DNA from: Solobacterium sp.
GTDB lineage: Bacteria; Bacillota_I; Bacilli_A; Erysipelotrichales; Erysipelotrichaceae
Reading direction: 5' to 3'
DNA: 64,000 nucleotides
NCBI GenBank assembly: GCA_017512725.1
Contig: JAFWEW010000022.1
Span: 62,001-126,000, forward strand
Part shown: piece after piece, positions 1-64,000 of the stretch
Numbering within the stretch: position 1 is the first letter of the stretch
Layout of the letters: each line of letters opens with the position of its first letter
The notes under the pieces: generated by a model
What the model saw: only the letters and a program-made list of their open reading frames with translations
Databases searched by the model: none
What the model was told of the DNA's origin: nothing
Translations under genes and position numbers: made by a program

Positions 1-327
1 CCGCCGTTCCATCTCCCGCTCTGTATACATGTAGGGGCTGTTGTTATAGCGTCTGGAACCTCCCAGACCAAAGAACCGCAGTCCGTTGTACACAAAGACC
101 TTATCTTCAATGCAGATACATCCCTCGGGCGGTTCGGTCTGATACTGACTGTCATGATTTCCGCGGACATAGATCAGAGGCCGGTTTACGACCGTCGTCA
201 GAAACTCCAGATACTTCGCTTTCAGATCACCGCAGGAGATAATGAGATCCACGCCCTTTGTCCGCTGTGGATTGTAGTATTCATATAAGTATGGAAGCTC
301 TGTGTCCGCAACTGCCAGAATTTTCAT
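1..327 (-). CDS. Metallophosphoesterase, truncated by window edge
   Basis: Calcineurin-like phosphoesterase; only the first 109 codons lie in the window, the C-terminus is cut off. The N-terminus reads MKILAVADTELPYL, followed by a GD motif (ISCGDLK) near residue 40 and a GNHD motif (VRGNHDS) near residue 70. These are the metal-binding blocks of the family. The usual first D-x-H block is D-x-E here, so one metal ligand may differ. The ATG overlaps the TGA of the upstream BMP-family gene as ATGA, so translation is probably coupled. The substrate is unknown; phosphodiesters or nucleotides are typical of the family. Confidence 0.85.
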   Translation of the reverse strand, partial: MKILAVADTELPYLYEYYNPQRTKGVDLIISCGDLKAKYLEFLTTVVNRPLIYVRGNHDSQYQTEPPEGCICIEDKVFVYNGLRFFGLGGSRRYNNSPYMYTEREMERR

Positions 328-2300
328 TCCGCTACTACCTTCGACGCTTTCTTCAGGCTGTTGGTTACACCGCTGACCGCCGCTACATCCTTGGCTGTAC
401 TGCTGAGTTCCTCCGAAGAAGGAATGTGACCTATGACATTGTCATTCAGCCAGTCCATACGGATGATCGCATCATCCGTCAGGAACGGTGCGCCCTTTTC
501 CTGGATCACGCCGTTCTGCCCATGAATTTCTCCGGAGAACGGTTCTACCGTACCGTTGATCAGTCCCTTCTTGAGGATCGCAACCAGCTTGCGGGTGTAA
601 TAGGATACCGGTCCCTGAACATACACATCGATTACGCCGGAAGACAGGCCAAACCAGTAGTTGGTCGCCTGGTTTTTCTGCGTACTCGGATCGTCATCAT
701 AAGTCCCGTCAAGTACCGTCCGGAAAATCAGCTCATAGTATTTGCCCCAGATAAACAGCGAAGTGGCAAGATTGGTGATCGAGCCGTCTTTTTCAATCCG
801 GTAAACACCCTGTTCGGTGCTGTCCGATTCCAGAAGAGGATAATCCGGACCGGAGATCACATCGATTTCCTCTTTCCGGAATTCTTCTCTCCAGTTCCGC
901 CCTTCGATCGTTGACCATTCCAGATAAACCTTACAGGAAGGATCCACAAGTGCTGCACCGGTCGCAAACGCATTGATGTTTGCGATATCACCATAGATCG
1001 GGTTTTCCGCAAGATATCCGATCTTGTGGTTGGAACTGTTGAGCGCTGCTACAACGCCCATCAGGAACTTCGCTTCATACATCCGTGCATAATAAGTACG
1101 AACCGTACGGTGTGAAAGATTCAGCGACTTGTTCAGGAAACGGATCTTGTCAAAGTGAATGGATGCGCGCAGCGTACGCGGCATCATCGCAGGTGAAGTT
1201 GTAACGATCATGTGACTGCCCTTTTCCGCAGCAGTGTTTATAGCCGAGGCAATCCCCTCATCCCCTTCACAGTTGAACAGCGCATCCGTTACGATCCTTC
1301 CGCTGAAGCAGTGATTGAGATAAATACGGCCGATCTCTTCATCCGCCACTTCGGAATGATCCGGACCGCCGGTATACAGGAAGGACACCTTGAGCGGATG
1401 ACTTTCGGTATAAGCCGGAGGCGTGCTGAACAGCGATGAGAAGAAACCCTTATTCTTTTCCGCAGCGGCAGTAGCCTGAGGATTCTTCTGCAGCGCAATA
1501 TTATCTTCGTTGATTTCAGACTGGAACTCTTCCGAAAGACGGCGGATGCGGTCTTCCACAACCGTACGCGTCTGATCGATCAGACTCTGCAGTGTGTAGA
1601 ACGAGAGATACACCAGCAGCGCATCCGCAGGAGTCATTCCTTCGATCCCGCTGGGATTGACTGCTTTATAGGCACGCAGGAAACGGTAATACGCCGCTTC
1701 CGTCATTTTCACGGTTTCACCGGGCCATGGCTCATCCATGGAAAGGCCGAGCAGTTCCACGAATTCCTTGTATTCACCCGGTCTTGTAAAGTTGATTTCA
1801 TAGGCTGGGCAGACCCGGTAGAAATCAACAAACTCGTAGTAAGTTATGACTTCCGGATCATCCGTGCGTTTGGGAAGAATGCGGATCACTTCGGCTTCGA
1901 TCGACGGAACATCCAGGTACTTCAGTACGGATACCCGCTTATTGCCTTCCAGAACATAGAACCGCTTCATGTATTCATAGCACTTGATCGGGTCACTGAT
2001 TCCCACATCCATCTGGTATTCGTATACCCGTACCCATTTGGAGCTGAACTCGGTCTGGACTTCCAGGATCGGCATCCAGTTGTTGGCAAACGAATTCTGC
2101 CGCCCGCGGGTCTTCGTGCCGACCACCATATCGAGCGGGATTTCGCGGACTCCGAGATTGACCTGTGACAGCCCGTCTCCTTCGGTGCCAAGCAGCTCAT
2201 CGAGAGCAGGCAGAAACGGATAACGGCCTTCTGCCTGTGCTTTCCGGACCGCTTTCATGCCGGCTTTTCGGGCTTCAAGATACTCCTCTTCAAACTGCAT
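324..2300 (-). CDS. Cytosolic ParB-like/BMP-domain fusion protein
   Basis: 658 residues. The first 300 or so contain a ParB/sulfiredoxin-like stretch (RFYVLEGNKRVSVLKYL), followed by a helical linker; residues from about 310 on resemble BMP-family substrate-binding proteins of nucleoside or lipoprotein ABC importers (YTGGPDHSEV, IGYLAENPIYGDIANINAF, VQGPVSYYTRKLV). BMP proteins are normally lipoproteins, but there is no signal peptide or lipobox, so this copy should stay in the cytoplasm. The start is the ATG preceded by AAGGAGATCATTT; a much longer in-frame extension runs through a tRNA and is rejected. It is coupled to the phosphoesterase downstream. A ligand-sensing or nucleoside-binding role is inference. 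Confidence 0.8.
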   Translation of the reverse strand: MQFEEEYLEARKAGMKAVRKAQAEGRYPFLPALDELLGTEGDGLSQVNLGVREIPLDMVVGTKTRGRQNSFANNWMPILEVQTEFSSKWVRVYEYQMDVGISDPIKCYEYMKRFYVLEGNKRVSVLKYLDVPSIEAEVIRILPKRTDDPEVITYYEFVDFYRVCPAYEINFTRPGEYKEFVELLGLSMDEPWPGETVKMTEAAYYRFLRAYKAVNPSGIEGMTPADALLVYLSFYTLQSLIDQTRTVVEDRIRRLSEEFQSEINEDNIALQKNPQATAAAEKNKGFFSSLFSTPPAYTESHPLKVSFLYTGGPDHSEVADEEIGRIYLNHCFSGRIVTDALFNCEGDEGIASAINTAAEKGSHMIVTTSPAMMPRTLRASIHFDKIRFLNKSLNLSHRTVRTYYARMYEAKFLMGVVAALNSSNHKIGYLAENPIYGDIANINAFATGAALVDPSCKVYLEWSTIEGRNWREEFRKEEIDVISGPDYPLLESDSTEQGVYRIEKDGSITNLATSLFIWGKYYELIFRTVLDGTYDDDPSTQKNQATNYWFGLSSGVIDVYVQGPVSYYTRKLVAILKKGLINGTVEPFSGEIHGQNGVIQEKGAPFLTDDAIIRMDWLNDNVIGHIPSSEELSSTAKDVAAVSGVTNSLKKASKVVAE

Positions 2301-2322
2301 AAATGATCTCCTTATTAAGGAT

Positions 2323-2350
2323 ATTATCGCACCTTCCGAATCTCTCACAA
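2323..2350 (-). promoter_or_regulatory. Putative promoter of the BMP-fusion gene
   Basis: On the minus strand, TTGTGA and GATAAT are separated by 16 bases, just downstream of the tRNA-Gly terminator and 23 bases upstream of the ATG. Confidence 0.5.
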
Positions 2351-2353
2351 AAA

Positions 2354-2374
2354 GAAAAAATGGCCGCAGCCATT
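2354..2374 (-). terminator. Intrinsic terminator after tRNA-Gly
   Basis: Perfect 6-bp stem AATGGC/GCCATT with a TGCG loop followed by a T-rich run on the minus strand, 8 bases beyond the tRNA 3' end. Confidence 0.85.
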
Positions 2375-2381
2375 CTCTTCC

Positions 2382-2452
2382 AGCAGATGAGGGGAATCGG
2401 ACCCCCGTATGCAGCTTGGAAGGCTGCCGTTCTACCATTGAACTACATCTGC
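2382..2452 (-). tRNA. tRNA-Gly(TCC)
   Basis: 71 nt cloverleaf. Acceptor GCAGATG/CATCTGC, anticodon stem GCAGC/GCTGC around loop CTTCCAA, T-arm with GTCCGATT. The 3' CCA is not encoded. It has its own promoter and its own terminator, separate from the other four tRNAs. Confidence 0.95.
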
Positions 2453-2481
2453 ACAACACTCCTGTTCGAGAGTGCTTTTTT

Positions 2482-2510
2482 ATTATAGCGAGTGGAGCAC
2501 CTGTTCGCAA
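2482..2510 (-). promoter_or_regulatory. Promoter of tRNA-Gly
   Basis: TTGCGA, 17-base spacer, perfect TATAAT on the minus strand. The predicted 5' leader is about 25 nt and contains a small CACTC/GAGTG hairpin just before the mature tRNA. Confidence 0.8.
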
Positions 2511-2637
2511 CAGTAAATTTCTGCAAATTTGCGGTCCCCTGCCAGAAACGGTTTCCATCCTCTCATCCTTAAGGATTGCGAGGTTTCTTCTGACGGTCCA
2601 TATGCCTGATCTGTTTGTTCCGTTTCCCGGATGGCAT

Positions 2638-2665
2638 AGAAAAAAGCCCGGATCATACCGGACTT
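2638..2665 (-). terminator. Intrinsic terminator after tRNA-Lys
   Basis: 8-bp stem AAGTCCGG/CCGGGCTT (one G-T pair) with a 6-base loop and six T residues on the minus strand. It ends the Val-Thr-Tyr-Lys transcript. Confidence 0.85.
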
Positions 2666-2675
2666 GCGTTTCTAG

Positions 2676-2748
2676 TGACTCGGAAGAGACTCGAACTCTC
2701 GACCCACTGATTAAAAGTCAGTTGCTCTGCCACCTGAGCTACCGAGTC
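2676..2748 (-). tRNA. tRNA-Lys(TTT)
   Basis: 73 nt. Acceptor GACTCGG/CCGAGTC, anticodon stem ACTGA/TCAGT around CTTTTAA. CCA is not encoded. Last tRNA of the four-gene block. Confidence 0.95.
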
Positions 2749-2810
2749 ATCCGTGACATGGCCGAAGCCTTTCTATATAAGCCTGCCTTTCGGCAGTGAG
2801 CTGGTTAAGA

Positions 2811-2895
2811 TGGTGGAGACGGGTGGTTTCGAACCACCGAACCCGGAGGGAGCAGATTTACAGTCTGCCGCGTTTAGCCACTTCGCTACGTCTCC
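2811..2895 (-). tRNA. tRNA-Tyr(GTA)
   Basis: 85 nt including an encoded CCA. Acceptor GGAGACG/CGTCTCC, loop CTGTAAA, and the long variable arm expected of a class II tyrosine tRNA. Confidence 0.95.
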
Positions 2896-2898
2896 ATA

Positions 2899-2974
2899 TG
2901 GTGCCGACTATAGGAATCGAACCTACAACCTATTGATTACAAATCAATTGCTCTGCCAATTGAGCTAAGTCGGC
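2899..2974 (-). tRNA. tRNA-Thr(TGT)
   Basis: 76 nt with encoded CCA. Acceptor GCCGACT/AGTCGGC, anticodon stem ATTGA/TCAAT around TTTGTAA. Confidence 0.95.
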
Positions 2975-2977
2975 AGA

Positions 2978-3053
2978 TGGTGGAGGTTAACGGGCTCGAA
3001 CCGCTGACCCTCTGCTTGTAAGGCAGATGCTCTCCCAACTGAGCTAAACCTCC
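2978..3053 (-). tRNA. tRNA-Val(TAC)
   Basis: 76 nt with encoded CCA. Acceptor GGAGGTT/AACCTCC, anticodon stem TCTGC/GCAGA around CTTACAA. First gene of the block; only 3 bases separate it from tRNA-Thr. Confidence 0.95.
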
Positions 3054-3074
3054 ATACGCTTCAAGCGCTTAACC

Positions 3075-3103
3075 AATATAGCATAGGGGTATAGCTTCGT
3101 CAA
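3075..3103 (-). promoter_or_regulatory. Promoter of the Val-Thr-Tyr-Lys tRNA block
   Basis: TTGACG, 17-base spacer, TATATT on the minus strand, about 20 bases upstream of mature tRNA-Val. Close to the consensus for a vegetative sigma factor. Confidence 0.85.
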
Positions 3104-3142
3104 TGACATTTTTTCAAAAAACAACGACTGGAAAAACAGGAT

Positions 3143-3943
3143 TCAGATCGTGCGGGGCCGCAGTGTCAGAATCACGATTTCCGGATTGTTGAACAGTCTC
3201 GGAATCCCGTGATAATGCCGTGTAAGTCCCCTCCCGATCAGCATCTTTGACTGACCGGCATCGTGGATCCCGCTGGTGTATTTCGGCAGGAACCCCTGAC
3301 TTGGCGCAGCGACGGGAATGTCGACAAACGGGATATGCCATTGTCCGCCATGGGCATGCCCGCAGACGACCAGATCACAGTTCAGCTGTTCATAGAGTCC
3401 GATCCAGTTGGGCTTGTGCGAAAGCAGGATCCGGTAATGATCCGTTTCAAACAGCCCGTTTACGGCAGAAGGCATAAACGCACTCATATTCAGGCGGCAG
3501 GAGATTCCTGCGATTTCCAGAACGGTATTTTTCACCGGAACCAGTTCTTTCTTTTCATCCAGCACGATAACGCCATTGTCACGGAAGCGCTGCTTCAGTT
3601 CCGTCAGGTCCCAGCGGTATTCCTCATGATTGCCGGTGCTGTAGTACATCGGAATCCCCTTCAGAGTTTCCAGGAATGCAAAGGTCCGTTCCTGATGATG
3701 GTGTTCTTCCGCCATATCGCCAGGCATGAGAATCAGATCCGGTTTCAGGTTCCTCACTTCTCTTCCCAGCCGGAGAATATCGGCTTCACCGTAGTCATTA
3801 TGAAAATCGGAGAGCAATACGATCCGGATCTCATCCTGAATCTTCTCATCTTCGATCATGTAAAACGTAATATCGGTTGTTAACGGCAGACCTGCTTTAC
3901 TGCCGATCGTTTTCAGAAGTGCTGTTACTTTTTCTTTTCGCAT
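3143..3943 (-). CDS. Metallophosphoesterase (YkuE-like)
   Basis: 266 residues, calcineurin-like phosphoesterase. Metal-binding blocks occur in order: LLSDFHND, LMPGDMAEE, STGNHEEYRW and VCGHAHGGQ. A LSHKPNW block supplies the additional histidine. There is no signal peptide, so it is probably cytoplasmic; the close relatives act on phospholipid-linked or other phosphodiester substrates, but the substrate here is open. The start is the ATG at 3941-3943; an upstream extension would run into the terminator of the ROK gene. There is no Shine-Dalgarno: an extended -10 (TGC TAAAAT) ends 7 bases before the ATG, so the transcript may be leaderless. Confidence 0.85.
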   Translation of the reverse strand: MRKEKVTALLKTIGSKAGLPLTTDITFYMIEDEKIQDEIRIVLLSDFHNDYGEADILRLGREVRNLKPDLILMPGDMAEEHHHQERTFAFLETLKGIPMYYSTGNHEEYRWDLTELKQRFRDNGVIVLDEKKELVPVKNTVLEIAGISCRLNMSAFMPSAVNGLFETDHYRILLSHKPNWIGLYEQLNCDLVVCGHAHGGQWHIPFVDIPVAAPSQGFLPKYTSGIHDAGQSKMLIGRGLTRHYHGIPRLFNNPEIVILTLRPRTI

Positions 3944-3965
3944 GGTTTCTATTTTAGCACGGAGA

Positions 3966-3998
3966 AGAAAAAAGGCCGCAGTCCTGCCCGCGGCCTTT
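3966..3998 (-). terminator. Intrinsic terminator after the ROK kinase
   Basis: 9-bp stem AAAGGCCGC/GCGGCCTTT followed by a T run on the minus strand. It lies between the ROK gene and the phosphoesterase, showing that the two are separate transcripts. Confidence 0.85.
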
Positions 3999-4020
3999 GC
4001 GTCAAAATATGATTTTCCGA

Positions 4021-4968
4021 TTACTCCAGAACCATTCTTGCACATCCGTAGATGCCGGCATCGTTGCCGAGTGTTGCCAGAACGATCTGTGGTTTGTTCA
4101 TTGAGAGCTGTGTATACTGCTCAAAGTAAACCTTGATCAGGTTGATCAGGTAGGAACCTGCCTTGGATACGCCGCCGCCGATGACAAACGCTTCCGGATC
4201 AACGACATAGCTGATCAGCGCAAGATCCCAGCCGAGATATCTGCAGCAGGTCTCCATCGTATTGATCGCAAGCTTATCCCCTGCCTTTGCGCAGTCACAG
4301 ACATCTTTCGCAGTGATGGCATCGCCGAAGTCACGCATCTTGGAAGGCTCATCCGATGCCTTCAGGTTCCGCAGTGCTTCTCTTGCGATACCGGTTGCGC
4401 TGGCAACCTGTTCCAGACAGCCGCGGCCGCCGCAGTTGCAGAATTCTGTTTCTTCTTCACGGATATGCATGTGGCCGATCTCACCGCCAAGACCATGTGC
4501 ACCGGCAACGATCTTGCCGTCAATGATGATGCCGCCGCCGACACCGGTTCCAAGCGTTACCGCAACGATACTGTTGTGGCCTTTTCCGCCGCCCATCCAC
4601 ATCTCGCCAAGAGCTGCGACATTTGCGTCGTTTCCGACTTTGCACGGAATCTGTCCGCCAAGCAGTGCCGACATCTCACGTGCCGGATAAATATCTCTCC
4701 AGCCGAGGTTGACACAGACGCTTACATAGCCGTTTGGCTCAACCGGTCCCGGAACACCGAGTCCGCATCCCAGAATATCAGTCTTTTTAAGGCCGTGTTC
4801 TTCCAGCTTTTTTAACATTGCTTCAGCAACATCCGGCAGAATATTCTTTCCGGCGCCTTCCTTGCGGGTCGGTACTTCCCATTTGTCGACCAGTTCTCCA
4901 GTCGCTTTAAAAAGTCCGCATTTAACGGTCGTTCCGCCGATGTCAATGCCGATGCAGTAATTACTCAT
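4021..4968 (-). CDS. ROK-family glucokinase
   Basis: 315 residues. Phosphorylates glucose with ATP to glucose-6-phosphate in the cytoplasm. The phosphate-binding N-terminus GIDIGGTTVKCG, the sugar-binding block GNDANVAALGE, the second phosphate loop TLGTGVGGGI and the complete ROK zinc motif (IGHMH, then CNCGGRGCLE) are all present. The C-terminal GGGVSKAG block is also intact. The start ATG has AGGAGG 9 bases upstream; a longer in-frame extension of 11 codons is not needed. The leader carries a perfect inverted repeat that could be an operator. Glucokinase is the simplest reading, though other hexoses remain possible. Confidence 0.9.
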   Translation of the reverse strand: MSNYCIGIDIGGTTVKCGLFKATGELVDKWEVPTRKEGAGKNILPDVAEAMLKKLEEHGLKKTDILGCGLGVPGPVEPNGYVSVCVNLGWRDIYPAREMSALLGGQIPCKVGNDANVAALGEMWMGGGKGHNSIVAVTLGTGVGGGIIIDGKIVAGAHGLGGEIGHMHIREEETEFCNCGGRGCLEQVASATGIAREALRNLKASDEPSKMRDFGDAITAKDVCDCAKAGDKLAINTMETCCRYLGWDLALISYVVDPEAFVIGGGVSKAGSYLINLIKVYFEQYTQLSMNKPQIVLATLGNDAGIYGCARMVLE

Positions 4969-4988
4969 ATTATAAATTCCTCCTGAAT

Positions 4989-5003
4989 ACGTGATATTCA
5001 CGT
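4989..5003. promoter_or_regulatory. Inverted repeat in the ROK kinase leader
   Basis: ACGTGA-TAT-TCACGT, a perfect 6-bp inverted repeat with a 3-base centre. It lies between the predicted transcription start and the Shine-Dalgarno of the ROK gene, a position fitting a repressor operator. Confidence 0.5.
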
Positions 5004-5017
5004 CAAATCCAATATTT

Positions 5018-5047
5018 ATTATAGATTTGTGTATGCGCTTTCTTCAA
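5018..5047 (-). promoter_or_regulatory. Promoter of the ROK kinase
   Basis: On the minus strand TTGAAG, an 18-base spacer and perfect TATAAT. Predicted start near 5011, giving a leader of about 43 nt. Confidence 0.6.
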
Positions 5048-5065
5048 GCATGGATTCGCGTACAA

Positions 5066-5083
5066 TGCTATAATCAAAACGTT
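5066..5083 (+). promoter_or_regulatory. Extended -10 directly before the GT14-like gene
   Basis: TGC TATAAT with the -10 hexamer at 5069-5074 and only 9 bases to the ATG. No Shine-Dalgarno is present, so the mRNA would have a leader of 3 nt or less. Confidence 0.6.
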
Positions 5084-6034
5084 ATGAGAATTGCTTATTT
5101 ACTGTATTCCGGAAGAAAATACTATGATATCGTCCCGGTCTGCCAGATGCTGGCACGTCAGGGAGATCATGTCTTCGTCATGGTCTCGGATGACAAGGCA
5201 AGGGATGAAGTTACCGTTGCGTTTGCGGGAAGCCGCCGTGTTCACATTTCCAGAAAACTTGAGTTTGCGCAGGAAGGAGACATGTCACTGGCGCGGGGAA
5301 CCCTGCTTCAGATCAGAGACGCTCTGGAACTGGATGATGTGCACTTTGATTATTTCGTCAATCTCAGTGAAGGAATGCTGCCGGTGAAATCCCGGGAAGA
5401 GATCGTTTCATTTCTGGAAGCCAATCCTGGAGATTATTACTATGTAGACCGGACAGAGGAAGAAGATCCGAACCTTCGGCCGAAAGCACTGAAGTATTAT
5501 ACCTATACCAATATGCTGGCATTCCCGAAAAACAGCTGGGTGCGCTGGAACACAAAGGTCGCAGCCAATTTTCTGAACCTCATCGGTGTCCGGAGGAAGA
5601 ATGATGACCATATGGTGATTGGCAGTCCCTGGTTCATTCTGACCAATCCGACCGCTTCCGTACTGGCAGAACACTTTGCCTACTGCAGCGATAAGTTCAA
5701 GCTTTCCTGGTACCCGGAAGAAATGGTCTATGCAATGATGATTGAAAAGTTCATGCCGGGGCACGAACATATCAACAAAGATCTCCGCGTCGTCGGGCCG
5801 AATGGATCCTGGGTCGAAAGTCAGGGACCGCGGGAGCTGAAGAGAGAAGTGCTGGAAGCACATCCGGAAGCACTGTACGGCGGTGCATTCTTCGATGATT
5901 TAGATGAAGAACTGTATAAGGAGATGCTTGCGAAATACAACACCGGTTCTGTCCAGGAACAGGAAGACAAGAAAAAAGAACTGAGTGAAGAAGAATTCAA
6001 TCAGTTCGTCGACAAGCTTGGAAACAAGAAGTAA
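5084..6034 (+). CDS. Core-2/I-branching-type (GT14-like) glycosyltransferase
   Basis: 316 residues. Resembles the branching-enzyme family of beta-1,6-GlcNAc and xylosyltransferases: N-terminal MRIAYLLYSG, the conserved block FDYFVNLSEGMLPVKS near residues 88-103, GSPWFILT near 185-192 and a YPEEMVYAMMI acidic block near 210-220. The C-terminus is charged and glutamate/lysine-rich, possibly coiled. There is no membrane segment, so it would act in the cytoplasm on an envelope polysaccharide or glycoprotein precursor; acceptor and donor are unknown. The start chosen is the ATG at 5084, right behind a strong -10; upstream in-frame ATGs lie before that promoter. It ends at its own terminator. Confidence 0.75.
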   Translation: MRIAYLLYSGRKYYDIVPVCQMLARQGDHVFVMVSDDKARDEVTVAFAGSRRVHISRKLEFAQEGDMSLARGTLLQIRDALELDDVHFDYFVNLSEGMLPVKSREEIVSFLEANPGDYYYVDRTEEEDPNLRPKALKYYTYTNMLAFPKNSWVRWNTKVAANFLNLIGVRRKNDDHMVIGSPWFILTNPTASVLAEHFAYCSDKFKLSWYPEEMVYAMMIEKFMPGHEHINKDLRVVGPNGSWVESQGPRELKREVLEAHPEALYGGAFFDDLDEELYKEMLAKYNTGSVQEQEDKKKELSEEEFNQFVDKLGNKK

Positions 6035-6035
6035 G

Positions 6036-6059
6036 GGATGCGCAGTGTGCATCCTTTTT
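6036..6059 (+). terminator. Intrinsic terminator after the GT14-like gene
   Basis: GGATGCGC/GTGCATCC stem with AGT loop, then TTTTTA. It slightly overlaps the end of the convergent small membrane gene. Confidence 0.8.
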
Positions 6060-6345
6060 ATTTGTTTTCATCAAGATAATTAATATTGCTCAGGACATGT
6101 TTCCTGCCGTTTTGATAGGACAGAAAACTGATCAGTGCGAACAGCCCCGATACCACAGCAATCACGATCACAAAGATCCGCCAGCCCTGCGGTGCATCTT
6201 TCAGGAATGTCAGCAGCATTGCCACTGCAACGATGCACACCAGACCGCTGTACTGCACATAACGCTTCACACGCTGCAAAAGAACATTTTCCTTCTGGAT
6301 ATCGAGCTTAATGTCTTCCCGTTCTTTTCTTGATAGTTTTGCCAT
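6058..6345 (-). CDS. Small two-segment membrane protein
   Basis: 95 residues, no family recognised. A basic/acidic helical N-terminus (residues 1-30) precedes two hydrophobic segments at about 33-50 and 58-78, joined by a short loop (KDAPQG), and a polar C-terminal tail. Both ends would be cytoplasmic. A GAGG ribosome site precedes the ATG. It is a single gene downstream of the PTS terminator and is not part of the PTS operon. Function unknown. Confidence 0.6.
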   Translation of the reverse strand: MAKLSRKEREDIKLDIQKENVLLQRVKRYVQYSGLVCIVAVAMLLTFLKDAPQGWRIFVIVIAVVSGLFALISFLSYQNGRKHVLSNINYLDENK

Positions 6346-6372
6346 AGTTCAACCTCACTCAGAAAGTGTAAC

Positions 6373-6413
6373 AAAAAAAGCTCTGCTTTGGGAGAAGATT
6401 GCAGCAGAGCTTT
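6373..6413 (-). terminator. Terminator of the mannose-family PTS operon
   Basis: 11-bp stem AAAGCTCTGCT/AGCAGAGCTTT followed by seven T residues on the minus strand, 25 bases beyond the EIID stop. Confidence 0.9.
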
Positions 6414-6437
6414 TGAGATTTGCTTTTCGAATAAGAA

Positions 6438-7262
6438 TTATTCGTAAGCCAGTCCCGGATCGAAGACGCCGATGAGAACACCGACGATCGCGATAAGGAG
6501 CATGAGACCCATGACCTTAACAGCGGACATCTTCTTCTTGGACATCAGATACCAGCAAAGCAGTACGAACAGCATTGTCACGATGCCCGGGAAAGCACCA
6601 TCCAGGTTGTTCTGGAGGGAGACTTCACCAAACTTCAGAGAAGTTGTGATGTTGACCCAGGAAGCGGACATCGCACCGACGATGACCTGGCCGAGGAGCA
6701 CTGCGGACTCACGGAGAGCGGTCGCACGGTCACCAACGATGACTTCGACAGCGTTTCCACCGAGTGCATAACCCTTCATGTAAATTGTTCTCTGGAACCA
6801 GATGGAAGTAGCATTCCAAACGATGATGTAGAACAAGATACCAGCAACGGAGCCGCCTTTGGAGAAACCAAGAGCGATACCGAGAAGGATAGGAATGTAA
6901 GTACCAACGATGAGGGAGTCACCGATACCAGCGAGCGGGCCCATGAGACCAGCACGGATACCGTTGATCATTTCATCATCGATGTCTGTTGCGCCGTTAG
7001 CGCGAGCTTCTTCAAGACCAGCTGTGATACCGACAACGATTGAACCAATCTGCGGCTCAGTGTTGAAGAACGGGGAATAAGTAGCGAGCTTTTCCTTCTG
7101 CTCTTCCTTTGTCGGATAGAGTTCCTGAATGATCGGAAGCATGGACCACATGTAACCGAATGTCTGCATGTGTTCCTGTGTGAAGCAGGTAAGGTTGCCA
7201 TAGAACCAGCGCCAGAAGGATCTGTTTAACGTGCGCTTTGTTACTTTCTTTTCTTCAGCCAT
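6438..7262 (-). CDS. PTS mannose-family transporter subunit EIID
   Basis: 274 residues. Membrane subunit that with EIIC forms the sugar channel of a mannose-family phosphotransferase system. Typical EIID features are the N-terminal RSFWRWFYGNLTCFTQEHMQ, the block EELYPTKEEQKEKL, the loop FFNTEPQIGSIVVGITAGLE and GIRAGLMGPLAGIGDSL, followed by the hydrophobic C-terminal half. AGGAGGAT inside the end of EIIC serves as ribosome site, and only 2 bases separate the two genes. Substrates of the family include mannose, glucose, fructose, GlcNAc and sorbose; isomerase genes nearby favour mannose. Confidence 0.95.
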   Translation of the reverse strand: MAEEKKVTKRTLNRSFWRWFYGNLTCFTQEHMQTFGYMWSMLPIIQELYPTKEEQKEKLATYSPFFNTEPQIGSIVVGITAGLEEARANGATDIDDEMINGIRAGLMGPLAGIGDSLIVGTYIPILLGIALGFSKGGSVAGILFYIIVWNATSIWFQRTIYMKGYALGGNAVEVIVGDRATALRESAVLLGQVIVGAMSASWVNITTSLKFGEVSLQNNLDGAFPGIVTMLFVLLCWYLMSKKKMSAVKVMGLMLLIAIVGVLIGVFDPGLAYE

Positions 7263-7264
7263 TG

Positions 7265-8107
7265 TTAAATATCCTCCTCTTCTTCAACAGCAACTGCTCC
7301 GCCCTTCTTAGCCTCCAGAGCATTCATCTTCATCTGGTAGTTAATGAGTGCGAATACAGCAGCAACCGCTGTAGCAGCAATCAGTGTCAGACCCATGGAA
7401 CGAGCCAGTGTGAAACCGAAGATGTAGTAAATCAGATCGGTCGGCTTCGTAACGACGGAGTTGAGCAGGATGCCCATTCCGACTGCAGGCAGCATGGAAC
7501 CAACAGTGAAGAGAGCCTTCATGTACCAGGAATCCATCGGCAGAGCTTCACGGAATGTGTAAACTGCCTGGCTTCCATAGTGGTTGATCAGCATAACCGG
7601 GATGAAGGAGATAACGATATGGGAGATGATCGGCATCCATGTTTCAACAGATGTCAGGATCTTGAAGTTCCCCTTATCGAGTTCAGCCCATCCAATGTGC
7701 TGCCAAATGAGGTTCATAACGGCTGTTCCATAGAACTGGACAGTACCGACTGTACCTACGAGAGCACCCATTGCGCCGGCAATACCTTCTGCTTCAGCAC
7801 TGTCGAGTGCCAGACCCTGGCTCTTCGCAGTAACGTAAGCAAGAGGAATACCAATGTAAGATACGGCGCGGAGGTCAGCAGCAACTGTTCCTCCAGGTGT
7901 AACGAGAGCGATGTAGATAATCTGCATCGGAATCGCGATCTGAATGCAGCCCTTGACGTCGCCCATGATAAGGCCAACGAACAGGGAAGCAATCAGAGGA
8001 CGGTTCAGAGTGTAGTTACCAACTGTTGTACCCAGGCACGCGATGGTGGATGCCGCAAGCATGGACATGACACCGAGCATTGCTGCCTGGAACCAAGAAA
8101 TTGTCAT
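7265..8107 (-). CDS. PTS mannose-family transporter subunit EIIC
   Basis: 280 residues. Polytopic membrane subunit that carries the sugar across the membrane. The N-terminus MTISWFQAAMLGVMSML and the motifs NRPLIASLFVGLIMGDVKG and TPGGTVAADLRAVSYIGIPL are typical of the family. The tail ends in a run of glutamates. An AAAGGGG ribosome site precedes the ATG. A 190-base gap separates it from EIIB, unusually wide for this operon type, and contains two hairpins. Confidence 0.95.
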   Translation of the reverse strand: MTISWFQAAMLGVMSMLAASTIACLGTTVGNYTLNRPLIASLFVGLIMGDVKGCIQIAIPMQIIYIALVTPGGTVAADLRAVSYIGIPLAYVTAKSQGLALDSAEAEGIAGAMGALVGTVGTVQFYGTAVMNLIWQHIGWAELDKGNFKILTSVETWMPIISHIVISFIPVMLINHYGSQAVYTFREALPMDSWYMKALFTVGSMLPAVGMGILLNSVVTKPTDLIYYIFGFTLARSMGLTLIAATAVAAVFALINYQMKMNALEAKKGGAVAVEEEEDI

Positions 8108-8196
8108 AATCTAAACCCCTTTCAGTTTTAATGACACTATCTATCACAACCCGAGACTTCTTCTCCCCAAAGCACCCTGGTCATGAACATTTTTAG

Positions 8197-8259
8197 GCAG
8201 CCAGAATACCTGACTGCAGAGAAATAATACCGCCGTAAGTCCTTCCCGAATCCGGAAGG
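8197..8259 (-). other. Two intercistronic hairpins between EIIB and EIIC
   Basis: On the minus strand, CCTTCC/GGAAGG (8241-8259) lies 38 bases after the EIIB stop, and GCAGTCAG/CTGGCTGC (8197-8217) follows. Neither has a T tract, so they are not classic terminators. mRNA processing or stability control is a plausible role. Confidence 0.5.
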
Positions 8260-8297
8260 CTTTCAATTATCCGGCGGCAAGCACATCATTTCCGTTC

Positions 8298-8792
8298 TCA
8301 GTTGAAACCGAACTGACCGCGGAACTTCGGCCACTCACCGATCGCTGTCTCACGAACGAGCGCGAATGTGATTGTGTAGCCCTTCTTATAAATCTTTTCG
8401 AACGCTTCTGCTTCTTCCTGAACGATCGACTGGTTGTTGCCGAGCTTGACTGCTCCCGGACGGTCGTTGCACGGTCCGACGATGAGTTCTTTGACATCAT
8501 TCGGTACAAAGTTGTTGTCGACCAGAATGGTGCACATGTCGATCGGGTTCTTTGTGATCAGGAAGTATTTCTTCGGACTCTCACGAACCTTCTGAGCATT
8601 CTCGAGGAAGTGCTCCATTGTCCAGATGAATACCTTCTTCTCTGTGGAAGCGACAAAACTCTGCTTCAGAACCGGAGTCGTAGCGGCTTTGTCATTTACC
8701 GCGATGATGCCGTCACAGGGATATTCCTTAGACCAGCGGGTAATAATCTGACCGTGGATGATACGGTCGTCGACACGCATAAATGTGATCAT
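8298..8792 (-). CDS. PTS mannose-family transporter subunit EIIB
   Basis: 164 residues. Cytoplasmic phosphocarrier that accepts phosphate from EIIA and passes it to the incoming sugar. The active-site block RVDDRIIHGQI places the phosphohistidine at residue 13. The remainder (FVPNDVKELIVGP, GYTITFALV) matches the EIIB fold, and the length is normal for a stand-alone domain. AAGGAGG lies 14 bases before the ATG, a little far; the fifth codon is also ATG, so the true start could differ by four residues. Confidence 0.95.
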   Translation of the reverse strand: MITFMRVDDRIIHGQIITRWSKEYPCDGIIAVNDKAATTPVLKQSFVASTEKKVFIWTMEHFLENAQKVRESPKKYFLITKNPIDMCTILVDNNFVPNDVKELIVGPCNDRPGAVKLGNNQSIVQEEAEAFEKIYKKGYTITFALVRETAIGEWPKFRGQFGFN

Positions 8793-8844
8793 AAATTAGT
8801 TCTTATCCTCCTTACTATGATTACACTGTTGTGTTGAGTCCAAA

Positions 8845-9276
8845 TCAGATGTCGTCGTCCGAATCTGCTTCTGCAACGGTCTTGAATTCTGCCACTGCAG
8901 TCTGCGCTTCGGAAAGGATCGCATTCTTGAGGGATTCCAGATCATCCATTGCATCCTTCATGATGATAGCGGTCATGGCCATCGGCATGTTCATGCCGGT
9001 CAGAACCAGGGAGCGCTCAAGAAGATTCTTTTCAGAGAGAACCTCAAGCGACTTTGTCATCGGGCTTCCGCCAAGGATGTCGCAAAGAAGAATGACCTGA
9101 TCGTCATCGCCAATCGGCTTTACCAGTTCACGGAAGTTTTCCTGGAACTGATCCGCACTCATGTCAGCGCGCAGATTGGTGCAGAGAACCTCGTCTTTCG
9201 GTCCGGTCATCATGAAGACAGCGGTCCGAAGTCCCGGCGCAAAATCTCCATGACTTACCATTACAACATATTTCAT
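8845..9276 (-). CDS. PTS mannose-family transporter subunit EIIA
   Basis: 143 residues. Cytoplasmic phosphocarrier that takes phosphate from HPr. The N-terminus VVMVSHGDFAPGL carries the phosphohistidine at residue 9, and LCDILGGSPMTKSLEVL is a conserved EIIA block. The start ATG has AAGGAG 5 bases upstream; an in-frame upstream ATG is rejected. It is the first gene of the EIIA-EIIB-EIIC-EIID operon, behind a promoter with a cre-like box. Confidence 0.93.
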   Translation of the reverse strand: MKYVVMVSHGDFAPGLRTAVFMMTGPKDEVLCTNLRADMSADQFQENFRELVKPIGDDDQVILLCDILGGSPMTKSLEVLSEKNLLERSLVLTGMNMPMAMTAIIMKDAMDDLESLKNAILSEAQTAVAEFKTVAEADSDDDI

Positions 9277-9335
9277 TTTCTTCTCCTTCGGAAGCTCGGG
9301 CATCTCTGCCGGGAACGCTTCCATAGCTGTCTACT

Positions 9336-9364
9336 ATTTTATTCGTTATCGTTTACAAACACAA
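9336..9364 (-). promoter_or_regulatory. PTS operon promoter with cre-like box
   Basis: On the minus strand TTGTGT, a 17-base spacer and TAAAAT. The spacer is filled by TGTAAACGATAACG (9344-9357), which agrees with the cre consensus TGWNANCGNTNWCA at all but the last base. CcpA bound here would block RNA polymerase, so catabolite repression of the PTS is likely. Confidence 0.7.
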
Positions 9365-9428
9365 TGTAAATTAGATGAATTCTTCAACAGAACCAGTACA
9401 TTTTTTTCTGCCTGCAACATTTATTCGT

Positions 9429-9758
9429 TTAAATATACTTCGACAGCAGCCAGAACAGCAGTGCTCCAAGAAGCGGGATCAGAAACAAAAAGGAATAAGA
9501 ACCAAGAACTTTCCGCTCCAGTTTTGCCCATGCCGCCTCAGAAAAATAGTACCGCTCGTCCTCCGTGCGGACTACAACCTTTTCTTCCATCATGTTGGCA
9601 ATCGTATAGGCAAGCACCTGCGTCGTGAGTTTGATATTTTTCAGCTGGTCATATCCGACGGCATGTTCCTCATCCACTGCCCCGACTTTGCGCAGATAGC
9701 GGATGACTGCCTGCCCTGCTGTCTGACGGCCGTTGACACGTTTTGTGCTTTCCGACAT
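9429..9758 (-). CDS. Small protein with winged-helix-like N-terminus and C-terminal membrane anchor
   Basis: 109 residues, no family recognised. Residues 1-80 look like a compact helical/winged-helix fold ending in a beta pair (EKVVVRTEDERYYFSE). Residues 87-106 (SYSFLFLIPLLGALLFWLL) are one hydrophobic segment at the very C-terminus, so the protein is probably tail-anchored with its body in the cytoplasm. Its ATG overlaps the TAA of the preceding gene, so the two are translated together. Function unknown. Confidence 0.65.
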   Translation of the reverse strand: MSESTKRVNGRQTAGQAVIRYLRKVGAVDEEHAVGYDQLKNIKLTTQVLAYTIANMMEEKVVVRTEDERYYFSEAAWAKLERKVLGSYSFLFLIPLLGALLFWLLSKYI

Positions 9759-10321
9759 TATTTCTTTCCCTTCTTTTCCAGTTTCTTTTCTTTCTTTGCC
9801 TGACGGTACTTCTCATATTCATCATGCAGAAGAAGACCCATTTCTCTGGAAACCGTAAAGGTTCCCTGTGTCGTCACAACATCCACCACGCGCTGTACGC
9901 CGCGCTTCTTCGGATCCATGGAGACAACGCTCTTCCACGGGATCACAGCGCTCTCAATTACGATCGCTTCCGGTCCGACCAGTGCCGAACGCTTGACGAT
10001 CGCAACGACCATCTGTCCAAACAGGATCAGAGCCACGAAGAAATACGCCATCCGGAACCACTTGAGCTGTTCCAGCGACGGATCCACATTGATGACGGAA
10101 TAAACACAGAAGATACAGAACGAACCGAACAGTATTGCCCAGCCCCAGAACTGGTTCACATGTCTGGCAGAATCTTTACCGTATTTTTCGTAATACTTCT
10201 TTCTTGCAAGAATGTAGCCTCTGGCAAACTTGAATGCGCTCCAGAGATAGTAAATGGCGTAGATACCAAATCCGACACACAGGATGATAAAAAACGCCTC
10301 TGAATTGATTAGATTGAACAT
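9758..10321 (-). CDS. Membrane protein with PH-like cytoplasmic domain
   Basis: 187 residues. Hydrophobic segments at about 10-32, 58-78 and 88-108 are followed by a beta-rich stretch of about 70 residues (GPEAIVIESAVIPWKSVVSM, TTQGTFTVSREMGLLLHDEY) resembling bacterial PH-type (YdbT/DUF304-like) modules, and a lysine/glutamate tail. A GGGGAG-type site lies about a dozen bases upstream. It forms a two-gene unit with the tail-anchored protein downstream. The 60-base gap to the isomerase gene upstream holds a weak hairpin only. Function unknown. Confidence 0.6.
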   Translation of the reverse strand: MFNLINSEAFFIILCVGFGIYAIYYLWSAFKFARGYILARKKYYEKYGKDSARHVNQFWGWAILFGSFCIFCVYSVINVDPSLEQLKWFRMAYFFVALILFGQMVVAIVKRSALVGPEAIVIESAVIPWKSVVSMDPKKRGVQRVVDVVTTQGTFTVSREMGLLLHDEYEKYRQAKKEKKLEKKGKK

Positions 10322-10381
10322 CCCTTCAAATCTCCCCTTTAGGTTGTTATTTTATTACAGCCGCATAAAGGCCGCAACTGT

Positions 10382-12091
10382 TCATCCGCGCACATATGCA
10401 CGAAGCACTTTGATTTCTTCTCCGGCCGTTTCGATCCGCACTCTGCCAAGAGATGCCGGAAGAATAAACGTCTCCGCATAATGGACCTCAAACGGCTCAA
10501 AACTGCCCTCCGGACTGACGATCATTGCGGCAGTTCCGTCCACCAGATTGCACATACTGACGGTCCCGTTCAGATCAAATTCAACTGCATCGCGGACCGT
10601 GTACCGTCTTGTCTCAATGAATTCCAGTTCATGAAGACCGGTATGTTCTTCCTTCACTCCGTCCGCATCCCGGACGGTTTCAAACCGGTCGACCAGATGG
10701 TCCATGACCCAGTCGGTTGTCCGGTTCCACTGGATGACTTTGCTGCCGTGCTCGATGTTGATCGGCCGCGGCTTTCCGTCAAGACCAAGTCTGCCCCAGT
10801 CCCACAGCTTAAAGGTAAATATATATGGAGTTGCACTGATTTCAAGTACCATGGCATTTCTGCCCGAACAATGGATCGTGCCGGCCGGGATCAGAAAATG
10901 ATCATGTTTTTTGGCCGGAATCTTATTCACGAACTGCTCCGCATCGAAACTGCCGGTTTCCTGCGCTTCCTTCAGAGCACCGATCATATCCTGCGGTTTC
11001 GTTCCGGTCTTCACGCCCAGATAAACACAGGCATCTTCCTTCGCATCCAGAATGTAGTAGCTTTCATCCTGTGTATAGGACATCCCGAAGGAACGTCTGA
11101 TGTAATCCGTCAGCGGATGTACCTGCAGACTCAGATTCTGTCCGTCAATGGTATCCAGGAAGTCAAAGCGGATCGGAAATTCCGCACCGAAGCGGGCATA
11201 GTTCTTTTCCCCCAGAAACGGACGGGGCTGATACAGGGTCAGATCCATTGTCGGAATCTCGACATCTGTACTTCCGAACCGCAGCAGAAGCGAATTCTCT
11301 TCCGGTACACCGTCAAAGGACCATGCGTAGTTTGGCTTATCCGGATCCAGATTGCACTTTTCCTTCATCCACTGGCCGCCCCATACGCCCGGATCAAAAT
11401 ACGGTACGAGCCGGAACGGGCGGTGTGCCGCTTTGCACAGTGCATCCCGGAACGCTTCCCCCGTGATCATCTTCGGATCATTCTGGGCATTGGTATCGAT
11501 CAGATAATCAATCTTATCAAACAGACCCATCTTGATGCGGTCCGCAAAGCGCCATTCCACAAAATAGCCGCGCTTGTATTTCCGGAGAATATCCTCATCA
11601 TAGTTGGAACAGTTATAGTTTCCCATGCCGGCCCGGTAACGCAGCTGGATCTCCCAGCGGGCAAGATCAAAGTAGACGATCAGCCCTTCCTCCAGAAGCA
11701 GCGAAGCCCCAACCCCATAGATGATCACAAGTCCGTCTGCTTCACGGATTCTCGCCTTCGCCGCTGTTACCTGATCCTCGTCCAGAAACGCTTCCGCTCC
11801 GCCGTAATACATCCGGCCGAACACCCGGTCATCCGTAAGCCACGGTTCCATCCGGCGTGTCATTTCTGCTTCGTCCGCATAAAGCTCCAGCATATTGATA
11901 AAGCAGGACGGGTTCAGCTTCATGAGCTGCGGAATAATCTCCCCGTCTTTTACTCCCGGATAAGTCTCAGCAATCAGTACGGGCCTTTCCCCCTTCAGCT
12001 GATCAGCAAGTGTGCTGAGGATTGCTTCATATCCGCGTACCGGCTCTTCGTCACTGACGGTGATATGCGGGAAACGGTCATAATTACTCAT
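10382..12091 (-). CDS. Class I mannose-6-phosphate isomerase-like protein with extra N-terminal domain
   Basis: 569 residues, longer than an ordinary class I PMI (300-400). Residues 1 to about 225 form an extra domain of unknown role with a YGVGASLL block and an aromatic DLARWEIQLRYRAG segment; there is no Walker A motif. Residues from about 230 match the PMI cupin: QVHP at 323-326, E343, FLIPAGTIHCSG with H407, and VLEIS at 415-419, so the metal ligands appear to be kept. The start overlaps the stop of the upstream isomerase fusion by 8 bases (ATGAGTAA). Interconversion of mannose-6-P and fructose-6-P is likely but not certain; another hexose-phosphate is possible. Confidence 0.8.
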   Translation of the reverse strand: MSNYDRFPHITVSDEEPVRGYEAILSTLADQLKGERPVLIAETYPGVKDGEIIPQLMKLNPSCFINMLELYADEAEMTRRMEPWLTDDRVFGRMYYGGAEAFLDEDQVTAAKARIREADGLVIIYGVGASLLLEEGLIVYFDLARWEIQLRYRAGMGNYNCSNYDEDILRKYKRGYFVEWRFADRIKMGLFDKIDYLIDTNAQNDPKMITGEAFRDALCKAAHRPFRLVPYFDPGVWGGQWMKEKCNLDPDKPNYAWSFDGVPEENSLLLRFGSTDVEIPTMDLTLYQPRPFLGEKNYARFGAEFPIRFDFLDTIDGQNLSLQVHPLTDYIRRSFGMSYTQDESYYILDAKEDACVYLGVKTGTKPQDMIGALKEAQETGSFDAEQFVNKIPAKKHDHFLIPAGTIHCSGRNAMVLEISATPYIFTFKLWDWGRLGLDGKPRPINIEHGSKVIQWNRTTDWVMDHLVDRFETVRDADGVKEEHTGLHELEFIETRRYTVRDAVEFDLNGTVSMCNLVDGTAAMIVSPEGSFEPFEVHYAETFILPASLGRVRIETAGEEIKVLRAYVRG

Positions 12092-13580
12092 GTTTTTTTA
12101 CTTTGATTTCCTTTCCTTCCCGAAAAACGCGGAACCCAAATGGCTGAGCCGCTACTGCGTCATAATTGTGTCCTGCAATCGGAGGCCATACCGCACGTAC
12201 TTTCATCGGTATTTCCCCGGTATTGATCAGCCGGTGCGCAAGATTTCCGCGGATATGATGCACGCTTCCCGGGAAAACCTTTTCACACCAGGTAAGCCCG
12301 TTATGGTCCATTAACATGAGCAGACCGGTACCGGCCTGTCCCTCATAGACTTCTTCAACCGTTTCATCCTCATGCCAGTGCCCTTTCGTGAATGCACATT
12401 CCCCATTGACCGTCACCGGATACACTGTTGTGACCCCATAGGACAGCGATCCCGGAACAGAAGCGTCCCCGTTGTCGCACTGCACCTCATACAAAACGGT
12501 TTCCGGATCCACACCGGAAGGATCCAGGAAGTATTCGGCAATCTCCTTCAGATGCTTGGTACCGTATGTAATCTCCGCATCACTGCGCATTACCGAAAAA
12601 TCCTCGGTATACTTCGGTTCTTCAATGCACATTACAGAGCGCGGTTTCGGCGTTCCGACAAGCAGCCGGCAGTCTCCGCTGATCACAAGGTCCCCACAGG
12701 ATGCCGGCAGGAAGACCGATTCGGTATAACCAAGTTCGGTAGTTCCTGCTTCATCACGAATAACGCAGCTGCCGCTGACACAGGACAGTGTACGGAAGGT
12801 CTCCGGATGTGCCTTCAGCGTACAGGAACCGCAGACATCCATCAGATCGACAGAATATTCCGGAAAATCCGCAACCCGTTTTTCCTTTGCGGTATGATCG
12901 ACAGGTGTGTGAATACAGGTCCCTTTCTGGCCAAAGCAAACGACATCGATACTTTTATCAATATGGAGCGGTCTCTCGTTTCCTTCCGCATCTTTGCGGT
13001 GATAGTCATAGAACCGATACGTCGTATTGGAATTGGTGCCGATCTCCAGTGCCAGGATCCCGGCTCCAAGCGCATGCAGGGTCCCGCTCGGCACCAGCAC
13101 AAAGTCTCCTTCCGTTACCGGAATGCGGTAAAGATGATCCTCAATCGTTCCGTCCGCGATCGCAACGCGGATCTCCTGTGCAGACTGGAAATCCGAACCT
13201 GCGACAAGGGATGCCCCCTCATCCGCATCGAGAATGTACCAGGCTTCCGTCTTGCCGTGATCGGCTTCATGCGCCTGCGCATACACCTCTCCTGGATGTA
13301 CCTGTACAGACAGCGAATCCTTCGCATCCAGAAATGCTGCCCGCAACAGATCCTGATCCTGTATCTCCCTGCCAAGAAGCGCATCATGTGCAGTCTCAGC
13401 AAGTTTCGCCAGGGTCTTCCCTGCATATTCTCCTTCGGAAACAACAGACTGTGCATAGGGATGGATACTGATCTCCCAGGCAGTTCCTTCCCCCTCTGCA
13501 GTTCTCCCGCGGATTTTGGAAAGCCGGTTTCCTGCCCAGATCGTTTTGTCATAAATCGGATGTACTTTAATCGGTCTCAT
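12084..13580 (-). CDS. Fusion of mannose-6-phosphate isomerase and cupin-type glucose-6-phosphate isomerase
   Basis: 498 residues. Residues 1 to about 320 are a class I PMI: QVHP at 93-96, E112, VPSGTLHALG with H169, then LEIGTNSNTTYRFYDYHR. Residues about 330 to 498 match the cupin glucose-6-phosphate isomerase otherwise best known from Pyrococcus: GHWH (H401, H403), E410 seven residues on, and AHR with H449; this H-x-H-x6-E-x38-H spacing equals that of the archaeal enzyme as I recall it. The end PPIAGHNYDAV is also typical. One polypeptide could thus take mannose-6-P via fructose-6-P to glucose-6-P. AAGGGGAAGGAA precedes the ATG; it sits between the GntR gene (19 bases) and the PMI-like paralogue (overlap). 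Confidence 0.88.
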   Translation of the reverse strand: MRPIKVHPIYDKTIWAGNRLSKIRGRTAEGEGTAWEISIHPYAQSVVSEGEYAGKTLAKLAETAHDALLGREIQDQDLLRAAFLDAKDSLSVQVHPGEVYAQAHEADHGKTEAWYILDADEGASLVAGSDFQSAQEIRVAIADGTIEDHLYRIPVTEGDFVLVPSGTLHALGAGILALEIGTNSNTTYRFYDYHRKDAEGNERPLHIDKSIDVVCFGQKGTCIHTPVDHTAKEKRVADFPEYSVDLMDVCGSCTLKAHPETFRTLSCVSGSCVIRDEAGTTELGYTESVFLPASCGDLVISGDCRLLVGTPKPRSVMCIEEPKYTEDFSVMRSDAEITYGTKHLKEIAEYFLDPSGVDPETVLYEVQCDNGDASVPGSLSYGVTTVYPVTVNGECAFTKGHWHEDETVEEVYEGQAGTGLLMLMDHNGLTWCEKVFPGSVHHIRGNLAHRLINTGEIPMKVRAVWPPIAGHNYDAVAAQPFGFRVFREGKEIKVKKHE

Positions 13581-13599
13581 ATAGTTAAATTCCTTCCCC

Positions 13600-14316
13600 T
13601 TATTTTCGGTAACGGACGGTCAGTTCATAATCGTCCGCAATATATATGACTAATGAATACTCCACCGGAATTTTCCCGCAGGATCCGGATCGCTGCCTAC
13701 GCATGATCACTTTCGGTTCCTTCAGTTCCAGCAGCTGTTCCTCCTCCTTATCGGACAAAGAAGAAGTAAACCGCTCGGTAATCTCCGTAATCGGATATCC
13801 CGCCTGGCTCAGTGTTTCATACAGAGAGCCGTTAAAATCCATCCGGTCATCAATCCCGAGCGTGGGATTGAGGTAGGACTTATGATTCGATACCGGTTTT
13901 CCTTCCACATACAGACGGCGTACCAGCGTCAGTACCGGCTGGCGTTCCGGGGTGCCGAAGAACGAAGAAGCCGCAGCCGGCGGAATTTCATAAGAAACGG
14001 AAATCACTCTTCTGTCCCTGCGGTCATTGAATTCCCCGATAATCGTTGTCTGCAGAGTGGTCGAAGTATTCCTGCGGCGCGGATTGATGATCGTTCCGCT
14101 GCCTCTGCGGCGGATAATATATCCTTCGTTCATCAGACGTTCCATTGCCTTGCGGATCGTAACTCTTGAAAGCGAAAATTCACTCATGAGTTCCGATTCG
14201 GTTGGAAGATTCATTCCTTCCGGATAGCGGTTCTGTTCGATCCGCTCTCTGAGTATCTCATAGAGCTGGCTCCACAGCGGTTTCTGACCGGTTTTCTTTT
14301 CAAGCATGACTGTCAT
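13600..14316 (-). CDS. GntR-family (HutC/UTRA) transcriptional regulator
   Basis: 238 residues. N-terminal winged helix-turn-helix (residues about 12-75: PLWSQLYEILRERIEQ, LPTESELMSEFSLSRVTIRK, GSGTII) and a C-terminal UTRA ligand domain (RLYVEGKPVSNHKSYL, VIMRRQRSGSC, PVEYSLVIYIADDYEL). UTRA regulators usually sense a sugar phosphate. The start ATG follows GAGGAAT; a 9-codon upstream extension is rejected. It heads the operon with the two isomerase genes, so it most likely controls them. A 14-bp palindrome lies in its upstream region. Confidence 0.9.
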   Translation of the reverse strand: MTVMLEKKTGQKPLWSQLYEILRERIEQNRYPEGMNLPTESELMSEFSLSRVTIRKAMERLMNEGYIIRRRGSGTIINPRRRNTSTTLQTTIIGEFNDRRDRRVISVSYEIPPAAASSFFGTPERQPVLTLVRRLYVEGKPVSNHKSYLNPTLGIDDRMDFNGSLYETLSQAGYPITEITERFTSSLSDKEEEQLLELKEPKVIMRRQRSGSCGKIPVEYSLVIYIADDYELTVRYRK

Positions 14317-14351
14317 CGGATTCCTCACAAAAAGATAATACAATTTATGTT

Positions 14352-14365
14352 AATGTTATAACATT
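14352..14365. promoter_or_regulatory. Perfect palindrome upstream of gntR
   Basis: AATGTTATAACATT reads the same on both strands. It lies 36 bases upstream of the gntR ATG in the divergent gntR / HTH-dehydrogenase intergenic region and is a candidate operator. Confidence 0.6.
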
Positions 14366-14471
14366 TCACGGAGAAAAAGCATTAAATTTCCGGAAAAGCC
14401 TTCCCTTTTCTTCTGTTTGTGTTATTATCCGGGTGTTTAACGGAATATATTTCTGCGTTTTTTGAATATTT

Positions 14472-14488
14472 TGTTGTTTATAACAACA
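14472..14488. promoter_or_regulatory. Inverted repeat upstream of the HTH-UDP-glucose dehydrogenase gene
   Basis: TGTTGT-TTATA-ACAACA, a perfect 6-bp inverted repeat with a 5-base centre, ending 13 bases before the ATG and just upstream of the ribosome site. It shares the TGTT...ATAACA core with the palindrome at 14352. Confidence 0.6.
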
Positions 14489-14501
14489 TCTGGAGGTCTT
14501 T

Positions 14502-16001
14502 ATGAAGAAACTATCTGCCGCAAAACTGGCCGGGACCGTAGTAACCCTGCGGAAAAAACAGGACATGACACAGCTTCAGCTGGCTCAGGCCGCCGGCATG
14601 AACAGGTCGATGCTGAGCAGACTGGAATCCGGAGAATACACCCCTTCAATTGATCAGCTTCAGTCCCTGGCTTCCGTTCTGGGATTTGATCCGACGGATA
14701 TGTTTGAAGAACAGCCGTCAGAGGATCCTGAACCCGTCCCTGATTCCTTCTGCATTGCTGTCGCCGGTACCGGCTATGTCGGTCTTTCCCTGGCGGTGCT
14801 GCTGTCTCAGCACAACCAGGTAACCGCGGTTGATATTCTGGAAGACAAAGTCCATAAACTGAACCAATATATCTCCCCGATTCAGGATGAATATATTGAA
14901 CAGTATCTGAAGGAAGCCCGGGAAGGAACACGGAAGCTGAACCTTTCTGCCACGACGGATGGGGCCGCTGCCTATGCGGATGCGGATTTTGTTATCATAG
15001 CCGCACCGACCAACTATGATCCCACACTGAATTTCTTTGACTGTTCCGCAGTGGAATCCGTAATCGAACTGATTCTTTCCAGTACGGAGAACCGGATGGA
15101 TAAGCCTTTGATTGTTATCAAATCCACGGTGCCGGTCGGATTCACTGCGTCCATGAGGAAACGCTTCCGCTATGAAAAGATCATTTTCTCTCCGGAATTC
15201 CTCAGAGAATCCAAAGCTCTGTATGACAATCTCTATCCTTCCCGCATTATTGTCGGCTGTGATGCACATACCCGGAAAGAGGCCGAATGCTTTGCCGCAC
15301 TGCTGCAGCAGGGGGCATTAAAGAAACCGGTCGAGACGATTCTCATGGGTTCCACCGAGGCAGAAGCGACCAAACTGTTTGTAAATACCTACCTTGCCCT
15401 GCGCGTCTCCTACTTTAACGAACTGGATACGTATGCAGAAATCAAGGGGCTTGATACGGCTTCCATCATCCACGGCGTCTGCCTCGATCCGAGAGTCGGT
15501 GACTACTACAACAACCCCTCGTTCGGCTATGGCGGCTACTGCCTCCCGAAAGATACTAAACAGCTTCTTGCAAACTATCAGGATGTACCGCAGAACCTGA
15601 TCCGTGCAATCGTGGAAAGCAATGCCACACGCAAGGATTTCATAGCGGACCGGGTGCTTCAGAAAGCAGAGTATTACAGCTATACCGACAACCGTTACAG
15701 CAAGACCAAAGAAAAAACCGTCACTGTCGGCATCTACCGCCTGACCATGAAGGCCAACTCCGACAACTTCCGGCAGTCTTCCATTCAGGGTGTCATGAAG
15801 CGGATCAAAGCAAAAGGCGCTTCCATCATTATTTATGAACCGACACTGGAAAACGGAAGCACCTTCTTCGGAAGTGAAGTTGTCAATCATCTGAAACGCT
15901 TCAAAAAGCTTTCCGACTGTATTATTGCCAACCGCTATGATTCTTCGCTGGATGATGTGAAGGACAAGGTTTATACCCGCGATATCTTCCAGAGAGACTG
16001 A
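14502..16001 (+). CDS. UDP-glucose 6-dehydrogenase with N-terminal Cro/C1 HTH domain
   Basis: 499 residues. Residues about 8-65 are a complete XRE-type helix-turn-helix ([38 protein letters not shown]). Residues 82-499 are a full nucleotide-sugar dehydrogenase: NAD-binding GTGYVGLS at 89-96, STVPVGFT near 208-215, FSPEFLRES near 229-237, and [10 protein letters not shown] with catalytic Cys347 and Lys350. The enzyme part would oxidise UDP-glucose to UDP-glucuronate; ManNAc is a less likely substrate. Domain order HTH-dehydrogenase suggests a metabolic enzyme that also binds DNA, with the inverted repeat before its start as a natural target. GGAGGTC precedes the ATG. Confidence 0.9.
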
Positions 16002-16023
16002 AACGGACCTGCTGGTCCGTTTC
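16001..16023. terminator. Hairpin between convergent genes
   Basis: Stem AAACGGACC/GGTCCGTTT with TGCT loop. The following T run is broken (CTCATTTC), so termination efficiency is uncertain. It sits between the dehydrogenase and the lipid kinase, which converge. Confidence 0.55.
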
Positions 16024-16923
16024 TCATTTCAGAAGCCTGATTTTCTGTTTTTTCACTGAGATGGCTGCCTTCTCAACATCGCCGGCAAATTCACCGTCGA
16101 GTGTCCATCCGGTCTTTTCGCCGAATGTAAAGGTCACCTTGCGGGTGGAGAACAGTTTTACATGTTTATTGGACTTCGCTCTCAGATCTCCGCTCAGCAG
16201 TGTTCCCGTGATTTCCAGAAGATCTGCGAGACTGTCCGGTGCTTTGATGAGTACCACTTCAAAGAGGCCGTCACTAAGCGATACATTCTCCAGGATCGGG
16301 GTGCGGATGCCGGCAACGGAATAACAGTTGCTGACAGAACCATACATATAGGTTCCTTCCCCGCAGAATTCATCGCTTTCAATCTTCACTCTGATCCGTG
16401 AACTCAGTCCATCGGGAAGCGACTGAAACGAATTCAGGGCATAGGCCGTATATCCCAGCACATTCTTTGCTTCCTGGGGTGTGTTGTAGCTGACATCCGT
16501 AAGTGCGCCGAACGCCGCAACATACGTAAAATACTCCTTATTGAACAACCCCACATCCAGTTTGACCTGCTCTCCCCGGATCAGCTTTTCCGAGGAAGGG
16601 TGTTCAACGGAAAGATCCAGAGACTTCGCAAAGTCATTCGTGGTACCGCATGGGATATAGGAAACCGGCTGATCGCAGCCTCCTTTGATCATGCCGTTAA
16701 CCGTATGATGTAGCGTACCGTCTCCGCCTACACATACGCAGAGATCAAAGTCTTCTTTCCGTTCTTTCAGATATTCTGCGAGATCCAGATTTTTGTCACT
16801 CCCGACCGGGATGACCCTCGCTTCATATCCTTCGTCATACAGCTCCTCAATGATCCGGTACGCATTGCGCCGGCCAAAACTGTTCCCGGCCTTCCCGTTC
16901 AGCAGCAGTATTGCTTTTTTCAT
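16024..16923 (-). CDS. Diacylglycerol/lipid kinase family protein
   Basis: 299 residues, the normal length for the YegS/DgkB/BmrU group. N-terminal LLLNGKAGNSFGRR, the nucleotide-binding VGGDGTLHHTVNG at about 65-77 and PCGTTNDFAKSL near 91-102 are conserved, and the C-terminal half shows the expected DGLFEVVLI and TLDGEF blocks. It phosphorylates diacylglycerol or a related lipid at the inner membrane face. It is the last gene of a transcript that begins with the EFR1-type ferredoxin and includes the lipoprotein, 20 bases upstream. No strong ribosome site is visible. Confidence 0.9.
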   Translation of the reverse strand: MKKAILLLNGKAGNSFGRRNAYRIIEELYDEGYEARVIPVGSDKNLDLAEYLKERKEDFDLCVCVGGDGTLHHTVNGMIKGGCDQPVSYIPCGTTNDFAKSLDLSVEHPSSEKLIRGEQVKLDVGLFNKEYFTYVAAFGALTDVSYNTPQEAKNVLGYTAYALNSFQSLPDGLSSRIRVKIESDEFCGEGTYMYGSVSNCYSVAGIRTPILENVSLSDGLFEVVLIKAPDSLADLLEITGTLLSGDLRAKSNKHVKLFSTRKVTFTFGEKTGWTLDGEFAGDVEKAAISVKKQKIRLLK

Positions 16924-16943
16924 AAGTCTGCGGCTGTGTCTGC

Positions 16944-17531
16944 TTAATTAAATCCTTCCGGAAGTTCCACAGATGCCACCTTCCATGTACCGTCTGCTTC
17001 CTTGAAGCCGATCATCGCAAAGCTTCCTTCCTGCGGCTCCTGCATCAGTGTGAACTGCACCTTTGCCTGATCGTCTCCGGTCATTTCATAGGAATCCGGG
17101 TCAATGCCGTAATAGCCGTAGCCTTTCCCACCGCGTATTGCGCAGAACTTGTCATCGACCATCTGGAAATCGTTGAGCAGGGAGGATTCCTCAAGAAGCT
17201 TCTCATCCACGTAAACAGCGAGATATTCTTTCAGTTCGTCCGCATCCGCAAAGTTCTTCACTTCGTAGTATCTGGCAACGTCATCTTCTTTGTACGGCGT
17301 GTTCCAGTCGCACTCTGCACCGAAGGTTTCATCCATCACTGAAGCATATACCTTCAGCAGTGTTTTGACTCCCTCATCATCCAGTGTCGTTACCGGGGGA
17401 TACTTTGCGGTTTCCGTTTCCACCGTCGGTTCTGCATCCGTCGTCTGCGGTTCTGCTGTTTCTTCCGGTTTTTTCGCACAGGCCGAAAGCGCAAGCAGAC
17501 ATACAGCTGCAATCGTCATCAGTTTTTTCAT
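16944..17531 (-). CDS. Lipoprotein of unknown function
   Basis: 195 residues. Signal peptide MKKLMTIAAVCLLALSAC with lipobox LSAC, lipidated cysteine at residue 18, followed by a low-complexity acidic/threonine linker to about residue 45. The mature part contains short beta/alpha segments with a YYGIDPDSYEMTGDD loop and resembles small secreted NTF2-like or DUF4878-type lipoproteins, but I cannot assign a family. The ATG start has GGAG 5 bases upstream; a GTG two codons earlier is less likely. It lies between the ferredoxin and lipid-kinase genes. Confidence 0.75.
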   Translation of the reverse strand: MKKLMTIAAVCLLALSACAKKPEETAEPQTTDAEPTVETETAKYPPVTTLDDEGVKTLLKVYASVMDETFGAECDWNTPYKEDDVARYYEVKNFADADELKEYLAVYVDEKLLEESSLLNDFQMVDDKFCAIRGGKGYGYYGIDPDSYEMTGDDQAKVQFTLMQEPQEGSFAMIGFKEADGTWKVASVELPEGFN

Positions 17532-17550
17532 AATCACTCCATCTCCTTCT

Positions 17551-18336
17551 TTATGAGTCTATGTGAATAATATCTTTCATCAGTTCTTCTGCACGGATGT
17601 TCGGATTGTGATAATGCTCACGCTGATCGGTAATCTTCCCGATCGAAATCGCATTTTCAGGGCAGTATTGCAGGCAGCCGAGACATTGGATGCAGTTTGT
17701 TCCGATCGATGCCTTTCCGTTTTCGATCCGGATATTGTTTCTCGGGCATAACCGGACACACTGTCCGCAGGCAATGCAGGCATCCGAAACCTTAAACTGT
17801 GCTGCTTTCTTCTCTGCGATCCTGGTCCAGACTTTATTTTCCGCTGCGTTCAGCGCATTGTTCGGCGGGAGCCGGTCCGTTGTCTTTCCTGCAAGTACAT
17901 CCGCTGCGATTTCCGCTGCCAGCCGCTCGCTCCGTTTCTGTGCTTCTTCGATGCCCATCCTTGGCATCATCAGGTCATGCGGGAACAGCCAGATGCAGCT
18001 GCACTGGTGCGTTACCGTCTTCCAGTAGTTCAGAGGAATGATATTGTTCAGACGGCTGAGGCCGGTTCCGGCATAAGATGCCGACGAACTGATGCCAAAT
18101 GTGTAGGCATCCGGATTCACTTTGAGCGTCGCCGCATAAAACAGAAAGTCTTCCGGAGCACCGCCGCCGTAACACGGGAATACAAAGCCAACCCGCTCTG
18201 CCCCGCTCACATCGGTTATCGTGGGTTTCGAACGCATCATAATGATATCCGCGCCGCCAATTCCCTTTGCGATATTCTTTGCAAGATCCAGGCAGTTGCC
18301 GGTACCGGAATAACAGAAAATAACATTCTTTTGCAT
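17551..18336 (-). CDS. EFR1-family flavodoxin/ferredoxin fusion
   Basis: 261 residues. A flavodoxin-like N-terminus with the phosphate loop YSGTGNCLDLA at about 9-19 and a loop VFPCYGGGAPEDF is followed by a bacterial 2[4Fe-4S] ferredoxin domain, with CIACGQCVRLCP and CIQCLGCLQYCP near residues 185-225. This architecture is typical of EFR1-type ferredoxins in anaerobic Bacillota. It would carry electrons in the cytoplasm; its redox partner is unknown. AAGGTGA precedes the ATG. A long inverted repeat lies in its leader. Confidence 0.85.
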   Translation of the reverse strand: MQKNVIFCYSGTGNCLDLAKNIAKGIGGADIIMMRSKPTITDVSGAERVGFVFPCYGGGAPEDFLFYAATLKVNPDAYTFGISSSASYAGTGLSRLNNIIPLNYWKTVTHQCSCIWLFPHDLMMPRMGIEEAQKRSERLAAEIAADVLAGKTTDRLPPNNALNAAENKVWTRIAEKKAAQFKVSDACIACGQCVRLCPRNNIRIENGKASIGTNCIQCLGCLQYCPENAISIGKITDQREHYHNPNIRAEELMKDIIHIDS

Positions 18337-18360
18337 AAAATGATCACCTTCTCTTCCAGT

Positions 18361-18386
18361 CGTTCTGAAATCCGATGTTCAGAACG
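18361..18386. promoter_or_regulatory. Inverted repeat in the ferredoxin operon leader
   Basis: CGTTCTGAA-N8-TTCAGAACG, a perfect 9-bp inverted repeat, between an extended TACAAT-like -10 (upstream) and the ribosome site of the ferredoxin gene. It could be an operator or an mRNA hairpin. Confidence 0.6.
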
Positions 18387-18448
18387 TTTTTCTGTTTCCA
18401 TTGTAACATCGATCATTCCCAGTTCCCGCAATGAAAAAGAGAGCGGTC

Positions 18449-18859
18449 TCAGCCGTTCTCCGTTTCTTCCTCTTCAAAGACTGCCTTCATCCATTTGTCC
18501 AGCGAATACTGGATCTGCCTGCGGGAAAGGCCGTAATCCTCTCCGACCTCTGTCTGTGTCTTGCCGTTCATATAAAGCGCATGTACCACATCATAGGCCT
18601 GCACACCGCATCTGCTCAGCAGGTTCTGCATGGTTTCTTCCACCGCCTGCACATTTTCCTTCAGAAACTGGTACAGCTCCATCATGCCGCTGCCAAAATC
18701 ATCCGACAGATCGATCTTGAAATGGTCTTCTTCGAACTCCATCTCCTTCAGCGCCGGATACTGCGATTCCAGTTCCTCCAGCCGCTGCTTCTCGATCGGA
18801 TATGCGCGGCAGCTGTTCTGAAAGACTGCCAGTTTCTGCTTGAACTCTTCCTGTGTCAT
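18449..18859 (-). CDS. Small protein with sigma region 4-like HTH at the C-terminus
   Basis: 136 residues. The N-terminal 90 residues are acidic and helical. Residues about 92-128 contain ALYMNGKTQTEVGEDYGLSR followed by RQIQYSLDKWMK, which looks like a sigma-70 region 4 or phage ArpU/DUF1492 type helix-turn-helix. It is the last gene of a three-gene unit, 8 bases after the GNAT fusion. There is no other recognisable domain; a transcriptional role is inference. Confidence 0.6.
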   Translation of the reverse strand: MTQEEFKQKLAVFQNSCRAYPIEKQRLEELESQYPALKEMEFEEDHFKIDLSDDFGSGMMELYQFLKENVQAVEETMQNLLSRCGVQAYDVVHALYMNGKTQTEVGEDYGLSRRQIQYSLDKWMKAVFEEEETENG

Positions 18860-18867
18860 ATCTTCGT

Positions 18868-19650
18868 TCAGCTGACCTTGTGATCTTCGAGCCAGATGAT
18901 ACGGGTATCAAAATACTGCTCGATTACCCCTATGGTATCGATGACTTCCTGACGGTCACAGGTACCGTCCTTTGTGACGATCCATTTCGATTCACAGTCA
19001 TTGCGGCGGAAAACCACTGCCGCAACGATTCCGGAAAACGTATCAACTGGTTCATAGACGCCGATAATATAGGCGTCCTGATATTCGCCGTCTGCGGCCA
19101 GCACCTCCTCAACATAACCATAGTTACATGGGTATTCGGTATCCGGGTAATGGGGATGCAGACTGCCGTAAGGCCGGTCAACGGTCACGGTTACCCGGCG
19201 GCCAAGTGCTTCTTCAACCATCAGATATTCCATTGGAACCGAAGTGATGCCGTCTCTTGTTTCGGCCGGTCCATAAGCCTCAAATCCGACTGCTTCATAA
19301 AACCCGGCTGCAGAGTCTGCGGAATTGACGGTAATACGGGTTACCGCATGTTTCCTGGCCTCTTCTTTAAATGCCTGAAACAGTCTGGAAGCGATTCCGG
19401 TCTTCTGATATTCCTTTCGGACAAACAGCAGCGCCAGATGATAATCTTCGGTATAGCCCAGCACACCTTCCAGTGCCGCATCATAAGCCCCGAAAAAGTC
19501 CAGAAGTTCTCCCTTTGCGGAAACAAACTCCAGAAACGCTTTTGCGCCTTCCCGCGGATATCCGAGGTTCCCTTCTGCGAAAAATACTTCTTTGACAAGG
19601 TTCAGCGCATCATATCGTTCTTCCTGATCGAGTTTCCGAATCGTAATCAT
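18868..19650 (-). CDS. GNAT acetyltransferase fused to inorganic pyrophosphatase-like domain
   Basis: 260 residues. Residues 1 to about 145 are a GNAT fold with the acetyl-CoA loop EYQKTGIASRLFQAF at 80-94 and a GFYEAVGFEAYG end. Residues 151-260 match the short soluble pyrophosphatase-type module (VTVTVDRPYGSLHP, EYPCNYGYV, ADGEYQDAYIIGVYEP near 186-201). Such short PPase-like proteins usually stand alone. The ATG overlaps the stop of the SseB-like gene (ATGA). The acetyl acceptor is unknown, and whether the second module hydrolyses pyrophosphate is open. Confidence 0.75.
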   Translation of the reverse strand: MITIRKLDQEERYDALNLVKEVFFAEGNLGYPREGAKAFLEFVSAKGELLDFFGAYDAALEGVLGYTEDYHLALLFVRKEYQKTGIASRLFQAFKEEARKHAVTRITVNSADSAAGFYEAVGFEAYGPAETRDGITSVPMEYLMVEEALGRRVTVTVDRPYGSLHPHYPDTEYPCNYGYVEEVLAADGEYQDAYIIGVYEPVDTFSGIVAAVVFRRNDCESKWIVTKDGTCDRQEVIDTIGVIEQYFDTRIIWLEDHKVS

Positions 19651-20462
19651 ATATTCAGTTCCCGATCATAAAGCGCCACTGCACCGCTGACCGCTTTTTT
19701 CTCCAGCTCGTCATTATACTTGAGCACCTGTACCGGAATGTTCTTTGACAGCGGTTCTGCGGCAGCCTTCAGGCTTTCTTCCAGCTCCTGAGAATACTTG
19801 TCCGCTTCAACGATCAGCGCAAAGTTCACATTCATGCCAATCATCATCTGCTTGAACCATACCCGGCTGATCTCCGGAATCGTACCGCATACTTCATAGA
19901 CTGCGTTGACCAGTGCGGTCGGATAGATACGAGGCTCCTCGAACCGTACAGCAACTCCGGCCGGAACTTCGCCCTTTTTGACCGGTGCAGCAGGAGCTCC
20001 GACGGCAGAAGCCTTCTGCGAGTTCAGCTTGCTGATAAGGTCACGGGGAAGAACGATGTTGCTGGAAAATGCATTCACTGCCAGACCCGCCGCCTGTCCG
20101 CGGGCATCCCGGAAGATCGGCTCATATTCTTTCAGCGTCCGGACAATGAATGCCCGGTTCTCCCCTTCCGGAAGGTTCATGCGCTTGGCTTCCTCTTCAT
20201 CCGTGAATGCCGGGAAGAAGCTCTTTCCGTCCGGAGTATTGATCATCACGAAGCGAAGCTGAAGATTCGGCTGTTCGCCCGCAAACTGCACCGGCACAAG
20301 AAAGTGCGCCTTCTGCAGTTCTTCAAACATCTTTATTTCATTTTCTCTGGTGCGGGCCTGTTTCGCCGCCTCCATAGCCTGTTTCAGACTGTCATTTCGA
20401 ATGTCTTTCGCGTCTACCCGCCGGATCTGCGGAACGCTCTGTTTCTTTTTCTTTTTTGCCAT
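19647..20462 (-). CDS. SseB-family protein
   Basis: 271 residues. Begins with a lysine-rich tract (MAKKKKKQS). The central part (QKAHFLVPVQF, RFVMINTPDGKSFFPAFTDE, FIVRTLKEYEPIF) matches the SseB N-terminal domain, and the last third (RVWFKQMMIGMNVNFALIVE) the SseB C-terminal domain. The family is linked to serine sensitivity and to small secreted-protein regulation but has no defined biochemical role. GGGAG precedes the ATG; a longer in-frame start is rejected. First gene of a three-gene unit and divergent from the rhomboid gene. Confidence 0.8.
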   Translation of the reverse strand: MAKKKKKQSVPQIRRVDAKDIRNDSLKQAMEAAKQARTRENEIKMFEELQKAHFLVPVQFAGEQPNLQLRFVMINTPDGKSFFPAFTDEEEAKRMNLPEGENRAFIVRTLKEYEPIFRDARGQAAGLAVNAFSSNIVLPRDLISKLNSQKASAVGAPAAPVKKGEVPAGVAVRFEEPRIYPTALVNAVYEVCGTIPEISRVWFKQMMIGMNVNFALIVEADKYSQELEESLKAAAEPLSKNIPVQVLKYNDELEKKAVSGAVALYDRELNI

Positions 20463-20523
20463 ATTTATAACTCCCGCTGACCATTTTAGCATAAACAATA
20501 TAGGTCGATTGAAGCACCGGTAC

Positions 20524-20529
20524 TATAAT
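20524..20529 (+). promoter_or_regulatory. -10 box of the rhomboid gene
   Basis: Perfect TATAAT 21 bases before the ATG, followed by a GAGGT ribosome site. No good -35 hexamer is visible. Confidence 0.5.
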
Positions 20530-20550
20530 TATGAAATCGAGGTAACTGCT

Positions 20551-21117
20551 ATGAAAAGAATTCGTTTTAATTCTCCGGTCATACTGTCCTTTGCGATTAT
20601 TTCCGGAGTTGTTCTCGCCCTCAGCATGATGACGGGCGGCATGATCCGGGATACGTTCTTCACCTGCTATATGACTTCCTTCCGGGATCCGCTGCTCTAT
20701 CTCCGGCTGTTTACCCATGTGCTGGGACATCAGAACCTGTCGCACTATACCAGCAACATGATGATGTTCCTTCTGATCGGTCCGATTCTGGAAGAAAAGT
20801 ACGGATCTAAAAAGCTGATCGAAATCATCCTGATTGTCGCCTTTGTCACAGGCATTATTCATATCTTTCTGTTTCCGCGCATGGGACTGCTTGGTGCCAG
20901 CGGCGTTGTCTTTGCCTTTATCCTGCTGGCAAGCGTAACCGGGGACCGCTCCGGCAACGATATTCCCCTGACGATGATCATCGTTGCGGTGATCTATATC
21001 GGACAGGAGCTTTACAGCGGTCTTGTACTTTCCGACAATGTCAGCCAGCTGACCCATATCATCGGCGGCAGTATCGGTGCCGTTTACGGCATGTCGGTCA
21101 AGCCTTCCAGAAGATAA
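20551..21117 (+). CDS. Rhomboid-family intramembrane serine protease
   Basis: 188 residues, six predicted membrane segments. The rhomboid signatures are present: HQNLSHYTSNM in the second segment region, the nucleophile in LLGASGVVFAF (serine near residue 116) and the catalytic histidine in LTHIIGGSIGA near residue 168. It cleaves membrane-anchored substrates within the bilayer; targets are unknown. The chosen ATG has GAGGT upstream and follows the TATAAT; a 67-codon extension would overlap the divergent SseB gene. It is followed by htrA on the same strand, but that gene has its own promoter region. Confidence 0.88.
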   Translation: MKRIRFNSPVILSFAIISGVVLALSMMTGGMIRDTFFTCYMTSFRDPLLYLRLFTHVLGHQNLSHYTSNMMMFLLIGPILEEKYGSKKLIEIILIVAFVTGIIHIFLFPRMGLLGASGVVFAFILLASVTGDRSGNDIPLTMIIVAVIYIGQELYSGLVLSDNVSQLTHIIGGSIGAVYGMSVKPSRR

Positions 21118-21151
21118 CCACCTGTTTTCTTCTGCTATTTTTAACGGAAAC

Positions 21152-21183
21152 TTCACGTATTCTTCACATTGAAGAATTATTCT
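21152..21183 (+). promoter_or_regulatory. htrA promoter region with direct repeats
   Basis: TTCAC at 21152-21156 and 21163-21167, start to start 11 bases, i.e. one helical turn, where the -35 box should be; TATTCT at 21178-21183 is a possible -10. Tandem half-sites one turn apart upstream of a poor -35 fit an OmpR-type response regulator, as is known for htrA-like genes in other Bacillota. Confidence 0.5.
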
Positions 21184-21218
21184 CATTACGTACCAGGATA
21201 AGGAGGTCATCGTGAACT

Positions 21219-22595
21219 ATGAATGAACTTAATAACCAGTGGAAATGTGAACAGTGCGGAACGATGAATTCCGGCAATTACTGCATCAGCTGCGGAGCTC
21301 TGAAGCCCGTTGAAGTCAAAAAAGAGGAAGAGCCGCAGCCTGTTATATCAGAAAAACAGGAAGAACCGGCTGTCACCACCGCAAGCAAACCTGCGGAACC
21401 AAAGGTTTCCAGAAGCGAACCGAAGGCACAGCACATCAGTCCGGTGCTCACTGCATTAATGGCAGGTGTGATCGGACTTGGAGCCGGCTTTGGCGGCGGT
21501 TATCTTGCGGTAAAACAGTATGCCCCGAAGCAGGAGACACCGATTCAGGAATCCGTCACAACGGAAACCCCTGCCGCTTCCAGTGAAGACAACGAAAAGA
21601 ACCCTGTCGCGGTTTCTGCATCCGGTCTTTCGATTCAGGATGTGGCGGAAATGGCAAGCAAAACCGTTGTTGAGATTCAGACTGAGAATACCGCAACCGC
21701 ATTTACGTTCCTGTACGGCAATCAGACCTATACAGCGAAAGCCGCAGGTTCGGGTGTCATCCTGACGGAAGACGGATATATCATCACCAACAACCATGTC
21801 GTTGCCGATTCGGAAAAGATTGTCGTAAAGACATATGACGGCACAGAGTACGAAGCAGCACTGGTCGGAACGGATGTGAAATCCGACATCGCCGTAATCA
21901 AAATTGAAGCGTCCGGTCTCGATACAGCAATCATCGGTGATTCCGATACGCTTCGGGTCGGAGATACTGCCCTCGTCATCGGCAATCCGCTCGGCACCCT
22001 TGGCGGAACGGTAACCAGCGGCATCATCTCTGCAACAAACCGGGATATGGTCATCAATAACCAGTCGATGAATCTGATCCAGACAAATGCCGAGATCAAC
22101 AGCGGAAACTCCGGCGGCGGCATGTTCAACGATCAGGGACAGCTGGTCGGCATCGTCAACGCAAAAGACAGCGGAACATCCGGTTCCGGCGCTGTTATTG
22201 AAGGAATTGGCTTTGCGATTCCGATCAATACTGCATACAAGATCGCTCAGGATCTGATGGAAAACGGGTATGTGACAAACCGTGCAACGATTGGTGTCAG
22301 CCTTTCCACAGTAGAAGAAGACTTCTTTGAGCCGAGTACCGGCCAGACATTCAGTGCAGGTCTCTATATTAAAGAAGTATATGCCGGCAGCGGTGCAGAA
22401 GCCGCAGGCCTGCAGGCCTATGACCGGATCGTTTCGGTCGACGGCACTCCGGTCATGTCCTATACGGATCTCTCAAAGATCCTGACCAGCAAGAATGTCG
22501 GTGATACTATCGATCTTGAAATTGAACGGAATCAGGAGACACGTACCGTTACGGTCACACTGACCGGTCCGCTCTCCTCCATGCAGAACGGATAA
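21219..22595 (+). CDS. HtrA/DegP-type serine protease with N-terminal zinc ribbon
   Basis: 458 residues. Residues 8-27 hold two CxxC pairs (CEQCGTMNSGNYCISCG), a zinc ribbon facing the cytoplasm. A proline/glutamate linker and one membrane segment (about 74-98) follow, then the extracellular trypsin-like domain with histidine in ITNNHVV (about 192), aspartate in SDIAVIKI (about 223) and serine in GNSGGGMF (about 296), and one PDZ domain (about 365-450, with AGLQAYDRIVSVDG). It degrades misfolded envelope proteins. AAGGAGG lies 12 bases before the ATG; a 4-codon GTG mini-ORF overlaps the start. It ends at a strong terminator. Confidence 0.93.
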   Translation: MNELNNQWKCEQCGTMNSGNYCISCGALKPVEVKKEEEPQPVISEKQEEPAVTTASKPAEPKVSRSEPKAQHISPVLTALMAGVIGLGAGFGGGYLAVKQYAPKQETPIQESVTTETPAASSEDNEKNPVAVSASGLSIQDVAEMASKTVVEIQTENTATAFTFLYGNQTYTAKAAGSGVILTEDGYIITNNHVVADSEKIVVKTYDGTEYEAALVGTDVKSDIAVIKIEASGLDTAIIGDSDTLRVGDTALVIGNPLGTLGGTVTSGIISATNRDMVINNQSMNLIQTNAEINSGNSGGGMFNDQGQLVGIVNAKDSGTSGSGAVIEGIGFAIPINTAYKIAQDLMENGYVTNRATIGVSLSTVEEDFFEPSTGQTFSAGLYIKEVYAGSGAEAAGLQAYDRIVSVDGTPVMSYTDLSKILTSKNVGDTIDLEIERNQETRTVTVTLTGPLSSMQNG

Positions 22596-22611
22596 ACAGC
22601 ATTTCCAAATC

Positions 22612-22637
22612 AGGCAGGTTTCCTTCCTGCCTTTTTT
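22612..22637 (+). terminator. Intrinsic terminator after htrA
   Basis: AGGCAGG/CCTGCCT stem with a 7-base loop and six T residues. Confidence 0.9.
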
Positions 22638-22700
22638 CATGCTTGTTGGCACCCTGTTTTTCCGATACACTGATACGGCATTATCGAAGGAGGCATACTC

Positions 22701-24077
22701 TTGAACGACAAAAACAACAGCCGCGGATCTTTCAGCGGCAAACTCGGCTTTGTTCTCTCCGCCGCAGGTGCATCGGTCGGGCTTGGCAATATCTGGCGGT
22801 TCCCCTATCTGGCCGCAAAATATGGGGGCGGCATCTTTCTTCTGGTTTATATTCTTCTGGCACTGACATTCGGCTATACCATGATCATTGCGGAAACCGT
22901 CATCGGCCGATCCAGCGGCAAAAGTCCGGTCGGTGCGTTCCGGCATTTTTCTTCCAGCCGCTTCATGAACATCGGCGGATGGCTGAATGCGGTTGTTCCG
23001 GTACTGATCGTCCCCTACTATTCCGTCATCGGCGGATGGGTATGCAGATATCTGTATGCGTATCTTACCTCTGACATCACTGCGATCGCATCCGACACAT
23101 TCTTTTCGGACTTCATCACCGACGGAGCTTCCGGCGAACTCTGGTTCCTTGTGTTTGCCGGTCTGACACTTCTCATTATTTTCATGGGGGTTCAGAACGG
23201 AATCGAAAAGGTATCCAAACTCATGATGCCGGTGCTGATCGTGCTCGCAGTAATCATCAGTCTCTATGCAATGCTGCTGCCGGGAGCGATGGAAGGCGTG
23301 AAATACTTCCTGATCCCAAATTTCAGTCAGTTTTCCCTGATGACCGTTGTAACTGCAATGGAACAGATGTTCTATTCCCTTTCAATCGCCATGGGCATCC
23401 TGATTACCTTTGGCTCCTACATGAAAAAAGAAGTGAGCATTGAAGATTCCACCCGTCAGGTCGAATTCTTCGATACTGCAATTGCGGTTCTTGCCGGTCT
23501 TATGATCATCCCGGCATTCTTTTCCTTCTCCGGCAATTCTGCCGCAGAATCGCTCAAGGCCGGCCCTTCTCTCATGTTTATCACCATGCCGAAGATCTTT
23601 GCAGAGATGAGCGGCGGAAGGATGATCGGAATCCTGTTCTTCCTGCTGGTTCTGCTCGCAGCACTGACCAGTGCGATTGCGCTCAGTGAGGCAGCAGTAT
23701 CGGTCTTTTCCGATGAATTCGGCTGGAGCCGGAAAACCTGTACCGCTCTTCTGGGAGTGCTCATGGTTCTGCTTGGCACGCTTTCCTGCCTTGGCTACGG
23801 ACCACTTTCCTTTATCTCCATCATCGGAATGCCATTCCTGGATTTCTTTGATTTTCTGACGAATTCCCTTATGATGCCGCTGGCAGCACTTGCGATCTGT
23901 GTGCTGATCAACCGATACGTGACCATTGAAAAAGCGGAGGCTGAAGTACAGCTGAACGGGATGCCGTTCCGCCGCAGAGCCGTCTTCCGCTTTATGATCC
24001 GGTTCGTATGTCCGATCTTTATTCTGATGATTTTCCTGAGTTCGATTCTGTCCTCGCTCGGACTGATTGTGAAATAA
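22701..24077 (+). CDS. NSS/SNF-family sodium-dependent amino-acid transporter
   Basis: 458 residues, about 11 membrane segments. The N-terminal block LGFVLSAAGASVGLGNIWRF followed by PYLAAKYGGGIFLL is the sodium and substrate site signature of the neurotransmitter:sodium symporter family; bacterial members take up amino acids such as leucine, tryptophan or tyrosine. The start is a TTG with AAGGAGG 7 bases upstream; no ATG fits as well. It is monocistronic, between the htrA terminator and its own. It shares the family with the transporter at 37652 but not obviously the substrate. Confidence 0.92.
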   Translation: MNDKNNSRGSFSGKLGFVLSAAGASVGLGNIWRFPYLAAKYGGGIFLLVYILLALTFGYTMIIAETVIGRSSGKSPVGAFRHFSSSRFMNIGGWLNAVVPVLIVPYYSVIGGWVCRYLYAYLTSDITAIASDTFFSDFITDGASGELWFLVFAGLTLLIIFMGVQNGIEKVSKLMMPVLIVLAVIISLYAMLLPGAMEGVKYFLIPNFSQFSLMTVVTAMEQMFYSLSIAMGILITFGSYMKKEVSIEDSTRQVEFFDTAIAVLAGLMIIPAFFSFSGNSAAESLKAGPSLMFITMPKIFAEMSGGRMIGILFFLLVLLAALTSAIALSEAAVSVFSDEFGWSRKTCTALLGVLMVLLGTLSCLGYGPLSFISIIGMPFLDFFDFLTNSLMMPLAALAICVLINRYVTIEKAEAEVQLNGMPFRRRAVFRFMIRFVCPIFILMIFLSSILSSLGLIVK

Positions 24078-24083
24078 TCTGCT

Positions 24084-24111
24084 GCAGAGCAAATCACTGC
24101 TCTGCTTTTTT
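24084..24111. terminator. Terminator between convergent genes
   Basis: GCAGAGCA/TGCTCTGC stem followed by six T residues on the plus strand. It ends the transporter transcript and abuts the carboxylesterase stop. Confidence 0.85.
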
Positions 24112-25849
24112 AATACCGGTCAAGGATCTCATACAGCCTGAGATACGGTTCGTCGATCATACCGACATGATCGCCAAGTTCCATGATCTTTTGACTGTCG
24201 GAATTGACTGGGAATTCCGGCAGTCCTTCACCGTTTGGATTACCGGTCTTTGCAAAATTGATCCAGTATGCCTGCATCAGCCGGCTCAGTTCATAATCGC
24301 TTTCCGTAAACTGCCCAGCATTTTTCTGGATCATGCCAAAGGCATAAATCAGTTCGCCGCTGTGCCAGCAGGAAAGCCGGCCGTTCTTCTTGGTAAACAG
24401 GTATTCATATACCGGAACGTCATTTTCATTTTCGAGCCGGTTCACGCAATAGTGTGAATAATTGAAATACTGTGCGCCGTAAACTTCCGCCCAGTTCCGG
24501 TCCGCCTGCTCATCGGTTTCGGCCGGATATAATGCCAATAGCTCATCCGCTGCTTCTCCGAAGGATGCACGGATCCTGGTCTCGTAGTTTTTGAGATTCG
24601 CCCGGTCCATCAGGATAAACGGTCCGCTCTCCTCCGCATTGAAGCCATGAAGAAGCGCTTCTTCGTTATGAATACCCTGCTGACGCAGGTTGTGCGGTGT
24701 ATCCGGGAGTACATATCCGTCCACCGTTATATGATGCTGGGTGTACATTTCATCCACAATTTCTCTGGCATCCAGGTTCCGAAGATCATCAATCGAAGCA
24801 CATGCATGACGGTCCAGCAGTGTCCTGCCAGAACTTAATGCCTCATCAAAGGATCGATAGGAATGAGGCGGGTTTTTTGAAGAAACCGTACTGCTCTCCA
24901 TGACCGCCCGTCGGAACAGCCCTTTGGCAAGCGGTGAAACACACAGCGCGTCAACACAGACTGCACCTGCCGATTCTCCGATCAGCGTTACATTCTCCGG
25001 ATCTCCTCCAAACGCCGAAATGTTTTTCTGCACCCATTCCAGTGCCTTGATCTGATCCAGCAGACCGTAGTTTCCGGTCGTTCCTTCTTCTTCCAGCATC
25101 GTTTCATCTGCCAGGAAACCGAATACTCCGAGCCGGTAGCCCATATTTACTACCACAACCCCGTTTTTCGCAAACGATTCCCCACTGTAGTCACGGTACC
25201 ACGGCTGTCCTGTCTGCAGGGATCCTCCATGGATATAAACGATGACCGGAAGCTTTTCCGCATCTCCTGCCGGTTTCCATATATTGAGATACAGACTGTC
25301 TTCACTTACTGGGGCAATGCTGTGTACCGCAAACGGCTGATACTCATGATAGCCAATGATGCTGGTAAGCGAATCCACGAGCGGAAGATTCGTCTTCTGC
25401 ATGGACATCGGCGCAAACGTATCACAGGCCAGGATTCCTTCCCAAGGAGAGACTTCCTGTGGTTTTTTCCATCGCAGATCTCCTACAGGAGGAGCTGCGT
25501 ACGGAATTCCCACATAGATTTCCACACTATGATCATCATTAAACACACCTGTGATATCGCCCTTATCAACAGAAATCACCGGCGTAACGTCTGGGTGCGC
25601 CGCATTGCCTGCCGGAACTGCTTCGGTACGGGGCCAGCTGACCACGAAAATCACGGCATAAACCGCAATACATCCCAGCCAGACAAAAAACTTCAGAATG
25701 CCGTTGCTGCTCTTTCGGACCAGAACCGGAAACAGCAGGAAAACAGCCGCAAATAAGATCCAGCCGATCCATCTGCTGTGATTCAGTTCAAGCACAGTTC
25801 CAAACAAAAGTGATATCAAAATATGAATAATCCACAAACCGGTACTCAT
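24110..25849 (-). CDS. Membrane-anchored type B carboxylesterase
   Basis: 579 residues. Three hydrophobic segments at about 5-20, 28-45 and 52-72 anchor an outward-facing alpha/beta-hydrolase of the pnbA/cholinesterase type. Diagnostic blocks are EDSLYLNIWKP, the oxyanion HGG in VYIHGGSL, the nucleophile elbow IGESAGAVC, and the catalytic histidine in CWHSGE near residue 500. It hydrolyses carboxyl esters; the substrate is unknown. The membrane anchor is uncommon for this family. The ATG overlaps the stop of the lipase-like gene (ATGA), so the two hydrolases are made together. Confidence 0.88.
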   Translation of the reverse strand: MSTGLWIIHILISLLFGTVLELNHSRWIGWILFAAVFLLFPVLVRKSSNGILKFFVWLGCIAVYAVIFVVSWPRTEAVPAGNAAHPDVTPVISVDKGDITGVFNDDHSVEIYVGIPYAAPPVGDLRWKKPQEVSPWEGILACDTFAPMSMQKTNLPLVDSLTSIIGYHEYQPFAVHSIAPVSEDSLYLNIWKPAGDAEKLPVIVYIHGGSLQTGQPWYRDYSGESFAKNGVVVVNMGYRLGVFGFLADETMLEEEGTTGNYGLLDQIKALEWVQKNISAFGGDPENVTLIGESAGAVCVDALCVSPLAKGLFRRAVMESSTVSSKNPPHSYRSFDEALSSGRTLLDRHACASIDDLRNLDAREIVDEMYTQHHITVDGYVLPDTPHNLRQQGIHNEEALLHGFNAEESGPFILMDRANLKNYETRIRASFGEAADELLALYPAETDEQADRNWAEVYGAQYFNYSHYCVNRLENENDVPVYEYLFTKKNGRLSCWHSGELIYAFGMIQKNAGQFTESDYELSRLMQAYWINFAKTGNPNGEGLPEFPVNSDSQKIMELGDHVGMIDEPYLRLYEILDRY

Positions 25850-27036
25850 GGCTGTTCTGAAACGTCCGTGTCAGGCGCTTCCTTTTCCTTTCTTTTCTTT
25901 TTCTCATCCCGATAGGATTCCAGCATTGCCAGCTTTTCTTCCGCAAAGTTCTCGATTGCCTGACTGGCATGCTTGGTTACCGTCTGGAAATACACTTTCT
26001 GCAGATTGTGAATCAGTTCTTTGGTCTCTTCCGAGGAACCGATCAGCGACTTAATAATGTCTGTCATATTTGATAGTTTCAGTTCGTCAAGCGTGACTGC
26101 TCCGCCAACCTGAAAACTGTCAAACAGATCTTTTACAAATTTCTGCCGGCTTTCAAAATCCGCATTCCGGATCCATTCATCAAAGGTATCATTAATCACT
26201 TTCGCAGCCGGATCCAGGGTTTCTGCTTCCAGAAATTTTGGCCCCTTTACCCGCCAGCTGACCAGATCGTGCTGAAGAAGTCCGCTGTAGCTGCTTCTGA
26301 CAATCCGGACATCCCGCAGCGGTCTGCGGAAAATCTGTCCGATCACATCATATTCCGGGATGATCTTGGTGAGAATCGGATCAATTGCGATGATCTTATC
26401 CATGTTGTAGATATCGGCACAGAATCCCGGCCCGTCATTGTCGAATACCCGGAGAACATGTCTGCGCATGGCAGTGCTCAGACTTGCGGCCGCATAAATC
26501 GCAAGATTTCCGCCTTTGGAATGACCGCCGATGTAATAGTCTCTGTCTCTGGTCATCGTTTCTTTCACGTAATCAACCGCCATCTGCTGACCGGGCATAT
26601 GCATAAAGCTCGACATGAAATCCTCCCGCCAGCCGATGATACTGTTGTCCGTACCGCGGAATGCAATATAAGAGGTCTGACTGCTCAGCTCAAAATGTGC
26701 GGCCGCAAACTGCATCCGGTCTGCCTCAAAGACATCTTTATAATTCGTCACGCGGATCGTGCCAAACCGATTTGAAGAAGCTGCCGCCCTGATGAAATCT
26801 TCATTCCCACCGGTTGCGGTTAACAGCTGGTAACAGTTTTTCTTCTCAATCTCCTCATAAATGTCGCGTACACGAGGTCCTTTTTTCAGCATCGGCTTCA
26901 GAATTTTTGAAAGATCCAGATAAACCAGTTCCGAAAGGACCACATTATCAACTTCATTGAACGGATCCATTTGAAAACTGAGATCCCCTCTCCAGTTGAT
27001 ATAGTCGATCAGTACATCATGAAATGTCTCAGCCAT
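25846..27036 (-). CDS. Mbeg1-like (DUF2974) lipase-fold protein
   Basis: 396 residues, cytoplasmic by sequence. Blocks YIAFRGTDNSIIGWREDF and the nucleophile elbow IGGHSKGGNLAIYAA (serine near 170) match the Mbeg1-like/DUF2974 hydrolase group of Bacillota. The acid and histidine are probably in FDNDGPGF and RSSYSGLLQHDL. A lysine-rich coiled tail closes the protein. GGAGAAC precedes the ATG and a TATAAT lies upstream at 27068-27073 (minus). First gene of the pair with the membrane carboxylesterase. The substrate is not known. Confidence 0.8.
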   Translation of the reverse strand: MAETFHDVLIDYINWRGDLSFQMDPFNEVDNVVLSELVYLDLSKILKPMLKKGPRVRDIYEEIEKKNCYQLLTATGGNEDFIRAAASSNRFGTIRVTNYKDVFEADRMQFAAAHFELSSQTSYIAFRGTDNSIIGWREDFMSSFMHMPGQQMAVDYVKETMTRDRDYYIGGHSKGGNLAIYAAASLSTAMRRHVLRVFDNDGPGFCADIYNMDKIIAIDPILTKIIPEYDVIGQIFRRPLRDVRIVRSSYSGLLQHDLVSWRVKGPKFLEAETLDPAAKVINDTFDEWIRNADFESRQKFVKDLFDSFQVGGAVTLDELKLSNMTDIIKSLIGSSEETKELIHNLQKVYFQTVTKHASQAIENFAEEKLAMLESYRDEKKKRKEKEAPDTDVSEQP

Positions 27037-27142
27037 TATGTTCGTTCTCCAACTTCAGATTGTTATCATTATACCGTTTCACAGCTGCGTATTTGAACTG
27101 TATCTGCTGTGTATAATGGATTCAGAAAGCGAGTAAATTACC

Positions 27143-28021
27143 ATGAAGCTGTTTACCGTTGATATCGGCGGGTCTGCAGTCAAATACGGTGTCTGCGATG
27201 AAAAAGGCACTCTGACGGATACCGGATCGATACCGCTCCCATCCTCCTTCCGCGAATTTCTGGAACAGACAGGATCTCTTGTATCAGAATACCGCGTGGA
27301 CGGGATTGCCGTCAGTTCTCCCGGCGCAGTCAACTGCAGTACCGGTGTTGTCGGCGGCAGGAGCGCTGTGCCGTGGATCCATAATGTTCCGGTTGTCGAA
27401 TCACTGACACAGATGACAGGCCTGCCTGTATCCATCGAGAATGACGCAAACTGCGCAGCACTTGGGGAACTGTGGATCGGTGCGGCAAGTGATCTCAGCG
27501 ACTGCTGCTTTGTGATTTTCGGCACAGGGATCGGCGGAGCCGTTATCAAAGACCGGGCGATTTATCCGGGCAGCCGGGAGCTTGCCGGAGAATTCGGCCT
27601 CATGATCATCGATTATGCATTCGAAACCGGTTCATTCCATGTCTGGTCACACTATTCCACCAACCATATCGTACGAAGCGCGGAAGAAGAATGTCATCTT
27701 CCCGCAGGGTCGCTTGACGGGATCACCGTATTCAATGAAGCTTCATCCAATCCGGTTTATGCAAAACATGTCGACCGGTTTTATCAGGCTGCCGCAAACG
27801 GCATTCTGAATCTGCAGCAGAGCTATGATCCGGAGGCAATTCTGCTGGGCGGAGGCATCTCCGCAAGGCCTGAACTTTGTGAAGAAATCATGAAGCGTAT
27901 CTATACCCGAACCATATTCGGCCACTTTGTTTTTCAGCCCCCGCAGCTTCGGGTCTGTAAATTCGGGAATCGTGCCAATCTGATCGGCGCAGCGTATCAT
28001 TATCTCCGTATCCATTCCTGA
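27143..28021 (+). CDS. ROK-family protein without the zinc-binding cysteines
   Basis: 292 residues. The ATP-binding N-terminus VDIGGSAVKYG, ENDANCAALGELWIG, the second loop FGTGIGGAVIKD and C-terminal LLGGGISARPE are conserved, so it is probably an active sugar kinase. The ROK zinc motif (CxCGxxGCxE) is missing: after ELAGEFGLM the sequence is ETGSFHVWSHYST with no cysteines. Some relatives of this kind are beta-glucoside kinases or N-acylmannosamine kinases. TATAAT lies at 27112-27117, 25 bases before the ATG. Monocistronic, with its own terminator. Confidence 0.8.
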   Translation: MKLFTVDIGGSAVKYGVCDEKGTLTDTGSIPLPSSFREFLEQTGSLVSEYRVDGIAVSSPGAVNCSTGVVGGRSAVPWIHNVPVVESLTQMTGLPVSIENDANCAALGELWIGAASDLSDCCFVIFGTGIGGAVIKDRAIYPGSRELAGEFGLMIIDYAFETGSFHVWSHYSTNHIVRSAEEECHLPAGSLDGITVFNEASSNPVYAKHVDRFYQAAANGILNLQQSYDPEAILLGGGISARPELCEEIMKRIYTRTIFGHFVFQPPQLRVCKFGNRANLIGAAYHYLRIHS

Positions 28022-28041
28022 ACCGCATTCCTGCGGTTTTT
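28021..28041 (+). terminator. Intrinsic terminator after the second ROK gene
   Basis: AACCGCA/TGCGGTT stem, TTCC loop, then TTTC; the stem starts on the last base of the stop codon. Confidence 0.8.
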
Positions 28042-28089
28042 CAGTTTCTCAGCGTTCCGGTTTCCTTCTGCAGTTTACGCAGGCAGGCT

Positions 28090-28104
28090 TATAATAAACG
28101 TATT
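28090..28104 (+). promoter_or_regulatory. -10 box directly before the PMT gene
   Basis: Perfect TATAAT at 28090-28095, only 9 bases from the ATG, no Shine-Dalgarno. Leaderless or nearly leaderless transcript predicted. Confidence 0.6.
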
Positions 28105-30093
28105 ATGCTGGATCATCTGCGAACCATCAGTCTGTCCGTCTTTCAAAACAGCGAGCTGCTGTTTCTTGTTTTTGCGGCCGCAGCAATCCTGCTGGTTTTG
28201 TATTTTCTGAAAAACAATACGGGGTCCGATAACCCTTCAGCGGAACCGGCCGCTGTACCGGAAGCCGGGAACCTCCCTTTTCTCCGACGGTCCCTGCCGC
28301 CGGTACGGTTTGACCGCGAGGACCGTTTTTTTCTGTATGCGGTATGTGCGGTTTACGCTCTGATCAGTTTCCACCGGCTTGGTTCTCATACAATGCCCGT
28401 GACGACCTGGCAGCCGGTCACGGAAGGCCAGCAGGTCATTTTTGAACTGCCGCAGAATACCTGGTTTGACCGTATGATCGTATTCTACGGGGAAGGTGAT
28501 AACAACAGCCGCAGCAGCGGGTTCCAGCTGGGGCTTAATGACATTCTGGTTGAAGGCAGCAATGATCAAAAGGAATGGGTTTCGCTTGCCACACTCAATG
28601 AAGGGAGTATCTATCGGTACCTCAGCTGGTACGGCAGCTGGAATTACCGCTATATCCGGCTGACGTCGTTCAATGACAGCGACACCATAACCGAAATTGC
28701 CTTTATTGATTCCTATCAGGGAAAACGGCTGCCGGTACGGGTCTGTGAAGACAGCGCAAACGACAGCGATTATCCTGCAGAACTGATGATCGACGAGCAG
28801 TTACTGGTTCCGCTGGATCCCACTTATTATGATGAAAGCTACTTTGATGAAGTTTATCATCCGAGAAACGCCTGGGAAATCGTTCATCATCAGTTTATGT
28901 ATTACACAGTACATCCGCTGCTCGGCACGGAGATCATTGCCCTGTCTATCCGGCTGTTCGGAATGAATCCGTTTGCCTGGCGCCTGCCCGGTGTCCTGTT
29001 TGGAATCGGAATGCTGCCGCTGCTGTTCCATATCCTCTGTCTGCTGTTCCGGGAACGGACCTATGCCCGTTTCGGCACAGTTCTGTTTGCGGCAGAATTC
29101 ATGCACCTGACAACCTCCAGAATTGCCACTCTGGAACCAATGAGCATCTTTTTTATCCTGCTGATGACCGACCGCATGATCCAGTACTGCCGGATGTCCT
29201 TTTATGACCGGCCGCTGCGGGAAACCCTGCTGGTGCTGCTGCGATGCGGCATCGACATGGGACTGGCCATCGCCGTGAAATGGACCGCGTGCTACAGCGC
29301 AGTTGGTCTGGCCGTGATGTTTTTTACCGTACTGTATCTCCGTTATCGGGAATATACCGCGGCAGAAGCGCTTCACGCGGAAACGATCCGTCAGCTGACG
29401 GCAGAAGAAACCAAAATCTATCATCATGCACTGCGCTTTCCGGAGTATGCGCTGAAGACCATCCTCTGGGCAGTGATCTTCTTTTTCTTCATTCCGCTTG
29501 TAATCTATTACGCAGCCTATCTTCCGGCACCGTTTTCAAGAGAAGGAACCTCCATTCAGACCGTCGTCGACCAGACACTCTATATCTATCGCTACCATTC
29601 AAATCTGACGGCAACTCATCCGTATCAGAGCAACTGGATCCAGTGGCTTACGGATGACCGTCCAATCTGGTATTACGGCAGATCCGATCTTTCGGGTGTT
29701 TATCATACGATTGCCTGCTTTACGAATCCGCTGATATCACTGGCCGGACTGATTTCGGTTCCTGTGACGTTGTATGAAGCAGTCAAGCAGAAGTCCCTGT
29801 CAGCCGGACTCATACTGATTGGCTTTTTCAGTGCCCTTCTGCCCTGGACACTGATTGACCGCTGTGTCTTTGCCTATCATTTCTATCCATCCAGCGTATT
29901 TATGATTCTGGCGATCGTCTGTGCCTTCCGGATGCAGAACCAGCACCGCCGCAGGCCTTCTCTCCTGATGAAGGTGTTTGAACTGGCAAGCGTCGCTGTA
30001 TTCATCGTGTATCTTCCCATCCTGACCGGGTTTGGTACCCGCCTGGATTATGTTCATCTTCTTGAGGTGTTTCCATCATGGTACTTCGGCTGA
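28105..30093 (+). CDS. PMT-family (GT39-like) protein mannosyltransferase with inserted beta domain
   Basis: 662 residues, about 11 membrane segments. The GT-C catalytic block SYFDEVYHPRNAWE with the acidic DE pair near residue 247, then YYTVHPLLG, matches dolichyl-phosphate-mannose protein mannosyltransferases. Between the second segment (ending about 90) and this loop, residues about 100-215 form a beta-rich domain (TWQPVTEGQQVIFELPQNTW, YGSWNYRYIRLTSF) resembling F5/8-type (discoidin) modules seen in related bacterial enzymes. It would transfer sugar from a polyprenyl-phosphate donor outside the membrane. The stop overlaps the next gene by 16 bases. Donor and acceptor are inferred from the family. 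Confidence 0.85.
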   Translation: MLDHLRTISLSVFQNSELLFLVFAAAAILLVLYFLKNNTGSDNPSAEPAAVPEAGNLPFLRRSLPPVRFDREDRFFLYAVCAVYALISFHRLGSHTMPVTTWQPVTEGQQVIFELPQNTWFDRMIVFYGEGDNNSRSSGFQLGLNDILVEGSNDQKEWVSLATLNEGSIYRYLSWYGSWNYRYIRLTSFNDSDTITEIAFIDSYQGKRLPVRVCEDSANDSDYPAELMIDEQLLVPLDPTYYDESYFDEVYHPRNAWEIVHHQFMYYTVHPLLGTEIIALSIRLFGMNPFAWRLPGVLFGIGMLPLLFHILCLLFRERTYARFGTVLFAAEFMHLTTSRIATLEPMSIFFILLMTDRMIQYCRMSFYDRPLRETLLVLLRCGIDMGLAIAVKWTACYSAVGLAVMFFTVLYLRYREYTAAEALHAETIRQLTAEETKIYHHALRFPEYALKTILWAVIFFFFIPLVIYYAAYLPAPFSREGTSIQTVVDQTLYIYRYHSNLTATHPYQSNWIQWLTDDRPIWYYGRSDLSGVYHTIACFTNPLISLAGLISVPVTLYEAVKQKSLSAGLILIGFFSALLPWTLIDRCVFAYHFYPSSVFMILAIVCAFRMQNQHRRRPSLLMKVFELASVAVFIVYLPILTGFGTRLDYVHLLEVFPSWYFG

Positions 30094-31796
30094 AGAACCG
30101 GCATGCTGCCTACCTGATTGCTTCTCTGATCCTGACCGTGCTGTTTGCCTGGCCGTATCTTTCCCGTGGTTTTCTTGCGCTGGAGCACGATACGATGTTT
30201 CATCTCTCCCGGATCGAAGGTCTTGCGGAATCGCTCAGCCGCGGCTGTTTTCCTCCGCGTATTTATCCTTATAAGAACAACGGATTCGGATACGGCAGTC
30301 CGATGTTTTATAACGATCTGCTGCTGGTCCCTTCCGCTCTGCTGTATCTTTCCGGCGTCAGTCTTGCCTGGTGCTGGAAGTTCAATATCATTGCCCTGAC
30401 CGCACTCTCTTCCTATGCGATGTGCTGCCTGATCGACCGCATCTGTAAAGACCCGTTTACAGCCGTTCTCCTGTCATCCGCCTTTACCTTTTCAAATTAC
30501 CGGATCACGGATGTCTATGTGCGGGGCGCACTGGGTGAAGTGGCAGCGATGCTGTTTCTCATCACGCTTACAGAAGCGATGATTATTCTGTTTGAGGAAG
30601 AAGACACTGCCGGATGGAAACTGCTGTTTCTGTCTCTCTGCGGGCTGCTCTGTTCCCATAATCTCAGTGCGCTGTTTGGCATCCTCGTCTTCTCTGCAGT
30701 ACTGATCTGCCGTTTCTCAAAAACTTCCCGTCCGGTTCTTTCCGCTGTCTTCAAAGCAGTCGTGCTTTCCTTTCTGTGTACGGCATGGTATACGCTGCCG
30801 ATGCTGGAACAGCTCGGTTCCCAAAGGCTCTTTCTTCATTACTACGCCTCCGCCGGCAACCTGGCCTCCAGTGCCATGCCATTGTGGAAATATTTTGCCA
30901 ATACGACCGTATTCGGCTATGGCTCCAATGATCTTCCGAGATATATGCAGATGACCCTGAACCCGGGATACATGATGATGTTCTCTCCGCTTCTGTGGTT
31001 TCTGGTTCCGCATGAAATCCGCCAGGCTCATCCGGTCGTCCGGATTTGTCTGATCATCGGTCTTTTCGCACTGATTGTGCCGCTGGACCTTATTCCGTGG
31101 GATTATTTATCCTTCCTGAGTGTGATTCAGTTTCCCTGGCGGCTGATGATCCTTGCCCTGATCCTTCCCGCTGCTGCCGCAGGAATCGGATTGTCCTTTC
31201 TGTTCCAGAAGAAAAAGATCCTGCTGGTAATGGTACTGCTGGTGGTTACCGGAGAAGGCATCTGGCATGTTCTGCCTGCCGCATCCCGGACGTTTGGGAT
31301 CGGAGAGCACACGACCTATGAAGAGATGATTTCCGGAACGATTATCGATCCTTACTATTCCGCCACTTATATGCGTGTGGAACTTGCCGGCGGTGAATAC
31401 CTCCCCGCTTCTTCTCCGGATTTCCGGAATTATGAACCTTCAGTCCGGGACCGGCGGGGCAATGTGCTTTCCATCCCCTTGGAGAAAGACGGCATTACCC
31501 TGACCTTTTCCGTACCTGCAGATATGGAAAACAGTACCCTTGTGCTGCCTTTGACCTGGTACAAAGGTTATGTCTGCATGGATCCCCAGGGAAATACGAT
31601 TATGGCAGAAGCTTCACCAGAGTCGCTTGTGAAGGTTTCCTGTACATCCGCCGGAAGCTATCGCGTCACTTATGCAGGGACACCGCTGCAGCATATCTCA
31701 GAATGGATTTCCGCTGCCGGTCTGGTACTCAGCCTCCTGTTTCTGATTCTGCCCCGCAGACAGCAGGATCAGCCGGAAAATATTTTTGTTTATTAA
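30078..31796 (+). CDS. Polytopic membrane protein (PTPS-related/GT-C-like)
   Basis: 572 residues. Hydrophobic from residue 10 to about 390 (about 10 segments), then a beta-rich outside domain (about 400-540) and a final membrane helix. The start LEHDTMFHLSRIEGLAESL followed by PPRIYPYKNNGFGYGSPMFY is typical of PTPS-related or YfhO-like membrane proteins, thought to be GT-C sugar transferases; HD in the first outside loop may be the acidic catalytic site. GAGGTG precedes the ATG inside the end of the PMT gene, so the two are coupled and probably act on the same polyprenyl-linked sugar pathway. Confidence 0.75.
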   Translation: MVLRLKNRHAAYLIASLILTVLFAWPYLSRGFLALEHDTMFHLSRIEGLAESLSRGCFPPRIYPYKNNGFGYGSPMFYNDLLLVPSALLYLSGVSLAWCWKFNIIALTALSSYAMCCLIDRICKDPFTAVLLSSAFTFSNYRITDVYVRGALGEVAAMLFLITLTEAMIILFEEEDTAGWKLLFLSLCGLLCSHNLSALFGILVFSAVLICRFSKTSRPVLSAVFKAVVLSFLCTAWYTLPMLEQLGSQRLFLHYYASAGNLASSAMPLWKYFANTTVFGYGSNDLPRYMQMTLNPGYMMMFSPLLWFLVPHEIRQAHPVVRICLIIGLFALIVPLDLIPWDYLSFLSVIQFPWRLMILALILPAAAAGIGLSFLFQKKKILLVMVLLVVTGEGIWHVLPAASRTFGIGEHTTYEEMISGTIIDPYYSATYMRVELAGGEYLPASSPDFRNYEPSVRDRRGNVLSIPLEKDGITLTFSVPADMENSTLVLPLTWYKGYVCMDPQGNTIMAEASPESLVKVSCTSAGSYRVTYAGTPLQHISEWISAAGLVLSLLFLILPRRQQDQPENIFVY

Positions 31797-31812
31797 TATA
31801 TATTTTTTAGGC

Positions 31813-31831
31813 TATAATCTTTATCATAGTA
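31813..31831 (+). promoter_or_regulatory. -10 box before the ECF sigma gene
   Basis: TATAAT at 31813-31818, 13 bases before the ATG. No Shine-Dalgarno. The predicted leader is about 7 nt, marking the start of the export-cluster transcript. Confidence 0.55.
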
Positions 31832-32362
31832 ATGAAAGATAGGAACGAAGCTAAAAAACCGGATTTTGAACAGGTGTACCTGGATAATTATTCGTATATC
31901 TACAACTATGTTTACATGCGTCTGCTCCATCGTGAGAACACAGAAGATGTTGTAAGCAATATTTTTACCAAGGCTATGACGCACTACGAAAGCTATGACT
32001 CCACGCGTTCAAATGTCCGCACATGGCTTTGCAATATCGCCAGGAATACCGTAACCGACTTCTATCGTCTGAAATCCAATCAGCCTCATGTGGACATTGA
32101 TGACATCACGGAGCCCGGCATAGACGATGAATATGACCTTCTCCAGGACGATATCAACCGTCAGCTGTATCGGATCCTGTCGTATCTTACCGACTCGGAA
32201 CGTGAATTTCTGGCAATGCGCTATCAGTCAGACATGTCAAATGAGGAAATCGGAAAGATACTTGGCCTTCAGGCAAAAGCTGTATCGGAACGCTATCGCA
32301 GATTACTGAAAAAATGCCGTGAAATTGTTGAAACACATGGGCTGAAGGAGGATTTGGAATGA
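31832..32362 (+). CDS. ECF-type RNA polymerase sigma factor
   Basis: 176 residues. Region 2 (YLDNYSYIYNYVYMRLLHRE then NTEDVVSNIFTKAMTHYES) and region 4 (LTDSEREFLAMRYQSDMSNE then EIGKILGLQAKAVSERYRRL) are complete, with a short linker and no region 3, the pattern of group IV sigma factors. No anti-sigma gene follows; the STAS protein at the cluster end is the only possible regulatory partner in the window. The stop overlaps the next gene by 4 bases (ATGA). It probably directs transcription of this export cluster or of a distant substrate gene. Confidence 0.9.
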   Translation: MKDRNEAKKPDFEQVYLDNYSYIYNYVYMRLLHRENTEDVVSNIFTKAMTHYESYDSTRSNVRTWLCNIARNTVTDFYRLKSNQPHVDIDDITEPGIDDEYDLLQDDINRQLYRILSYLTDSEREFLAMRYQSDMSNEEIGKILGLQAKAVSERYRRLLKKCREIVETHGLKEDLE

Positions 32363-32844
32363 GTGTGCAAAAGGAAAACAATTCTCTGTTTCGGGATAAG
32401 AGCCTGGAACAGTTTACCGCTCCGGAACAGTTGAATGATTATATTCGTGTGATCCGTCCAAGCCTGATTCTGGTTTTGGTCGCAATCATTGTTCTTTTGT
32501 GTGGGATTGTTCTCTGGGGGTATTTCGGCAGTATAGATTCTCATGAAGATGTTACCTGCGTTGTAAACGATGGGCTGATCCATACTTACATTTCTTCTTC
32601 ACTGAGCAATGAAATCAGCAATTCCAGTACCATCATGGTCAGCGACAAAGAATACAAAATCCGTACCATCTCCAACGAACTGAAAGCAGGAGTCCTCATG
32701 GATGATGCGGAGCTTGCCTATTTTCAACTTGATCCGAACGATTATGTCATTGTCCTGTCAGGCGACTGTGATCTGCCTGACGGATCTTATCAGGGAAAGG
32801 TAATCATGGCCCGGATTCGTCCGATCAGCCTGATTCTTGGTTAG
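32359..32844 (+). CDS. Minimal NHLM-type HlyD-like membrane adaptor
   Basis: 161 residues. The N-terminal half (LFRDKSLEQFTAPEQLNDYI, then a membrane segment at about 37-57 and WGYFGSIDSHEDV) matches the start of the NHLM bacteriocin-system HlyD adaptor. That family is normally over 300 residues with a long coiled coil; here only about 100 outside residues follow the membrane helix (a beta-rich end with VIVLSGDCDLPDGSYQGKV). There is no frameshift or broken remainder next to it, so it appears to be a shortened form rather than a pseudogene. It lies between sigma and ABC genes with tight spacing. Confidence 0.75.
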   Translation: MSVQKENNSLFRDKSLEQFTAPEQLNDYIRVIRPSLILVLVAIIVLLCGIVLWGYFGSIDSHEDVTCVVNDGLIHTYISSSLSNEISNSSTIMVSDKEYKIRTISNELKAGVLMDDAELAYFQLDPNDYVIVLSGDCDLPDGSYQGKVIMARIRPISLILG

Positions 32845-32852
32845 CGTGAATC

Positions 32853-35036
32853 ATGGCAAAAAAAGTGAAACAGCCTGTCACCGGCAAAAAAGTCGCAAAA
32901 GTTCCTGTGATCATGCAGCTGGAGGCACTCGAATGCGGTGCCGCCTGTCTGGCCATGGTCCTCGCCTACTATGAGAAGTGGATCCCGCTTGAGCAGGTCC
33001 GGAAGGACTGCGGTGTTTCCCGTGACGGTTCCAATGCAAAAAATATACTGAAAGCTGCCCGCTCGTATGGGCTGGAAGCAGCCGGATATCGTTTTGAAGT
33101 TGAATCTATCCGGAATGAAGGCACATTCCCGTGCATCATTCACTGGAATTTCAACCATTTTGTTGTTCTTGACGGGTTTCAGAAGAATCAGGCTGTCCTG
33201 AATGACCCTGCCAGAGGATTGGTCAAAGTTCCGATGAGCGAGTTCGACAAATCCTTTACCGGCATTGCGCTGTGTTTTGAACCGGGTCCGGAATTCCAGC
33301 CGGAAGGAAAACCAGCAAGCACACGTTCCTATGTGGCAAAGCGGCTGAAAAATACAAAGGCTGCGATTATTTTTGTTGTTCTTACCACCATCATCTCGTC
33401 CCTGATCGACTTTATTCAGCCTGGTTTCAACCGCGTGTTTATTGACCATCTTCTGCGCGGCAGAAATCTGTCCTGGACAAAGCCGTTCCTGCTGTTTACG
33501 GCGATGTTCTCTGCTCTGCAGATCTTAGTTACCTGGCTGAATACAATTTACAGTCTGAAAATCAACGGCAAGCTGGATGCCGTCGGAACCACTACTTATA
33601 TGTGGAAGGTACTGCGTCTTCCCATTGATTTCTTCTCTCAGCGCATGGCCGGTGATATTCAGTCCCGCATGTCCAGCAATGCCTCAATCGCATCTTCCCT
33701 TGTTCAGACACTGGCACCGCTTCTGCTGAATACCTTTATGATGTTTCTGTATCTGTTCATCATGATCCGGTACAGTCTTCTGCTGACTTCGATCGGACTG
33801 CTGTCCATCATCATTAACATATTCCTTGCCCGCATCATTTCGGAAAAACGCATCAATCTCTCACGTGTTTCCATGCGTGATCAGGCGAAACTTGCCGGTA
33901 CAACAACTGCCGGAATCGAAATGATCGAGACGATCAAGTCCACCGGTTCGGAAAACGGTTATTTCCAGCGCTGGAGCGGTTATCAGGCAAGTGTGAATAC
34001 GATCAATGTTCAGTTCGCAAAACTGAATAATATGCTGGGAATGGTACCGACACTGGTCCGTACGATCCTCAATGATGTAATTACGATTCTCGGCGTCTAT
34101 CTTGTCATGCGCGGTGAGTTCACTCCCGGTGCGATCGTGGCATTCCAGGGCTTCCTCGGCAAGTTCGAAGCACCGGCTCAGTCTCTGATTACAGCCGGTC
34201 AGTCCATTCAGGAAATGCGCACCGAAATTGAGCGTGTTGAAGATGTCATGTCTTATGAGGATGACCCGGTGTTCTCAGCAGAAAACAGCAATGATACCGA
34301 AAAGCGTTATAAAAAGCTTTCCGGTGCAGTTGAGATGGAGCACGTTACCTTTGGTTATTCCTCACTGGCAGATCCGCTCATAAAAGACTTTTCACTTTCA
34401 CTGAAACCGGGTTCCAGAGTTGCCTTTGTCGGATCATCCGGGTGCGGCAAGAGCACCATTGCCAAGCTGATCAGCGGACTGTACCAGCCATGGGAAGGCA
34501 GTATTACATTTGACGGCCGTACCCAGAAGGAAATTGACCGGAGCGTCTTTACCGGATCGCTTGCAGTCGTAGATCAGGACATCATTTTATTTGAAGATAC
34601 GATTGCGAATAATATCAAGATGTGGGACAACTCCATCGAGGATTTCGAAATGATTCTCGCGGCCAAAGATGCCCAGATCCATAATGACATCATCAACCGG
34701 CCGGACGGATATAACCATGTCCTGATTGAAGGCGGAAACGATTTCTCCGGCGGACAGCGTCAGCGGATCGAAATCGCACGTGTGCTTGCGCAGGATCCAA
34801 GAATCATCATCCTGGATGAGGCGACTTCCGCACTGGATGCCCGGACAGAATATGAAGTTGTCAAGGCAATCAAGGACCGCGGCATCACCTGTATCGTAAT
34901 CGCGCATCGTCTATCAACGATCCGGGACAGCGACGAAATTATTGTCATGGATCATGGCAATGTAGTTGAACGCGGAACACATCAGGAACTTTATAAGAAC
35001 GGCGGGCTGTACAAAGAACTCGTCACGAATGCATAG
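32853..35036 (+). CDS. NHLM-type bacteriocin exporter, C39 peptidase/permease/ATPase
   Basis: 727 residues. An N-terminal C39 peptidase keeps all catalytic residues: oxyanion Gln22 and Cys28 (MQLEALECGAA), His102 (NHFVVL) and Asp118 (NDPARG). Six membrane segments follow (about 165-430) and an ABC ATPase with Walker A GSSGCGKST (about 526), signature FSGGQRQR (about 630) and DEATSALD (about 654). It should cut a double-glycine type leader and export the mature peptide. No such precursor is visible in the window. It pairs with the second ABC protein 8 bases downstream. Confidence 0.92.
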   Translation: MAKKVKQPVTGKKVAKVPVIMQLEALECGAACLAMVLAYYEKWIPLEQVRKDCGVSRDGSNAKNILKAARSYGLEAAGYRFEVESIRNEGTFPCIIHWNFNHFVVLDGFQKNQAVLNDPARGLVKVPMSEFDKSFTGIALCFEPGPEFQPEGKPASTRSYVAKRLKNTKAAIIFVVLTTIISSLIDFIQPGFNRVFIDHLLRGRNLSWTKPFLLFTAMFSALQILVTWLNTIYSLKINGKLDAVGTTTYMWKVLRLPIDFFSQRMAGDIQSRMSSNASIASSLVQTLAPLLLNTFMMFLYLFIMIRYSLLLTSIGLLSIIINIFLARIISEKRINLSRVSMRDQAKLAGTTTAGIEMIETIKSTGSENGYFQRWSGYQASVNTINVQFAKLNNMLGMVPTLVRTILNDVITILGVYLVMRGEFTPGAIVAFQGFLGKFEAPAQSLITAGQSIQEMRTEIERVEDVMSYEDDPVFSAENSNDTEKRYKKLSGAVEMEHVTFGYSSLADPLIKDFSLSLKPGSRVAFVGSSGCGKSTIAKLISGLYQPWEGSITFDGRTQKEIDRSVFTGSLAVVDQDIILFEDTIANNIKMWDNSIEDFEMILAAKDAQIHNDIINRPDGYNHVLIEGGNDFSGGQRQRIEIARVLAQDPRIIILDEATSALDARTEYEVVKAIKDRGITCIVIAHRLSTIRDSDEIIVMDHGNVVERGTHQELYKNGGLYKELVTNA

Positions 35037-35043
35037 GTGATTT

Positions 35044-37233
35044 ATGGGCTGGTTTGAAGAACAAATCAAACAACGAGAAATAAGCGACGATAAAATGCTT
35101 CATGAAACGTTCGCTTCCATCGCTTCTTCCGTTACCGGAGACCGTTTTTATCGTGACGAACTCGACGCTTCGATCCAGGCTGCCAGCGCAGCAGAAGAGA
35201 TTCTCCGCTGGTTCCACATCACTTCCCGTCCGCTTCCACCTCAGGTAACCGATTTCTATGATCAGATCGATTATCTGACCCGCCCGCATGGCATTATGTA
35301 CCGTAATGTTATCCTTCCTTCCGGATGGTGGAAGGATGCGGTCGGCCCGATGATCGGTTTTCTGAAGGATGATCATATTCCGGTTGCACTGCTGCCGGGA
35401 AAGGTTACCGGATACAGCTTCCTGGATCCGCATTCCGGAAAAGAAACAATCCTCAGCAGTACAACAGAAACGCTTCTGGATGAAAAAGGCATCTGTTTCT
35501 ACTGGCCGTTCCCTCTGAAATCGCTTACGATAAAAGATCTTGTGAAATACGTTGTGAGTCTGCGTACTCCGGCCGATCATGTTATGACGCTGCTGTTCAT
35601 GGGAGTCGGTGCCGGTCTGGGTGTTCTCGCCACACGTGCAAGCTACCTTTTAATGGGAACTGTTCTCAAAAGCGGAAGCGTCCGTGTTCTCAGCGGCATG
35701 GCAGCCTTCATGATCAGTCTGTCCATCTGCCAGATGCTTACGAATGTTATCTCATCGATGATCTCTCAGCGGATCGACGGGAAACGGGATATTCAGGTCC
35801 GGGCTGCTGTCATGATGCGGATCCTCTCACTCCCTCCTTCGTTTTTCAAAAAGTACAGTTCCGGTGACCTCAGTCTGAGAAGTTCCTACATCAATCAGCT
35901 GATCTCCAGTGTTTATTCCATGGTCTACGGTGCAAGCCTGAACTCCCTGTTCTCGCTGATCTACATTTCGCAGATCTTCAAATATGCACCTGCGCTTGTT
36001 ATCCCGGCATTATGTATTATTGCGGCGAATATCGCTCTCTATATCGCAACTTCCCTGCTTCAGGTACAGGTTTCCAGAAGCCGGATGAAAATCTCCACCA
36101 AGGAAAGCGGTATGAGTTATTCGATCATCAGCGGTATTCAGAAGATCCGTCTTGGCGGTGCCGAAAAACGGGTGTTCTCCCGCTGGGGCAATCTGTATGC
36201 CAAGAAGATCCGCTCGCTCTATAATCCGCACTGGTTCATCAAGAATAACGCAACGATTTCCACTGCGATCGGTCTGATCGGTACGCTTGTGATCTACAGC
36301 GTAGCAATCAGCAGTCATCTCAGCTATGAAGAATACTATGCATTCTACAGTGCCTACGGTATGGTTTACGGTGCATTCCTGGGGATTACCACTCTGGCTA
36401 CGCAGTTTGCCGGAATCAAACCGATCATGGAAATGATCGATCCGATCCTGAAGGAAGTTCCGGAAATCAGTGAAGGAAAGGAATACCTCACCGGTATCAG
36501 CGGAAATATTGAAGTATCCCATATTACCTTCCGATATGAGCCTTCAATGCCTTATGTTCTGAAAGACCTCTCGTTCAAGATCAATGGCGGACAGTATATT
36601 GCGATTGTTGGAAAGAGCGGCTGCGGCAAGAGTACGCTGGTTCGCCTGCTGCTTGGATTTGAAACTCCGGAAAAAGGTGCAATCTACTATGATGGCAAAG
36701 ACCTCGCCAATATTGACCTGAAATCACTCCGTCAGAAAATCGGTACCGTTACACAGAACGGAAAACTATTTTCCGGCAGTATCTATGAAAATATTGTAAT
36801 TTCTGCCCCATGGCTTACAATGAATGATGCGTGGGAAGCGGCGGAAATCGCCGGCCTGGCAGATGACATCCGTGCCATGCCTATGGGAATGCATACCATG
36901 ATCGCAGAAGGTGCAGGTGGCTTTTCCGGAGGGCAGAAACAGCGTATGATGATAGCGAGAGCGATCGCACCGAAACCAAAGATCCTGATCTTTGATGAGG
37001 CAACCTCGGCTCTTGATAACATTACCCAGAAAAAGGTCAGTGATGCGCTGGACAGTCTGAACTGCACACGCATTGTTATTGCACACCGTCTCAGCACGAT
37101 ACAGCATTGTGACAGAATTATTGTTCTGGACAACGGCCATATCATTGAAGACGGCACTTATGAACAGCTGATTGAAAACGACGGATTCTTTGCGGATCTG
37201 GTAGCTCGTCAGATCGTTGAAGAAAAGGAATAG
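35044..37233 (+). CDS. NHLM-type bacteriocin exporter, second permease/ATPase
   Basis: 729 residues. The N-terminal 175 residues are the characteristic soluble region of this subtype (LPSGWWKDAVGPMIGFLKDD, VALLPGKVTGYSFLDPHSG) instead of a peptidase. Six membrane segments (about 180-440) precede the ATPase domain with GKSGCGKST (about 522), FSGGQKQR (about 625) and DEATSALD (about 651). Both ATP sites look intact. It forms the partner half of the exporter with the C39-containing protein. Spacing to both neighbours is about 10 bases, so it belongs to the same transcript. Confidence 0.9.
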   Translation: MGWFEEQIKQREISDDKMLHETFASIASSVTGDRFYRDELDASIQAASAAEEILRWFHITSRPLPPQVTDFYDQIDYLTRPHGIMYRNVILPSGWWKDAVGPMIGFLKDDHIPVALLPGKVTGYSFLDPHSGKETILSSTTETLLDEKGICFYWPFPLKSLTIKDLVKYVVSLRTPADHVMTLLFMGVGAGLGVLATRASYLLMGTVLKSGSVRVLSGMAAFMISLSICQMLTNVISSMISQRIDGKRDIQVRAAVMMRILSLPPSFFKKYSSGDLSLRSSYINQLISSVYSMVYGASLNSLFSLIYISQIFKYAPALVIPALCIIAANIALYIATSLLQVQVSRSRMKISTKESGMSYSIISGIQKIRLGGAEKRVFSRWGNLYAKKIRSLYNPHWFIKNNATISTAIGLIGTLVIYSVAISSHLSYEEYYAFYSAYGMVYGAFLGITTLATQFAGIKPIMEMIDPILKEVPEISEGKEYLTGISGNIEVSHITFRYEPSMPYVLKDLSFKINGGQYIAIVGKSGCGKSTLVRLLLGFETPEKGAIYYDGKDLANIDLKSLRQKIGTVTQNGKLFSGSIYENIVISAPWLTMNDAWEAAEIAGLADDIRAMPMGMHTMIAEGAGGFSGGQKQRMMIARAIAPKPKILIFDEATSALDNITQKKVSDALDSLNCTRIVIAHRLSTIQHCDRIIVLDNGHIIEDGTYEQLIENDGFFADLVARQIVEEKE

Positions 37234-37244
37234 GAGGAAACTAC

Positions 37245-37544
37245 GTGGAAATCACAAAAACCATTACTGACAATACAGCGAATATCGCACTTACCGGACG
37301 GCTGGATACACTTACCAGCTCCGATCTTGAAGCAGAACTTGAAACAGTGCTTGATTCTGTTCAGTTCATTGTTTTTGATTTCAAGGAACTCGACTACATT
37401 TCCTCTGCAGGTCTTCGTGTACTCCTGACTGCACAGAAGGCGCTTGCCAAGAAAGGCGGTCATGTTACAATTGCCAACTGCAGCCCGGATGTAAAAGAAG
37501 TATTTACCATCACCGGATTCGCAGATATTCTCGAAATTCTCTGA
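37245..37544 (+). CDS. STAS-domain protein (anti-sigma factor antagonist-like)
   Basis: 99 residues, one STAS domain. ALTGRLDTLTSSDLEAEL, VFDFKELDYISSAGLRVLL with the serine pair at the position phosphorylated in SpoIIAA/RsbV, and GHVTIANCSPDVKEVFTITG are conserved. Starts with GTG after AGGAGG. Its usual partner, a serine-kinase anti-sigma factor, is not in this cluster. As the last gene of the sigma/exporter unit, it probably reports a signal into the control of the sigma factor, through a kinase or phosphatase encoded elsewhere; that is inference. Confidence 0.88.
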   Translation: MEITKTITDNTANIALTGRLDTLTSSDLEAELETVLDSVQFIVFDFKELDYISSAGLRVLLTAQKALAKKGGHVTIANCSPDVKEVFTITGFADILEIL

Positions 37545-37558
37545 GTGAGACAAAAACG

Positions 37559-37584
37559 GCTCCTTTGCAGAAAGGAGCTTTTTC
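37559..37584 (+). terminator. Terminator of the exporter cluster
   Basis: GCTCCTTT/AAAGGAGC stem with GCAG loop and TTTTT, 15 bases beyond the STAS stop. Confidence 0.9.
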
Positions 37585-37596
37585 TTTCAGCCGAAA

Positions 37597-37647
37597 TAAA
37601 AGAATCCCGATCCATTGACTGCTCAGTCAGTGATCTGAGATTCTTTT
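37597..37647 (-). terminator. Terminator after the pheST-transporter unit
   Basis: On the minus strand AAAGAATC pairs with GATTCTTT around a long, partly paired interior (TGAC/GTCA, GATC/GATC), ending in TTTTATTT. Confidence 0.75.
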
Positions 37648-37651
37648 TCGT

Positions 37652-39007
37652 TTAGCCGATCAGACTCTGGACAATGATCACAAGGATCAGAACCGGAAGC
37701 ACATACTGGAAATATGGCTTCAGTCCATGCGAGAGACGTACGCCTTCTCCTTTGTTGCATTCCTTCTCATAATTCTCGAATCCCCAGCCGAATTTCGTAA
37801 CACAGAACAGCAGGTAGATCAAAGAACCGATCGGAAGCAGGAGATTTGAAACAATATAGTCTTCACTGTCGAGTACATCCCGCGCACCGATCAGGTGAAC
37901 GTTGCTCCAGAGGTTATAGCCAAGCACGCACGGCATGCTGGCGATGAGAATGAAGATACAGTTGATCAGAACGGATTTTCTGCGGCTCCATCCGAAGTTA
38001 TCCATAGAAGTGGAAATCAGATTTTCAAATACCGTAATGACGGTGGAGAAGCTCGCAAAGGTCATGAACAGGAAGAACAGTGCACCCCACAGCTGACCGC
38101 CCGGCATGCCGACGAAGATCTTCGGCAGCGTAAGGAAGATCAGTGCAGGACCCGCACCCGGTTCAACACCGTAGCTGAAGCAGGCCGGGAAAATAATCAG
38201 ACCCGCGACGATTGCGACAAAGGTATCCAGTGCACAGATACGGATTGCTTCTCCGGTAAGTGTGAAGGAATCAGACATGTAAGAACCGAAGATTTCCATC
38301 GCGGCAATACCAAGACTCAGTGTAAAGAACGCCTGATTCATTGCCGCACTTACCACATTGCCGAAACCGACGGAACGAATGTTTTCAACCGAGGGTTTCA
38401 GATAGAACAGAAGTCCTTCCGATGCCCGCGGCAGCAGCATACTGTGGATAGCGAGAACAACGATGAGAACCAGCAGCGCCCCCATCATATATTTTGAGAT
38501 ACGCTCAAGTCCTTTCTGAACACCGAGAGAGCAGACCAGAAAACCCGCAATTACCGTAACTGCCATGGCAATGGTCATCTCGGTCGGATTCGCAAGCATG
38601 TTTCCGAATACCGAATCGGTATTCTCAATTCCAATTGTCGCAAACGATCCGGTCAGAAATTTGACGAAATACGACAGCATCCATCCGCTTACCGTAGTGT
38701 AGTACATCATGAGCAGATAGCAGCCGAGAATGCAGAACCATCCGTGGATATGCCACCAGGAACCTTTCGGCTCCAGTTTCTTATAGCCAAGTACTGCGCT
38801 CTGGCGGGATGCACGTCCCACCGCAAGTTCCATTGTCAGCACCGGGATCCCCATGATGACCAGGAAGAACAGATACAGCAGTACGAAGATTCCTCCGCCA
38901 TTCTGTCCGGCCAGATAAGGAAACTTCCAGACATTGCCAATGCCGATTGCACATCCGGCACTGACCAGAATAAAACCGATGCGTGATTTAAAACTGTCGC
39001 GTCCCAT
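37652..39007 (-). CDS. NSS/SNF-family sodium-dependent transporter, linked to pheST
   Basis: 451 residues, about 11-12 membrane segments. The signature RIGFILVSAGCAIGIGNVWK followed by FPYLAGQNGGGIFVL is conserved. Only 28 bases separate it from the pheT stop, with AAAGGGGAT as ribosome site and no terminator in between, so it is most likely co-transcribed with pheS-pheT behind the Phe T-box. That placement points to phenylalanine or another aromatic amino acid as substrate; bacterial members such as Tyt1 transport tyrosine. Confidence 0.9.
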   Translation of the reverse strand: MGRDSFKSRIGFILVSAGCAIGIGNVWKFPYLAGQNGGGIFVLLYLFFLVIMGIPVLTMELAVGRASRQSAVLGYKKLEPKGSWWHIHGWFCILGCYLLMMYYTTVSGWMLSYFVKFLTGSFATIGIENTDSVFGNMLANPTEMTIAMAVTVIAGFLVCSLGVQKGLERISKYMMGALLVLIVVLAIHSMLLPRASEGLLFYLKPSVENIRSVGFGNVVSAAMNQAFFTLSLGIAAMEIFGSYMSDSFTLTGEAIRICALDTFVAIVAGLIIFPACFSYGVEPGAGPALIFLTLPKIFVGMPGGQLWGALFFLFMTFASFSTVITVFENLISTSMDNFGWSRRKSVLINCIFILIASMPCVLGYNLWSNVHLIGARDVLDSEDYIVSNLLLPIGSLIYLLFCVTKFGWGFENYEKECNKGEGVRLSHGLKPYFQYVLPVLILVIIVQSLIG

Positions 39008-39035
39008 AAATATCCCCTTTCTTACTTATGAAGTT

Positions 39036-41432
39036 CTATGCACGCAGCTGTGCATTAAGCTTCGAGTGAAGCGAGTCAAGAATTGCCTGATGAGCGGAGG
39101 CTACTTCCTCTTCCTTCAGTGTACGGTCAGAAGCCTGGTAGGTAATACGAAGCGCAATGGACTTCTGGCCGCTTTCAACATGTTCCCCTTCATAGACATC
39201 AAATACCTCAGCGGAACGGACAAGCTTCCTGCCCTCCTTGCGGATGACATCCAGAATTTCCTTTGCCGTCGTATCGGAAAAAACAACAAGCGCAATGTCC
39301 CGCATTACCGAAGGATAACGGTCAAGTGCCTCAAACTTCACACGGGAAGTTTTTCCATTCATCAATGCGTCAATGATCAGTTCGGCATATACCCCCTGCC
39401 GCAGATCATACTTCTTCAGCACATCCGGATGAAGATCGCCGAATACGCCGAGTTTTTCCTTATCGATCCAGATTTCCGCAGACCGATACGGATGGAAGTG
39501 AACGGTATCTGTATTGTTTGGCTTCACCTGGATCCGTGCTTCGGTATAACCAAGCCGCTTGAGCCATGTGAAGAGCATTCCTTTCATCGCATAGAAGTCG
39601 CCCTTCACCTCGTAATGATGCAGCGGATCCTTTTCAACCGCACCGTCCAGCATGACTGCCAGACGTTCCTGTTCCATTCCCTTTGAATAGACTTTGGAGA
39701 TTTCAAAGTAACCGGCATCCGTGTTGAAGTGTGCTTCGTTGTAACGGATGACTTCCAGAACCGATCCGATCAGAGAGGTTCTGACATAGCGGCGTGCTTC
39801 ACTCATCGGCATTGCCAGTTCTACCGGTTCTCCCTGCGGCAGGAATGCATCATCGATCTGTTCCTGTCCGACCAGAGTATAGGAAACAATTTCGTGGAGA
39901 TTGAACCCGGTCATGATGCGGCGCGTATCCTGACGGAGTTTCTGTGCCGGTGTCCGCATGCCGACCGTTGTTTCCATATGCGGCAGTGTCGACTTAAGAT
40001 TGTCAAAGCCGATCAGACGGATCACTTCTTCATCAATATCCGCCGGCCTCTCAATATCCGTACGGTAGCTCGGAATGTGCGAGAGAATCTCATCTCCATT
40101 TACTTCCGGCTTGAAGTCAAGACGTGTCAGAACATCTTTCACTTCTTCCATCGTGAATTCCGTGCCGAGCAGCTCGTTGCAGTGTGTCAGGGTTTCACAG
40201 ACGGTTACCGGTTCATAGACTTCATTTCCGGCAACTTCGGTAGCCTCAAAGCCGGAGGCATCCGCATATTTCATCAGCAGTTCAACCGAGCGGTCAACAC
40301 CCTTTCTGCAGGAGAGCGGTTCAACGCCCTTTGTAAAGCGCTGGGCTGCTTCCGTAATCAGATTGAGACGGATCGACGTCCGCCGGACACTGGCCTGATC
40401 AAAATGAGCTGCTTCGATTACAATGCCCTGTGTGGATTCATCAATTTTGGATTCTTCACCACCCATGATTCCGGCAACACCGGTTGCCTCACCGCCGGTC
40501 GTGATCAGAATATCGCCCTTATGGATCTCGAAGTCAACGCCGTCAAGCGCTTTGATTACGGTTTCCATATCATCGACAACTGTGATCTCATGATGAGGAA
40601 GCTTTGCCAGATCATAGTAATGAAGCGGCTGACCGGTCTCCAGCATCACGAAGTTACTGATATCGACAACATTGTTGATCGAATTCATTCCTGCCGCATG
40701 GAGATAGTCCACCATCCACTTCGGGCTCGGTCCGACCTTGACATGGTTCACAACTTTGCCGAGGAACAGAGGACACTTTTCGGTTTTTGAAACAAAGCGG
40801 AAGGTCCCTTTCTCGCCAATATCGCTTTTCCCTGCATAATCCGGCCAGGTAACCTTACGGTTCAGGATCGCACCGACTTCCTTGGCCATGTTCCACATGG
40901 AAGAGCAGTCTGCACGGTTCGGAGTAAGCGAAACATCGAGAATGGTATCGTCGAGTCCGAGATAACCGAATACATTGGTTTCTCCGATCGGCGCATCCTC
41001 CGGCAGTTCTTCCACACCGGCAATCTGCGCTTCACTCAGATACTTCTTGTCGACTCCAAGCTCAAACAGCGCACAGATCATGCCGTTGCTGTCATATCCG
41101 CGCACCGGCCGGGCCTGGATTGTAATTCCCGGAAGCTCTGCGCCGGGAAGCGCAGTGATCACTTTCAGTCCGGTACGTACATTTGGAGCACCGCAGACGA
41201 TCTTATGAAGGTTTTCCTCGCCTTCTCCGGTACGCACCACTGTTGCGTGAAGATGCGTTTCCGGAATCGGTTCACAGGAGATCACTTCACCGATCACAAG
41301 ATTTGTGCCCTGTGCCAGCGGTTCAATTCCCTCAACTTCCAGTCCCGCCGTGGTCATTTTCTCTGCAAGTTCCTCCGGTGTGATTCCGGAGAGATCTACA
41401 TATTCACTCAGCCATTTATAACTTAAACGCAT
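39036..41432 (-). CDS. pheT: Phenylalanine--tRNA ligase beta subunit
   Basis: 798 residues, full length. Charges tRNA-Phe as an alpha2-beta2 enzyme with PheS. Starts with MRLSYKWLSEYVDLSG, followed by the tRNA-binding/EMAP-like domain (about 40-150), B3/B4 editing and B5 domains (LDVSLTPNRADC, YHYYD-like LHYYDLAKLP) and the C-terminal anticodon-binding domain (FEALDRYPSVMRDIALVV). GAGGAGG lies just before the ATG, 11 bases after pheS. Confidence 0.97.
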   Translation of the reverse strand: MRLSYKWLSEYVDLSGITPEELAEKMTTAGLEVEGIEPLAQGTNLVIGEVISCEPIPETHLHATVVRTGEGEENLHKIVCGAPNVRTGLKVITALPGAELPGITIQARPVRGYDSNGMICALFELGVDKKYLSEAQIAGVEELPEDAPIGETNVFGYLGLDDTILDVSLTPNRADCSSMWNMAKEVGAILNRKVTWPDYAGKSDIGEKGTFRFVSKTEKCPLFLGKVVNHVKVGPSPKWMVDYLHAAGMNSINNVVDISNFVMLETGQPLHYYDLAKLPHHEITVVDDMETVIKALDGVDFEIHKGDILITTGGEATGVAGIMGGEESKIDESTQGIVIEAAHFDQASVRRTSIRLNLITEAAQRFTKGVEPLSCRKGVDRSVELLMKYADASGFEATEVAGNEVYEPVTVCETLTHCNELLGTEFTMEEVKDVLTRLDFKPEVNGDEILSHIPSYRTDIERPADIDEEVIRLIGFDNLKSTLPHMETTVGMRTPAQKLRQDTRRIMTGFNLHEIVSYTLVGQEQIDDAFLPQGEPVELAMPMSEARRYVRTSLIGSVLEVIRYNEAHFNTDAGYFEISKVYSKGMEQERLAVMLDGAVEKDPLHHYEVKGDFYAMKGMLFTWLKRLGYTEARIQVKPNNTDTVHFHPYRSAEIWIDKEKLGVFGDLHPDVLKKYDLRQGVYAELIIDALMNGKTSRVKFEALDRYPSVMRDIALVVFSDTTAKEILDVIRKEGRKLVRSAEVFDVYEGEHVESGQKSIALRITYQASDRTLKEEEVASAHQAILDSLHSKLNAQLRA

Positions 41433-41443
41433 AACATGCCTCC

Positions 41444-42481
41444 TCAGTCAAACCGGTCAAACATCTTCAGGAACCGAAGATCGTTCAAATAGAAATTCCG
41501 GATATCATCGATGCCGTATTTCAGCATCGCAACACGCTCAAGTCCGACACCGAACGCAAAGCCGCTGCATTTTTCCGAATCAAAGCCGTTCATCTCCAGT
41601 ACATGCGGATGTACCATGCCGGCGCCAAGGATCTCGATCCAGCCGGACCCTTTGCAGACACTGCAGCCTTTGCCGTTGCAGAACGGACAGGATACATCAA
41701 CTTCTACGGACGGTTCTGTGAACGGGAAGTAACTTGGCCGGAAGCGGACCTTGCGGCCTTCTCCAAACATCGCATTTGCCATGTATTCCAGTGTCCCCTT
41801 GAGATCTGCAAGCGTAATATGCTCACCGACGACCAGACCTTCGCACTGCATGAACTGATGGCTGTGAGTCGCATCGTCATCATCCCGGCGGTAAACCTTT
41901 CCCGGGCAGATCAGCTTGATCGGCAGCTGTCCTTTTGCCTTTTCAAGTTCCCGCATCTGCATTGCCGTCGTATGGGTACGCAGCAAGGTATTGGGATCAA
42001 TATAGAACGTATCCTGCATATCGCGTGCCGGATGATCCTGCGGAATATTCGCCAGTTCGAAGTTGTAGTAATCCTCTTCAACTTCCGGTCCCTCGGCGAT
42101 CTTATAGCCCATCCCGACAAACAGCTCTTCCAGTTCATTCTGGATCATGAGAAGCGGATGGGTCGTTCCGATCTCAAGCTTTGTACCGGCCAGGGTAATA
42201 TCGATCTTTTCATTAGCCATTTTGGCCGTCTGAGCCAGTGCCGAGAGTTCCTCTCTGCGAGCCTCCAGCTTTTCGCTGACTTCCGTTTTGAGTGTGTTCA
42301 CCCGCTGGCCAAATGCCGGCTTCTCCTCTTTCGGAAGATCCTTCATCAGACTCATCAGCGCCTGAATACTTCCTTTTTTACCAAGAAAGCGGATCCGCAC
42401 CTCATTCAGCGCATCCGGAGTTTCTGCACTTCGGATCGCTTCCAGTGCTTCACTCAAAACCTGTTCCATTTGATCACTCAT
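41444..42481 (-). CDS. pheS: Phenylalanine--tRNA ligase alpha subunit
   Basis: 345 residues. Coiled N-terminus (about 1-90) and class II catalytic core: [53 protein letters not shown] (motif 2) and [13 protein letters not shown] (motif 3). [18 protein letters not shown] insertion in the core has four cysteines and may bind zinc, as in many Bacillota. The start is the ATG with GGAGG 9 bases upstream; a 21-codon extension into the leader is rejected. Expression is set by the T-box leader upstream. Confidence 0.97.
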
Positions 42482-42495
42482 AATTGTCTGCCTCC

Positions 42496-42731
42496 AAAAA
42501 AAACACGTTCCTGATCTACAGGAACGCATTACACGCGGTACCATCCTGATTTACATGCAGACTTCTGCACGTACACCTTAATTCAAGTCCGTAACGGGGA
42601 TATCCGGAGAGGATTAGTCTCACTGGAAAAGTGAATTCCCTGGCGGTCGGACAGGAATCTTCCAGCATCTGATTCCCTCTCTTGGTCTCCCCTTGTACAG
42701 GTACTGCTCTTTTCGTCAAAACGCTTTAATA
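42496..42731 (-). promoter_or_regulatory. T-box leader (Phe) of pheS-pheT
   Basis: On the minus strand the conserved T-box GGATGGTACCGCG (42534-42546) is followed by a terminator, stem CGTTCCTG/CAGGAACG (42506-42526) plus eight T residues. Upstream lies a long stem I region with an AGTA element and a GAATTCAC segment whose TTC (42633-42635) is the likely specifier codon for tRNA-Phe. Uncharged tRNA-Phe would pair here and stop termination, raising pheST and transporter synthesis when phenylalanine runs short. Confidence 0.92.
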
Positions 42732-42737
42732 ACTGAA

Positions 42738-42765
42738 ATTATAGCCGTATTTTGTGAAAACGCAA
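42738..42765 (-). promoter_or_regulatory. Promoter of the pheST operon
   Basis: TTGCGT, 16-base spacer, perfect TATAAT on the minus strand, immediately upstream of the T-box leader. Confidence 0.8.
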
Positions 42766-42793
42766 TTGAATTCTGCCGGAATCCCGCCCAGAA

Positions 42794-43597
42794 TCACGCA
42801 TCCCGATCCGCCGCATTTTCCAGATAGAAATCCCGGAGTGCGTTCAGATCATCTTCCGTAAGATCATATTCATGAAACAGGAAATTCTCATAGTTATCAT
42901 AACGTTCCTGAATCTCAGCCAGAATCATATGCACCGCTTCAGGAATCACCCCTTCAACCGCCATGACCGCTGTTTCCACATTTTCACTGAACCGGTGCAG
43001 GATGCCGGTCGACTTCCTCAGCTTGTCGATAAACGGTTTCCGGTATTCGTTGGAAAGCAGATAATCGTAGATAATCTGTTTTTCAGTGACACCCAGTGCA
43101 AGCAGAACCAGAATCGCCCCGATACCGGTCCGGTCTTTTCCCTGCGTACAGTGGATCAGAAGCGGCACATCCCGGTTCTTCAGTTTTTTGAACATCAGTT
43201 TGTAAGCTTCATTGGAATAAACCAGTGAGGCATGAATGCTGGAGACCACGGTAGCAATCATATTTCCATGCTGGTCCTCATCGATCAGCATTTCAAAAAA
43301 CTCTTTTGGTGAATCATTGAGATCATCCCGGAAGTTTTCAAACGCAGCACATACCGAGATCTGTTCGCAGTCTTCAAAAACCGGATCCGGAAACAATGCA
43401 CATTTCTTATGGGAACGGAAATCCAGTATTGTCCGCACACCGAGCTGCCGGAACAGAATCAGCTCTTCCGGATTTAAAAGTCCCAGGGCACAGCTGCGGT
43501 AGATCAGGCCGTATTTGACCGTTCTTCCGTCAATGGATTCATATCCGCCAAGATCCCGGATATTCGTTTCCGGACGGAAACCCTCAAGAACCGGCAT
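42794..43597 (-). CDS. Tyrosine-protein phosphatase (PTP signature HCxxGKDRTG)
   Basis: 267 residues. The P-loop HCTQGKDRTGIGAILVL (nucleophile Cys150, Arg156) and N-terminal FRPETNIRDLGGY with RSCALGLLNPEEL match the bacterial tyrosine or dual-specificity phosphatase group that includes LipA of Listeria. It is probably cytoplasmic: no signal peptide is present. GGGGG-type ribosome site before the ATG. It follows the S51-like gene by 37 bases on the same strand and may be its operon partner. The substrate (phosphotyrosine, phosphoinositide or other) is open. Confidence 0.88.
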   Translation of the reverse strand: MPVLEGFRPETNIRDLGGYESIDGRTVKYGLIYRSCALGLLNPEELILFRQLGVRTILDFRSHKKCALFPDPVFEDCEQISVCAAFENFRDDLNDSPKEFFEMLIDEDQHGNMIATVVSSIHASLVYSNEAYKLMFKKLKNRDVPLLIHCTQGKDRTGIGAILVLLALGVTEKQIIYDYLLSNEYRKPFIDKLRKSTGILHRFSENVETAVMAVEGVIPEAVHMILAEIQERYDNYENFLFHEYDLTEDDLNALRDFYLENAADRDA

Positions 43598-43634
43598 ACA
43601 GCATTCCCCCTTTCCATCGATTTCTCAGGAATTC

Positions 43635-44345
43635 CTACAGCAGACTGTAAAGTTCATCCAGATCACTGTCTTCTGCGATAAAGGCATCGCCCAGCAGTTC
43701 CAGAGAACCGTTCTCAATGTAGAGTCCGCTCTTTTCCGAAAGTACGATCAGCGGTCTTGAATCCGTTTCGAGATACCGGATCATCTTTCGGAGTTCTTCT
43801 TCTGTCTCACTGTAATGCATGTGGAAGCGGATCAGAGGGATCCGTGCCAGCCCGTCCCGTTCGCTTCGTTCATATTCATCTCCCGTTTCAAACTGTGCGG
43901 CCAGGATCTGTGAGATCTCCGAGACCGTAATCAGAAGGCCCTGATATGTTTGAAGCGCAAGGACCAGGCCAAGGTCTTCGATCCGGTCCATTCCTGCCCC
44001 CGGATCATCTCCGGCAAGCATCACAAGATCCGCCTGACGGATTTTTTCAGATGCGGATTCTGTGGATTCCTGATGAAAGTCCATCCACGTGATCCTGCGG
44101 ATTCCATAGGAGCGGAGCGGCCGCTCTAGATCATAATGATAATCACTTTCCGAAGCGAACTGATCCTTCCAGGCACCGGCATCACTTGCCCAGCCTTCAT
44201 CATGACCAAGCGGAATGATCAGTGCGCTCATATCCCTGTGAATCACATCGTGCAGATATTCCGCTGCCCAGATCTGGTCAAAGTTTGTCTTATTCACAAT
44301 GAGACAGCGCTGTGATACATTCGGATATTCTTTTCCTTCGCGCAT
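43635..44345 (-). CDS. Peptidase S51/glutamine amidotransferase-like protein, catalytic serine not evident
   Basis: 236 residues. The overall order (IIPLGHDEGW, QADLVMLAGDDPGAGMDRI, GLVLALQTYQGLLITVSEIS) resembles the S51 peptidase E/cyanophycinase fold. The nucleophile elbow of that family (G-x-S-A-G) is replaced by TVSEIS, so proteolytic activity is doubtful. AGGAG precedes the ATG. It is divergent from the acylphosphatase gene and followed by the phosphatase gene. A degraded enzyme turned binding protein is one possibility. Confidence 0.6.
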   Translation of the reverse strand: MREGKEYPNVSQRCLIVNKTNFDQIWAAEYLHDVIHRDMSALIIPLGHDEGWASDAGAWKDQFASESDYHYDLERPLRSYGIRRITWMDFHQESTESASEKIRQADLVMLAGDDPGAGMDRIEDLGLVLALQTYQGLLITVSEISQILAAQFETGDEYERSERDGLARIPLIRFHMHYSETEEELRKMIRYLETDSRPLIVLSEKSGLYIENGSLELLGDAFIAEDSDLDELYSLL

Positions 44346-44426
44346 TCGCTTTTTACTCCTTCTGTTTTTCTAACAACAGGAACGTTATACTGTTCTTATT
44401 ACTATAAGTAACAGGGTGACACGTTT

Positions 44427-44714
44427 ATGAAACGATATCATGTAATAGTTGAAGGCCGCGTTCAGGGAGTCGGCTTCCGGGGATTCTGCCAGGCCGAAGC
44501 ACTTGGAGAAAACCTCACAGGATCTGTCAGAAACATGGAAAACGGCATGGTGGAGATCTTCATCCAGGGAGAGCCGGATGGAATCGACCGTTTTCTTACC
44601 GCCATCCAGAACGGAAACCGCTGGATCCGGGTCGATGACATCACCATCAAGGAGATACCGGTCGATCCAAGTGAGAAGAAATTCAAGACCAGTTATTCGT
44701 ATGGCTGGTACTGA
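44427..44714 (+). CDS. Acylphosphatase
   Basis: 95 residues, the normal length. Hydrolyses acyl phosphates such as acetyl or 1,3-bisphosphoglycerate phosphate in the cytoplasm. The signature VQGVGFR (12-18) supplies Arg18, and VRNMENG supplies Asn36, the two catalytic residues. AGGGTGA precedes the ATG. The last 22 bases overlap the end of the convergent secreted hydrolase gene, and its terminator lies inside that gene. Confidence 0.92.
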   Translation: MKRYHVIVEGRVQGVGFRGFCQAEALGENLTGSVRNMENGMVEIFIQGEPDGIDRFLTAIQNGNRWIRVDDITIKEIPVDPSEKKFKTSYSYGWY

Positions 44715-46531
44715 GGCTCACACAGCGCAGCCAGTTCTTCCTTCAGTAATGGAACCGGAGTTCCCCGTTCGTTCAGTGCCGCATTCAGTGCGGCTTTTTG
44801 TATGAGTTTTTCCATCCGCACCACTTCCGAGGCAAGAACCGCCCGGTTTTCATCCGAAGCAGCACTCATGGCACCATACGCATTGTAGGAACCATAGCAC
44901 CGTTTCATGGATTCAAATCCGCTCCTCAGAAGTTCTGCCGTTTCTTCATCGGCATTGTTCAGAAGGTACCGGTATTTTTTCATGTCGTTGATTCCCTGTT
45001 CGATCATGCACAGACGTACCGACCGGGACGGAACCGGATCAGAAGCACCAGCTTCATCCGGATAGATCAGAAAGGTATCCCCGGCTTCAAAGTGCGGATT
45101 GTCTGCTGTAACCAGAGGATCGTTTGGCCAGGCATTGAATGCCCATCGCAGATACCCGTCAAATCCTCTCATTGCCAGATACTGCAGGGACCATACCGAT
45201 TCATATGGATCACTGTATCCGAAGGCATTCGGGTAATTGGTGGAACAGTTGTACATTGTGGTTGTCAGTCCCAGTTCCTTTCGATGGGACAGGAACGCAT
45301 TGAATGCTTCGTCTGATTCCGGTACGGACGCAACCGAAATCGACAGATAGTCAAACCGGTCATACAGTTCCGTATCTCTTGGAACCACATTCAGCGCTGC
45401 CGCAAAATGCAGGCGGCTGCCGCAGTCAAGAGAACGGACATAGTCGGTCATGAAGTAGAAATAATCCAGTCCCCGTTCATCCACAAAGAGATACGTATCA
45501 TCAAGCCATCCCTTTTCTTCAAGATGAGCAGTAAACGAATACAGGAAGTTTTCCCAGTACCATTTCCACGTTTCATCCCCGGGAGTCAGAACGATTCGCT
45601 CCGGACTGCCCATATCATTCAAAACGGTAATCGCATTGTCAAACGGCAGGATGGAGAAACAGTCGATCGGACCATCGATTCCTTTCCCGCGGCACAGTTC
45701 AACCCAGGCATCGAACCAGGAATAATCGAACCAGAGGAACCCGTTCCCGTCGACATTCCATTTCACCAGAGAAGGCGTATCCCAGCAGGTCTGATGCGCC
45801 CACGGTTCTTCTGTAATTGCACAGGTGATATGAGAGCCCCCTGTCCTTTTATAAATATCCAGTTCCTTCGAAAGAATCTCCAGATGTTCTGCTGAGAACG
45901 GTTCTTTTTCACGAAGTGTGTCATACCGGTAATACGAAGAAAACGGATACTGCCAGAGATCGAGTGAAATCGTCTGATCCGCCAGAGAATACGGCCCGAC
46001 AACAATTTCTGCATTCAGTTCCTGATGAACTGTTCCGGACACCTGAATCGTGCCGCGGTAACTGCCGGATGACGTTTCTCCAACCGGGACCGTTATCCAT
46101 ATATATGCGGTCTCACCGGCAGAAAGATCGGTTTCCGTTTCTTCCGTAATAATATCCGGAACATCGATATGCGGGATCCATTCATCCGTTCCCATTCCAA
46201 GTGAAACCGATGTGGATTTCAGAAAGCCAACCGTACAGGGAAGGGTGTCTTCCGCAGTTCTTCCGATAAAGCGGTCTGCGGATACCGATACATGCGTATC
46301 GGTCAGTGCAGTAACCGCAGCTTTGAGATATACCGTTTCCTGTTTCCAGGCGCTGACACAGGCAAAGGCACTGCCTTCATAGGGATAAACTGCCGCTGCA
46401 ATACCCCCGGTTTCCCGCATGCCGGTCCAGGTAAAAAATGCTTGAAAATCTTCCCCTTCCGCATGAACCGGTGTGAGAAGCGCTGCCGCAAAAACCAATG
46501 CCATCAGGCCTTTTTTCAATACCTTTCTCAT
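44693..46531 (-). CDS. Secreted GH123-like (DUF4091) glycoside hydrolase
   Basis: 612 residues. Signal peptide MRKVLKKGLMALVFAAALLT with cleavage after VHA near residue 24. An N-terminal beta domain (to about 190) precedes a TIM-barrel-like catalytic part with TYLFVDERG (adjacent Asp-Glu near 351-352, as used by the substrate-assisted GH123 mechanism) and FDGYLRWAFNAWPNDPL, the DUF4091 hallmark. GH123 members act on beta-N-acetylgalactosaminides; the sugar here is a guess. The ATG overlaps the stop of a SpoU methyltransferase (ATGA), an odd partner for a secreted enzyme. Confidence 0.8.
   Translation of the reverse strand: MRKVLKKGLMALVFAAALLTPVHAEGEDFQAFFTWTGMRETGGIAAAVYPYEGSAFACVSAWKQETVYLKAAVTALTDTHVSVSADRFIGRTAEDTLPCTVGFLKSTSVSLGMGTDEWIPHIDVPDIITEETETDLSAGETAYIWITVPVGETSSGSYRGTIQVSGTVHQELNAEIVVGPYSLADQTISLDLWQYPFSSYYRYDTLREKEPFSAEHLEILSKELDIYKRTGGSHITCAITEEPWAHQTCWDTPSLVKWNVDGNGFLWFDYSWFDAWVELCRGKGIDGPIDCFSILPFDNAITVLNDMGSPERIVLTPGDETWKWYWENFLYSFTAHLEEKGWLDDTYLFVDERGLDYFYFMTDYVRSLDCGSRLHFAAALNVVPRDTELYDRFDYLSISVASVPESDEAFNAFLSHRKELGLTTTMYNCSTNYPNAFGYSDPYESVWSLQYLAMRGFDGYLRWAFNAWPNDPLVTADNPHFEAGDTFLIYPDEAGASDPVPSRSVRLCMIEQGINDMKKYRYLLNNADEETAELLRSGFESMKRCYGSYNAYGAMSAASDENRAVLASEVVRMEKLIQKAALNAALNERGTPVPLLKEELAALCEPQYQPYE
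44778..44799 (+). terminator. Acylphosphatase terminator embedded in the opposite gene
   Basis: GCCGCA/TGCGGC stem with TTCAG loop followed by TTTTT on the plus strand. The sequence also encodes, on the minus strand, the last residues of the GH123-like protein. Confidence 0.8.
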
Positions 46532-47262
46532 TTCGTATCCTCTCGCAGGTGATACATAATAATACCGCCGGCTACCGCAACATTCAGGGATTCAAAACCG
46601 TTCATCTCAATGCGTACACGAAGATCTGCCTTCTCCTGCAGTTCCTGCCGCACTCCGTTTCCTTCATTTCCAAGGATCACAGCCGCCTGTCTGGGTTTCT
46701 TCATCTCACTTAATGGAATTGCTTTTTCCAGCGTCGTGGCAATCACCGTGATTCCCTGTTTCTTCAGGGATTCAACCAGTACGGTAAGATCCTGCCGCAG
46801 GATCGGAATTTGAAACAGCGCACCCTGAGTCGAACGGATTACTTTTTCATTATAGAAATCACACGTATTCTCCGAACAGAATACCGCATCAAAGCCAAAG
46901 CTGACCGCAGTGCGTATAAGTGTCCCGAGATTACCGGGATCCTGCACACCGTCGAGAATGAGGATCCGGTTAAAGTGTTTGGGTGTTACCGAAACCTGTC
47001 GGCAGACCGCAACGGAATGCGCACCGGAGGTACTGCCGGATAGTTTCTCCGCAATATGCGATGGTACCTGGATCCGGGGTTCAAACGAATAATCCTCCGC
47101 ATGATCGGAAAGAATCACTTCAACAATACCGGCTTTCAGCGCCTCTTCAATCAGATGATCTCCCTCCGCAAGAAACAGACCTGTCCGGTCCCGTTCTTTT
47201 TTCTGAAGCAGTTTCGTCCAGTTTTTGATTCTCTGATTGGAAGAGGAGTCAATTCTCTCCAT
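46528..47262 (-). CDS. TrmH/SpoU-family RNA methyltransferase (YsgA-like)
   Basis: 244 residues. N-terminal substrate-binding part (IKNWTKLLQKKERDRTGLFL, AEGDHLIEEAL) and C-terminal SPOUT core with motifs LDGVQDPGNLGTLIRTA, VILGNEGNGV and ESLNVAVAGGIIMYHL. It would 2'-O-methylate a ribose in rRNA or tRNA with SAM. Begins 3 bases after the paralogue upstream. YsgA-type genes are often close to pheST in Bacillota, as here. Confidence 0.9.
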   Translation of the reverse strand: MERIDSSSNQRIKNWTKLLQKKERDRTGLFLAEGDHLIEEALKAGIVEVILSDHAEDYSFEPRIQVPSHIAEKLSGSTSGAHSVAVCRQVSVTPKHFNRILILDGVQDPGNLGTLIRTAVSFGFDAVFCSENTCDFYNEKVIRSTQGALFQIPILRQDLTVLVESLKKQGITVIATTLEKAIPLSEMKKPRQAAVILGNEGNGVRQELQEKADLRVRIEMNGFESLNVAVAGGIIMYHLREDTK

Positions 47263-47265
47263 ACG

Positions 47266-47997
47266 TCATTCTCCTTTTCCGTACTGACGCTGACGCAGTA
47301 CCTCAAAGCCAAGCACCGCACTGGCACCGGCCGCATTCAGCGCGTTGCGGAAATCATTCGCATACGGAATATAAATATTCTGCTCACATTCCTGCAGTAC
47401 TGCAGAAGACAGTCCGCGCATCTCCCCGCCAATCGCGATCAGCAGCGGTCCTGTAAAATCCGCCTCATAACATGGAATGGCATCCCTGCGCATTGCGGCA
47501 AAGGTCTGGATCGTTCGTTTTCTGCAATGACGGATGATTATAGCAGGTTCCTCACTCATGACGATCGGCAGATACTCATACGCTCCGGCACTTGATTTCA
47601 GGATCACCGGATCCGCCGACTGCCAGTCCCTCTTCCCGATCACCAGTCCGGTGCACCCGCCGGAATACAGAGCCCGGATCACATAGCCCAAATTGAACGG
47701 ATCTTCGATCCCCTCCAGAACAACAATGAACGGATTCTCTGTTTCGTAGAGCACCGATTCTTCATCATACCGCCGCTCTCCCGCTTCGCAGAGAATACCT
47801 CCGTGGGTTCTTCCCTGCGCCATTGCGTCAATGGTTTCCCTTGAAACACGGTTTACCGGCACTTCCGCATCGTCTGCCCGGGCAATGATGAAAGCAGTCT
47901 CCTTGTCATGACGTTTTTCATCGATATAGATTGTCTGAATGTTCCGGTGTCTTCCGAGCAATGCGGCTTTCACCGAAATACTGCCTTCCAGTATCAT
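47266..47997 (-). CDS. TrmH/SpoU-family RNA methyltransferase, divergent
   Basis: 243 residues. It has motifs VLEGIEDPFNLGYVIRALYS, LLIAIGGEMRGLSSAVL and RNALNAAGASAVLGFEVLR in SPOUT order. The third motif reads ALNAAGAS rather than the usual SLNVAVAA. The ATG overlaps the stop of the U32 gene (ATGA). It and the following methyltransferase are distant paralogues in tandem; targets are unknown. Confidence 0.85.
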   Translation of the reverse strand: MILEGSISVKAALLGRHRNIQTIYIDEKRHDKETAFIIARADDAEVPVNRVSRETIDAMAQGRTHGGILCEAGERRYDEESVLYETENPFIVVLEGIEDPFNLGYVIRALYSGGCTGLVIGKRDWQSADPVILKSSAGAYEYLPIVMSEEPAIIIRHCRKRTIQTFAAMRRDAIPCYEADFTGPLLIAIGGEMRGLSSAVLQECEQNIYIPYANDFRNALNAAGASAVLGFEVLRQRQYGKGE

Positions 47998-49217
47998 TTC
48001 AGATCCTTTCTGAGCAATGCGCCGGAGGCCACTTCAAACGGCACCTTCATGCGTATGATCCGCATCGGGATCCTGCTCTTTTCGATTTCATTTCCTTCCG
48101 AATCACACATCCATTCCAGGGTAAAGGAACGGTTCTCTTTGCCGGGTTCCAGTACCTCAATGCGGTCATTGATATCAATCGGATTGCGGGTTTCCAGTTC
48201 CAGCACCCCATCCGTACAGGAAATGACGGTACCGAGAAACGCATGATTCACATCCGCATCGGTATGTGCACGGTAAATAATGGAACTCTCACCGCCGATG
48301 CCCGGATAGTTTCCGCTCCAGGTCATGCGGTTTTCCGCCGCTTCGGCTTCTTTTCTGTGATATGCAAGACGGCTTTCACTCAGCGGTTCTTCACGGTCAC
48401 ACAGCTCATCGATCAGATGACGGTAGGCACTCACAACAGAAGCTACATAGTATTCCGTCTTCATCCTGCCCTCAATCTTCAGGGAAGCCACACCTGCCTG
48501 AATCAGTTCTTCCAGAACCGGCATAGCCATCATGTCCCGCGAGCCCATCGTAAACAGGGTTTCCTCACTGTTGAGCAGCCGGTTGTTTTCCAGTACATCA
48601 TAATGCCAGCGGCACGACTGCGCACAGCCGCCGCGGTTGGCATCCCGCAGGGTCATCCGGTTGGAAAGCGTGCACCGGCCGCTGTAGTTAACGCACATGC
48701 CGCCATGTATGAACGCCTCCACCGGTCTTGAAACCGCAGAAGTGATCTTCTTCACGTCTTCCATCGTACACTCTCTTGCCAGCACCACCCGGTCACAGCC
48801 GGTCATTTCAATCATCTGCTGTGCCGCTTCGGAATTGGTAATCGAAAGCTGGGTGCTGCAGTGCACTTCCAGCTTTGGAGCGACCTGTTTGGAAAGAACC
48901 ATTATGGATGGACTGGCCGCAATAATTGCCCGTACACCCGCCTCTTCCAGAAACTTAAGATACGCCTCGAGGCCGTCAAAATCTTCCTCATGCGGGATCT
49001 CATTCACCGTTACATGAATGGAAGCACCGTGTTCCTCTGCGAAGGCACAGGCTTCCCGGATATCTGCTTCGGTAAAGTTGGATGCACGGCTGCGCAGGCT
49101 GTACTTCCTGCCGCCAAGATAGACCGCATCTGCGCCATAGAGGATTGCGGTTTTGCAGCGAAGCAGATCCCCGGCCGGTGCCAGCAGCTCCGGCTTACAG
49201 TATCGTCTTCTGCTCAT
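47994..49217 (-). CDS. U32-family protein, YrrO/TrhP-like tRNA hydroxylation subunit
   Basis: 407 residues. The U32 signature is complete: KPELLAPAGDLLRCKTAILY, EAFIHGGMCVNYSGRCTLSN and NRGGCAQSCRW, which provide the four cysteines of the iron-sulfur site. In Bacillus the YrrN/YrrO pair, like TrhP of E. coli, makes 5-hydroxyuridine at tRNA position 34 from prephenate; the peptidase name of the family is historical. GGAGGATACT precedes the ATG, which lies 23 bases inside the previous gene. A 23-codon longer start is rejected. Confidence 0.9.
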   Translation of the reverse strand: MSRRRYCKPELLAPAGDLLRCKTAILYGADAVYLGGRKYSLRSRASNFTEADIREACAFAEEHGASIHVTVNEIPHEEDFDGLEAYLKFLEEAGVRAIIAASPSIMVLSKQVAPKLEVHCSTQLSITNSEAAQQMIEMTGCDRVVLARECTMEDVKKITSAVSRPVEAFIHGGMCVNYSGRCTLSNRMTLRDANRGGCAQSCRWHYDVLENNRLLNSEETLFTMGSRDMMAMPVLEELIQAGVASLKIEGRMKTEYYVASVVSAYRHLIDELCDREEPLSESRLAYHRKEAEAAENRMTWSGNYPGIGGESSIIYRAHTDADVNHAFLGTVISCTDGVLELETRNPIDINDRIEVLEPGKENRSFTLEWMCDSEGNEIEKSRIPMRIIRMKVPFEVASGALLRKDLK

Positions 49218-50034
49218 AGTATCCTCCGCAGCATCCCGCATTATTTTCCCGGTATGCCCTGACGGCAGCAGTTTCATCATTTCCATGAATAATTGAATTA
49301 TAGATACGCACCGCTTCGATCAGCGCTTCACTGCTCAGAAACGATCCGCTGACAAATGCCGTTTCCGCTTCCTGCAGATCCCGGATCACATCAAAGCTTT
49401 CAAAAATATAATCACTGAAGATCATCGTACTGACGTCGTTTTCGTAAACCGGCATATCTTCCTGCCGTGTCGTTTCCCGCAATACAAGATTTCTGTTTCC
49501 TTCCGGTTCGAATTCTATGCCGTAGTGATCCCGCCATGCGGACAGCAGCCTTCTTCTTGAAACCGACAGCAGCATATGCCCGTGAATGGTGATTTCCGCA
49601 TGCGGTACGTTATGAATGATTTCAGCGGTCTCTTCCCTGGTCAGCAGCGGAGATACCGAAACCCCTCCGATCCCCTGATTCAGCCAGAAAGCCGCATCTC
49701 TCGAATTTGTGACAAGTGTTTCCGGACAGTAGATACACTTCCTGCGCAGTGCTTCATCCGCAAACCGCAGCAATGCCGGATCCGAAAAATAAATTACTTC
49801 CGCCCCAGCCCGGTCTGCCAGTAAGACCGCATCTTTAAATTTGTCTCGCTCGCTTTCCGACACCGGACGGTTCATCATCACGCCAAACGGGAACGGAACC
49901 GCTGTTTCACGGAGATCAAACGCTGTTTCAGCGTTCATTGCCCAGTTTCCAGCAGAAAAAACAGGGAGTCCCCCGGCTTTGAGTACCCCTTCTGCCTGTC
50001 TGATATCGGAAACGCCTGCGCGGATCTGTCTCAT
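49195..50034 (-). CDS. U32-family protein, YrrN-like small subunit
   Basis: 279 residues, matching the shorter partner of the YrrN/YrrO pair: FPFGVMMNRPVSESERDKFK, AEVIYFSDPALLRF, ITIHGHMLLSVSRRRLLS and a C-terminal GCCGGYYEQ. It lacks the large C-terminal extension of YrrO. First gene of a five-gene coupled chain. A TACAAT -10 at 50042-50047 ends 7 bases before the ATG and no Shine-Dalgarno is present, so a leaderless transcript is likely. Confidence 0.85.
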   Translation of the reverse strand: MRQIRAGVSDIRQAEGVLKAGGLPVFSAGNWAMNAETAFDLRETAVPFPFGVMMNRPVSESERDKFKDAVLLADRAGAEVIYFSDPALLRFADEALRRKCIYCPETLVTNSRDAAFWLNQGIGGVSVSPLLTREETAEIIHNVPHAEITIHGHMLLSVSRRRLLSAWRDHYGIEFEPEGNRNLVLRETTRQEDMPVYENDVSTMIFSDYIFESFDVIRDLQEAETAFVSGSFLSSEALIEAVRIYNSIIHGNDETAAVRAYRENNAGCCGGYYEQKTIL

Positions 50035-50120
50035 GTCTTGAATTGTATCGTATCCCTGCCGGCTTTGAAAGCGTCTTGACGAACCGGAATTATCCCTGCT
50101 ACTCTGTTCCTGTCAACAGA

Positions 50121-50191
50121 GAACAGTCGCGTTAAGTGCTGAAGCATCGGGACAGCTTCAGACGAAAAGCCATTGCTTGCGGTGCCTGTTC
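50121..50191 (+). promoter_or_regulatory. Tetrahydrofolate riboswitch (folT-type)
   Basis: The core CGCGTTAAGTG (50128-50138), CGGGAC (50148-50153), GACGAA and GCGGTG (50179-50184) are those of the THF aptamer. Outer stem GAACAG/CTGTTC (50121-50126 with 50186-50191) and an inner stem CTGAAGC/GCTTCAG (50139-50145 with 50155-50161) close it. AAAATCTC at 50212-50219 can pair with GAGATTTT at 50257-50264, which covers part of the Shine-Dalgarno, so control of translation is the likely mode: high reduced folate would switch folT off. Confidence 0.93.
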
Positions 50192-50266
50192 ATTCCCCTG
50201 AACTGAGGAAGAAAATCTCGTTTTCTCTTTCTCACCGAAGGGTGAAAAGAAGGAAGGAGATTTTTT

Positions 50267-50830
50267 ATGTTTACGAAAGAATACTGGCAGTCATCGTTTG
50301 CCAAATTAAAAAACATCCGGTACCTTACGATCATTGCGCTTATGATCGCAATGAAAGTCGTTCTGAACAATATTCGTATTCCGGTCAGCGATAATCTGAA
50401 TATCATGTTCACATTCATTCCGGTTGCGCTTGAGGCTGCAATTGTCGGTCCCGGTGCGGCAATGGTTTCCGCTGCGATAACCGATACACTCGGTACGATG
50501 CTTTCAAGCTACGGCCCGTATTTCCCCGGCTATCTTCTGAGCAAAGTACTGGCAAGCCTCATCTGCGGCCTGTTCTTTTACCGCACCCATATCACATTAT
50601 GGAAAACAGCGCTTTCGAAAGCGCTGATCAATTACGGTGTCAATGTACTGCTGGGGTCCCTGTGGTCTTCCATGCTTTACGGAAAAGCATTTATTGCGTA
50701 TGCCTCGGTATCCGCAGTGAAAAACACGATCCTGCTGCCGTTTGAGGTTCTTGTGCTCTATGCACTTCTGAAAACACTGGTGCCGGTTCTTAAGCGCCGC
50801 CAGCTGATTCCGCCGGAAACCACTATTTAA
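50267..50830 (+). CDS. folT: ECF transporter S component, folate-specific (FolT-type)
   Basis: 187 residues, about 6 membrane segments. The start SSFAKLKNIRYLTIIALMIA followed by MKVVLNNIRIPVSDNLNIMF is typical of FolT-type S components, which bind folate outside and deliver it to the shared ECF AAT module (not in this window). AAGGAG precedes the ATG, and the THF riboswitch in the leader supports the substrate. The stop overlaps the end of the convergent CapA-like gene by 8 bases. Confidence 0.93.
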   Translation: MFTKEYWQSSFAKLKNIRYLTIIALMIAMKVVLNNIRIPVSDNLNIMFTFIPVALEAAIVGPGAAMVSAAITDTLGTMLSSYGPYFPGYLLSKVLASLICGLFFYRTHITLWKTALSKALINYGVNVLLGSLWSSMLYGKAFIAYASVSAVKNTILLPFEVLVLYALLKTLVPVLKRRQLIPPETTI

Positions 50831-51917
50831 GTCCGCCGATCCGGATACTGTCATCCATCCGCTGGAGTGTCTGCACATAACCCTCGTACAGTTCCTTGCA
50901 TGAGGGAACCTGTTCTTCCGTCGCTTTATCCAGCAGGATGACTTTCGCATGGACATCCTCATCCTTTACGGAAGCGACAAGATCCATCTTGGGATTGGTC
51001 AGTTCGATGCGGTGACGGTCTCCATAGATTGTCTCCGTTACCGTGACTGCCCCCAGAGCGCCGATCCGGTCCGTAACCTCTTCGCTTTCCGAATACAGGT
51101 TTCCAAGCGAATAGAACACCAGCGTATCGTCGATCCAGCAGACCGGCTGAACTGCATTATCCGCATAACCGATAATCACAGAGGCGCCTGCTCCGGCAAG
51201 TGCTTCTGCGATCTGTTTCTGCCGGTCATTCGGGAGGGAACCCTGACCCCCTTCCCATGCGATTGAAACAATAACCAGATCTGCCTGTTCCGCCGCCTTG
51301 TTCACAAACAGCGGCGTTTTTTCGTCATCATATACATTGACCAGATACGCTTCGTTTTCCGGAAGCGGGTCTTTCAGTCCGTCGGTAAAAGACAGATACA
51401 CCGTACTGATCCCGTTCTGTTCAAAGATCCGCAGCTGGTTCCGTTCATCCGTGGAACTGTGGGTCCCGCTGATCCTCGCATTCGACTGGTTCCAGTAATT
51501 CATTGAGGTATCAATGGCATCCTTGCCATAGGCATGCACTTCCGGATAAGCAAGTCCGACCATGTTAAAACCCTGTGCACATACCTCATCCGCAAAAGCG
51601 GTCCGGGAATCGGTTCCAACCAGAGAATGATAGGTCAAAGCCGCATACTCATAGTTATTGACCAGCTGTCCGAGTCCGGCAAAAACATCATCGGTATCTT
51701 CTTTGCAGGGCATGACTGCTCCGGCCGCAAGAATATTCACCACATTCGTTTCTTCCTTGTCGAGCCAGAACTCCGGCTTCTCAGGTTCTGCCGGCTTTTT
51801 CCCCTGTTCCAGCACTCTTGTGACAACGTTCATCACCAGGCTTGTGACCGCAAGGATCAGTGCCAGCGCAAGCAGGTATTTTCCATGTTTTTCCCAGAAA
51901 TTCGTCTGTTTATCCAT
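50823..51917 (-). CDS. CapA/PgsA-like protein with degenerate active site
   Basis: 364 residues. One membrane anchor at about 15-35 and an outside domain with NILAAGAVMP, TYHSLVGTDSRTAFADEVCA and the CapA-type end VQPVCWIDDTLVFYSLGNL. In active CapA relatives the metal-site histidines occur as a GHHPH-like block before VQP; here it reads GYADNA, so metal binding is doubtful. An extended -10 (TGT TATAAT, 51924-51929) ends 6 bases before the ATG with no Shine-Dalgarno: leaderless. Confidence 0.78.
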   Translation of the reverse strand: MDKQTNFWEKHGKYLLALALILAVTSLVMNVVTRVLEQGKKPAEPEKPEFWLDKEETNVVNILAAGAVMPCKEDTDDVFAGLGQLVNNYEYAALTYHSLVGTDSRTAFADEVCAQGFNMVGLAYPEVHAYGKDAIDTSMNYWNQSNARISGTHSSTDERNQLRIFEQNGISTVYLSFTDGLKDPLPENEAYLVNVYDDEKTPLFVNKAAEQADLVIVSIAWEGGQGSLPNDRQKQIAEALAGAGASVIIGYADNAVQPVCWIDDTLVFYSLGNLYSESEEVTDRIGALGAVTVTETIYGDRHRIELTNPKMDLVASVKDEDVHAKVILLDKATEEQVPSCKELYEGYVQTLQRMDDSIRIGGLK

Positions 51918-52037
51918 ATGTCAATTATAACATGCGGCTGTACACTTACTTTTCAGCGAACAGCCGGTTCTTCCTATTAAAATTGAAAGTCCCTCAGGCG
52001 CAAACGGCCGTCTGGCAAAATGACTGGAACAGGAACT

Positions 52038-53396
52038 TTACTCCTGCGGGGATCCGTTGAATTCGATCGTCTCTGGGATCTGAAGTTTTTCAAGCCGGTC
52101 ACAGCCTGTAAAAACATCTTTGCAGATATAGCGGATCCCTTCCGGCATATTCAGATGAATCAGCTGCCCGCAGCCAAAAAATGCCCGGTCATCAATGAAG
52201 CCCAGATTCTCCGGAAGCCGGATATCCGCCAGGTGACCGCATCCTTCAAAGGTACTCTCTTCAATCCGGAAGACGTCCTTTGGAATCATCACAGAAGCCA
52301 GGGAACTGCAGTGATAAAACGCACGGGCGCCAATGGCAGTTACGGTATCTGGCATTTCAAGTCCGGCAAGTGCTTCACATCCTTCAAACGCACGGTCCCC
52401 GATCGACTGCAGCCCTTCCGGCAGTACCACTTCCAAAAGATGATCACAGCCGCGGAACACACCCTCACCTAGTGCTGCCACCCCGGAAGGAACAACAATC
52501 CGCTTCAGTGATGTACAATCCGCAAAGTTCAGCCGCCTGAGTTCCGTGATTCCGCATGGAAGCGTAACATCCTTCAGATTCGTGCATTCATCAAAAACGG
52601 CACCGTCAAGAACTGCAACACGGTCAGGGAGATGAACTGCCGTGATGCTTTCACAGCCGGCAAACGCACGGAAGCCGATTGTCTGCAGCGTGGACGGCAG
52701 AACAAAATCCCTCAGTTTCCTGCAATCGCTGAATGCCCAGGGATCAATCGTTTCAAGTCCTTCGGGAAAGAATACATTCTCCAGTTCTTCGCAGCCGTAA
52801 AATGCATAGGTTCGAATCGCATTCAGGTGTTTGGAAAAAGAGACTTCTTTGAGCGATTTACCGTTCTGAAATGCGTAGGGTCCGATATCCGTAACCGTAT
52901 CTGCAAGTTCAAGATGCAGGAGGGATGGATTATCCGCAAATGCAAAGTCCTTAATTGCCGTGATGCCGGGTTCCAGAATCACTTCCCAAAGCGCATCGCA
53001 TCCGATGAAACATTCGTTCGGAATTACCGCGATACTTCCGGGAATACGGATCGTTTCAAGCGCTGTGCAGCACGCAAATGCCTTACTGCCCAGTTCTGTC
53101 AGGTCTGAAGGAAGCCGGATAATGCGAAGCGAGGAACAGGAATGGAATGCATTCTCCCCGATCCGATGAATACTGTCGGGAAGAAGTATCTGCTCGAGAT
53201 TCACACAGTCTGCAAACGCATCCTTTTCAATCTCCGTTACACCATCGGGAACCGAAACAGAGCGCAGTTCTTCACACGCCAAAAAGGCGGATTCTCCGAT
53301 CCGGGTGACACCGGCCGGCAGTTCCGCATGCGGTCCGTTGCCTGTATAACGGATCAGACATCCGTCTATGATTTCAAATTCTGTCGTTTCGTTCAT
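52038..53396 (-). CDS. BspA-type leucine-rich repeat protein
   Basis: 452 residues made almost entirely of LRR_5-type repeats of about 23 residues (pattern I-x-x-x-A-F-x-x-C-x-x-L-x-x-V-x-L-P). About 17 to 18 copies run from residue 30 to the end. There is no signal peptide, membrane helix or cell-wall anchor, so unlike many BspA proteins it may be cytoplasmic. GGGAG precedes the ATG and TGT TATAAT lies further up. A protein-binding role is likely; the partner is unknown. Confidence 0.88.
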   Translation of the reverse strand: MNETTEFEIIDGCLIRYTGNGPHAELPAGVTRIGESAFLACEELRSVSVPDGVTEIEKDAFADCVNLEQILLPDSIHRIGENAFHSCSSLRIIRLPSDLTELGSKAFACCTALETIRIPGSIAVIPNECFIGCDALWEVILEPGITAIKDFAFADNPSLLHLELADTVTDIGPYAFQNGKSLKEVSFSKHLNAIRTYAFYGCEELENVFFPEGLETIDPWAFSDCRKLRDFVLPSTLQTIGFRAFAGCESITAVHLPDRVAVLDGAVFDECTNLKDVTLPCGITELRRLNFADCTSLKRIVVPSGVAALGEGVFRGCDHLLEVVLPEGLQSIGDRAFEGCEALAGLEMPDTVTAIGARAFYHCSSLASVMIPKDVFRIEESTFEGCGHLADIRLPENLGFIDDRAFFGCGQLIHLNMPEGIRYICKDVFTGCDRLEKLQIPETIEFNGSPQE

Positions 53397-53505
53397 GATT
53401 CTCCCTGAGTTCTGCTACCTGCATTATAACAATTAGACCAATGATTTCCGGTATTCTGCCAGAGCTATCAGGCATCTGTTTCTGATACAGGTATATTCGG
53501 AATGT

Positions 53506-53530
53506 TATATTGTGGTTATCGGTAACCGAT
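53506..53530 (+). promoter_or_regulatory. Promoter and overlapping palindromes before the small HTH gene
   Basis: TATATT at 53506-53511 is a likely -10. Directly after it, two overlapping inverted repeats occur: GGTTA-TCG-G..TAACC (53514-53526) and ATCGG-TAA-CCGAT (53518-53530). Their place at the transcription start suits autoregulation by the HTH protein encoded next. Confidence 0.5.
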
Positions 53531-53561
53531 GAAATCAGAAAACGAACAGGGAGGACCAGTC

Positions 53562-53768
53562 ATGGAAGATGAATTCAACGAAGTACTGTTTGATGTAATG
53601 AAAGAGGACATGACAAGCATCAGTGCTCTGTCTATTGAAACCGGCATTTCCGAAGAGAAGATCCGCAGTTATCTGAATGGCAATGCGCCGGATCAGTTTG
53701 ATGCGGAACGGATCGCACAGGCGCTTGGAGTCAGTATGCGCACACTTTTCAAACACATACGCCCGTAG
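53562..53768 (+). CDS. Small Cro/C1-like HTH protein
   Basis: 68 residues, almost wholly a helix-turn-helix: VMKEDMTSISALSIETGISE, EKIRSYLNGNAPDQFDAERI, AQALGVSMRTLFKHI. GGGAGGACC precedes the ATG at 53562; an upstream ATG at 53529 lies within the palindromes and has no ribosome site. It stands 87 bases before the hydrolase gene on the same strand and may control it. No effector domain is present. Confidence 0.75.
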   Translation: MEDEFNEVLFDVMKEDMTSISALSIETGISEEKIRSYLNGNAPDQFDAERIAQALGVSMRTLFKHIRP

Positions 53769-53855
53769 AGAAAGGAAACCGGAAATCGTATAACAGATGA
53801 ATGATATCGGTTTTTTTGTGTTTCTGACTGCAGAACCGGAAGGAGTAATCCGCTT

Positions 53856-54794
53856 ATGAAGAAAGTATTTAAGTTTATAGGAATTGCTCTGCTGAGCATA
53901 GTGATCCTGATTGTATTGTTTCTGTTCGGCGTCAAAATCTGGAACCATATTGCAATGAGCAGTGAAACGGAGCTGCTTCAGAATCATCCCGGTGAATGCG
54001 TTGAAGTAGACGGTCATGACATGAATATCTATACCGAGGGTGAAGGCAGCCATACATTGGTATTCCTGTCCGGCTGGAAGGTCCCCTCTCCGATCTACGA
54101 ATACAAACCCTTATATTCCAGGCTCAGTGATAGTTACCGATGTGTTGTCATTGAGAAATTCGGATATGGGTTCAGCGATAACTTTGATGGAGCACGCGAC
54201 TTTGATACACTGCTCCGTCAGGACCGGGAAGCGCTGCAGAAAGCCGGTATTGAAGGCCCTTACGTTTTGTGTCCGCATTCACTGTCCGGCTTTGAGGCAG
54301 AACTGTGGGCCCAGAAGTATCCCGAAGAAGTCGAAGCCGTTATCGGACTTGATATGTGTCTGGGCGGATGTTTCGATCCGGCAGAAGACACCAAAAGTTC
54401 GAAAACACAGAATACGATTGACAAAATCGGTGCATTCTTTGGGATCAACCGCTTTTTAATGAGCATCAGTGAATTCGAAGGTCTTTCAAAGGAAGAGATC
54501 AGGCAGTATATTGCCCTTGGCTGTAAAAACCTTGGCAACGATACTGCTGCCCGTGAATGTGACGGCATCGTCGATGTCTTCAAAGAGATCGAAAGCACTC
54601 CGCTTCCGACAGTCCCGACGATCCAGTATGTATCCGGCGTAAAAAAAGACAATGAACTCTGGGTAAACGCACATCAGGAATTTGTGAATGCCTCACAGAA
54701 TGGCCGGTATGTTCAGCTTGACTGCGGTCACTATGTCCACAATTATGAATCGGAGCGAATCGCCACCGATATAAAGGAATTGATCGGAAACTGA
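53856..54794 (+). CDS. Membrane-anchored alpha/beta hydrolase
   Basis: 312 residues. An N-terminal membrane helix (about 5-28) anchors an outside hydrolase domain. Oxyanion region FLSGWKVPSP, IEKFGYGFSD, the nucleophile elbow CPHSLSGFEAELWA (serine near residue 142), a late acid and the histidine in CGHYVHNY near residue 296 complete the triad. Family members include prolyl iminopeptidase-like and esterase enzymes; the substrate is unknown. GGAAGGAG precedes the ATG. Confidence 0.85.
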   Translation: MKKVFKFIGIALLSIVILIVLFLFGVKIWNHIAMSSETELLQNHPGECVEVDGHDMNIYTEGEGSHTLVFLSGWKVPSPIYEYKPLYSRLSDSYRCVVIEKFGYGFSDNFDGARDFDTLLRQDREALQKAGIEGPYVLCPHSLSGFEAELWAQKYPEEVEAVIGLDMCLGGCFDPAEDTKSSKTQNTIDKIGAFFGINRFLMSISEFEGLSKEEIRQYIALGCKNLGNDTAARECDGIVDVFKEIESTPLPTVPTIQYVSGVKKDNELWVNAHQEFVNASQNGRYVQLDCGHYVHNYESERIATDIKELIGN

Positions 54795-54888
54795 CGGGAC
54801 CGTCCGATATGCGGGAATCCAATACACGAAACACGTATTTCCATCCGTAATTCGACGGTTTCTCCACGTATTCCTAAGAACATGGGTT

Positions 54889-54900
54889 TATAATGTTCAC
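54889..54900 (+). promoter_or_regulatory. -10 box directly before the YggS-like gene
   Basis: Perfect TATAAT at 54889-54894 with only 6 bases to the ATG; transcription would start on or next to the A of ATG. No Shine-Dalgarno is possible. Confidence 0.65.
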
Positions 54901-55545
54901 ATGTTTGCAAAAGATAACTATCAAGAGGTTTTAAATGAGCTGAACGGCAGCGCAAAACTCTGTGCCGTCTCCAAAATGCATCCTGCGGAGGACATCCAGA
55001 CGGCGTACGATCTTGGCCAGCGGATCTTCGGGGAAAACAAGGCAAATGAACTCTGCGCAAAGGCAGAACTCCTTCCGAAGGATATTGAATGGCATTTCAT
55101 CGGTCATCTGCAGCGCAACAAGGTCCGGCAGATCCTGCCCTATGTTTCCTGCATTCAGTCGCTGGATTCCGTACGGCTGGCAGAGACAATCGAAAAAGAA
55201 GCCACAAAGCTGAACCGCACCGTAGACTGCATGCTGGAGTTCCATCTGGCTTCTTCCGATACGAATAAGACCGGTCTGCTTCCGCAGGAAGCGGACACGA
55301 TGCTCGAAGAATGCAGGAAGCTCCCGCATGTTCACCTTGTCGGAATGATGACAATGGGACCGCATACGGATGAAGAAAATGAGATCCGCAGAGTCTTCTC
55401 AGAAGGTCATGAACTATTCCTGCGTCTTTCGCATGACAACAGCGATATTCAGATTCTTTCCATGGGAATGAGTGATGATTATCTTCTTGCGCTCGAAGCC
55501 GGATCCAATATGGTCCGGATCGGTTCCAAACTGTTTCGGGGGTAA
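54901..55545 (+). CDS. PLP-binding protein of the YggS/PROSC family
   Basis: 214 residues, slightly shorter than usual. PLP-lysine Lys25 in CAVSKMHP, then FGENKANELCAK, WHFIGHLQRNK, SLDSVRLAETIEKEA, GMMTMGP and SMGMSDDYLLALEAGSNMVR follow the family order. It controls free pyridoxal phosphate and amino-acid balance in the cytoplasm. It begins a three-gene run with the aminotransferase (5 bases) and phospholipase-like gene (4 bases). The PLP link to the aminotransferase next door is plain. Confidence 0.92.
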   Translation: MFAKDNYQEVLNELNGSAKLCAVSKMHPAEDIQTAYDLGQRIFGENKANELCAKAELLPKDIEWHFIGHLQRNKVRQILPYVSCIQSLDSVRLAETIEKEATKLNRTVDCMLEFHLASSDTNKTGLLPQEADTMLEECRKLPHVHLVGMMTMGPHTDEENEIRRVFSEGHELFLRLSHDNSDIQILSMGMSDDYLLALEAGSNMVRIGSKLFRG

Positions 55546-55550
55546 TTGCC

Positions 55551-56795
55551 ATGAGATTTGTGAAAAAAAGTGCGGATCTTTCGCCGATCCGGGATACCGT
55601 GTTTGCGATCGTTTCCCTGGCCGTCAGGGACAAAAAGGAAAACGGAGATCTTGTGACCGATGCGACAATCGGTTCGCTCTTTGATGAAGACGGTAAATTT
55701 GTTGCGTTTGACAGTGTATTTGATCATTACAACAAAATCGACCACCGGGTTAAGGGGGCTTATGCCTCCAGTTTCCGCGGGGATCCTGCCTATTGTGAAA
55801 CGGTGTACCAGTGGGTAACACAGGGGGCTGATCTTGCCCTGAAGCACTGCGTAATTGCGACACCCGGCGGAAGCGGAGCCGTATCTGCCGGATTCATGTC
55901 CTTTCTGGAACCGGGAGAAAGCATTCTGATTCCGGATCTCGGCTGGGAATCCTATGAGCTGATGGCCCGGCAGAACAATCTCAAGGCGGTCTCCTATGAG
56001 ATGTTCGACGGGGATCATTTCAATCTTCATTCCGTTCAGAAAAACATTGAAACGATCATGGAGAAACAGGACCACATTGTTCTGGTCCTCAATGACCCCT
56101 GCCATAACCCAAGCGGCTATTCCATGAGCTATGAGGAATGGAGCCTTCTGATTGCGTATCTGCGTGAGGTATCAAAGACACACGCGGTCATTCTGATCAA
56201 CGATATCGCTTATATCGATTATTCCTATAACCTGAACCGCAGCCGGGAATACATGAACTGCTTTAATGCGTTTACCGACAATATGATGGCAGTTATCGCA
56301 TTCTCCTGTTCCAAAGCGCTGACATCCTATGGTCTTCGCTGCGGGGCGGCAGTCATCGTTTCACCGAACGAAACTGCGGTAGCGGAAACCGGAACGGCAT
56401 TTGAAAAGATTGCCCGTTCGATCTGGTCCAATATCCCAAATGCGGCTATGGCCAACTTCACCTGGGTGGTCACCGATAACCGGGAAGCCTACCTGTCGGA
56501 AAAGCAGAACTATATCGATCTGCTTCATGAGCGCAGCGCGATTTTCCTGAAGGAAGCCGCAGAATGCGGTCTGCCGCTGTATCCATACCGGGAAGGATTC
56601 TTCATCACCGTACGGATCAAAGACAACGACCTTGTCTCCCGTGTCCATGAAGCACTGATGGAACAGCATATTTACACCGTTATCACAAACAAAGGCATCC
56701 GGATTGCAGTATGTTCCCTGCCGAAACGCAAGGCAGCGGGACTTGCCGCGAAGATCATGAACGTGATGAATCAGGTCCGGCAGGAAGGAGAATAA
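55551..56795 (+). CDS. Class I/II aminotransferase (aromatic/aspartate-type)
   Basis: 414 residues, PLP fold type I. VIATPGGSGAVSAGF binds the cofactor phosphate, LNDPCHNPSGYSMS is the substrate-binding loop, and the Schiff-base lysine is in SCSKALTSYGLRCG near residue 255; GIRIAVCSLP near the end carries the carboxylate arginine. Members of this branch use aspartate or aromatic amino acids. GGGGGT precedes the ATG. It lies between yggS and the phospholipase-like gene in one transcript. Confidence 0.88.
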   Translation: MRFVKKSADLSPIRDTVFAIVSLAVRDKKENGDLVTDATIGSLFDEDGKFVAFDSVFDHYNKIDHRVKGAYASSFRGDPAYCETVYQWVTQGADLALKHCVIATPGGSGAVSAGFMSFLEPGESILIPDLGWESYELMARQNNLKAVSYEMFDGDHFNLHSVQKNIETIMEKQDHIVLVLNDPCHNPSGYSMSYEEWSLLIAYLREVSKTHAVILINDIAYIDYSYNLNRSREYMNCFNAFTDNMMAVIAFSCSKALTSYGLRCGAAVIVSPNETAVAETGTAFEKIARSIWSNIPNAAMANFTWVVTDNREAYLSEKQNYIDLLHERSAIFLKEAAECGLPLYPYREGFFITVRIKDNDLVSRVHEALMEQHIYTVITNKGIRIAVCSLPKRKAAGLAAKIMNVMNQVRQEGE

Positions 56796-56799
56796 CGAT

Positions 56800-57666
56800 A
56801 TGCCAGCAGCTACAACACATGCCGAATTTGCCAAACAGGTTTTCAAACTGCTTCCGGAAGAAGAACAGAAGAAGATCACCAGCAAGCCGATGTATTATCT
56901 CGGTTCGCAGGGGCCGGATCTCTTCTTCTTTCATAAATACATGTTTCTGCCGGGTTCTCTGAACCAGTACGGCGGGATGATGCATTCCGATCACGTATGG
57001 GAAACGATTGCCTATATGAAAAAGCATACTCATACGCCCGCTCTTCACAGTTATTTCATGGGCTTTCTGACCCATTATGCACTGGACTCCTCCTGTCATC
57101 CGATCATCAATGCCTATTCCAAAAAGGAATATGATCTCGAAGGAAGAAATGAGAGTGAAGCGCACTTCCGCATTGAAGGTGAGATCGACGCATGGCTGCT
57201 GAACAGTACCGGCCGGTCGATTCAGAATTACAATGTCTACACGATGTTAAAAGTATCCCGCCAGGAAGCGAAGGAACTCGGAAGAATGTACCACGGACTG
57301 TTTCAGGAAGTATATGGTCTTGATATTCCGGAAAAGGCAATTGAGAATGCCTGTTATGACTGTGCCCGTATCACAAAGCAGCTGAAGCCGGGCACCCGCA
57401 AGCACCGGGTGGCACATCGCGTGGAAAAGATCGCAAAAATGCCCCATCTGATTACCGGGATGATGCTGACGGACAAGGAAAACGCACAGCCAGCCGTTCT
57501 GAATCCGGAACATGACCTCTGGGTATGGTACGGTCAGTACCGCAAGACCTTTCCGGAACTCATGAAGGAAGCGGAGGAACTGGCGCTGAAACTGATTCCG
57601 GACCCGCAGAAGAATCTGATCAAAAAGAACTTCAACGGCGTCCCGGAAGGTGAAACGATATTATAA
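56800..57666 (+). CDS. Zinc-dependent phospholipase C-like protein
   Basis: 288 residues. Histidine/aspartate blocks ATTHAEFAKQV, LGSQGPDLFFFHKYM, MHSDHVWETIAYM, FLTHYALDSSCHPIINAY and AHFRIEGEIDAWLL match the phospholipase C/zinc nuclease superfamily in Bacillota. No signal peptide is present, so it is probably not an exported toxin-type enzyme. AAGGAGAA precedes the ATG, 4 bases after the aminotransferase. The natural substrate is unknown. Confidence 0.85.
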   Translation: MPAATTHAEFAKQVFKLLPEEEQKKITSKPMYYLGSQGPDLFFFHKYMFLPGSLNQYGGMMHSDHVWETIAYMKKHTHTPALHSYFMGFLTHYALDSSCHPIINAYSKKEYDLEGRNESEAHFRIEGEIDAWLLNSTGRSIQNYNVYTMLKVSRQEAKELGRMYHGLFQEVYGLDIPEKAIENACYDCARITKQLKPGTRKHRVAHRVEKIAKMPHLITGMMLTDKENAQPAVLNPEHDLWVWYGQYRKTFPELMKEAEELALKLIPDPQKNLIKKNFNGVPEGETIL

Positions 57667-57726
57667 AAAAATGAAGGAGTTACCCCTGATCACATGGATC
57701 CTTGTGAGGGATGACTCCTTCTTTTC
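57665..57726. terminator. Bidirectional terminator between convergent genes
   Basis: AAGGAGT (57674-57680) pairs with ACTCCTT (57714-57720) around a partly paired interior. T-rich runs follow on both strands, so it serves the phospholipase-like gene and the phosphoesterase. Confidence 0.85.
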
Positions 57727-58867
57727 AGTCAAAGTGCAGATGGATCAGAACGATTTCACTTTTCGCAGGCCATTTATAGTGCCAGCCCCATGCGGCAACC
57801 CCTGAAGTCGTCACTGCATTCAGATCGCCGTACTTCCGCCAGCCATAATACATATCATTCAGAGCAGGTTCTCCCAGAAAGAACGGAATATTAAAGCCAT
57901 GCGTATGTCCTGCCACCGCAAGATCGACTCCAAGTTCAGACATTTCCCGGAAGTGTTTTGGCCGATGGGTAAGCATCAGGACCGGATTTTCCGGATTGAT
58001 TTCCAGTGCGTCCATCAGCTGCTGATAGGTAAGCGGACTGTGCTTGGGATCATCATGTCCGATCAGCTGTACATCTTCTCCCAGAATCGTCATCTGATCT
58101 TCCAGGGTTGTCACTCCCATTGACCGGATCGTTTTTGCGGCCCAGTCATCGTTTGAGTCATCATGGTTCCCATAGACATAATAGATTCCGTATCTTGGCT
58201 GAGGAATGGTCTCCAGCATCCATTTCACCAGTTCGACATCATGGTCAGAAGTTGTTTCGTCAAAGATATCCCCTGCCAGAAGAATCACATCCGCATCTGC
58301 CTGACGGATCTGCTCCGCCAGTTCCGTATACGTAAACTCCCAGTTGCCGCTGCCGGCATGAAGATCTGCCAGCAGAAGTACATTCAGATCCTTTCTGGCA
58401 CTTTTCTTATGGATCGTAATATCATATTCCGTTGTGTTGAGAATATCGATGTTAAAGTATCCGGCCGTTGTTATCACATAGGCAGTCAGAATAAACAGAA
58501 TCGAATGTACCCGTCTGTCCGTAAGCCAGCGCTTTCCTTCTTCCGGGATCTCAGCACCGCGCTTCTTCATAATGAACCGATACAGAGAGCTGATCAGAAG
58601 ACGCACCGCAAACAGGATCGTCAGCAGCAGGACCATCAGATAGTAATAGGTTCCGATCCGGACGATCTCATACTTGATCCCGGCATGAGGGATCGACTTA
58701 AATACCGTAAAGATAATCGAAATAGCAATCATCCCGGTAAGGTGCCACAGGATCAGCACCGCCCGGAACAGTTTGTTTTCACGCCAGCTTTTTGGGTAGT
58801 TCCGATAGACAAATACGGTCATCGCGAGAAAAAGAAGCACGGATGCCATAAAGAAGATTTGATACAT
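57725..58867 (-). CDS. Membrane metallophosphoesterase (YaeI/YkuE-like)
   Basis: 380 residues. Four hydrophobic segments in the first 150 residues, then a phosphoesterase domain with LLLADLHAGSG, ILLAGDIFDETTSDHD, YYVYGNHDDSNDDW, LMLTHRP and AVAGHTHGFNIPFF. All metal ligands are present. Relatives hydrolyse lipid-linked phosphodiesters at the membrane. AAGGAGG precedes the ATG. It is the third phosphoesterase of this superfamily in the window (with 1 and 3143) but the only one with membrane segments. Confidence 0.9.
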   Translation of the reverse strand: MYQIFFMASVLLFLAMTVFVYRNYPKSWRENKLFRAVLILWHLTGMIAISIIFTVFKSIPHAGIKYEIVRIGTYYYLMVLLLTILFAVRLLISSLYRFIMKKRGAEIPEEGKRWLTDRRVHSILFILTAYVITTAGYFNIDILNTTEYDITIHKKSARKDLNVLLLADLHAGSGNWEFTYTELAEQIRQADADVILLAGDIFDETTSDHDVELVKWMLETIPQPRYGIYYVYGNHDDSNDDWAAKTIRSMGVTTLEDQMTILGEDVQLIGHDDPKHSPLTYQQLMDALEINPENPVLMLTHRPKHFREMSELGVDLAVAGHTHGFNIPFFLGEPALNDMYYGWRKYGDLNAVTTSGVAAWGWHYKWPAKSEIVLIHLHFD

Positions 58868-58902
58868 TGTTATGCCTCCTTTTCGTCTGAATGCATCTTA
58901 CA

Positions 58903-58926
58903 ACAAAAAACACGGTAAGCCGTGTT
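58903..58926 (-). terminator. Intrinsic terminator after the pyrophosphatase-like gene
   Basis: AACACGG/CCGTGTT stem with CTTA loop and six T residues on the minus strand. Confidence 0.85.
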
Positions 58927-58930
58927 TCTC

Positions 58931-59317
58931 TCAGTCTGATTCTCCCCATGCGGGTATTTCACTGCCCTTGCGGATCAGTACGGTTTTCTGATAATCCGTC
59001 TGGTTCAGGAAATGGAGCACTTCTTCTTCCTCTTCCTTCGTACACCCCGCAAGAATTTTGACATCCAGTGTTTTCTTCAGAATATCCGCTGCGATCACCA
59101 GTGCCGTGATCGAATAATGGCTCCCCGAGCCAAGATACACCGATACTCCTTCCACAAGACCATTGGTGTCTGCCAGATGTGCGTAATCAACCGGATAGAT
59201 CAGATTCGCAAACTCCGGATGGCATTCCCCTTTTTTGCGTGTCTTTTTAATTGTGCTGGACAGATACAGTGTGTTCAGCTTCTGCCAGAAATATGCGTTG
59301 TTTTCGTATTGTGCCAT
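58931..59317 (-). CDS. Divergent inorganic pyrophosphatase-like protein
   Basis: 128 residues. FANLIYPVDYAHLADTNGLV, VEGVSVYLGSGS and ILAGCTKEEEEEVLHFLNQ follow the layout of short Bacillota proteins annotated as inorganic pyrophosphatase (NFIYPxDYGxL, DGGGIDVWVGS, IGCTxEE). Several acidic metal ligands are changed (VEGVSV for DGxGIDV), so enzyme activity is doubtful. It has a strong promoter (59344-59372) and an AGGGG ribosome site. A single gene with its own terminator. Confidence 0.65.
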   Translation of the reverse strand: MAQYENNAYFWQKLNTLYLSSTIKKTRKKGECHPEFANLIYPVDYAHLADTNGLVEGVSVYLGSGSHYSITALVIAADILKKTLDVKILAGCTKEEEEEVLHFLNQTDYQKTVLIRKGSEIPAWGESD

Positions 59318-59343
59318 GATATCCCCTCTTATTGAGCATCGTC

Positions 59344-59372
59344 ATTATACAAGTTTTTCAAAGGACTGTAAA
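59344..59372 (-). promoter_or_regulatory. Promoter of the pyrophosphatase-like gene
   Basis: TTTACA, 17-base spacer, perfect TATAAT on the minus strand, with a leader of about 20 nt containing AGAGGGG. One of the best sigma-A-type promoters in the window. Confidence 0.8.
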
Positions 59373-59399
59373 CAATTTCAAAAATGTATGAAATTATTT

Positions 59400-59957
59400 T
59401 CAGAGGCTGTGAATACGAACGTGCGTATATGACAGCAGTTCTCCGATTTCATAACGACCCGTGAGATTCATGGCATGCGCAACAATCATCAGACAGCCAA
59501 AGGCATCCGATGAAGCAAGGTGGTGCTCAAGTTCAATATCCAGATAGGAACACATATCATTGAGACGGTGATGCGGAAGCTGCGGGAACAGCGTCCTGCT
59601 CAGGGCAACCGTATCAAAATAATTCAGATACGGAACCGGAAGGCCGCAGTTCAGACAGGCAGCCTTCAGGCAGCCCATATCAAATCTGGCATTATGCGCA
59701 CAGACAATGGCATCATCAAAAAACGGCCGGATCTCTTTCAGTACCGTTCTGAAATCCGGCGCATCTTCAACGTCTTCCGGACGGATTCCGTGGATCTGGA
59801 TATTGATCGGTGCGAACCAGCTTACATTGGCTTCCGGACGGATCAGAGAATAATACGCCTCTCCCGCACATCCGTCCTCCATGACTGAAATGCCAACCGC
59901 ACATACGGATGCCGGATTGCCGTTGGCTGTCTCGAAATCGATCGCCGTTACTTTCAT
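59400..59957 (-). CDS. DEDDh 3'-5' exonuclease (DnaQ-like)
   Basis: 185 residues. All five DEDDh residues are present: Asp7 and Glu9 (IDFETA), Asp93 (HNARFDMG), His146 and Asp151 (HHLASSDA). Related to the epsilon proofreading subunit of DNA polymerase III but stand-alone; roles in RNA or DNA end trimming or repair are usual. The ATG overlaps the stop of the ArsR-type regulator (ATGA). Last gene of a three-gene transcript. Confidence 0.92.
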   Translation of the reverse strand: MKVTAIDFETANGNPASVCAVGISVMEDGCAGEAYYSLIRPEANVSWFAPINIQIHGIRPEDVEDAPDFRTVLKEIRPFFDDAIVCAHNARFDMGCLKAACLNCGLPVPYLNYFDTVALSRTLFPQLPHHRLNDMCSYLDIELEHHLASSDAFGCLMIVAHAMNLTGRYEIGELLSYTHVRIHSL

Positions 59958-60283
59958 TCGCGGATATGCTCCAGAGCCATGCGGTAGATGTTCTTGATGT
60001 GATCATCTGCCATGGAATAATAGACAAGCTTGCCGATCTTTCGCGAAGTAACAAGCTTTGTTTTCTTAAGACTGGCCAGCTGATGCGAGATAGCCGACTG
60101 ACTCATCTGCAGCAGTGCTGCGAGATCGCCGACGCACAGTTCACTGGTGAACAGCGCACTCATGATCTTCAGCCGAGTACTGTCTCCGAACATCGTAAAA
60201 ATCATCGACATATCGTCATATTCGTTTTCGTCAACCATGCCTCTGCGGCACTGTTCTACTTTTTCAGGATCTACAAGATTCAT
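59954..60283 (-). CDS. ArsR/SmtB-family transcriptional regulator
   Basis: 109 residues. Winged HTH with FGDSTRLKIMSALFTSELCV, GDLAALLQMSQSAISHQLAS, LKKTKLVTSRKIGKLVYYS. The metal-sensing ELCVCD motif is reduced to ELCVGD with one cysteine, so heavy-metal sensing through that site is uncertain; DDHIKNI at the C-terminal helix could be a zinc site of the CzrA type. It overlaps the upstream gene by one base (TGATG) and the exonuclease by four. Confidence 0.88.
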   Translation of the reverse strand: MNLVDPEKVEQCRRGMVDENEYDDMSMIFTMFGDSTRLKIMSALFTSELCVGDLAALLQMSQSAISHQLASLKKTKLVTSRKIGKLVYYSMADDHIKNIYRMALEHIRE

Positions 60284-60735
60284 CAGCTGTCCTTTCTTCG
60301 AACCGATTTGATTTCCTTGTCGGGAGCGTACTGATCCATATAGCGTGCCACTGCCCTGCGGCTGTACATCTCAATGGATTCAGACGTTCCGTTGACAAGA
60401 TTGATCAGAAGCTTGTCAACCGAAGGATGGTATTCATACTGCCAGTTGACGATCTCATCCCAGTAGATGATCGTACAGGTCTCCGCATCCCGGTGATTAT
60501 AGAGAACCAGATACTCCGGCGTAAACTGGATCAGGATCCGGTCCGGCATGATCAGTAATGAAAAGATCGATATGATGATCAGAATCACGCCGAGGCCGGC
60601 AAATGCCGGAACAAACAGAAGCGCGATTCCCGCAATTCCCATAAACATCAGTGCCAGTACCGGTTTGACATGAACCGTGCGGGGCTGCACTTCCCACTGC
60701 GGCAGATTTCTTACTTTGATTGTTTGCGATCTCAT
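60283..60735 (-). CDS. Membrane protein with PH-like domain
   Basis: 150 residues. Hydrophobic segments at about 25-60, then a beta-rich region (ILIQFTPEYLVLYNHRDAET, IIYWDEIVNWQYEYHPSVDK) similar in layout to the PH-like protein at 9758. A TGA TATAAT -10 (60745-60750) ends 9 bases before the ATG with no Shine-Dalgarno, so the mRNA is probably leaderless. First gene of the unit with arsR-type and exonuclease genes. Function unknown. Confidence 0.65.
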   Translation of the reverse strand: MRSQTIKVRNLPQWEVQPRTVHVKPVLALMFMGIAGIALLFVPAFAGLGVILIIISIFSLLIMPDRILIQFTPEYLVLYNHRDAETCTIIYWDEIVNWQYEYHPSVDKLLINLVNGTSESIEMYSRRAVARYMDQYAPDKEIKSVRRKDS

Positions 60736-60808
60736 CGTATCTGCATTATATCATTCTGGAGATTGTTTGCCTTGCGCCGTGAATCGTGTACAATCATGGC
60801 GGAAGTGA

Positions 60809-61944
<1,136 letters not shown>

Positions 61945-61945
<1 letters not shown>

Positions 61946-61984
61946 TAAAAAAAGGATCTCCCCTTTTTTTGGGAACATCCTTTA
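61945..61984. terminator. Bidirectional terminator between tgt and the symporter
   Basis: AAAGGAT (61951-61957) pairs with ATCCTTT (61977-61983), with an inner CCCC/GGG pairing. Strong T tract on the minus strand for the symporter; a shorter one on the plus strand for tgt. Confidence 0.85.
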
Positions 61985-62023
61985 TTGTGTATATAATGCT
62001 TTAACTTAGAGGCAGTCCTGATT

Positions 62024-63511
62024 TCAGTCTGCTGTGCTTTCCTGTTCCATCTGGATATCCACCCAGTTGGAATACATCGGTTTGATGTCTTTGTTATGCA
62101 GCTTGCGGTCAATATAGTTTTTCGTGATTGCGATAACCGTTCCGCTGCAGGTAATGACACCGATCAGGTTCGGAATCGCCATCAGACCGTTGAAGGTATC
62201 TGACAGATCCCAGGCCAGCTGCAGGTTCATCGTCGCACCGATCATAATGAATGCCACAAAGATGATCCGGAAGATAATGACGTTTTTGGTACCGAACAGA
62301 TATTCAAATGCACGGGTCCCGTATTCACTCCAGCCCAGGGTTGTGCTGTAGGCAAACAGGAAGATTGCGATTGTAATAAAGACGGAACCAAACCGGCCGA
62401 ATACCGTAGAGAATGCCTCCGAAACTAGCGCCGTACTGGTAGAAGTACTGATCATCGCGCCCGTCTCAAGATCAACCAGACCAGTCGAGAGAATAACAAA
62501 CGCGGTCAGTGAACAGATGATGATTGTATCCGCAAATACTTCAAAGATACCCCACATGCCCTGTGCAACCGGTTCTTTGACGTTGGAAGCAGAGTGTACC
62601 ATAACGCTTGAACCAAGACCTGCTTCGTTGGAGAAGACGCCCCGCTTCATACCCCAGGTCACTGCCGTCATGACGCCATAACCGACAATGCCGCCGCCGA
62701 CAGAGCGCATCGCAAACGCACCGCGGATGATGGAGCGGAATACCTCCGGCATCATGCCGATCCGTCCGATGATAATAATCAATGCGCCGATGATATAAGC
62801 GACTGCCATAAACGGAACCAGAAGTTCCGTAACCGAAGCGATTCGCTTGATGCCGCCGATAATGACTACTGCAGACAGGATCACAAGAACCACACCGACT
62901 GCGGCTGCTGAGATGCCGAATGTCTTGTTCACATTTGCGGCGATCGTATTGACCTGACTCATATTTCCGATACCGAACGAAGCAATGACACAGAATACCG
63001 CAAACAGGGTCGCAAGTACTGCACCGAGCTTCTGACAGCCCTTTTTGGCGCCAAGACCGTCTCTCAGGTAATACATGGCACCGCCGCACCATTCATTCTT
63101 TTCATTCTTGCGCCGGTAATAGATACCAAGCACGTTTTCCGAGAAGTTCGTCATCATGCCGAAGAAGGAAACGATCCACATCCAGAAGATCGCACCTGGG
63201 CCGCCGGATACAATCGCAGCAGATACGCCTGCGATATTACCCGTGCCGACGGTTGCGGCAAGTGCGGTACATAAACTCTGGAACTGGGAAATCGAACGGT
63301 CTCCCTTTTCTGTATGTGCTGTGACAGTCCGATCCGAGAACAGTGCTCCGATCGTATTCCGGAACCAGTGTCTGATATGCGTCAGCTGGAAGAAGCCGGT
63401 CCGGAATGTCATCATGACACCGGTGCCGATCAGCAACACCAGCATCGGTACACCCCAGACAAAGCCGTTTACTGCATTATTGATGTTCTCAATAAAGTCT
63501 AGAAACCCCAT
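62024..63511 (-). CDS. Sodium:alanine symporter (AGCS family)
   Basis: 495 residues, about 10-11 membrane segments. The AGCS signature regions are present: FFQLTHIRHWFR, FQSLCTALAATVGTGNIAGV, GGPGAIFWMW, NEWCGGAMYYL and GVFSNEAGLGSSVMVHSAS. It imports alanine or glycine with sodium. GGGGGAG precedes the ATG. Monocistronic, with its own terminator. A T-rich upstream region (63512-63600) probably holds the promoter, but I cannot pick a clear one. Confidence 0.95.
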   Translation of the reverse strand: MGFLDFIENINNAVNGFVWGVPMLVLLIGTGVMMTFRTGFFQLTHIRHWFRNTIGALFSDRTVTAHTEKGDRSISQFQSLCTALAATVGTGNIAGVSAAIVSGGPGAIFWMWIVSFFGMMTNFSENVLGIYYRRKNEKNEWCGGAMYYLRDGLGAKKGCQKLGAVLATLFAVFCVIASFGIGNMSQVNTIAANVNKTFGISAAAVGVVLVILSAVVIIGGIKRIASVTELLVPFMAVAYIIGALIIIIGRIGMMPEVFRSIIRGAFAMRSVGGGIVGYGVMTAVTWGMKRGVFSNEAGLGSSVMVHSASNVKEPVAQGMWGIFEVFADTIIICSLTAFVILSTGLVDLETGAMISTSTSTALVSEAFSTVFGRFGSVFITIAIFLFAYSTTLGWSEYGTRAFEYLFGTKNVIIFRIIFVAFIMIGATMNLQLAWDLSDTFNGLMAIPNLIGVITCSGTVIAITKNYIDRKLHNKDIKPMYSNWVDIQMEQESTAD

Positions 63512-63599
63512 AAGAAACTCCCCCTTAATAAAACTATGTAAAACTTTATCATTGTTTGGAAATTTCTACAATTATTTTTCAGACTATGAAAATATTTTC

Positions 63600-63634
63600 A
63601 AAAAAGAACCGTCATCGCTTCCGACAACGGTCTT
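63600..63634 (-). terminator. Terminator of the partial gene at the window end
   Basis: On the minus strand AAGACCGTTGTC pairs imperfectly with GATGACGGTTCTT, then six T residues. Confidence 0.75.
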
Positions 63635-63639
63635 ATTTG

Positions 63640-64000
63640 TTATTTCACGTTTACAAGACTTCCGGTTTTGAACAGCTCATCCAGCTGATCTGCAATTTCC
63701 TTTTCCTGATCCGCGCTCAGTTCCGCTCTCGGGTCGGAAAGATCTTCCGGGATCCCGGTTGTCATATACACCTCTCGTCCGCCGCCAATGATCCGGAAAA
63801 AGTTCGGCGCATAGATGCGTTTTTCTCCGACTTCGATCTCGTTTTCATCCTCGGACAGTGTATAGGGCGCAAGCACTTCGTCAAAATACTTCAGCAGTTC
63901 CTGATAGCCCTCTGTCCCTTCTGAAACCAGCACCGGTTTCCCGTCCTGCAGTTCATATTTATCCCGGAGAATCTCATTGCCATCTTCATCCCAGATCGGC
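63640..64000 (-). CDS. Partial protein of unknown function (C-terminal part)
   Basis: The last 119 codons are open from the window end to the TAA at 63640; the start lies outside. The visible part is acidic with alternating strands and helices (GTEGYQELLKYFDEVLAPYT, APNFFRIIGGGREVYMTTGI). It resembles the C-terminal part of an extracytoplasmic domain but I do not recognise a family. A GTG at 63931 is not needed as a start since the frame is open beyond it. Confidence 0.6.
   Translation of the reverse strand, partial: PIWDEDGNEILRDKYELQDGKPVLVSEGTEGYQELLKYFDEVLAPYTLSEDENEIEVGEKRIYAPNFFRIIGGGREVYMTTGIPEDLSDPRAELSADQEKEIADQLDELFKTGSLVNVK

Follow-up and report, generated by a model that had tools for sequence, protein, structure and literature searches.

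The window, a 64,000-nucleotide stretch from Solobacterium sp., encodes a 498-aa protein (12084..13580, minus strand) in which a short linker joins a type-I phosphomannose isomerase (PMI; residues 1-313) to a cupin-type glucose-6-phosphate isomerase (GPI; PF06560; approximately residues 333-498). The architecture was established by Pfam, PDB sequence search, an AlphaFold2 model, and seven orthologues. We consider it probable that this fusion of single origin carries two active sites that would converge mannose 6-phosphate (M6P) and glucose 6-phosphate (G6P) on fructose 6-phosphate (F6P) within a PTS operon. The reading frame opens with an ATG preceded by a purine-rich ribosome-binding site. 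The open-access literature searched yielded no published account of the fusion, and no plasmid record covered 80% of the protein.

A sequence-only reading of this DNA had placed two isomerase families in a single chain with intact metal ligands. Pfam and PDB sequence matches indeed cover both halves, both of which score above the Pfam cut-offs, and alignments across all seven fusions bear out the ligands. The PMI half (12642..13580, minus strand) matches PMI_typeI_cat at residues 31-133 (5e-7; 30.4 bits against a cut-off of 22) and MPI_cupin_dom at residues 242-308 (2e-8; 34.5 bits against 27). B. subtilis ManA (1qwr) aligns with residues 3-308 in the PDB sequence search (E 1.8e-50), and Foldseek superposes it on the fusion model with a TM-score of 0.87 on the target. 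The Zn ligands and catalytic Lys and Arg (Q93, H95, K110, E112, H169, and R189) are present in 7/7 fusions. The half scores 110.2 bits on the NCBIfam equivalog TIGR00218, just short of its cut-off of 116.2; we therefore do not claim equivalog status. Its nearest unfused relative is a PMI of Olsenella phocaeensis (61%). Judging from these matches and residues, isomerization between M6P and F6P is the predicted activity.

The cupin half (residues 333-498; 12087..12584, minus strand) matches PF06560 at residues 374-479 (2.4e-11; 43.6 bits against a cut-off of 20.7). Cupin PGIs from Pyrococcus and Thermococcus align with residues 342-495 (E about 1e-18 in the PDB sequence search), and the P. furiosus (Pfu) and T. 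litoralis (Tli) enzymes match the fusion model in Foldseek (TM-score 0.78-0.83 on the target, E about 1e-16). H401, H403, E410, and H449 correspond to Pfu H88, H90, E97, and H136 with identical spacing, just as had been proposed, and the equivalents of Pfu Y52, T71, T85, G87, H88, H90, E97, Y99, H136, H158, and Y160 are kept in 7/7 fusions. The half had also been called archaeal-type. This description holds for the family but not for the origin: in the tree, the half clusters with free-standing bacterial GPI genes of the same genus (GPI-2) and not with archaeal sequences, so that lateral acquisition of an archaeal GPI was rejected for this protein.

One active-site position departs from the archaeal enzyme. 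Tyr152 and His158 of Pfu GPI participate in proton exchange (PMC6627849); His158 is retained, and Tyr152 is replaced by Trp in 7/7 fusions and in nearly all GPI-2 proteins of Erysipelotrichales. Substitution at this proton-relay position counts against assigning the cupin half as a GPI. As a signature of the whole clade, it would fit a half that acts on another hexose 6-phosphate (e.g., tagatose/galactose 6-phosphate or allose/allulose 6-phosphate), in which case the fusion would serve a different PTS sugar. We regard this alternative as rather unlikely: all remaining active-site positions compared match those of Pfu GPI, a review (PMC12965863) describes cupin PGIs as G6P/F6P-specific, and the other half, clearly a PMI, would yield F6P. 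G6P/F6P isomerization thus remains the predicted activity of the cupin half.

The AlphaFold2 model, built from an alignment of 29 sequences, has a mean pLDDT of 91 and a pTM of 0.66, and its pLDDT falls below 50 at residues 316-319 and 327-332. High local confidence together with the lower pTM suggests that each domain is well folded and that their relative orientation is not fixed. The low-confidence residues lie within the junction and linker (residues 314-332; 12585..12641, minus strand). Here the closest unfused PMI ends in ...GDCRLLVGIPHRR, and the fusions read ...GDCRLLVGTPKPRSVM. Standalone GPI-2 proteins mostly begin with M(K/E)(I/V).(E/N)P or something near to it, and the motif M.(I/V).EP starts exactly at residue 317 in 7/7 fusions. 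The join therefore sits at the former stop and start. By alignment, the Met317 codon (12630..12632, minus strand) matches the standalone GPI-2 start. Its use as an internal translation start is unsupported, as pairing with the anti-Shine-Dalgarno sequence is weak or nil (duplex energies of 0.7 to -3.2 kcal/mol among the seven fusions vs -7.1 at the gene's own start).

The fusion lies in a putative operon on the minus strand with gaps of at most 190 bp. The first gene, 19 bp ahead of the fusion, encodes a GntR/UTRA regulator (13600..14343; PF00392, PF07702). The fusion is followed, with an 8-bp overlap, by a 569-aa PMI-like paralogue (PMI569; 10382..12091), and then by genes for conserved proteins of 187 aa (9758..10321; probably membrane-bound, no Pfam match) and 109 aa (9429..9758), both recognized by synteny. 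Next come the mannose-family PTS components IIA (8845..9324, start possibly about 48 bp downstream; PF03610, 7e-21), IIB (8298..8792; PF03830, 2e-33), IIC (7265..8107; PF03609, 9e-50), and IID (6438..7262; PF03613, 5e-87), and finally a syntenic 95-aa protein that is probably membrane-bound (6058..6345). The mannose-family PTS noted earlier nearby is thus a complete set within the same putative operon. This gene order is conserved in L037, L038, and L179, as well as in L176 and L177 up to the contig limits. The GntR gene adjoins the fusion in L037, L038, L178, and L179; it was not found beside it in L176 and L177. Outside the operon, a Core-2/I-branching glycosyltransferase-like gene (PF02485; 4991-6034, plus strand) is transcribed toward it, and several relatives, with or without the fusion, have similar genes next to the PTS locus (Pfam-confirmed in L043). 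On its other side, a single ORF (14502-16001, plus strand) combines a Cro/C1-type helix-turn-helix domain with a UDP-glucose/GDP-mannose dehydrogenase.

PMI569 aligns with 1qwr at residues 223-548 (E 9e-14); its N-terminal domain of about 220 aa gave no Pfam match and no identification in a structure search. In alignments, the lysine of its GKTE motif is changed to Gln and the arginine of its TYR motif to Lys, both of which are invariant in 18 homologues. Because the catalytic Lys and Arg are kept in the fusion and replaced in PMI569, the operon's genuine M6P isomerase is more likely to be the fusion than PMI569. A point against the proposed role in mannose and glucose use is that the best models for the IIA and IIC components of the PTS are galactosamine types, although all score below cut-off; this result would be in line with a different hexose 6-phosphate as substrate of the cupin half.

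In L043, L044, L045, L048, and a Longicatena contig (L042/L168), unfused PMI and GPI-2 share one mannose-family PTS locus. In L043, L045, L048, and the Longicatena contig, PMI, IIABCD, GPI-2, and PMI569 are separate genes arranged in two blocks of the locus, and PMI569 directly follows GPI-2 in most unfused loci. The presence of the unfused parts in one locus constitutes gene-fusion (Rosetta-stone) evidence for their joint function. Genes for 3-hexulose-6-phosphate synthase and 6-phospho-3-hexuloisomerase share loci with PMI, the PTS, and GPI-2 in L043 (1135-2330; NCBIfam-confirmed), L044 (1282-2485), and L048 (15759-16909).

Many Erysipelotrichales loci also carry a second cupin GPI paralogue beside GPI-2, GPI-1 (about 258 aa; e.g., L168:8193-8969, L164:8397-9173, and L043:13461-14243). 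GPI-1, GPI-2, and PMI occur as three separate tandem genes in L169 (8822-11108) and L170 (8671-10956), downstream of what appears, by sequence only, to be a 2-oxoacid oxidoreductase pair. Having both GPI-1 and GPI-2 in many unfused loci seems to exceed the need of plain G6P isomerization, and this tandem is a further point in favor of another substrate. GPI-2 is accompanied by a GH1 gene in four Erysipelotrichales loci, at least three of which have a cellobiose/lactose-type PTS IIC. G6P would be the natural product expected at such loci; the GH1 protein of L164, with its best matches to 6-phospho-beta-galactosidase models (below cut-off), would point instead to a different sugar phosphate. A cupin half that has Trp for Tyr152 and GPI-1/GPI-2 ancestry and isomerizes a hexose 6-phosphate other than G6P, the altered PMI569, and the mannose-family PTS might together form an undescribed sugar catabolic route of Erysipelotrichales, a scenario that we likewise hold to be unlikely. 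In L167, two copies of a 472-aa gene, probably GH1, with identical first 40 residues (4513-5931 and 14501-15919) flank a GPI/PMI569 locus, and the intervening IIC and GntR frames appear broken.

Full-length fusions were found in seven distinct genomes of a single genus of Erysipelotrichaceae from gut and rumen (the window genome, G007, G022, G028, G032, G049, and G496), including Solobacterium sp. records from roe deer (L038) and dairy cattle (L037). Seven orthologues with 60-98% identity exclude an assembly artefact or chance. The fusion was unseen in other sampled genomes of the phylum (392), class (395, full-length query), and order (295), and in 296 Actinomycetota; as these sets are samples, they show that the fusion is rare, not that it is absent elsewhere. 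A 510-aa PF06560 frame in G785 (Actinomycetota) was rejected as a fusion, since it has no PMI half and resembles an extended high-GC frame. No PF06560 gene other than the fusion was found in any of the seven genomes that carry it. GPI-1 was missing from all seven, as judged on drafts (mostly MAGs) of 78-100% completeness.

The fusions are monophyletic in both the PMI tree (support 99/97) and the GPI tree (100/100), indicating a single origin. In both halves, dN was well under dS (0.01/0.23 in the closest pair and 0.12/2.01 in the next, with dS saturated for most pairs), and dN was similar between the halves. Purifying selection thus acts on both. One half might in principle be a degenerate passenger with a structural or sensory role, leaving the other alone as a catalyst, given that fused paralogous domains can decay and that the neighboring PMI569 has altered key residues. 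We find this very improbable, because all seven genomes retain every ligand of both halves, and dN is similar in the two.

Taken together, we favor a scheme in which the PMI and GPI-2 genes of one sugar-PTS locus would have lost the intervening stop and start once, giving two independent metal-dependent cupin active sites, PMI (M6P to and from F6P) and GPI (G6P to and from F6P), with a short flexible linker between them. The GntR-controlled operon would import mannose and glucose through its mannose-family PTS, yielding M6P and G6P, both of which may be converted to F6P at the fused protein and passed to glycolysis. Active handover of F6P from one half to the other is not part of this scheme. 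Because both isomerizations are reversible, M6P could also proceed through F6P to G6P. This relay had been put forward in the sequence-only reading, but it is one of two possible flows and is not required, given that the genome encodes its own SIS-type PGI (605 bits on NF010697; a weak PF00342 match of 80 bits) and a second ManA. The PGI rules out the fusion as the cell's sole PGI, and the two existing enzymes count against the proposed role of the fusion as well.

With a relay, the G6P made might feed glycogen, nucleotide sugars, or the pentose pathway, and F6P might be channelled. In its favor, the PMI half makes the substrate of the GPI half in the same chain, and a PF02485 (Branch) glycosyltransferase-like gene adjoins the PTS locus in several genomes. 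The probability of the relay appears low to us, since F6P is equally the entry point of glycolysis, a pTM of 0.66 with a pLDDT of 91 gives no hint of a fixed two-site arrangement, and a separate PGI is present. Glycolysis draws on F6P, and with the SIS-type PGI and another ManA in the genome, convergence on F6P is the simpler reading and the one that we prefer.

The fusion offers a clean example of operon neighbors that became a two-enzyme protein in which the former start codon is still recognizable. In Firmicutes of gut and rumen, it links a little-studied clade of bacterial cupin GPIs to catabolism through mannose-family PTS, and it makes a natural two-step isomerase available for tests of bifunctionality and, less likely, channelling.

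Among known systems, the fusion aligns with B. subtilis ManA (1qwr; TIGR00218) over the whole length of residues 3-308 and shares its fold, ligands, and catalytic Lys and Arg, except that the Gln ligand of the fusion is aligned with a Lys in 1qwr; unlike ManA, it bears an additional C-terminal GPI domain. With the cupin PGIs of P. furiosus and T. litoralis (PF06560; 1x82, 1j3p), it has in common the fold and the four ligands with their spacing, along with Y52, T71, T85, G87, Y99, H158, and Y160 of the P. furiosus enzyme, but it differs in having a PMI in front, Trp in place of Tyr152, and membership of an Erysipelotrichales clade. The unfused Erysipelotrichaceae loci (L043, L045, L048, and L042/L168) contain orthologous parts in the same locus, as separate genes and often with GPI-1, which occurs in none of the fusion genomes. 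The archaeal bifunctional PGI/PMI (TIGR02128) likewise handles G6P, M6P, and F6P. By contrast, it does so at one metal-free SIS-fold site of relaxed specificity, whereas the fusion would use two metal-dependent cupin sites per chain.

Follow-up and report, generated by a model that had tools for sequence, protein, structure and literature searches.

Two palindromes between a gntR operon and an HTH-fused UDP-glucose dehydrogenase gene: putative operators of two divergent transcription units

Two palindromes, pal1 and pal2, lie in the gap between a gntR gene on the minus strand and an HTH-ugd gene on the plus strand of a Solobacterium genome, and we consider it probable (at roughly 70%) that they are two unrelated operators, one for each of the divergent transcription units. 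Within this reading we are confident that pal2 acts as an autoregulatory operator of the XRE-fused UDP-glucose dehydrogenase HTH-Ugd, while pal1 is probably, if with less assurance, the operator of the GntR regulator that heads an isomerase/PTS operon. The novel part would be that a DNA-binding UDP-glucose dehydrogenase is widespread and comes with conserved putative operators of its own; among the papers listed in our searches of the open-licence literature we found none describing an XRE-UDP-glucose dehydrogenase fusion.

The intergenic region and its two palindromes

The gap of 158 nt is AT-rich, with 31% GC compared with 50% across the window (the whole 64-kb stretch of DNA analysed). pal1 (14352-14365, no strand assigned), AATGTTATAACATT, is a perfect 14-bp even-centred palindrome with a GT-N4-AC core and the probable operator of the GntR/UTRA regulator. 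pal2 (14472-14488, likewise without strand), TGTTGTTTATAACAACA, reads TGTTGTT-TAT-AACAACA and is a 17-bp putative operator of the XRE head of HTH-Ugd; its division into 7-bp arms around a 3-nt centre is slightly better than the 6-5-6 description given previously. The earlier note had reported two palindromes here, with differing centres and near opposite start codons, and all of this is borne out, with pal1 even-centred and pal2 odd-centred, pal2 ending 13 nt before the HTH-ugd ATG (14502) and pal1 ending 35 nt short of the probable start codon of gntR (ATG, complement 14314-14316).

As bare palindromes the two are unremarkable, as the window holds nine perfect 14-bp palindromes with pal1 counted in and ten perfect 7-3-7 palindromes with pal2 counted in, about one of each kind per 6-7 kb, and because neither kind is rare it is their conservation with the genes that exceeds chance. 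Both kinds fall within 158 nt at a single place in the window (22 of 63,842 start positions, 14330-14351). The window's genome contains one mismatch-free occurrence of each sequence; allowing up to two mismatches pal1 gives 12 forward matches against 13 for the reversed control, which is background, and allowing up to three pal2 gives 8 forward matches against 1 forward and 5 reverse for its control.

A pal2-type site upstream of HTH-ugd genes

HTH-ugd (14502..16001, plus strand) encodes a 499-aa protein in which an N-terminal XRE (HTH_3) domain is fused to a UDP-glucose 6-dehydrogenase (Pfam HTH_3 at residues 16-65, with the UDPG_MGDP_dh N, central and C domains). The HTH_3 match is clear (PF01381, E 4.5e-14, 52.6 bits against a cut-off of 23), and an AlphaFold2 model places helices at residues 6-19, 24-31, 35-42, 50-60 and 64-67 in a five-helix fold that is confidently predicted (block pLDDT 93-97 over residues 11-60), the dehydrogenase part of the model being weak in places with 74 residues at pLDDT < 50, for which reason we read no arrangement of the domains from it. 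For the enzyme we take the catalytic set to be Thr118/Glu141/Glu145/Lys204/Asn208/Cys260/Asp264 in S. pyogenes UGDH numbering; the equivalents in HTH-Ugd, counted by hand on an alignment, are T209, E232, E236, K291, N295, C347 and D351, all invariant among 30 aligned sequences, and together with the three dehydrogenase domains they identify a UDP-glucose 6-dehydrogenase. In NCBIfam the subfamily model TIGR03026 scores above its cut-off and the equivalog NF011631 below (523.5 of 757 bits), and the best 50 of 1822 Foldseek matches are UGDH-type structures. S. pyogenes UDP-glucose dehydrogenase (1dlj) is 54% identical in the Foldseek alignment and has the same catalytic residues, but it has no XRE head. 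Because of this identity and the retention of the catalytic residues, HTH-Ugd probably works as an enzyme in addition to binding DNA.

In order to define the site we used upstream regions of up to 250 nt, dropping duplicate upstreams and loci with less than 150 nt upstream, and the resulting 54 distinct HTH-Ugd fusion genes yielded one 17-bp odd-centred motif, TGTYRYTNNNARYRACA, of which pal2 is a member. At a score of at least 10 the motif is present in 44 of the 54 fusion upstreams and in none of 44 HTH-less Ugd homologues, and in six-fold cross-validation it is recovered in 43/54 fusions against 0.9% of mononucleotide shuffles. The later loci (41 fusion rows, of which 9 were removed as duplicates of the first set) gave a similar picture, with the motif in 22 of 32 fusions at a score of at least 9.5 and in 0 of 13 HTH-less controls at a score of 10. 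In both sets a conserved putative operator of the gene's own thus depends on the presence of the DNA-binding domain, as is expected of a trigger enzyme or autoregulator, and the assignment of pal2 to the HTH-dehydrogenase is well supported by these counts. Forty-three sites are centred at -40 to -20.

The site is absent in 10/54 first-set and 10/32 later fusion loci, including one of Streptococcus suis (L105) and one of Enterococcus (L103); among the ten later misses three have in common a strongly divergent recognition helix, [VI]PLRSYKRL, and ISRIILGKM is present in a fourth. One of two Streptococcus suis loci lacks the site and the other has a weak one, and two sites each are found at the plasmid HTH-ugd genes of Butyrivibrio fibrisolvens, Enterococcus faecalis and E. 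hirae. The family ranges over Lachnospiraceae, Erysipelotrichales-like and Ruminococcus-like bacteria and Enterococcus, plasmids too. The plasmid-borne genes of Butyrivibrio and Enterococcus (L231, L232, L233), both Enterococcus cases near transposase genes, are annotated merely as 'nucleotide sugar dehydrogenase', and plasmid carriage may help explain part of the patchy spread of HTH-ugd.

An exact match to TGTYRYTNNNARYRACA occurs once in the window's 2.7-Mb genome, and that match is pal2. In 26 genomes the exact pattern was found at 44 places in 20 genomes, the other 6 having no match; 22 of these places are upstream of HTH-ugd genes (14 genomes) and 22 are elsewhere, compared with 35 for the reversed control. 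The single match in the window's genome and the number of places elsewhere set against that control make a single-target autoregulator the simplest reading of HTH-Ugd. A wider HTH-Ugd regulon is not claimed, as the 22 places outside HTH-ugd upstreams stand against a control of 35.

The sister genome G028 carries the HTH-ugd/DAGK block (L030), the DAGK gene coming after HTH-ugd as it does in the window, with another upstream gene, and there a pal2-type site lies 10 nt before the ATG and pal1 is absent upstream. Among 138 loci searched with the GntR protein (many with flanks of 1.5 kb) none but the window's own showed a GntR relative beside HTH-ugd, and conservation was judged on relatives in which the gntR and HTH-ugd blocks lie apart, instead of on a kept gene order. 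That GntR reads both palindromes and controls both operons is hard to credit: divergent GntR-family genes can share double sites, as the accessible part of PMC4494728 describes, but pal2-type sites also precede HTH-ugd in many genomes where a different gene lies upstream of it, and they are missing where the HTH is missing.

The codons of residues 34-42, which include R35, S36 and L38, lie at 14601..14627 (plus strand) and cover the recognition helix, placed by AlphaFold2 at 35-42, so that residues 35-38 form its predicted start; we take S36 to align with the base-reading Gln29 of the 434 repressor. Across loci, base 5 of the operator half-site is G where residues 34/36/38 are N34-S36-L38, and otherwise A. 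This rule was drawn up with the first set already in view, and it fits 38 of the 39 informative first-set loci and 13 of 15 later ones (51/54 overall), the exceptions being L056, L194 and L197; loci usable for it were 39/54 and 15/32, the others having been dropped for having no site scoring at least 12 or for a tie. By eye it also fits all three plasmid loci, two of which are near-identical. S36 ranks highest among 499 columns when leave-one-out and later-set accuracies are summed, a ranking from which L056, which is short and among the three exceptions, was also left out, and on the later loci alone it scores 0.73 against 0.93 each for Q54 and the dehydrogenase column L176. There are four well-supported independent pairs, all in the direction of the rule (4:0, p = 0.125). 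Mutual information was dropped as a proof of the helix-base link, since relatedness confounds it and dehydrogenase columns rank high. Operator base 5 follows residues 34/36/38 across these loci, and shared relatedness is a further possible source of the association.

In 38 of 86 loci the proximal site is accompanied by a distal one, further upstream. The 45 proximal-distal spacings range from 42 to 174 bp, 18 of them at 125-134 bp with a mode of about 130 bp, and since the distal site is seen both with a divergent upstream ORF (L070, L068, L085) and with a co-directional one (L072, L076, L077) it is not simply the neighbour's operator. The best sigma70-like promoter, scored with no shuffled control, lies between both operators in 33/38 two-operator loci, its -10 mostly near -70. 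The spacings show weak helical phasing, with R = 0.28 at 10.5 bp and a naive p of 0.03 on 45 non-independent pairs, and 11 bp fits better. A third operator-like site, 32-33 bp or about three helical turns past the distal one, was noted at L078, L079, L084, L192, L194, L226 and L227. At the window's locus only the proximal site was found, with no second pal2-type site and thus no pair of operators on both sides of the promoter, and the same holds for the sister locus L030.

The candidate extended -10 of HTH-ugd, TGTTATTAT (14420..14428, plus strand), is the best site of our own scan and is preceded by a weak candidate -35, TTCCCT, at 14401-14406; L030 has TGCTATTAT at nearly equal distance. A stricter promoter scan did not return TGTTATTAT and gave a plus-strand site at 14310-14339 at the level of chance (1 found, 0.8 expected).

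With these positions in hand one can weigh the idea that pal2 is an RNA hairpin by the ribosome-binding site serving translation control. Its 27-nt RNA does fold into a 7-bp stem (-4.8 kcal/mol, z -2.0), but folding of the 81-nt leader is on a par with that of shuffled sequences (z -0.06), in 33/38 loci the predicted promoter comes after the distal copies, which would therefore be outside the RNA, and pal2-type sites are tied to HTH presence and sequence. We rejected the hairpin as highly improbable, its fold being unremarkable in its leader, and retain pal2 as the putative DNA operator of HTH-Ugd.

pal1 and the gntR operon

The first gene of the operon on the other side, gntR (13600..14316, minus strand), encodes a GntR/UTRA regulator in which Pfam finds the GntR winged HTH and the UTRA domain, both above cut-off (PF00392, PF07702), as in the HutC subfamily. 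It is followed on the minus strand by a type I mannose-6-phosphate isomerase fused to a GPI-type cupin (12084..13580, by domain search), a second manA-like protein of 569 aa (10382..12091) with a weak C-terminal TIGR00218 match below cut-off and no Pfam match at 0.001, and PTS EIIA, EIIB and EIIC of the mannose/sorbose/GalNAc type (7265..9324, by profile matches and gene order). The 569-aa protein is 72-75% identical in G028, G022 and G007. Between the isomerase and PTS genes, at 9429-10321, two small proteins of 187 and 109 aa are encoded, as they are in G022 and G007; neither has an NCBIfam match and that of 187 aa has no Pfam match either.

The operon order of gntR, both isomerase genes, small proteins and PTS genes is kept in G022 and G007 (the EIIB of G007 having been missed by the ORF filter), G028 has gntR with both isomerase genes, and in G001 the contig ends at gntR. 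The divergent neighbour of gntR in G022, G007 and G001 is not HTH-ugd, it encodes a protein with the start LVISDIHG that is presumably phosphoesterase-like. A pal1-like element (ATGTTATRACA type, in a block like AAATGTTATRACATTANGAYAAAAWGTATTG) was found upstream of gntR in 4/4 congeneric counterparts aligned, with HTH-ugd not adjacent; the palindrome is imperfect in G028 and G001, and the conserved block extends beyond it to GTATTG. Since the pal1 element persists at gntR loci with no adjacent ugd and the HTH-ugd of G028 keeps a pal2-type site without pal1, the two palindromes have been inherited with different blocks.

This bears on the earlier proposal that one regulator might link hexose-phosphate isomerases with UDP-sugar synthesis, for which HTH-Ugd would read both sites and use pal1 as a distal operator, tying isomerase/PTS expression to UDP-sugar supply. 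pal1 does sit where a distal operator would, its centre being 121.5 bp from that of pal2 and within the range of the relatives' distal-operator spacings, the two share TGTT/AACA ends, and weak binding to pal1 is conceivable. Against this, the half-site spacings differ by 7 bp (TGTT-9-AACA in pal2, TGTT-2-AACA in pal1), the HTH-Ugd operator matrix scores pal2 at 21.3 and pal1 at -4.6, the gntR loci retain the element without ugd and the sister locus L030 has no distal site. On matrix score, spacing and separated blocks we reject a single regulator and give the proposal little credence. The other suggestion made earlier, that of separate operators, stands well for pal2 and HTH-Ugd and fairly for pal1 and GntR, on the separated blocks and unlike geometry, the reservation being that the regulators sharing the element are not strictly orthologous to the window's GntR.

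pal1 reads GT-TATA-AC, an even-centred palindrome with GT and AC 4 nt apart, and so has the HutC-type spacing, for which the accessible part of PMC4494728 gives GT-N4-AC with a consensus core GTMTAKAC. In HutC-subfamily members such as NagR, as here, a GntR+UTRA protein heads a PTS/sugar-phosphate operon with a GT-N4-AC palindrome at its start; the core of pal1, GTTATAAC, departs from GTMTAKAC and binding to it is predicted. In a literature text search for TGTTATAACA no GntR or sugar-operon paper was evident by title among the matches listed. A candidate -10 of gntR, TATTAT (14335..14340, minus strand), was picked by eye and is unreported by the consensus scan, and pal1 likely lies over the -35 region of gntR.

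The ancestry of the regulators lowers the odds on pal1, because in a tree of 11 GntR proteins the window's GntR does not join the four that have the element: with support 100/98 it groups with a paralogue encoded elsewhere in the same genome and a relative from G010, being 54% and 52% identical to these and 48-49% identical to the four element-sharing proteins. In the winged-HTH part alone it is nearer the four (63-67% vs 56-59%). The element was not found at the closer paralogues (own-genome and G010) or at L024, L025 and L028, which argues that it follows the operon and not GntR ancestry. The tree does not bear out orthology between the four congeneric GntR proteins and the window's GntR. 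The gntR of this operon (window 13600-14316; L139, L149) seems to have been exchanged or shuffled, and in G028 a further GntR relative, which is partial, stands at a contig edge next to the small proteins, which there precede the PTS genes (L149).

It is accordingly conceivable, though a good deal less likely than not being so, that pal1 belongs to the isomerase/PTS operon as a promoter feature or as the site of another factor. The conserved block runs on to GTATTG, the element lies upstream of a good -35/-10 in G022 and G001 and not over them, and it tracks operon position while the nearest paralogues of the window's GntR do without it. On the other side, the GT-N4-AC spacing fits HutC regulators, extra half-sites 7-12 nt away are described for GntR sites in the accessible part of PMC4494728, and in its winged-HTH part the window's GntR most resembles the GntR proteins with the element. 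We take GntR as the likeliest reader of the element and regard pal1 as GntR's own site with fair support.

Proposed mechanism and relation to known systems

From the sequence alone we infer binding, repression, looping and an effector as follows. A dimer of the XRE head would bind pal2, 13 bp upstream of its own gene, making HTH-Ugd probably a bifunctional enzyme and autoregulator, that is, a trigger enzyme. In one ligand state it would sit on pal2, about 45 nt past the predicted start, and block its own transcription as a roadblock, with UDP-glucose, UDP-glucuronate or NAD(H) setting the DNA-binding state. In relatives with a second copy beyond the promoter two dimers could close a gal-like loop, the window having the proximal site only. 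GntR/UTRA on pal1, over the gntR -35, would control the gntR-isomerase-PTS operon. For the family as a whole, we see an even chance that XRE-headed UDP-glucose dehydrogenases regulate their own ugd or ugd-epimerase transcript through ligand-dependent binding at one or two operators, looping dimers and a residue-base code at 34/36/38.

The E. coli trigger enzymes BirA, NadR, PepA, PutA and PyrH are likewise metabolic enzymes doubling as regulators, and NadR has an N-terminal XRE-type head. HTH-Ugd differs from them in that its enzyme is a UDP-glucose 6-dehydrogenase and its apparent sole target its own promoter; PepA and PutA are described as single-target trigger enzymes in the accessible part of PMC8249747. 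In the E. coli gal operon the two GalR operators, OE at -60.5 and OI at +53.5, are 113 bp apart according to the accessible text of PMC4693257, and they flank the promoter as the two operators of HTH-ugd relatives do, mostly at about 130 bp; the gal regulator is of LacI type whereas here it would be an XRE-enzyme fusion, looping is a proposal and there is one operator at the window's locus. Autoregulation through palindromes is common among XRE proteins, 9/10 tested pairs having been bound (PMC12565409, accessible part), and HTH-Ugd resembles such repressors in that a palindrome precedes the gene of the regulator itself; the accessible main text of that paper contains none of the words dehydrogenase, TGTT and AACA.

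The committed enzyme of UDP-glucuronate supply appears to carry its own repressor domain, which if true would be a dedicated feedback switch built from the enzyme itself, with a readable residue-to-base code. The routes to many polysaccharides of capsule and wall start from UDP-glucuronate. In many gut and rumen bacteria regulation may be predictable from a single protein and the DNA upstream of its gene, and the paired protein/operator set would be a ready-made system for studying XRE recognition and enzyme-mediated looping.

In six of 25 loci with a readable next ORF (L060, L061, L072, L077, L093, L094) an NAD-dependent epimerase/dehydratase begins no more than 20 nt after HTH-ugd, and therefore the unit in these six may be a UDP-GlcA/UDP-GalA pair. 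At L083 a second, HTH-less UDP-glucose/GDP-mannose dehydrogenase directly follows HTH-ugd, and the ORFs after HTH-ugd at L078 and L084 match it in size and spacing. The HTH-ugd of [Clostridium] polysaccharolyticum (L090, 6001-7473) has one in-frame TAG in the dehydrogenase part, and one TAG is likewise listed for G889 (L213), whose upstream and protein duplicate those of L090.
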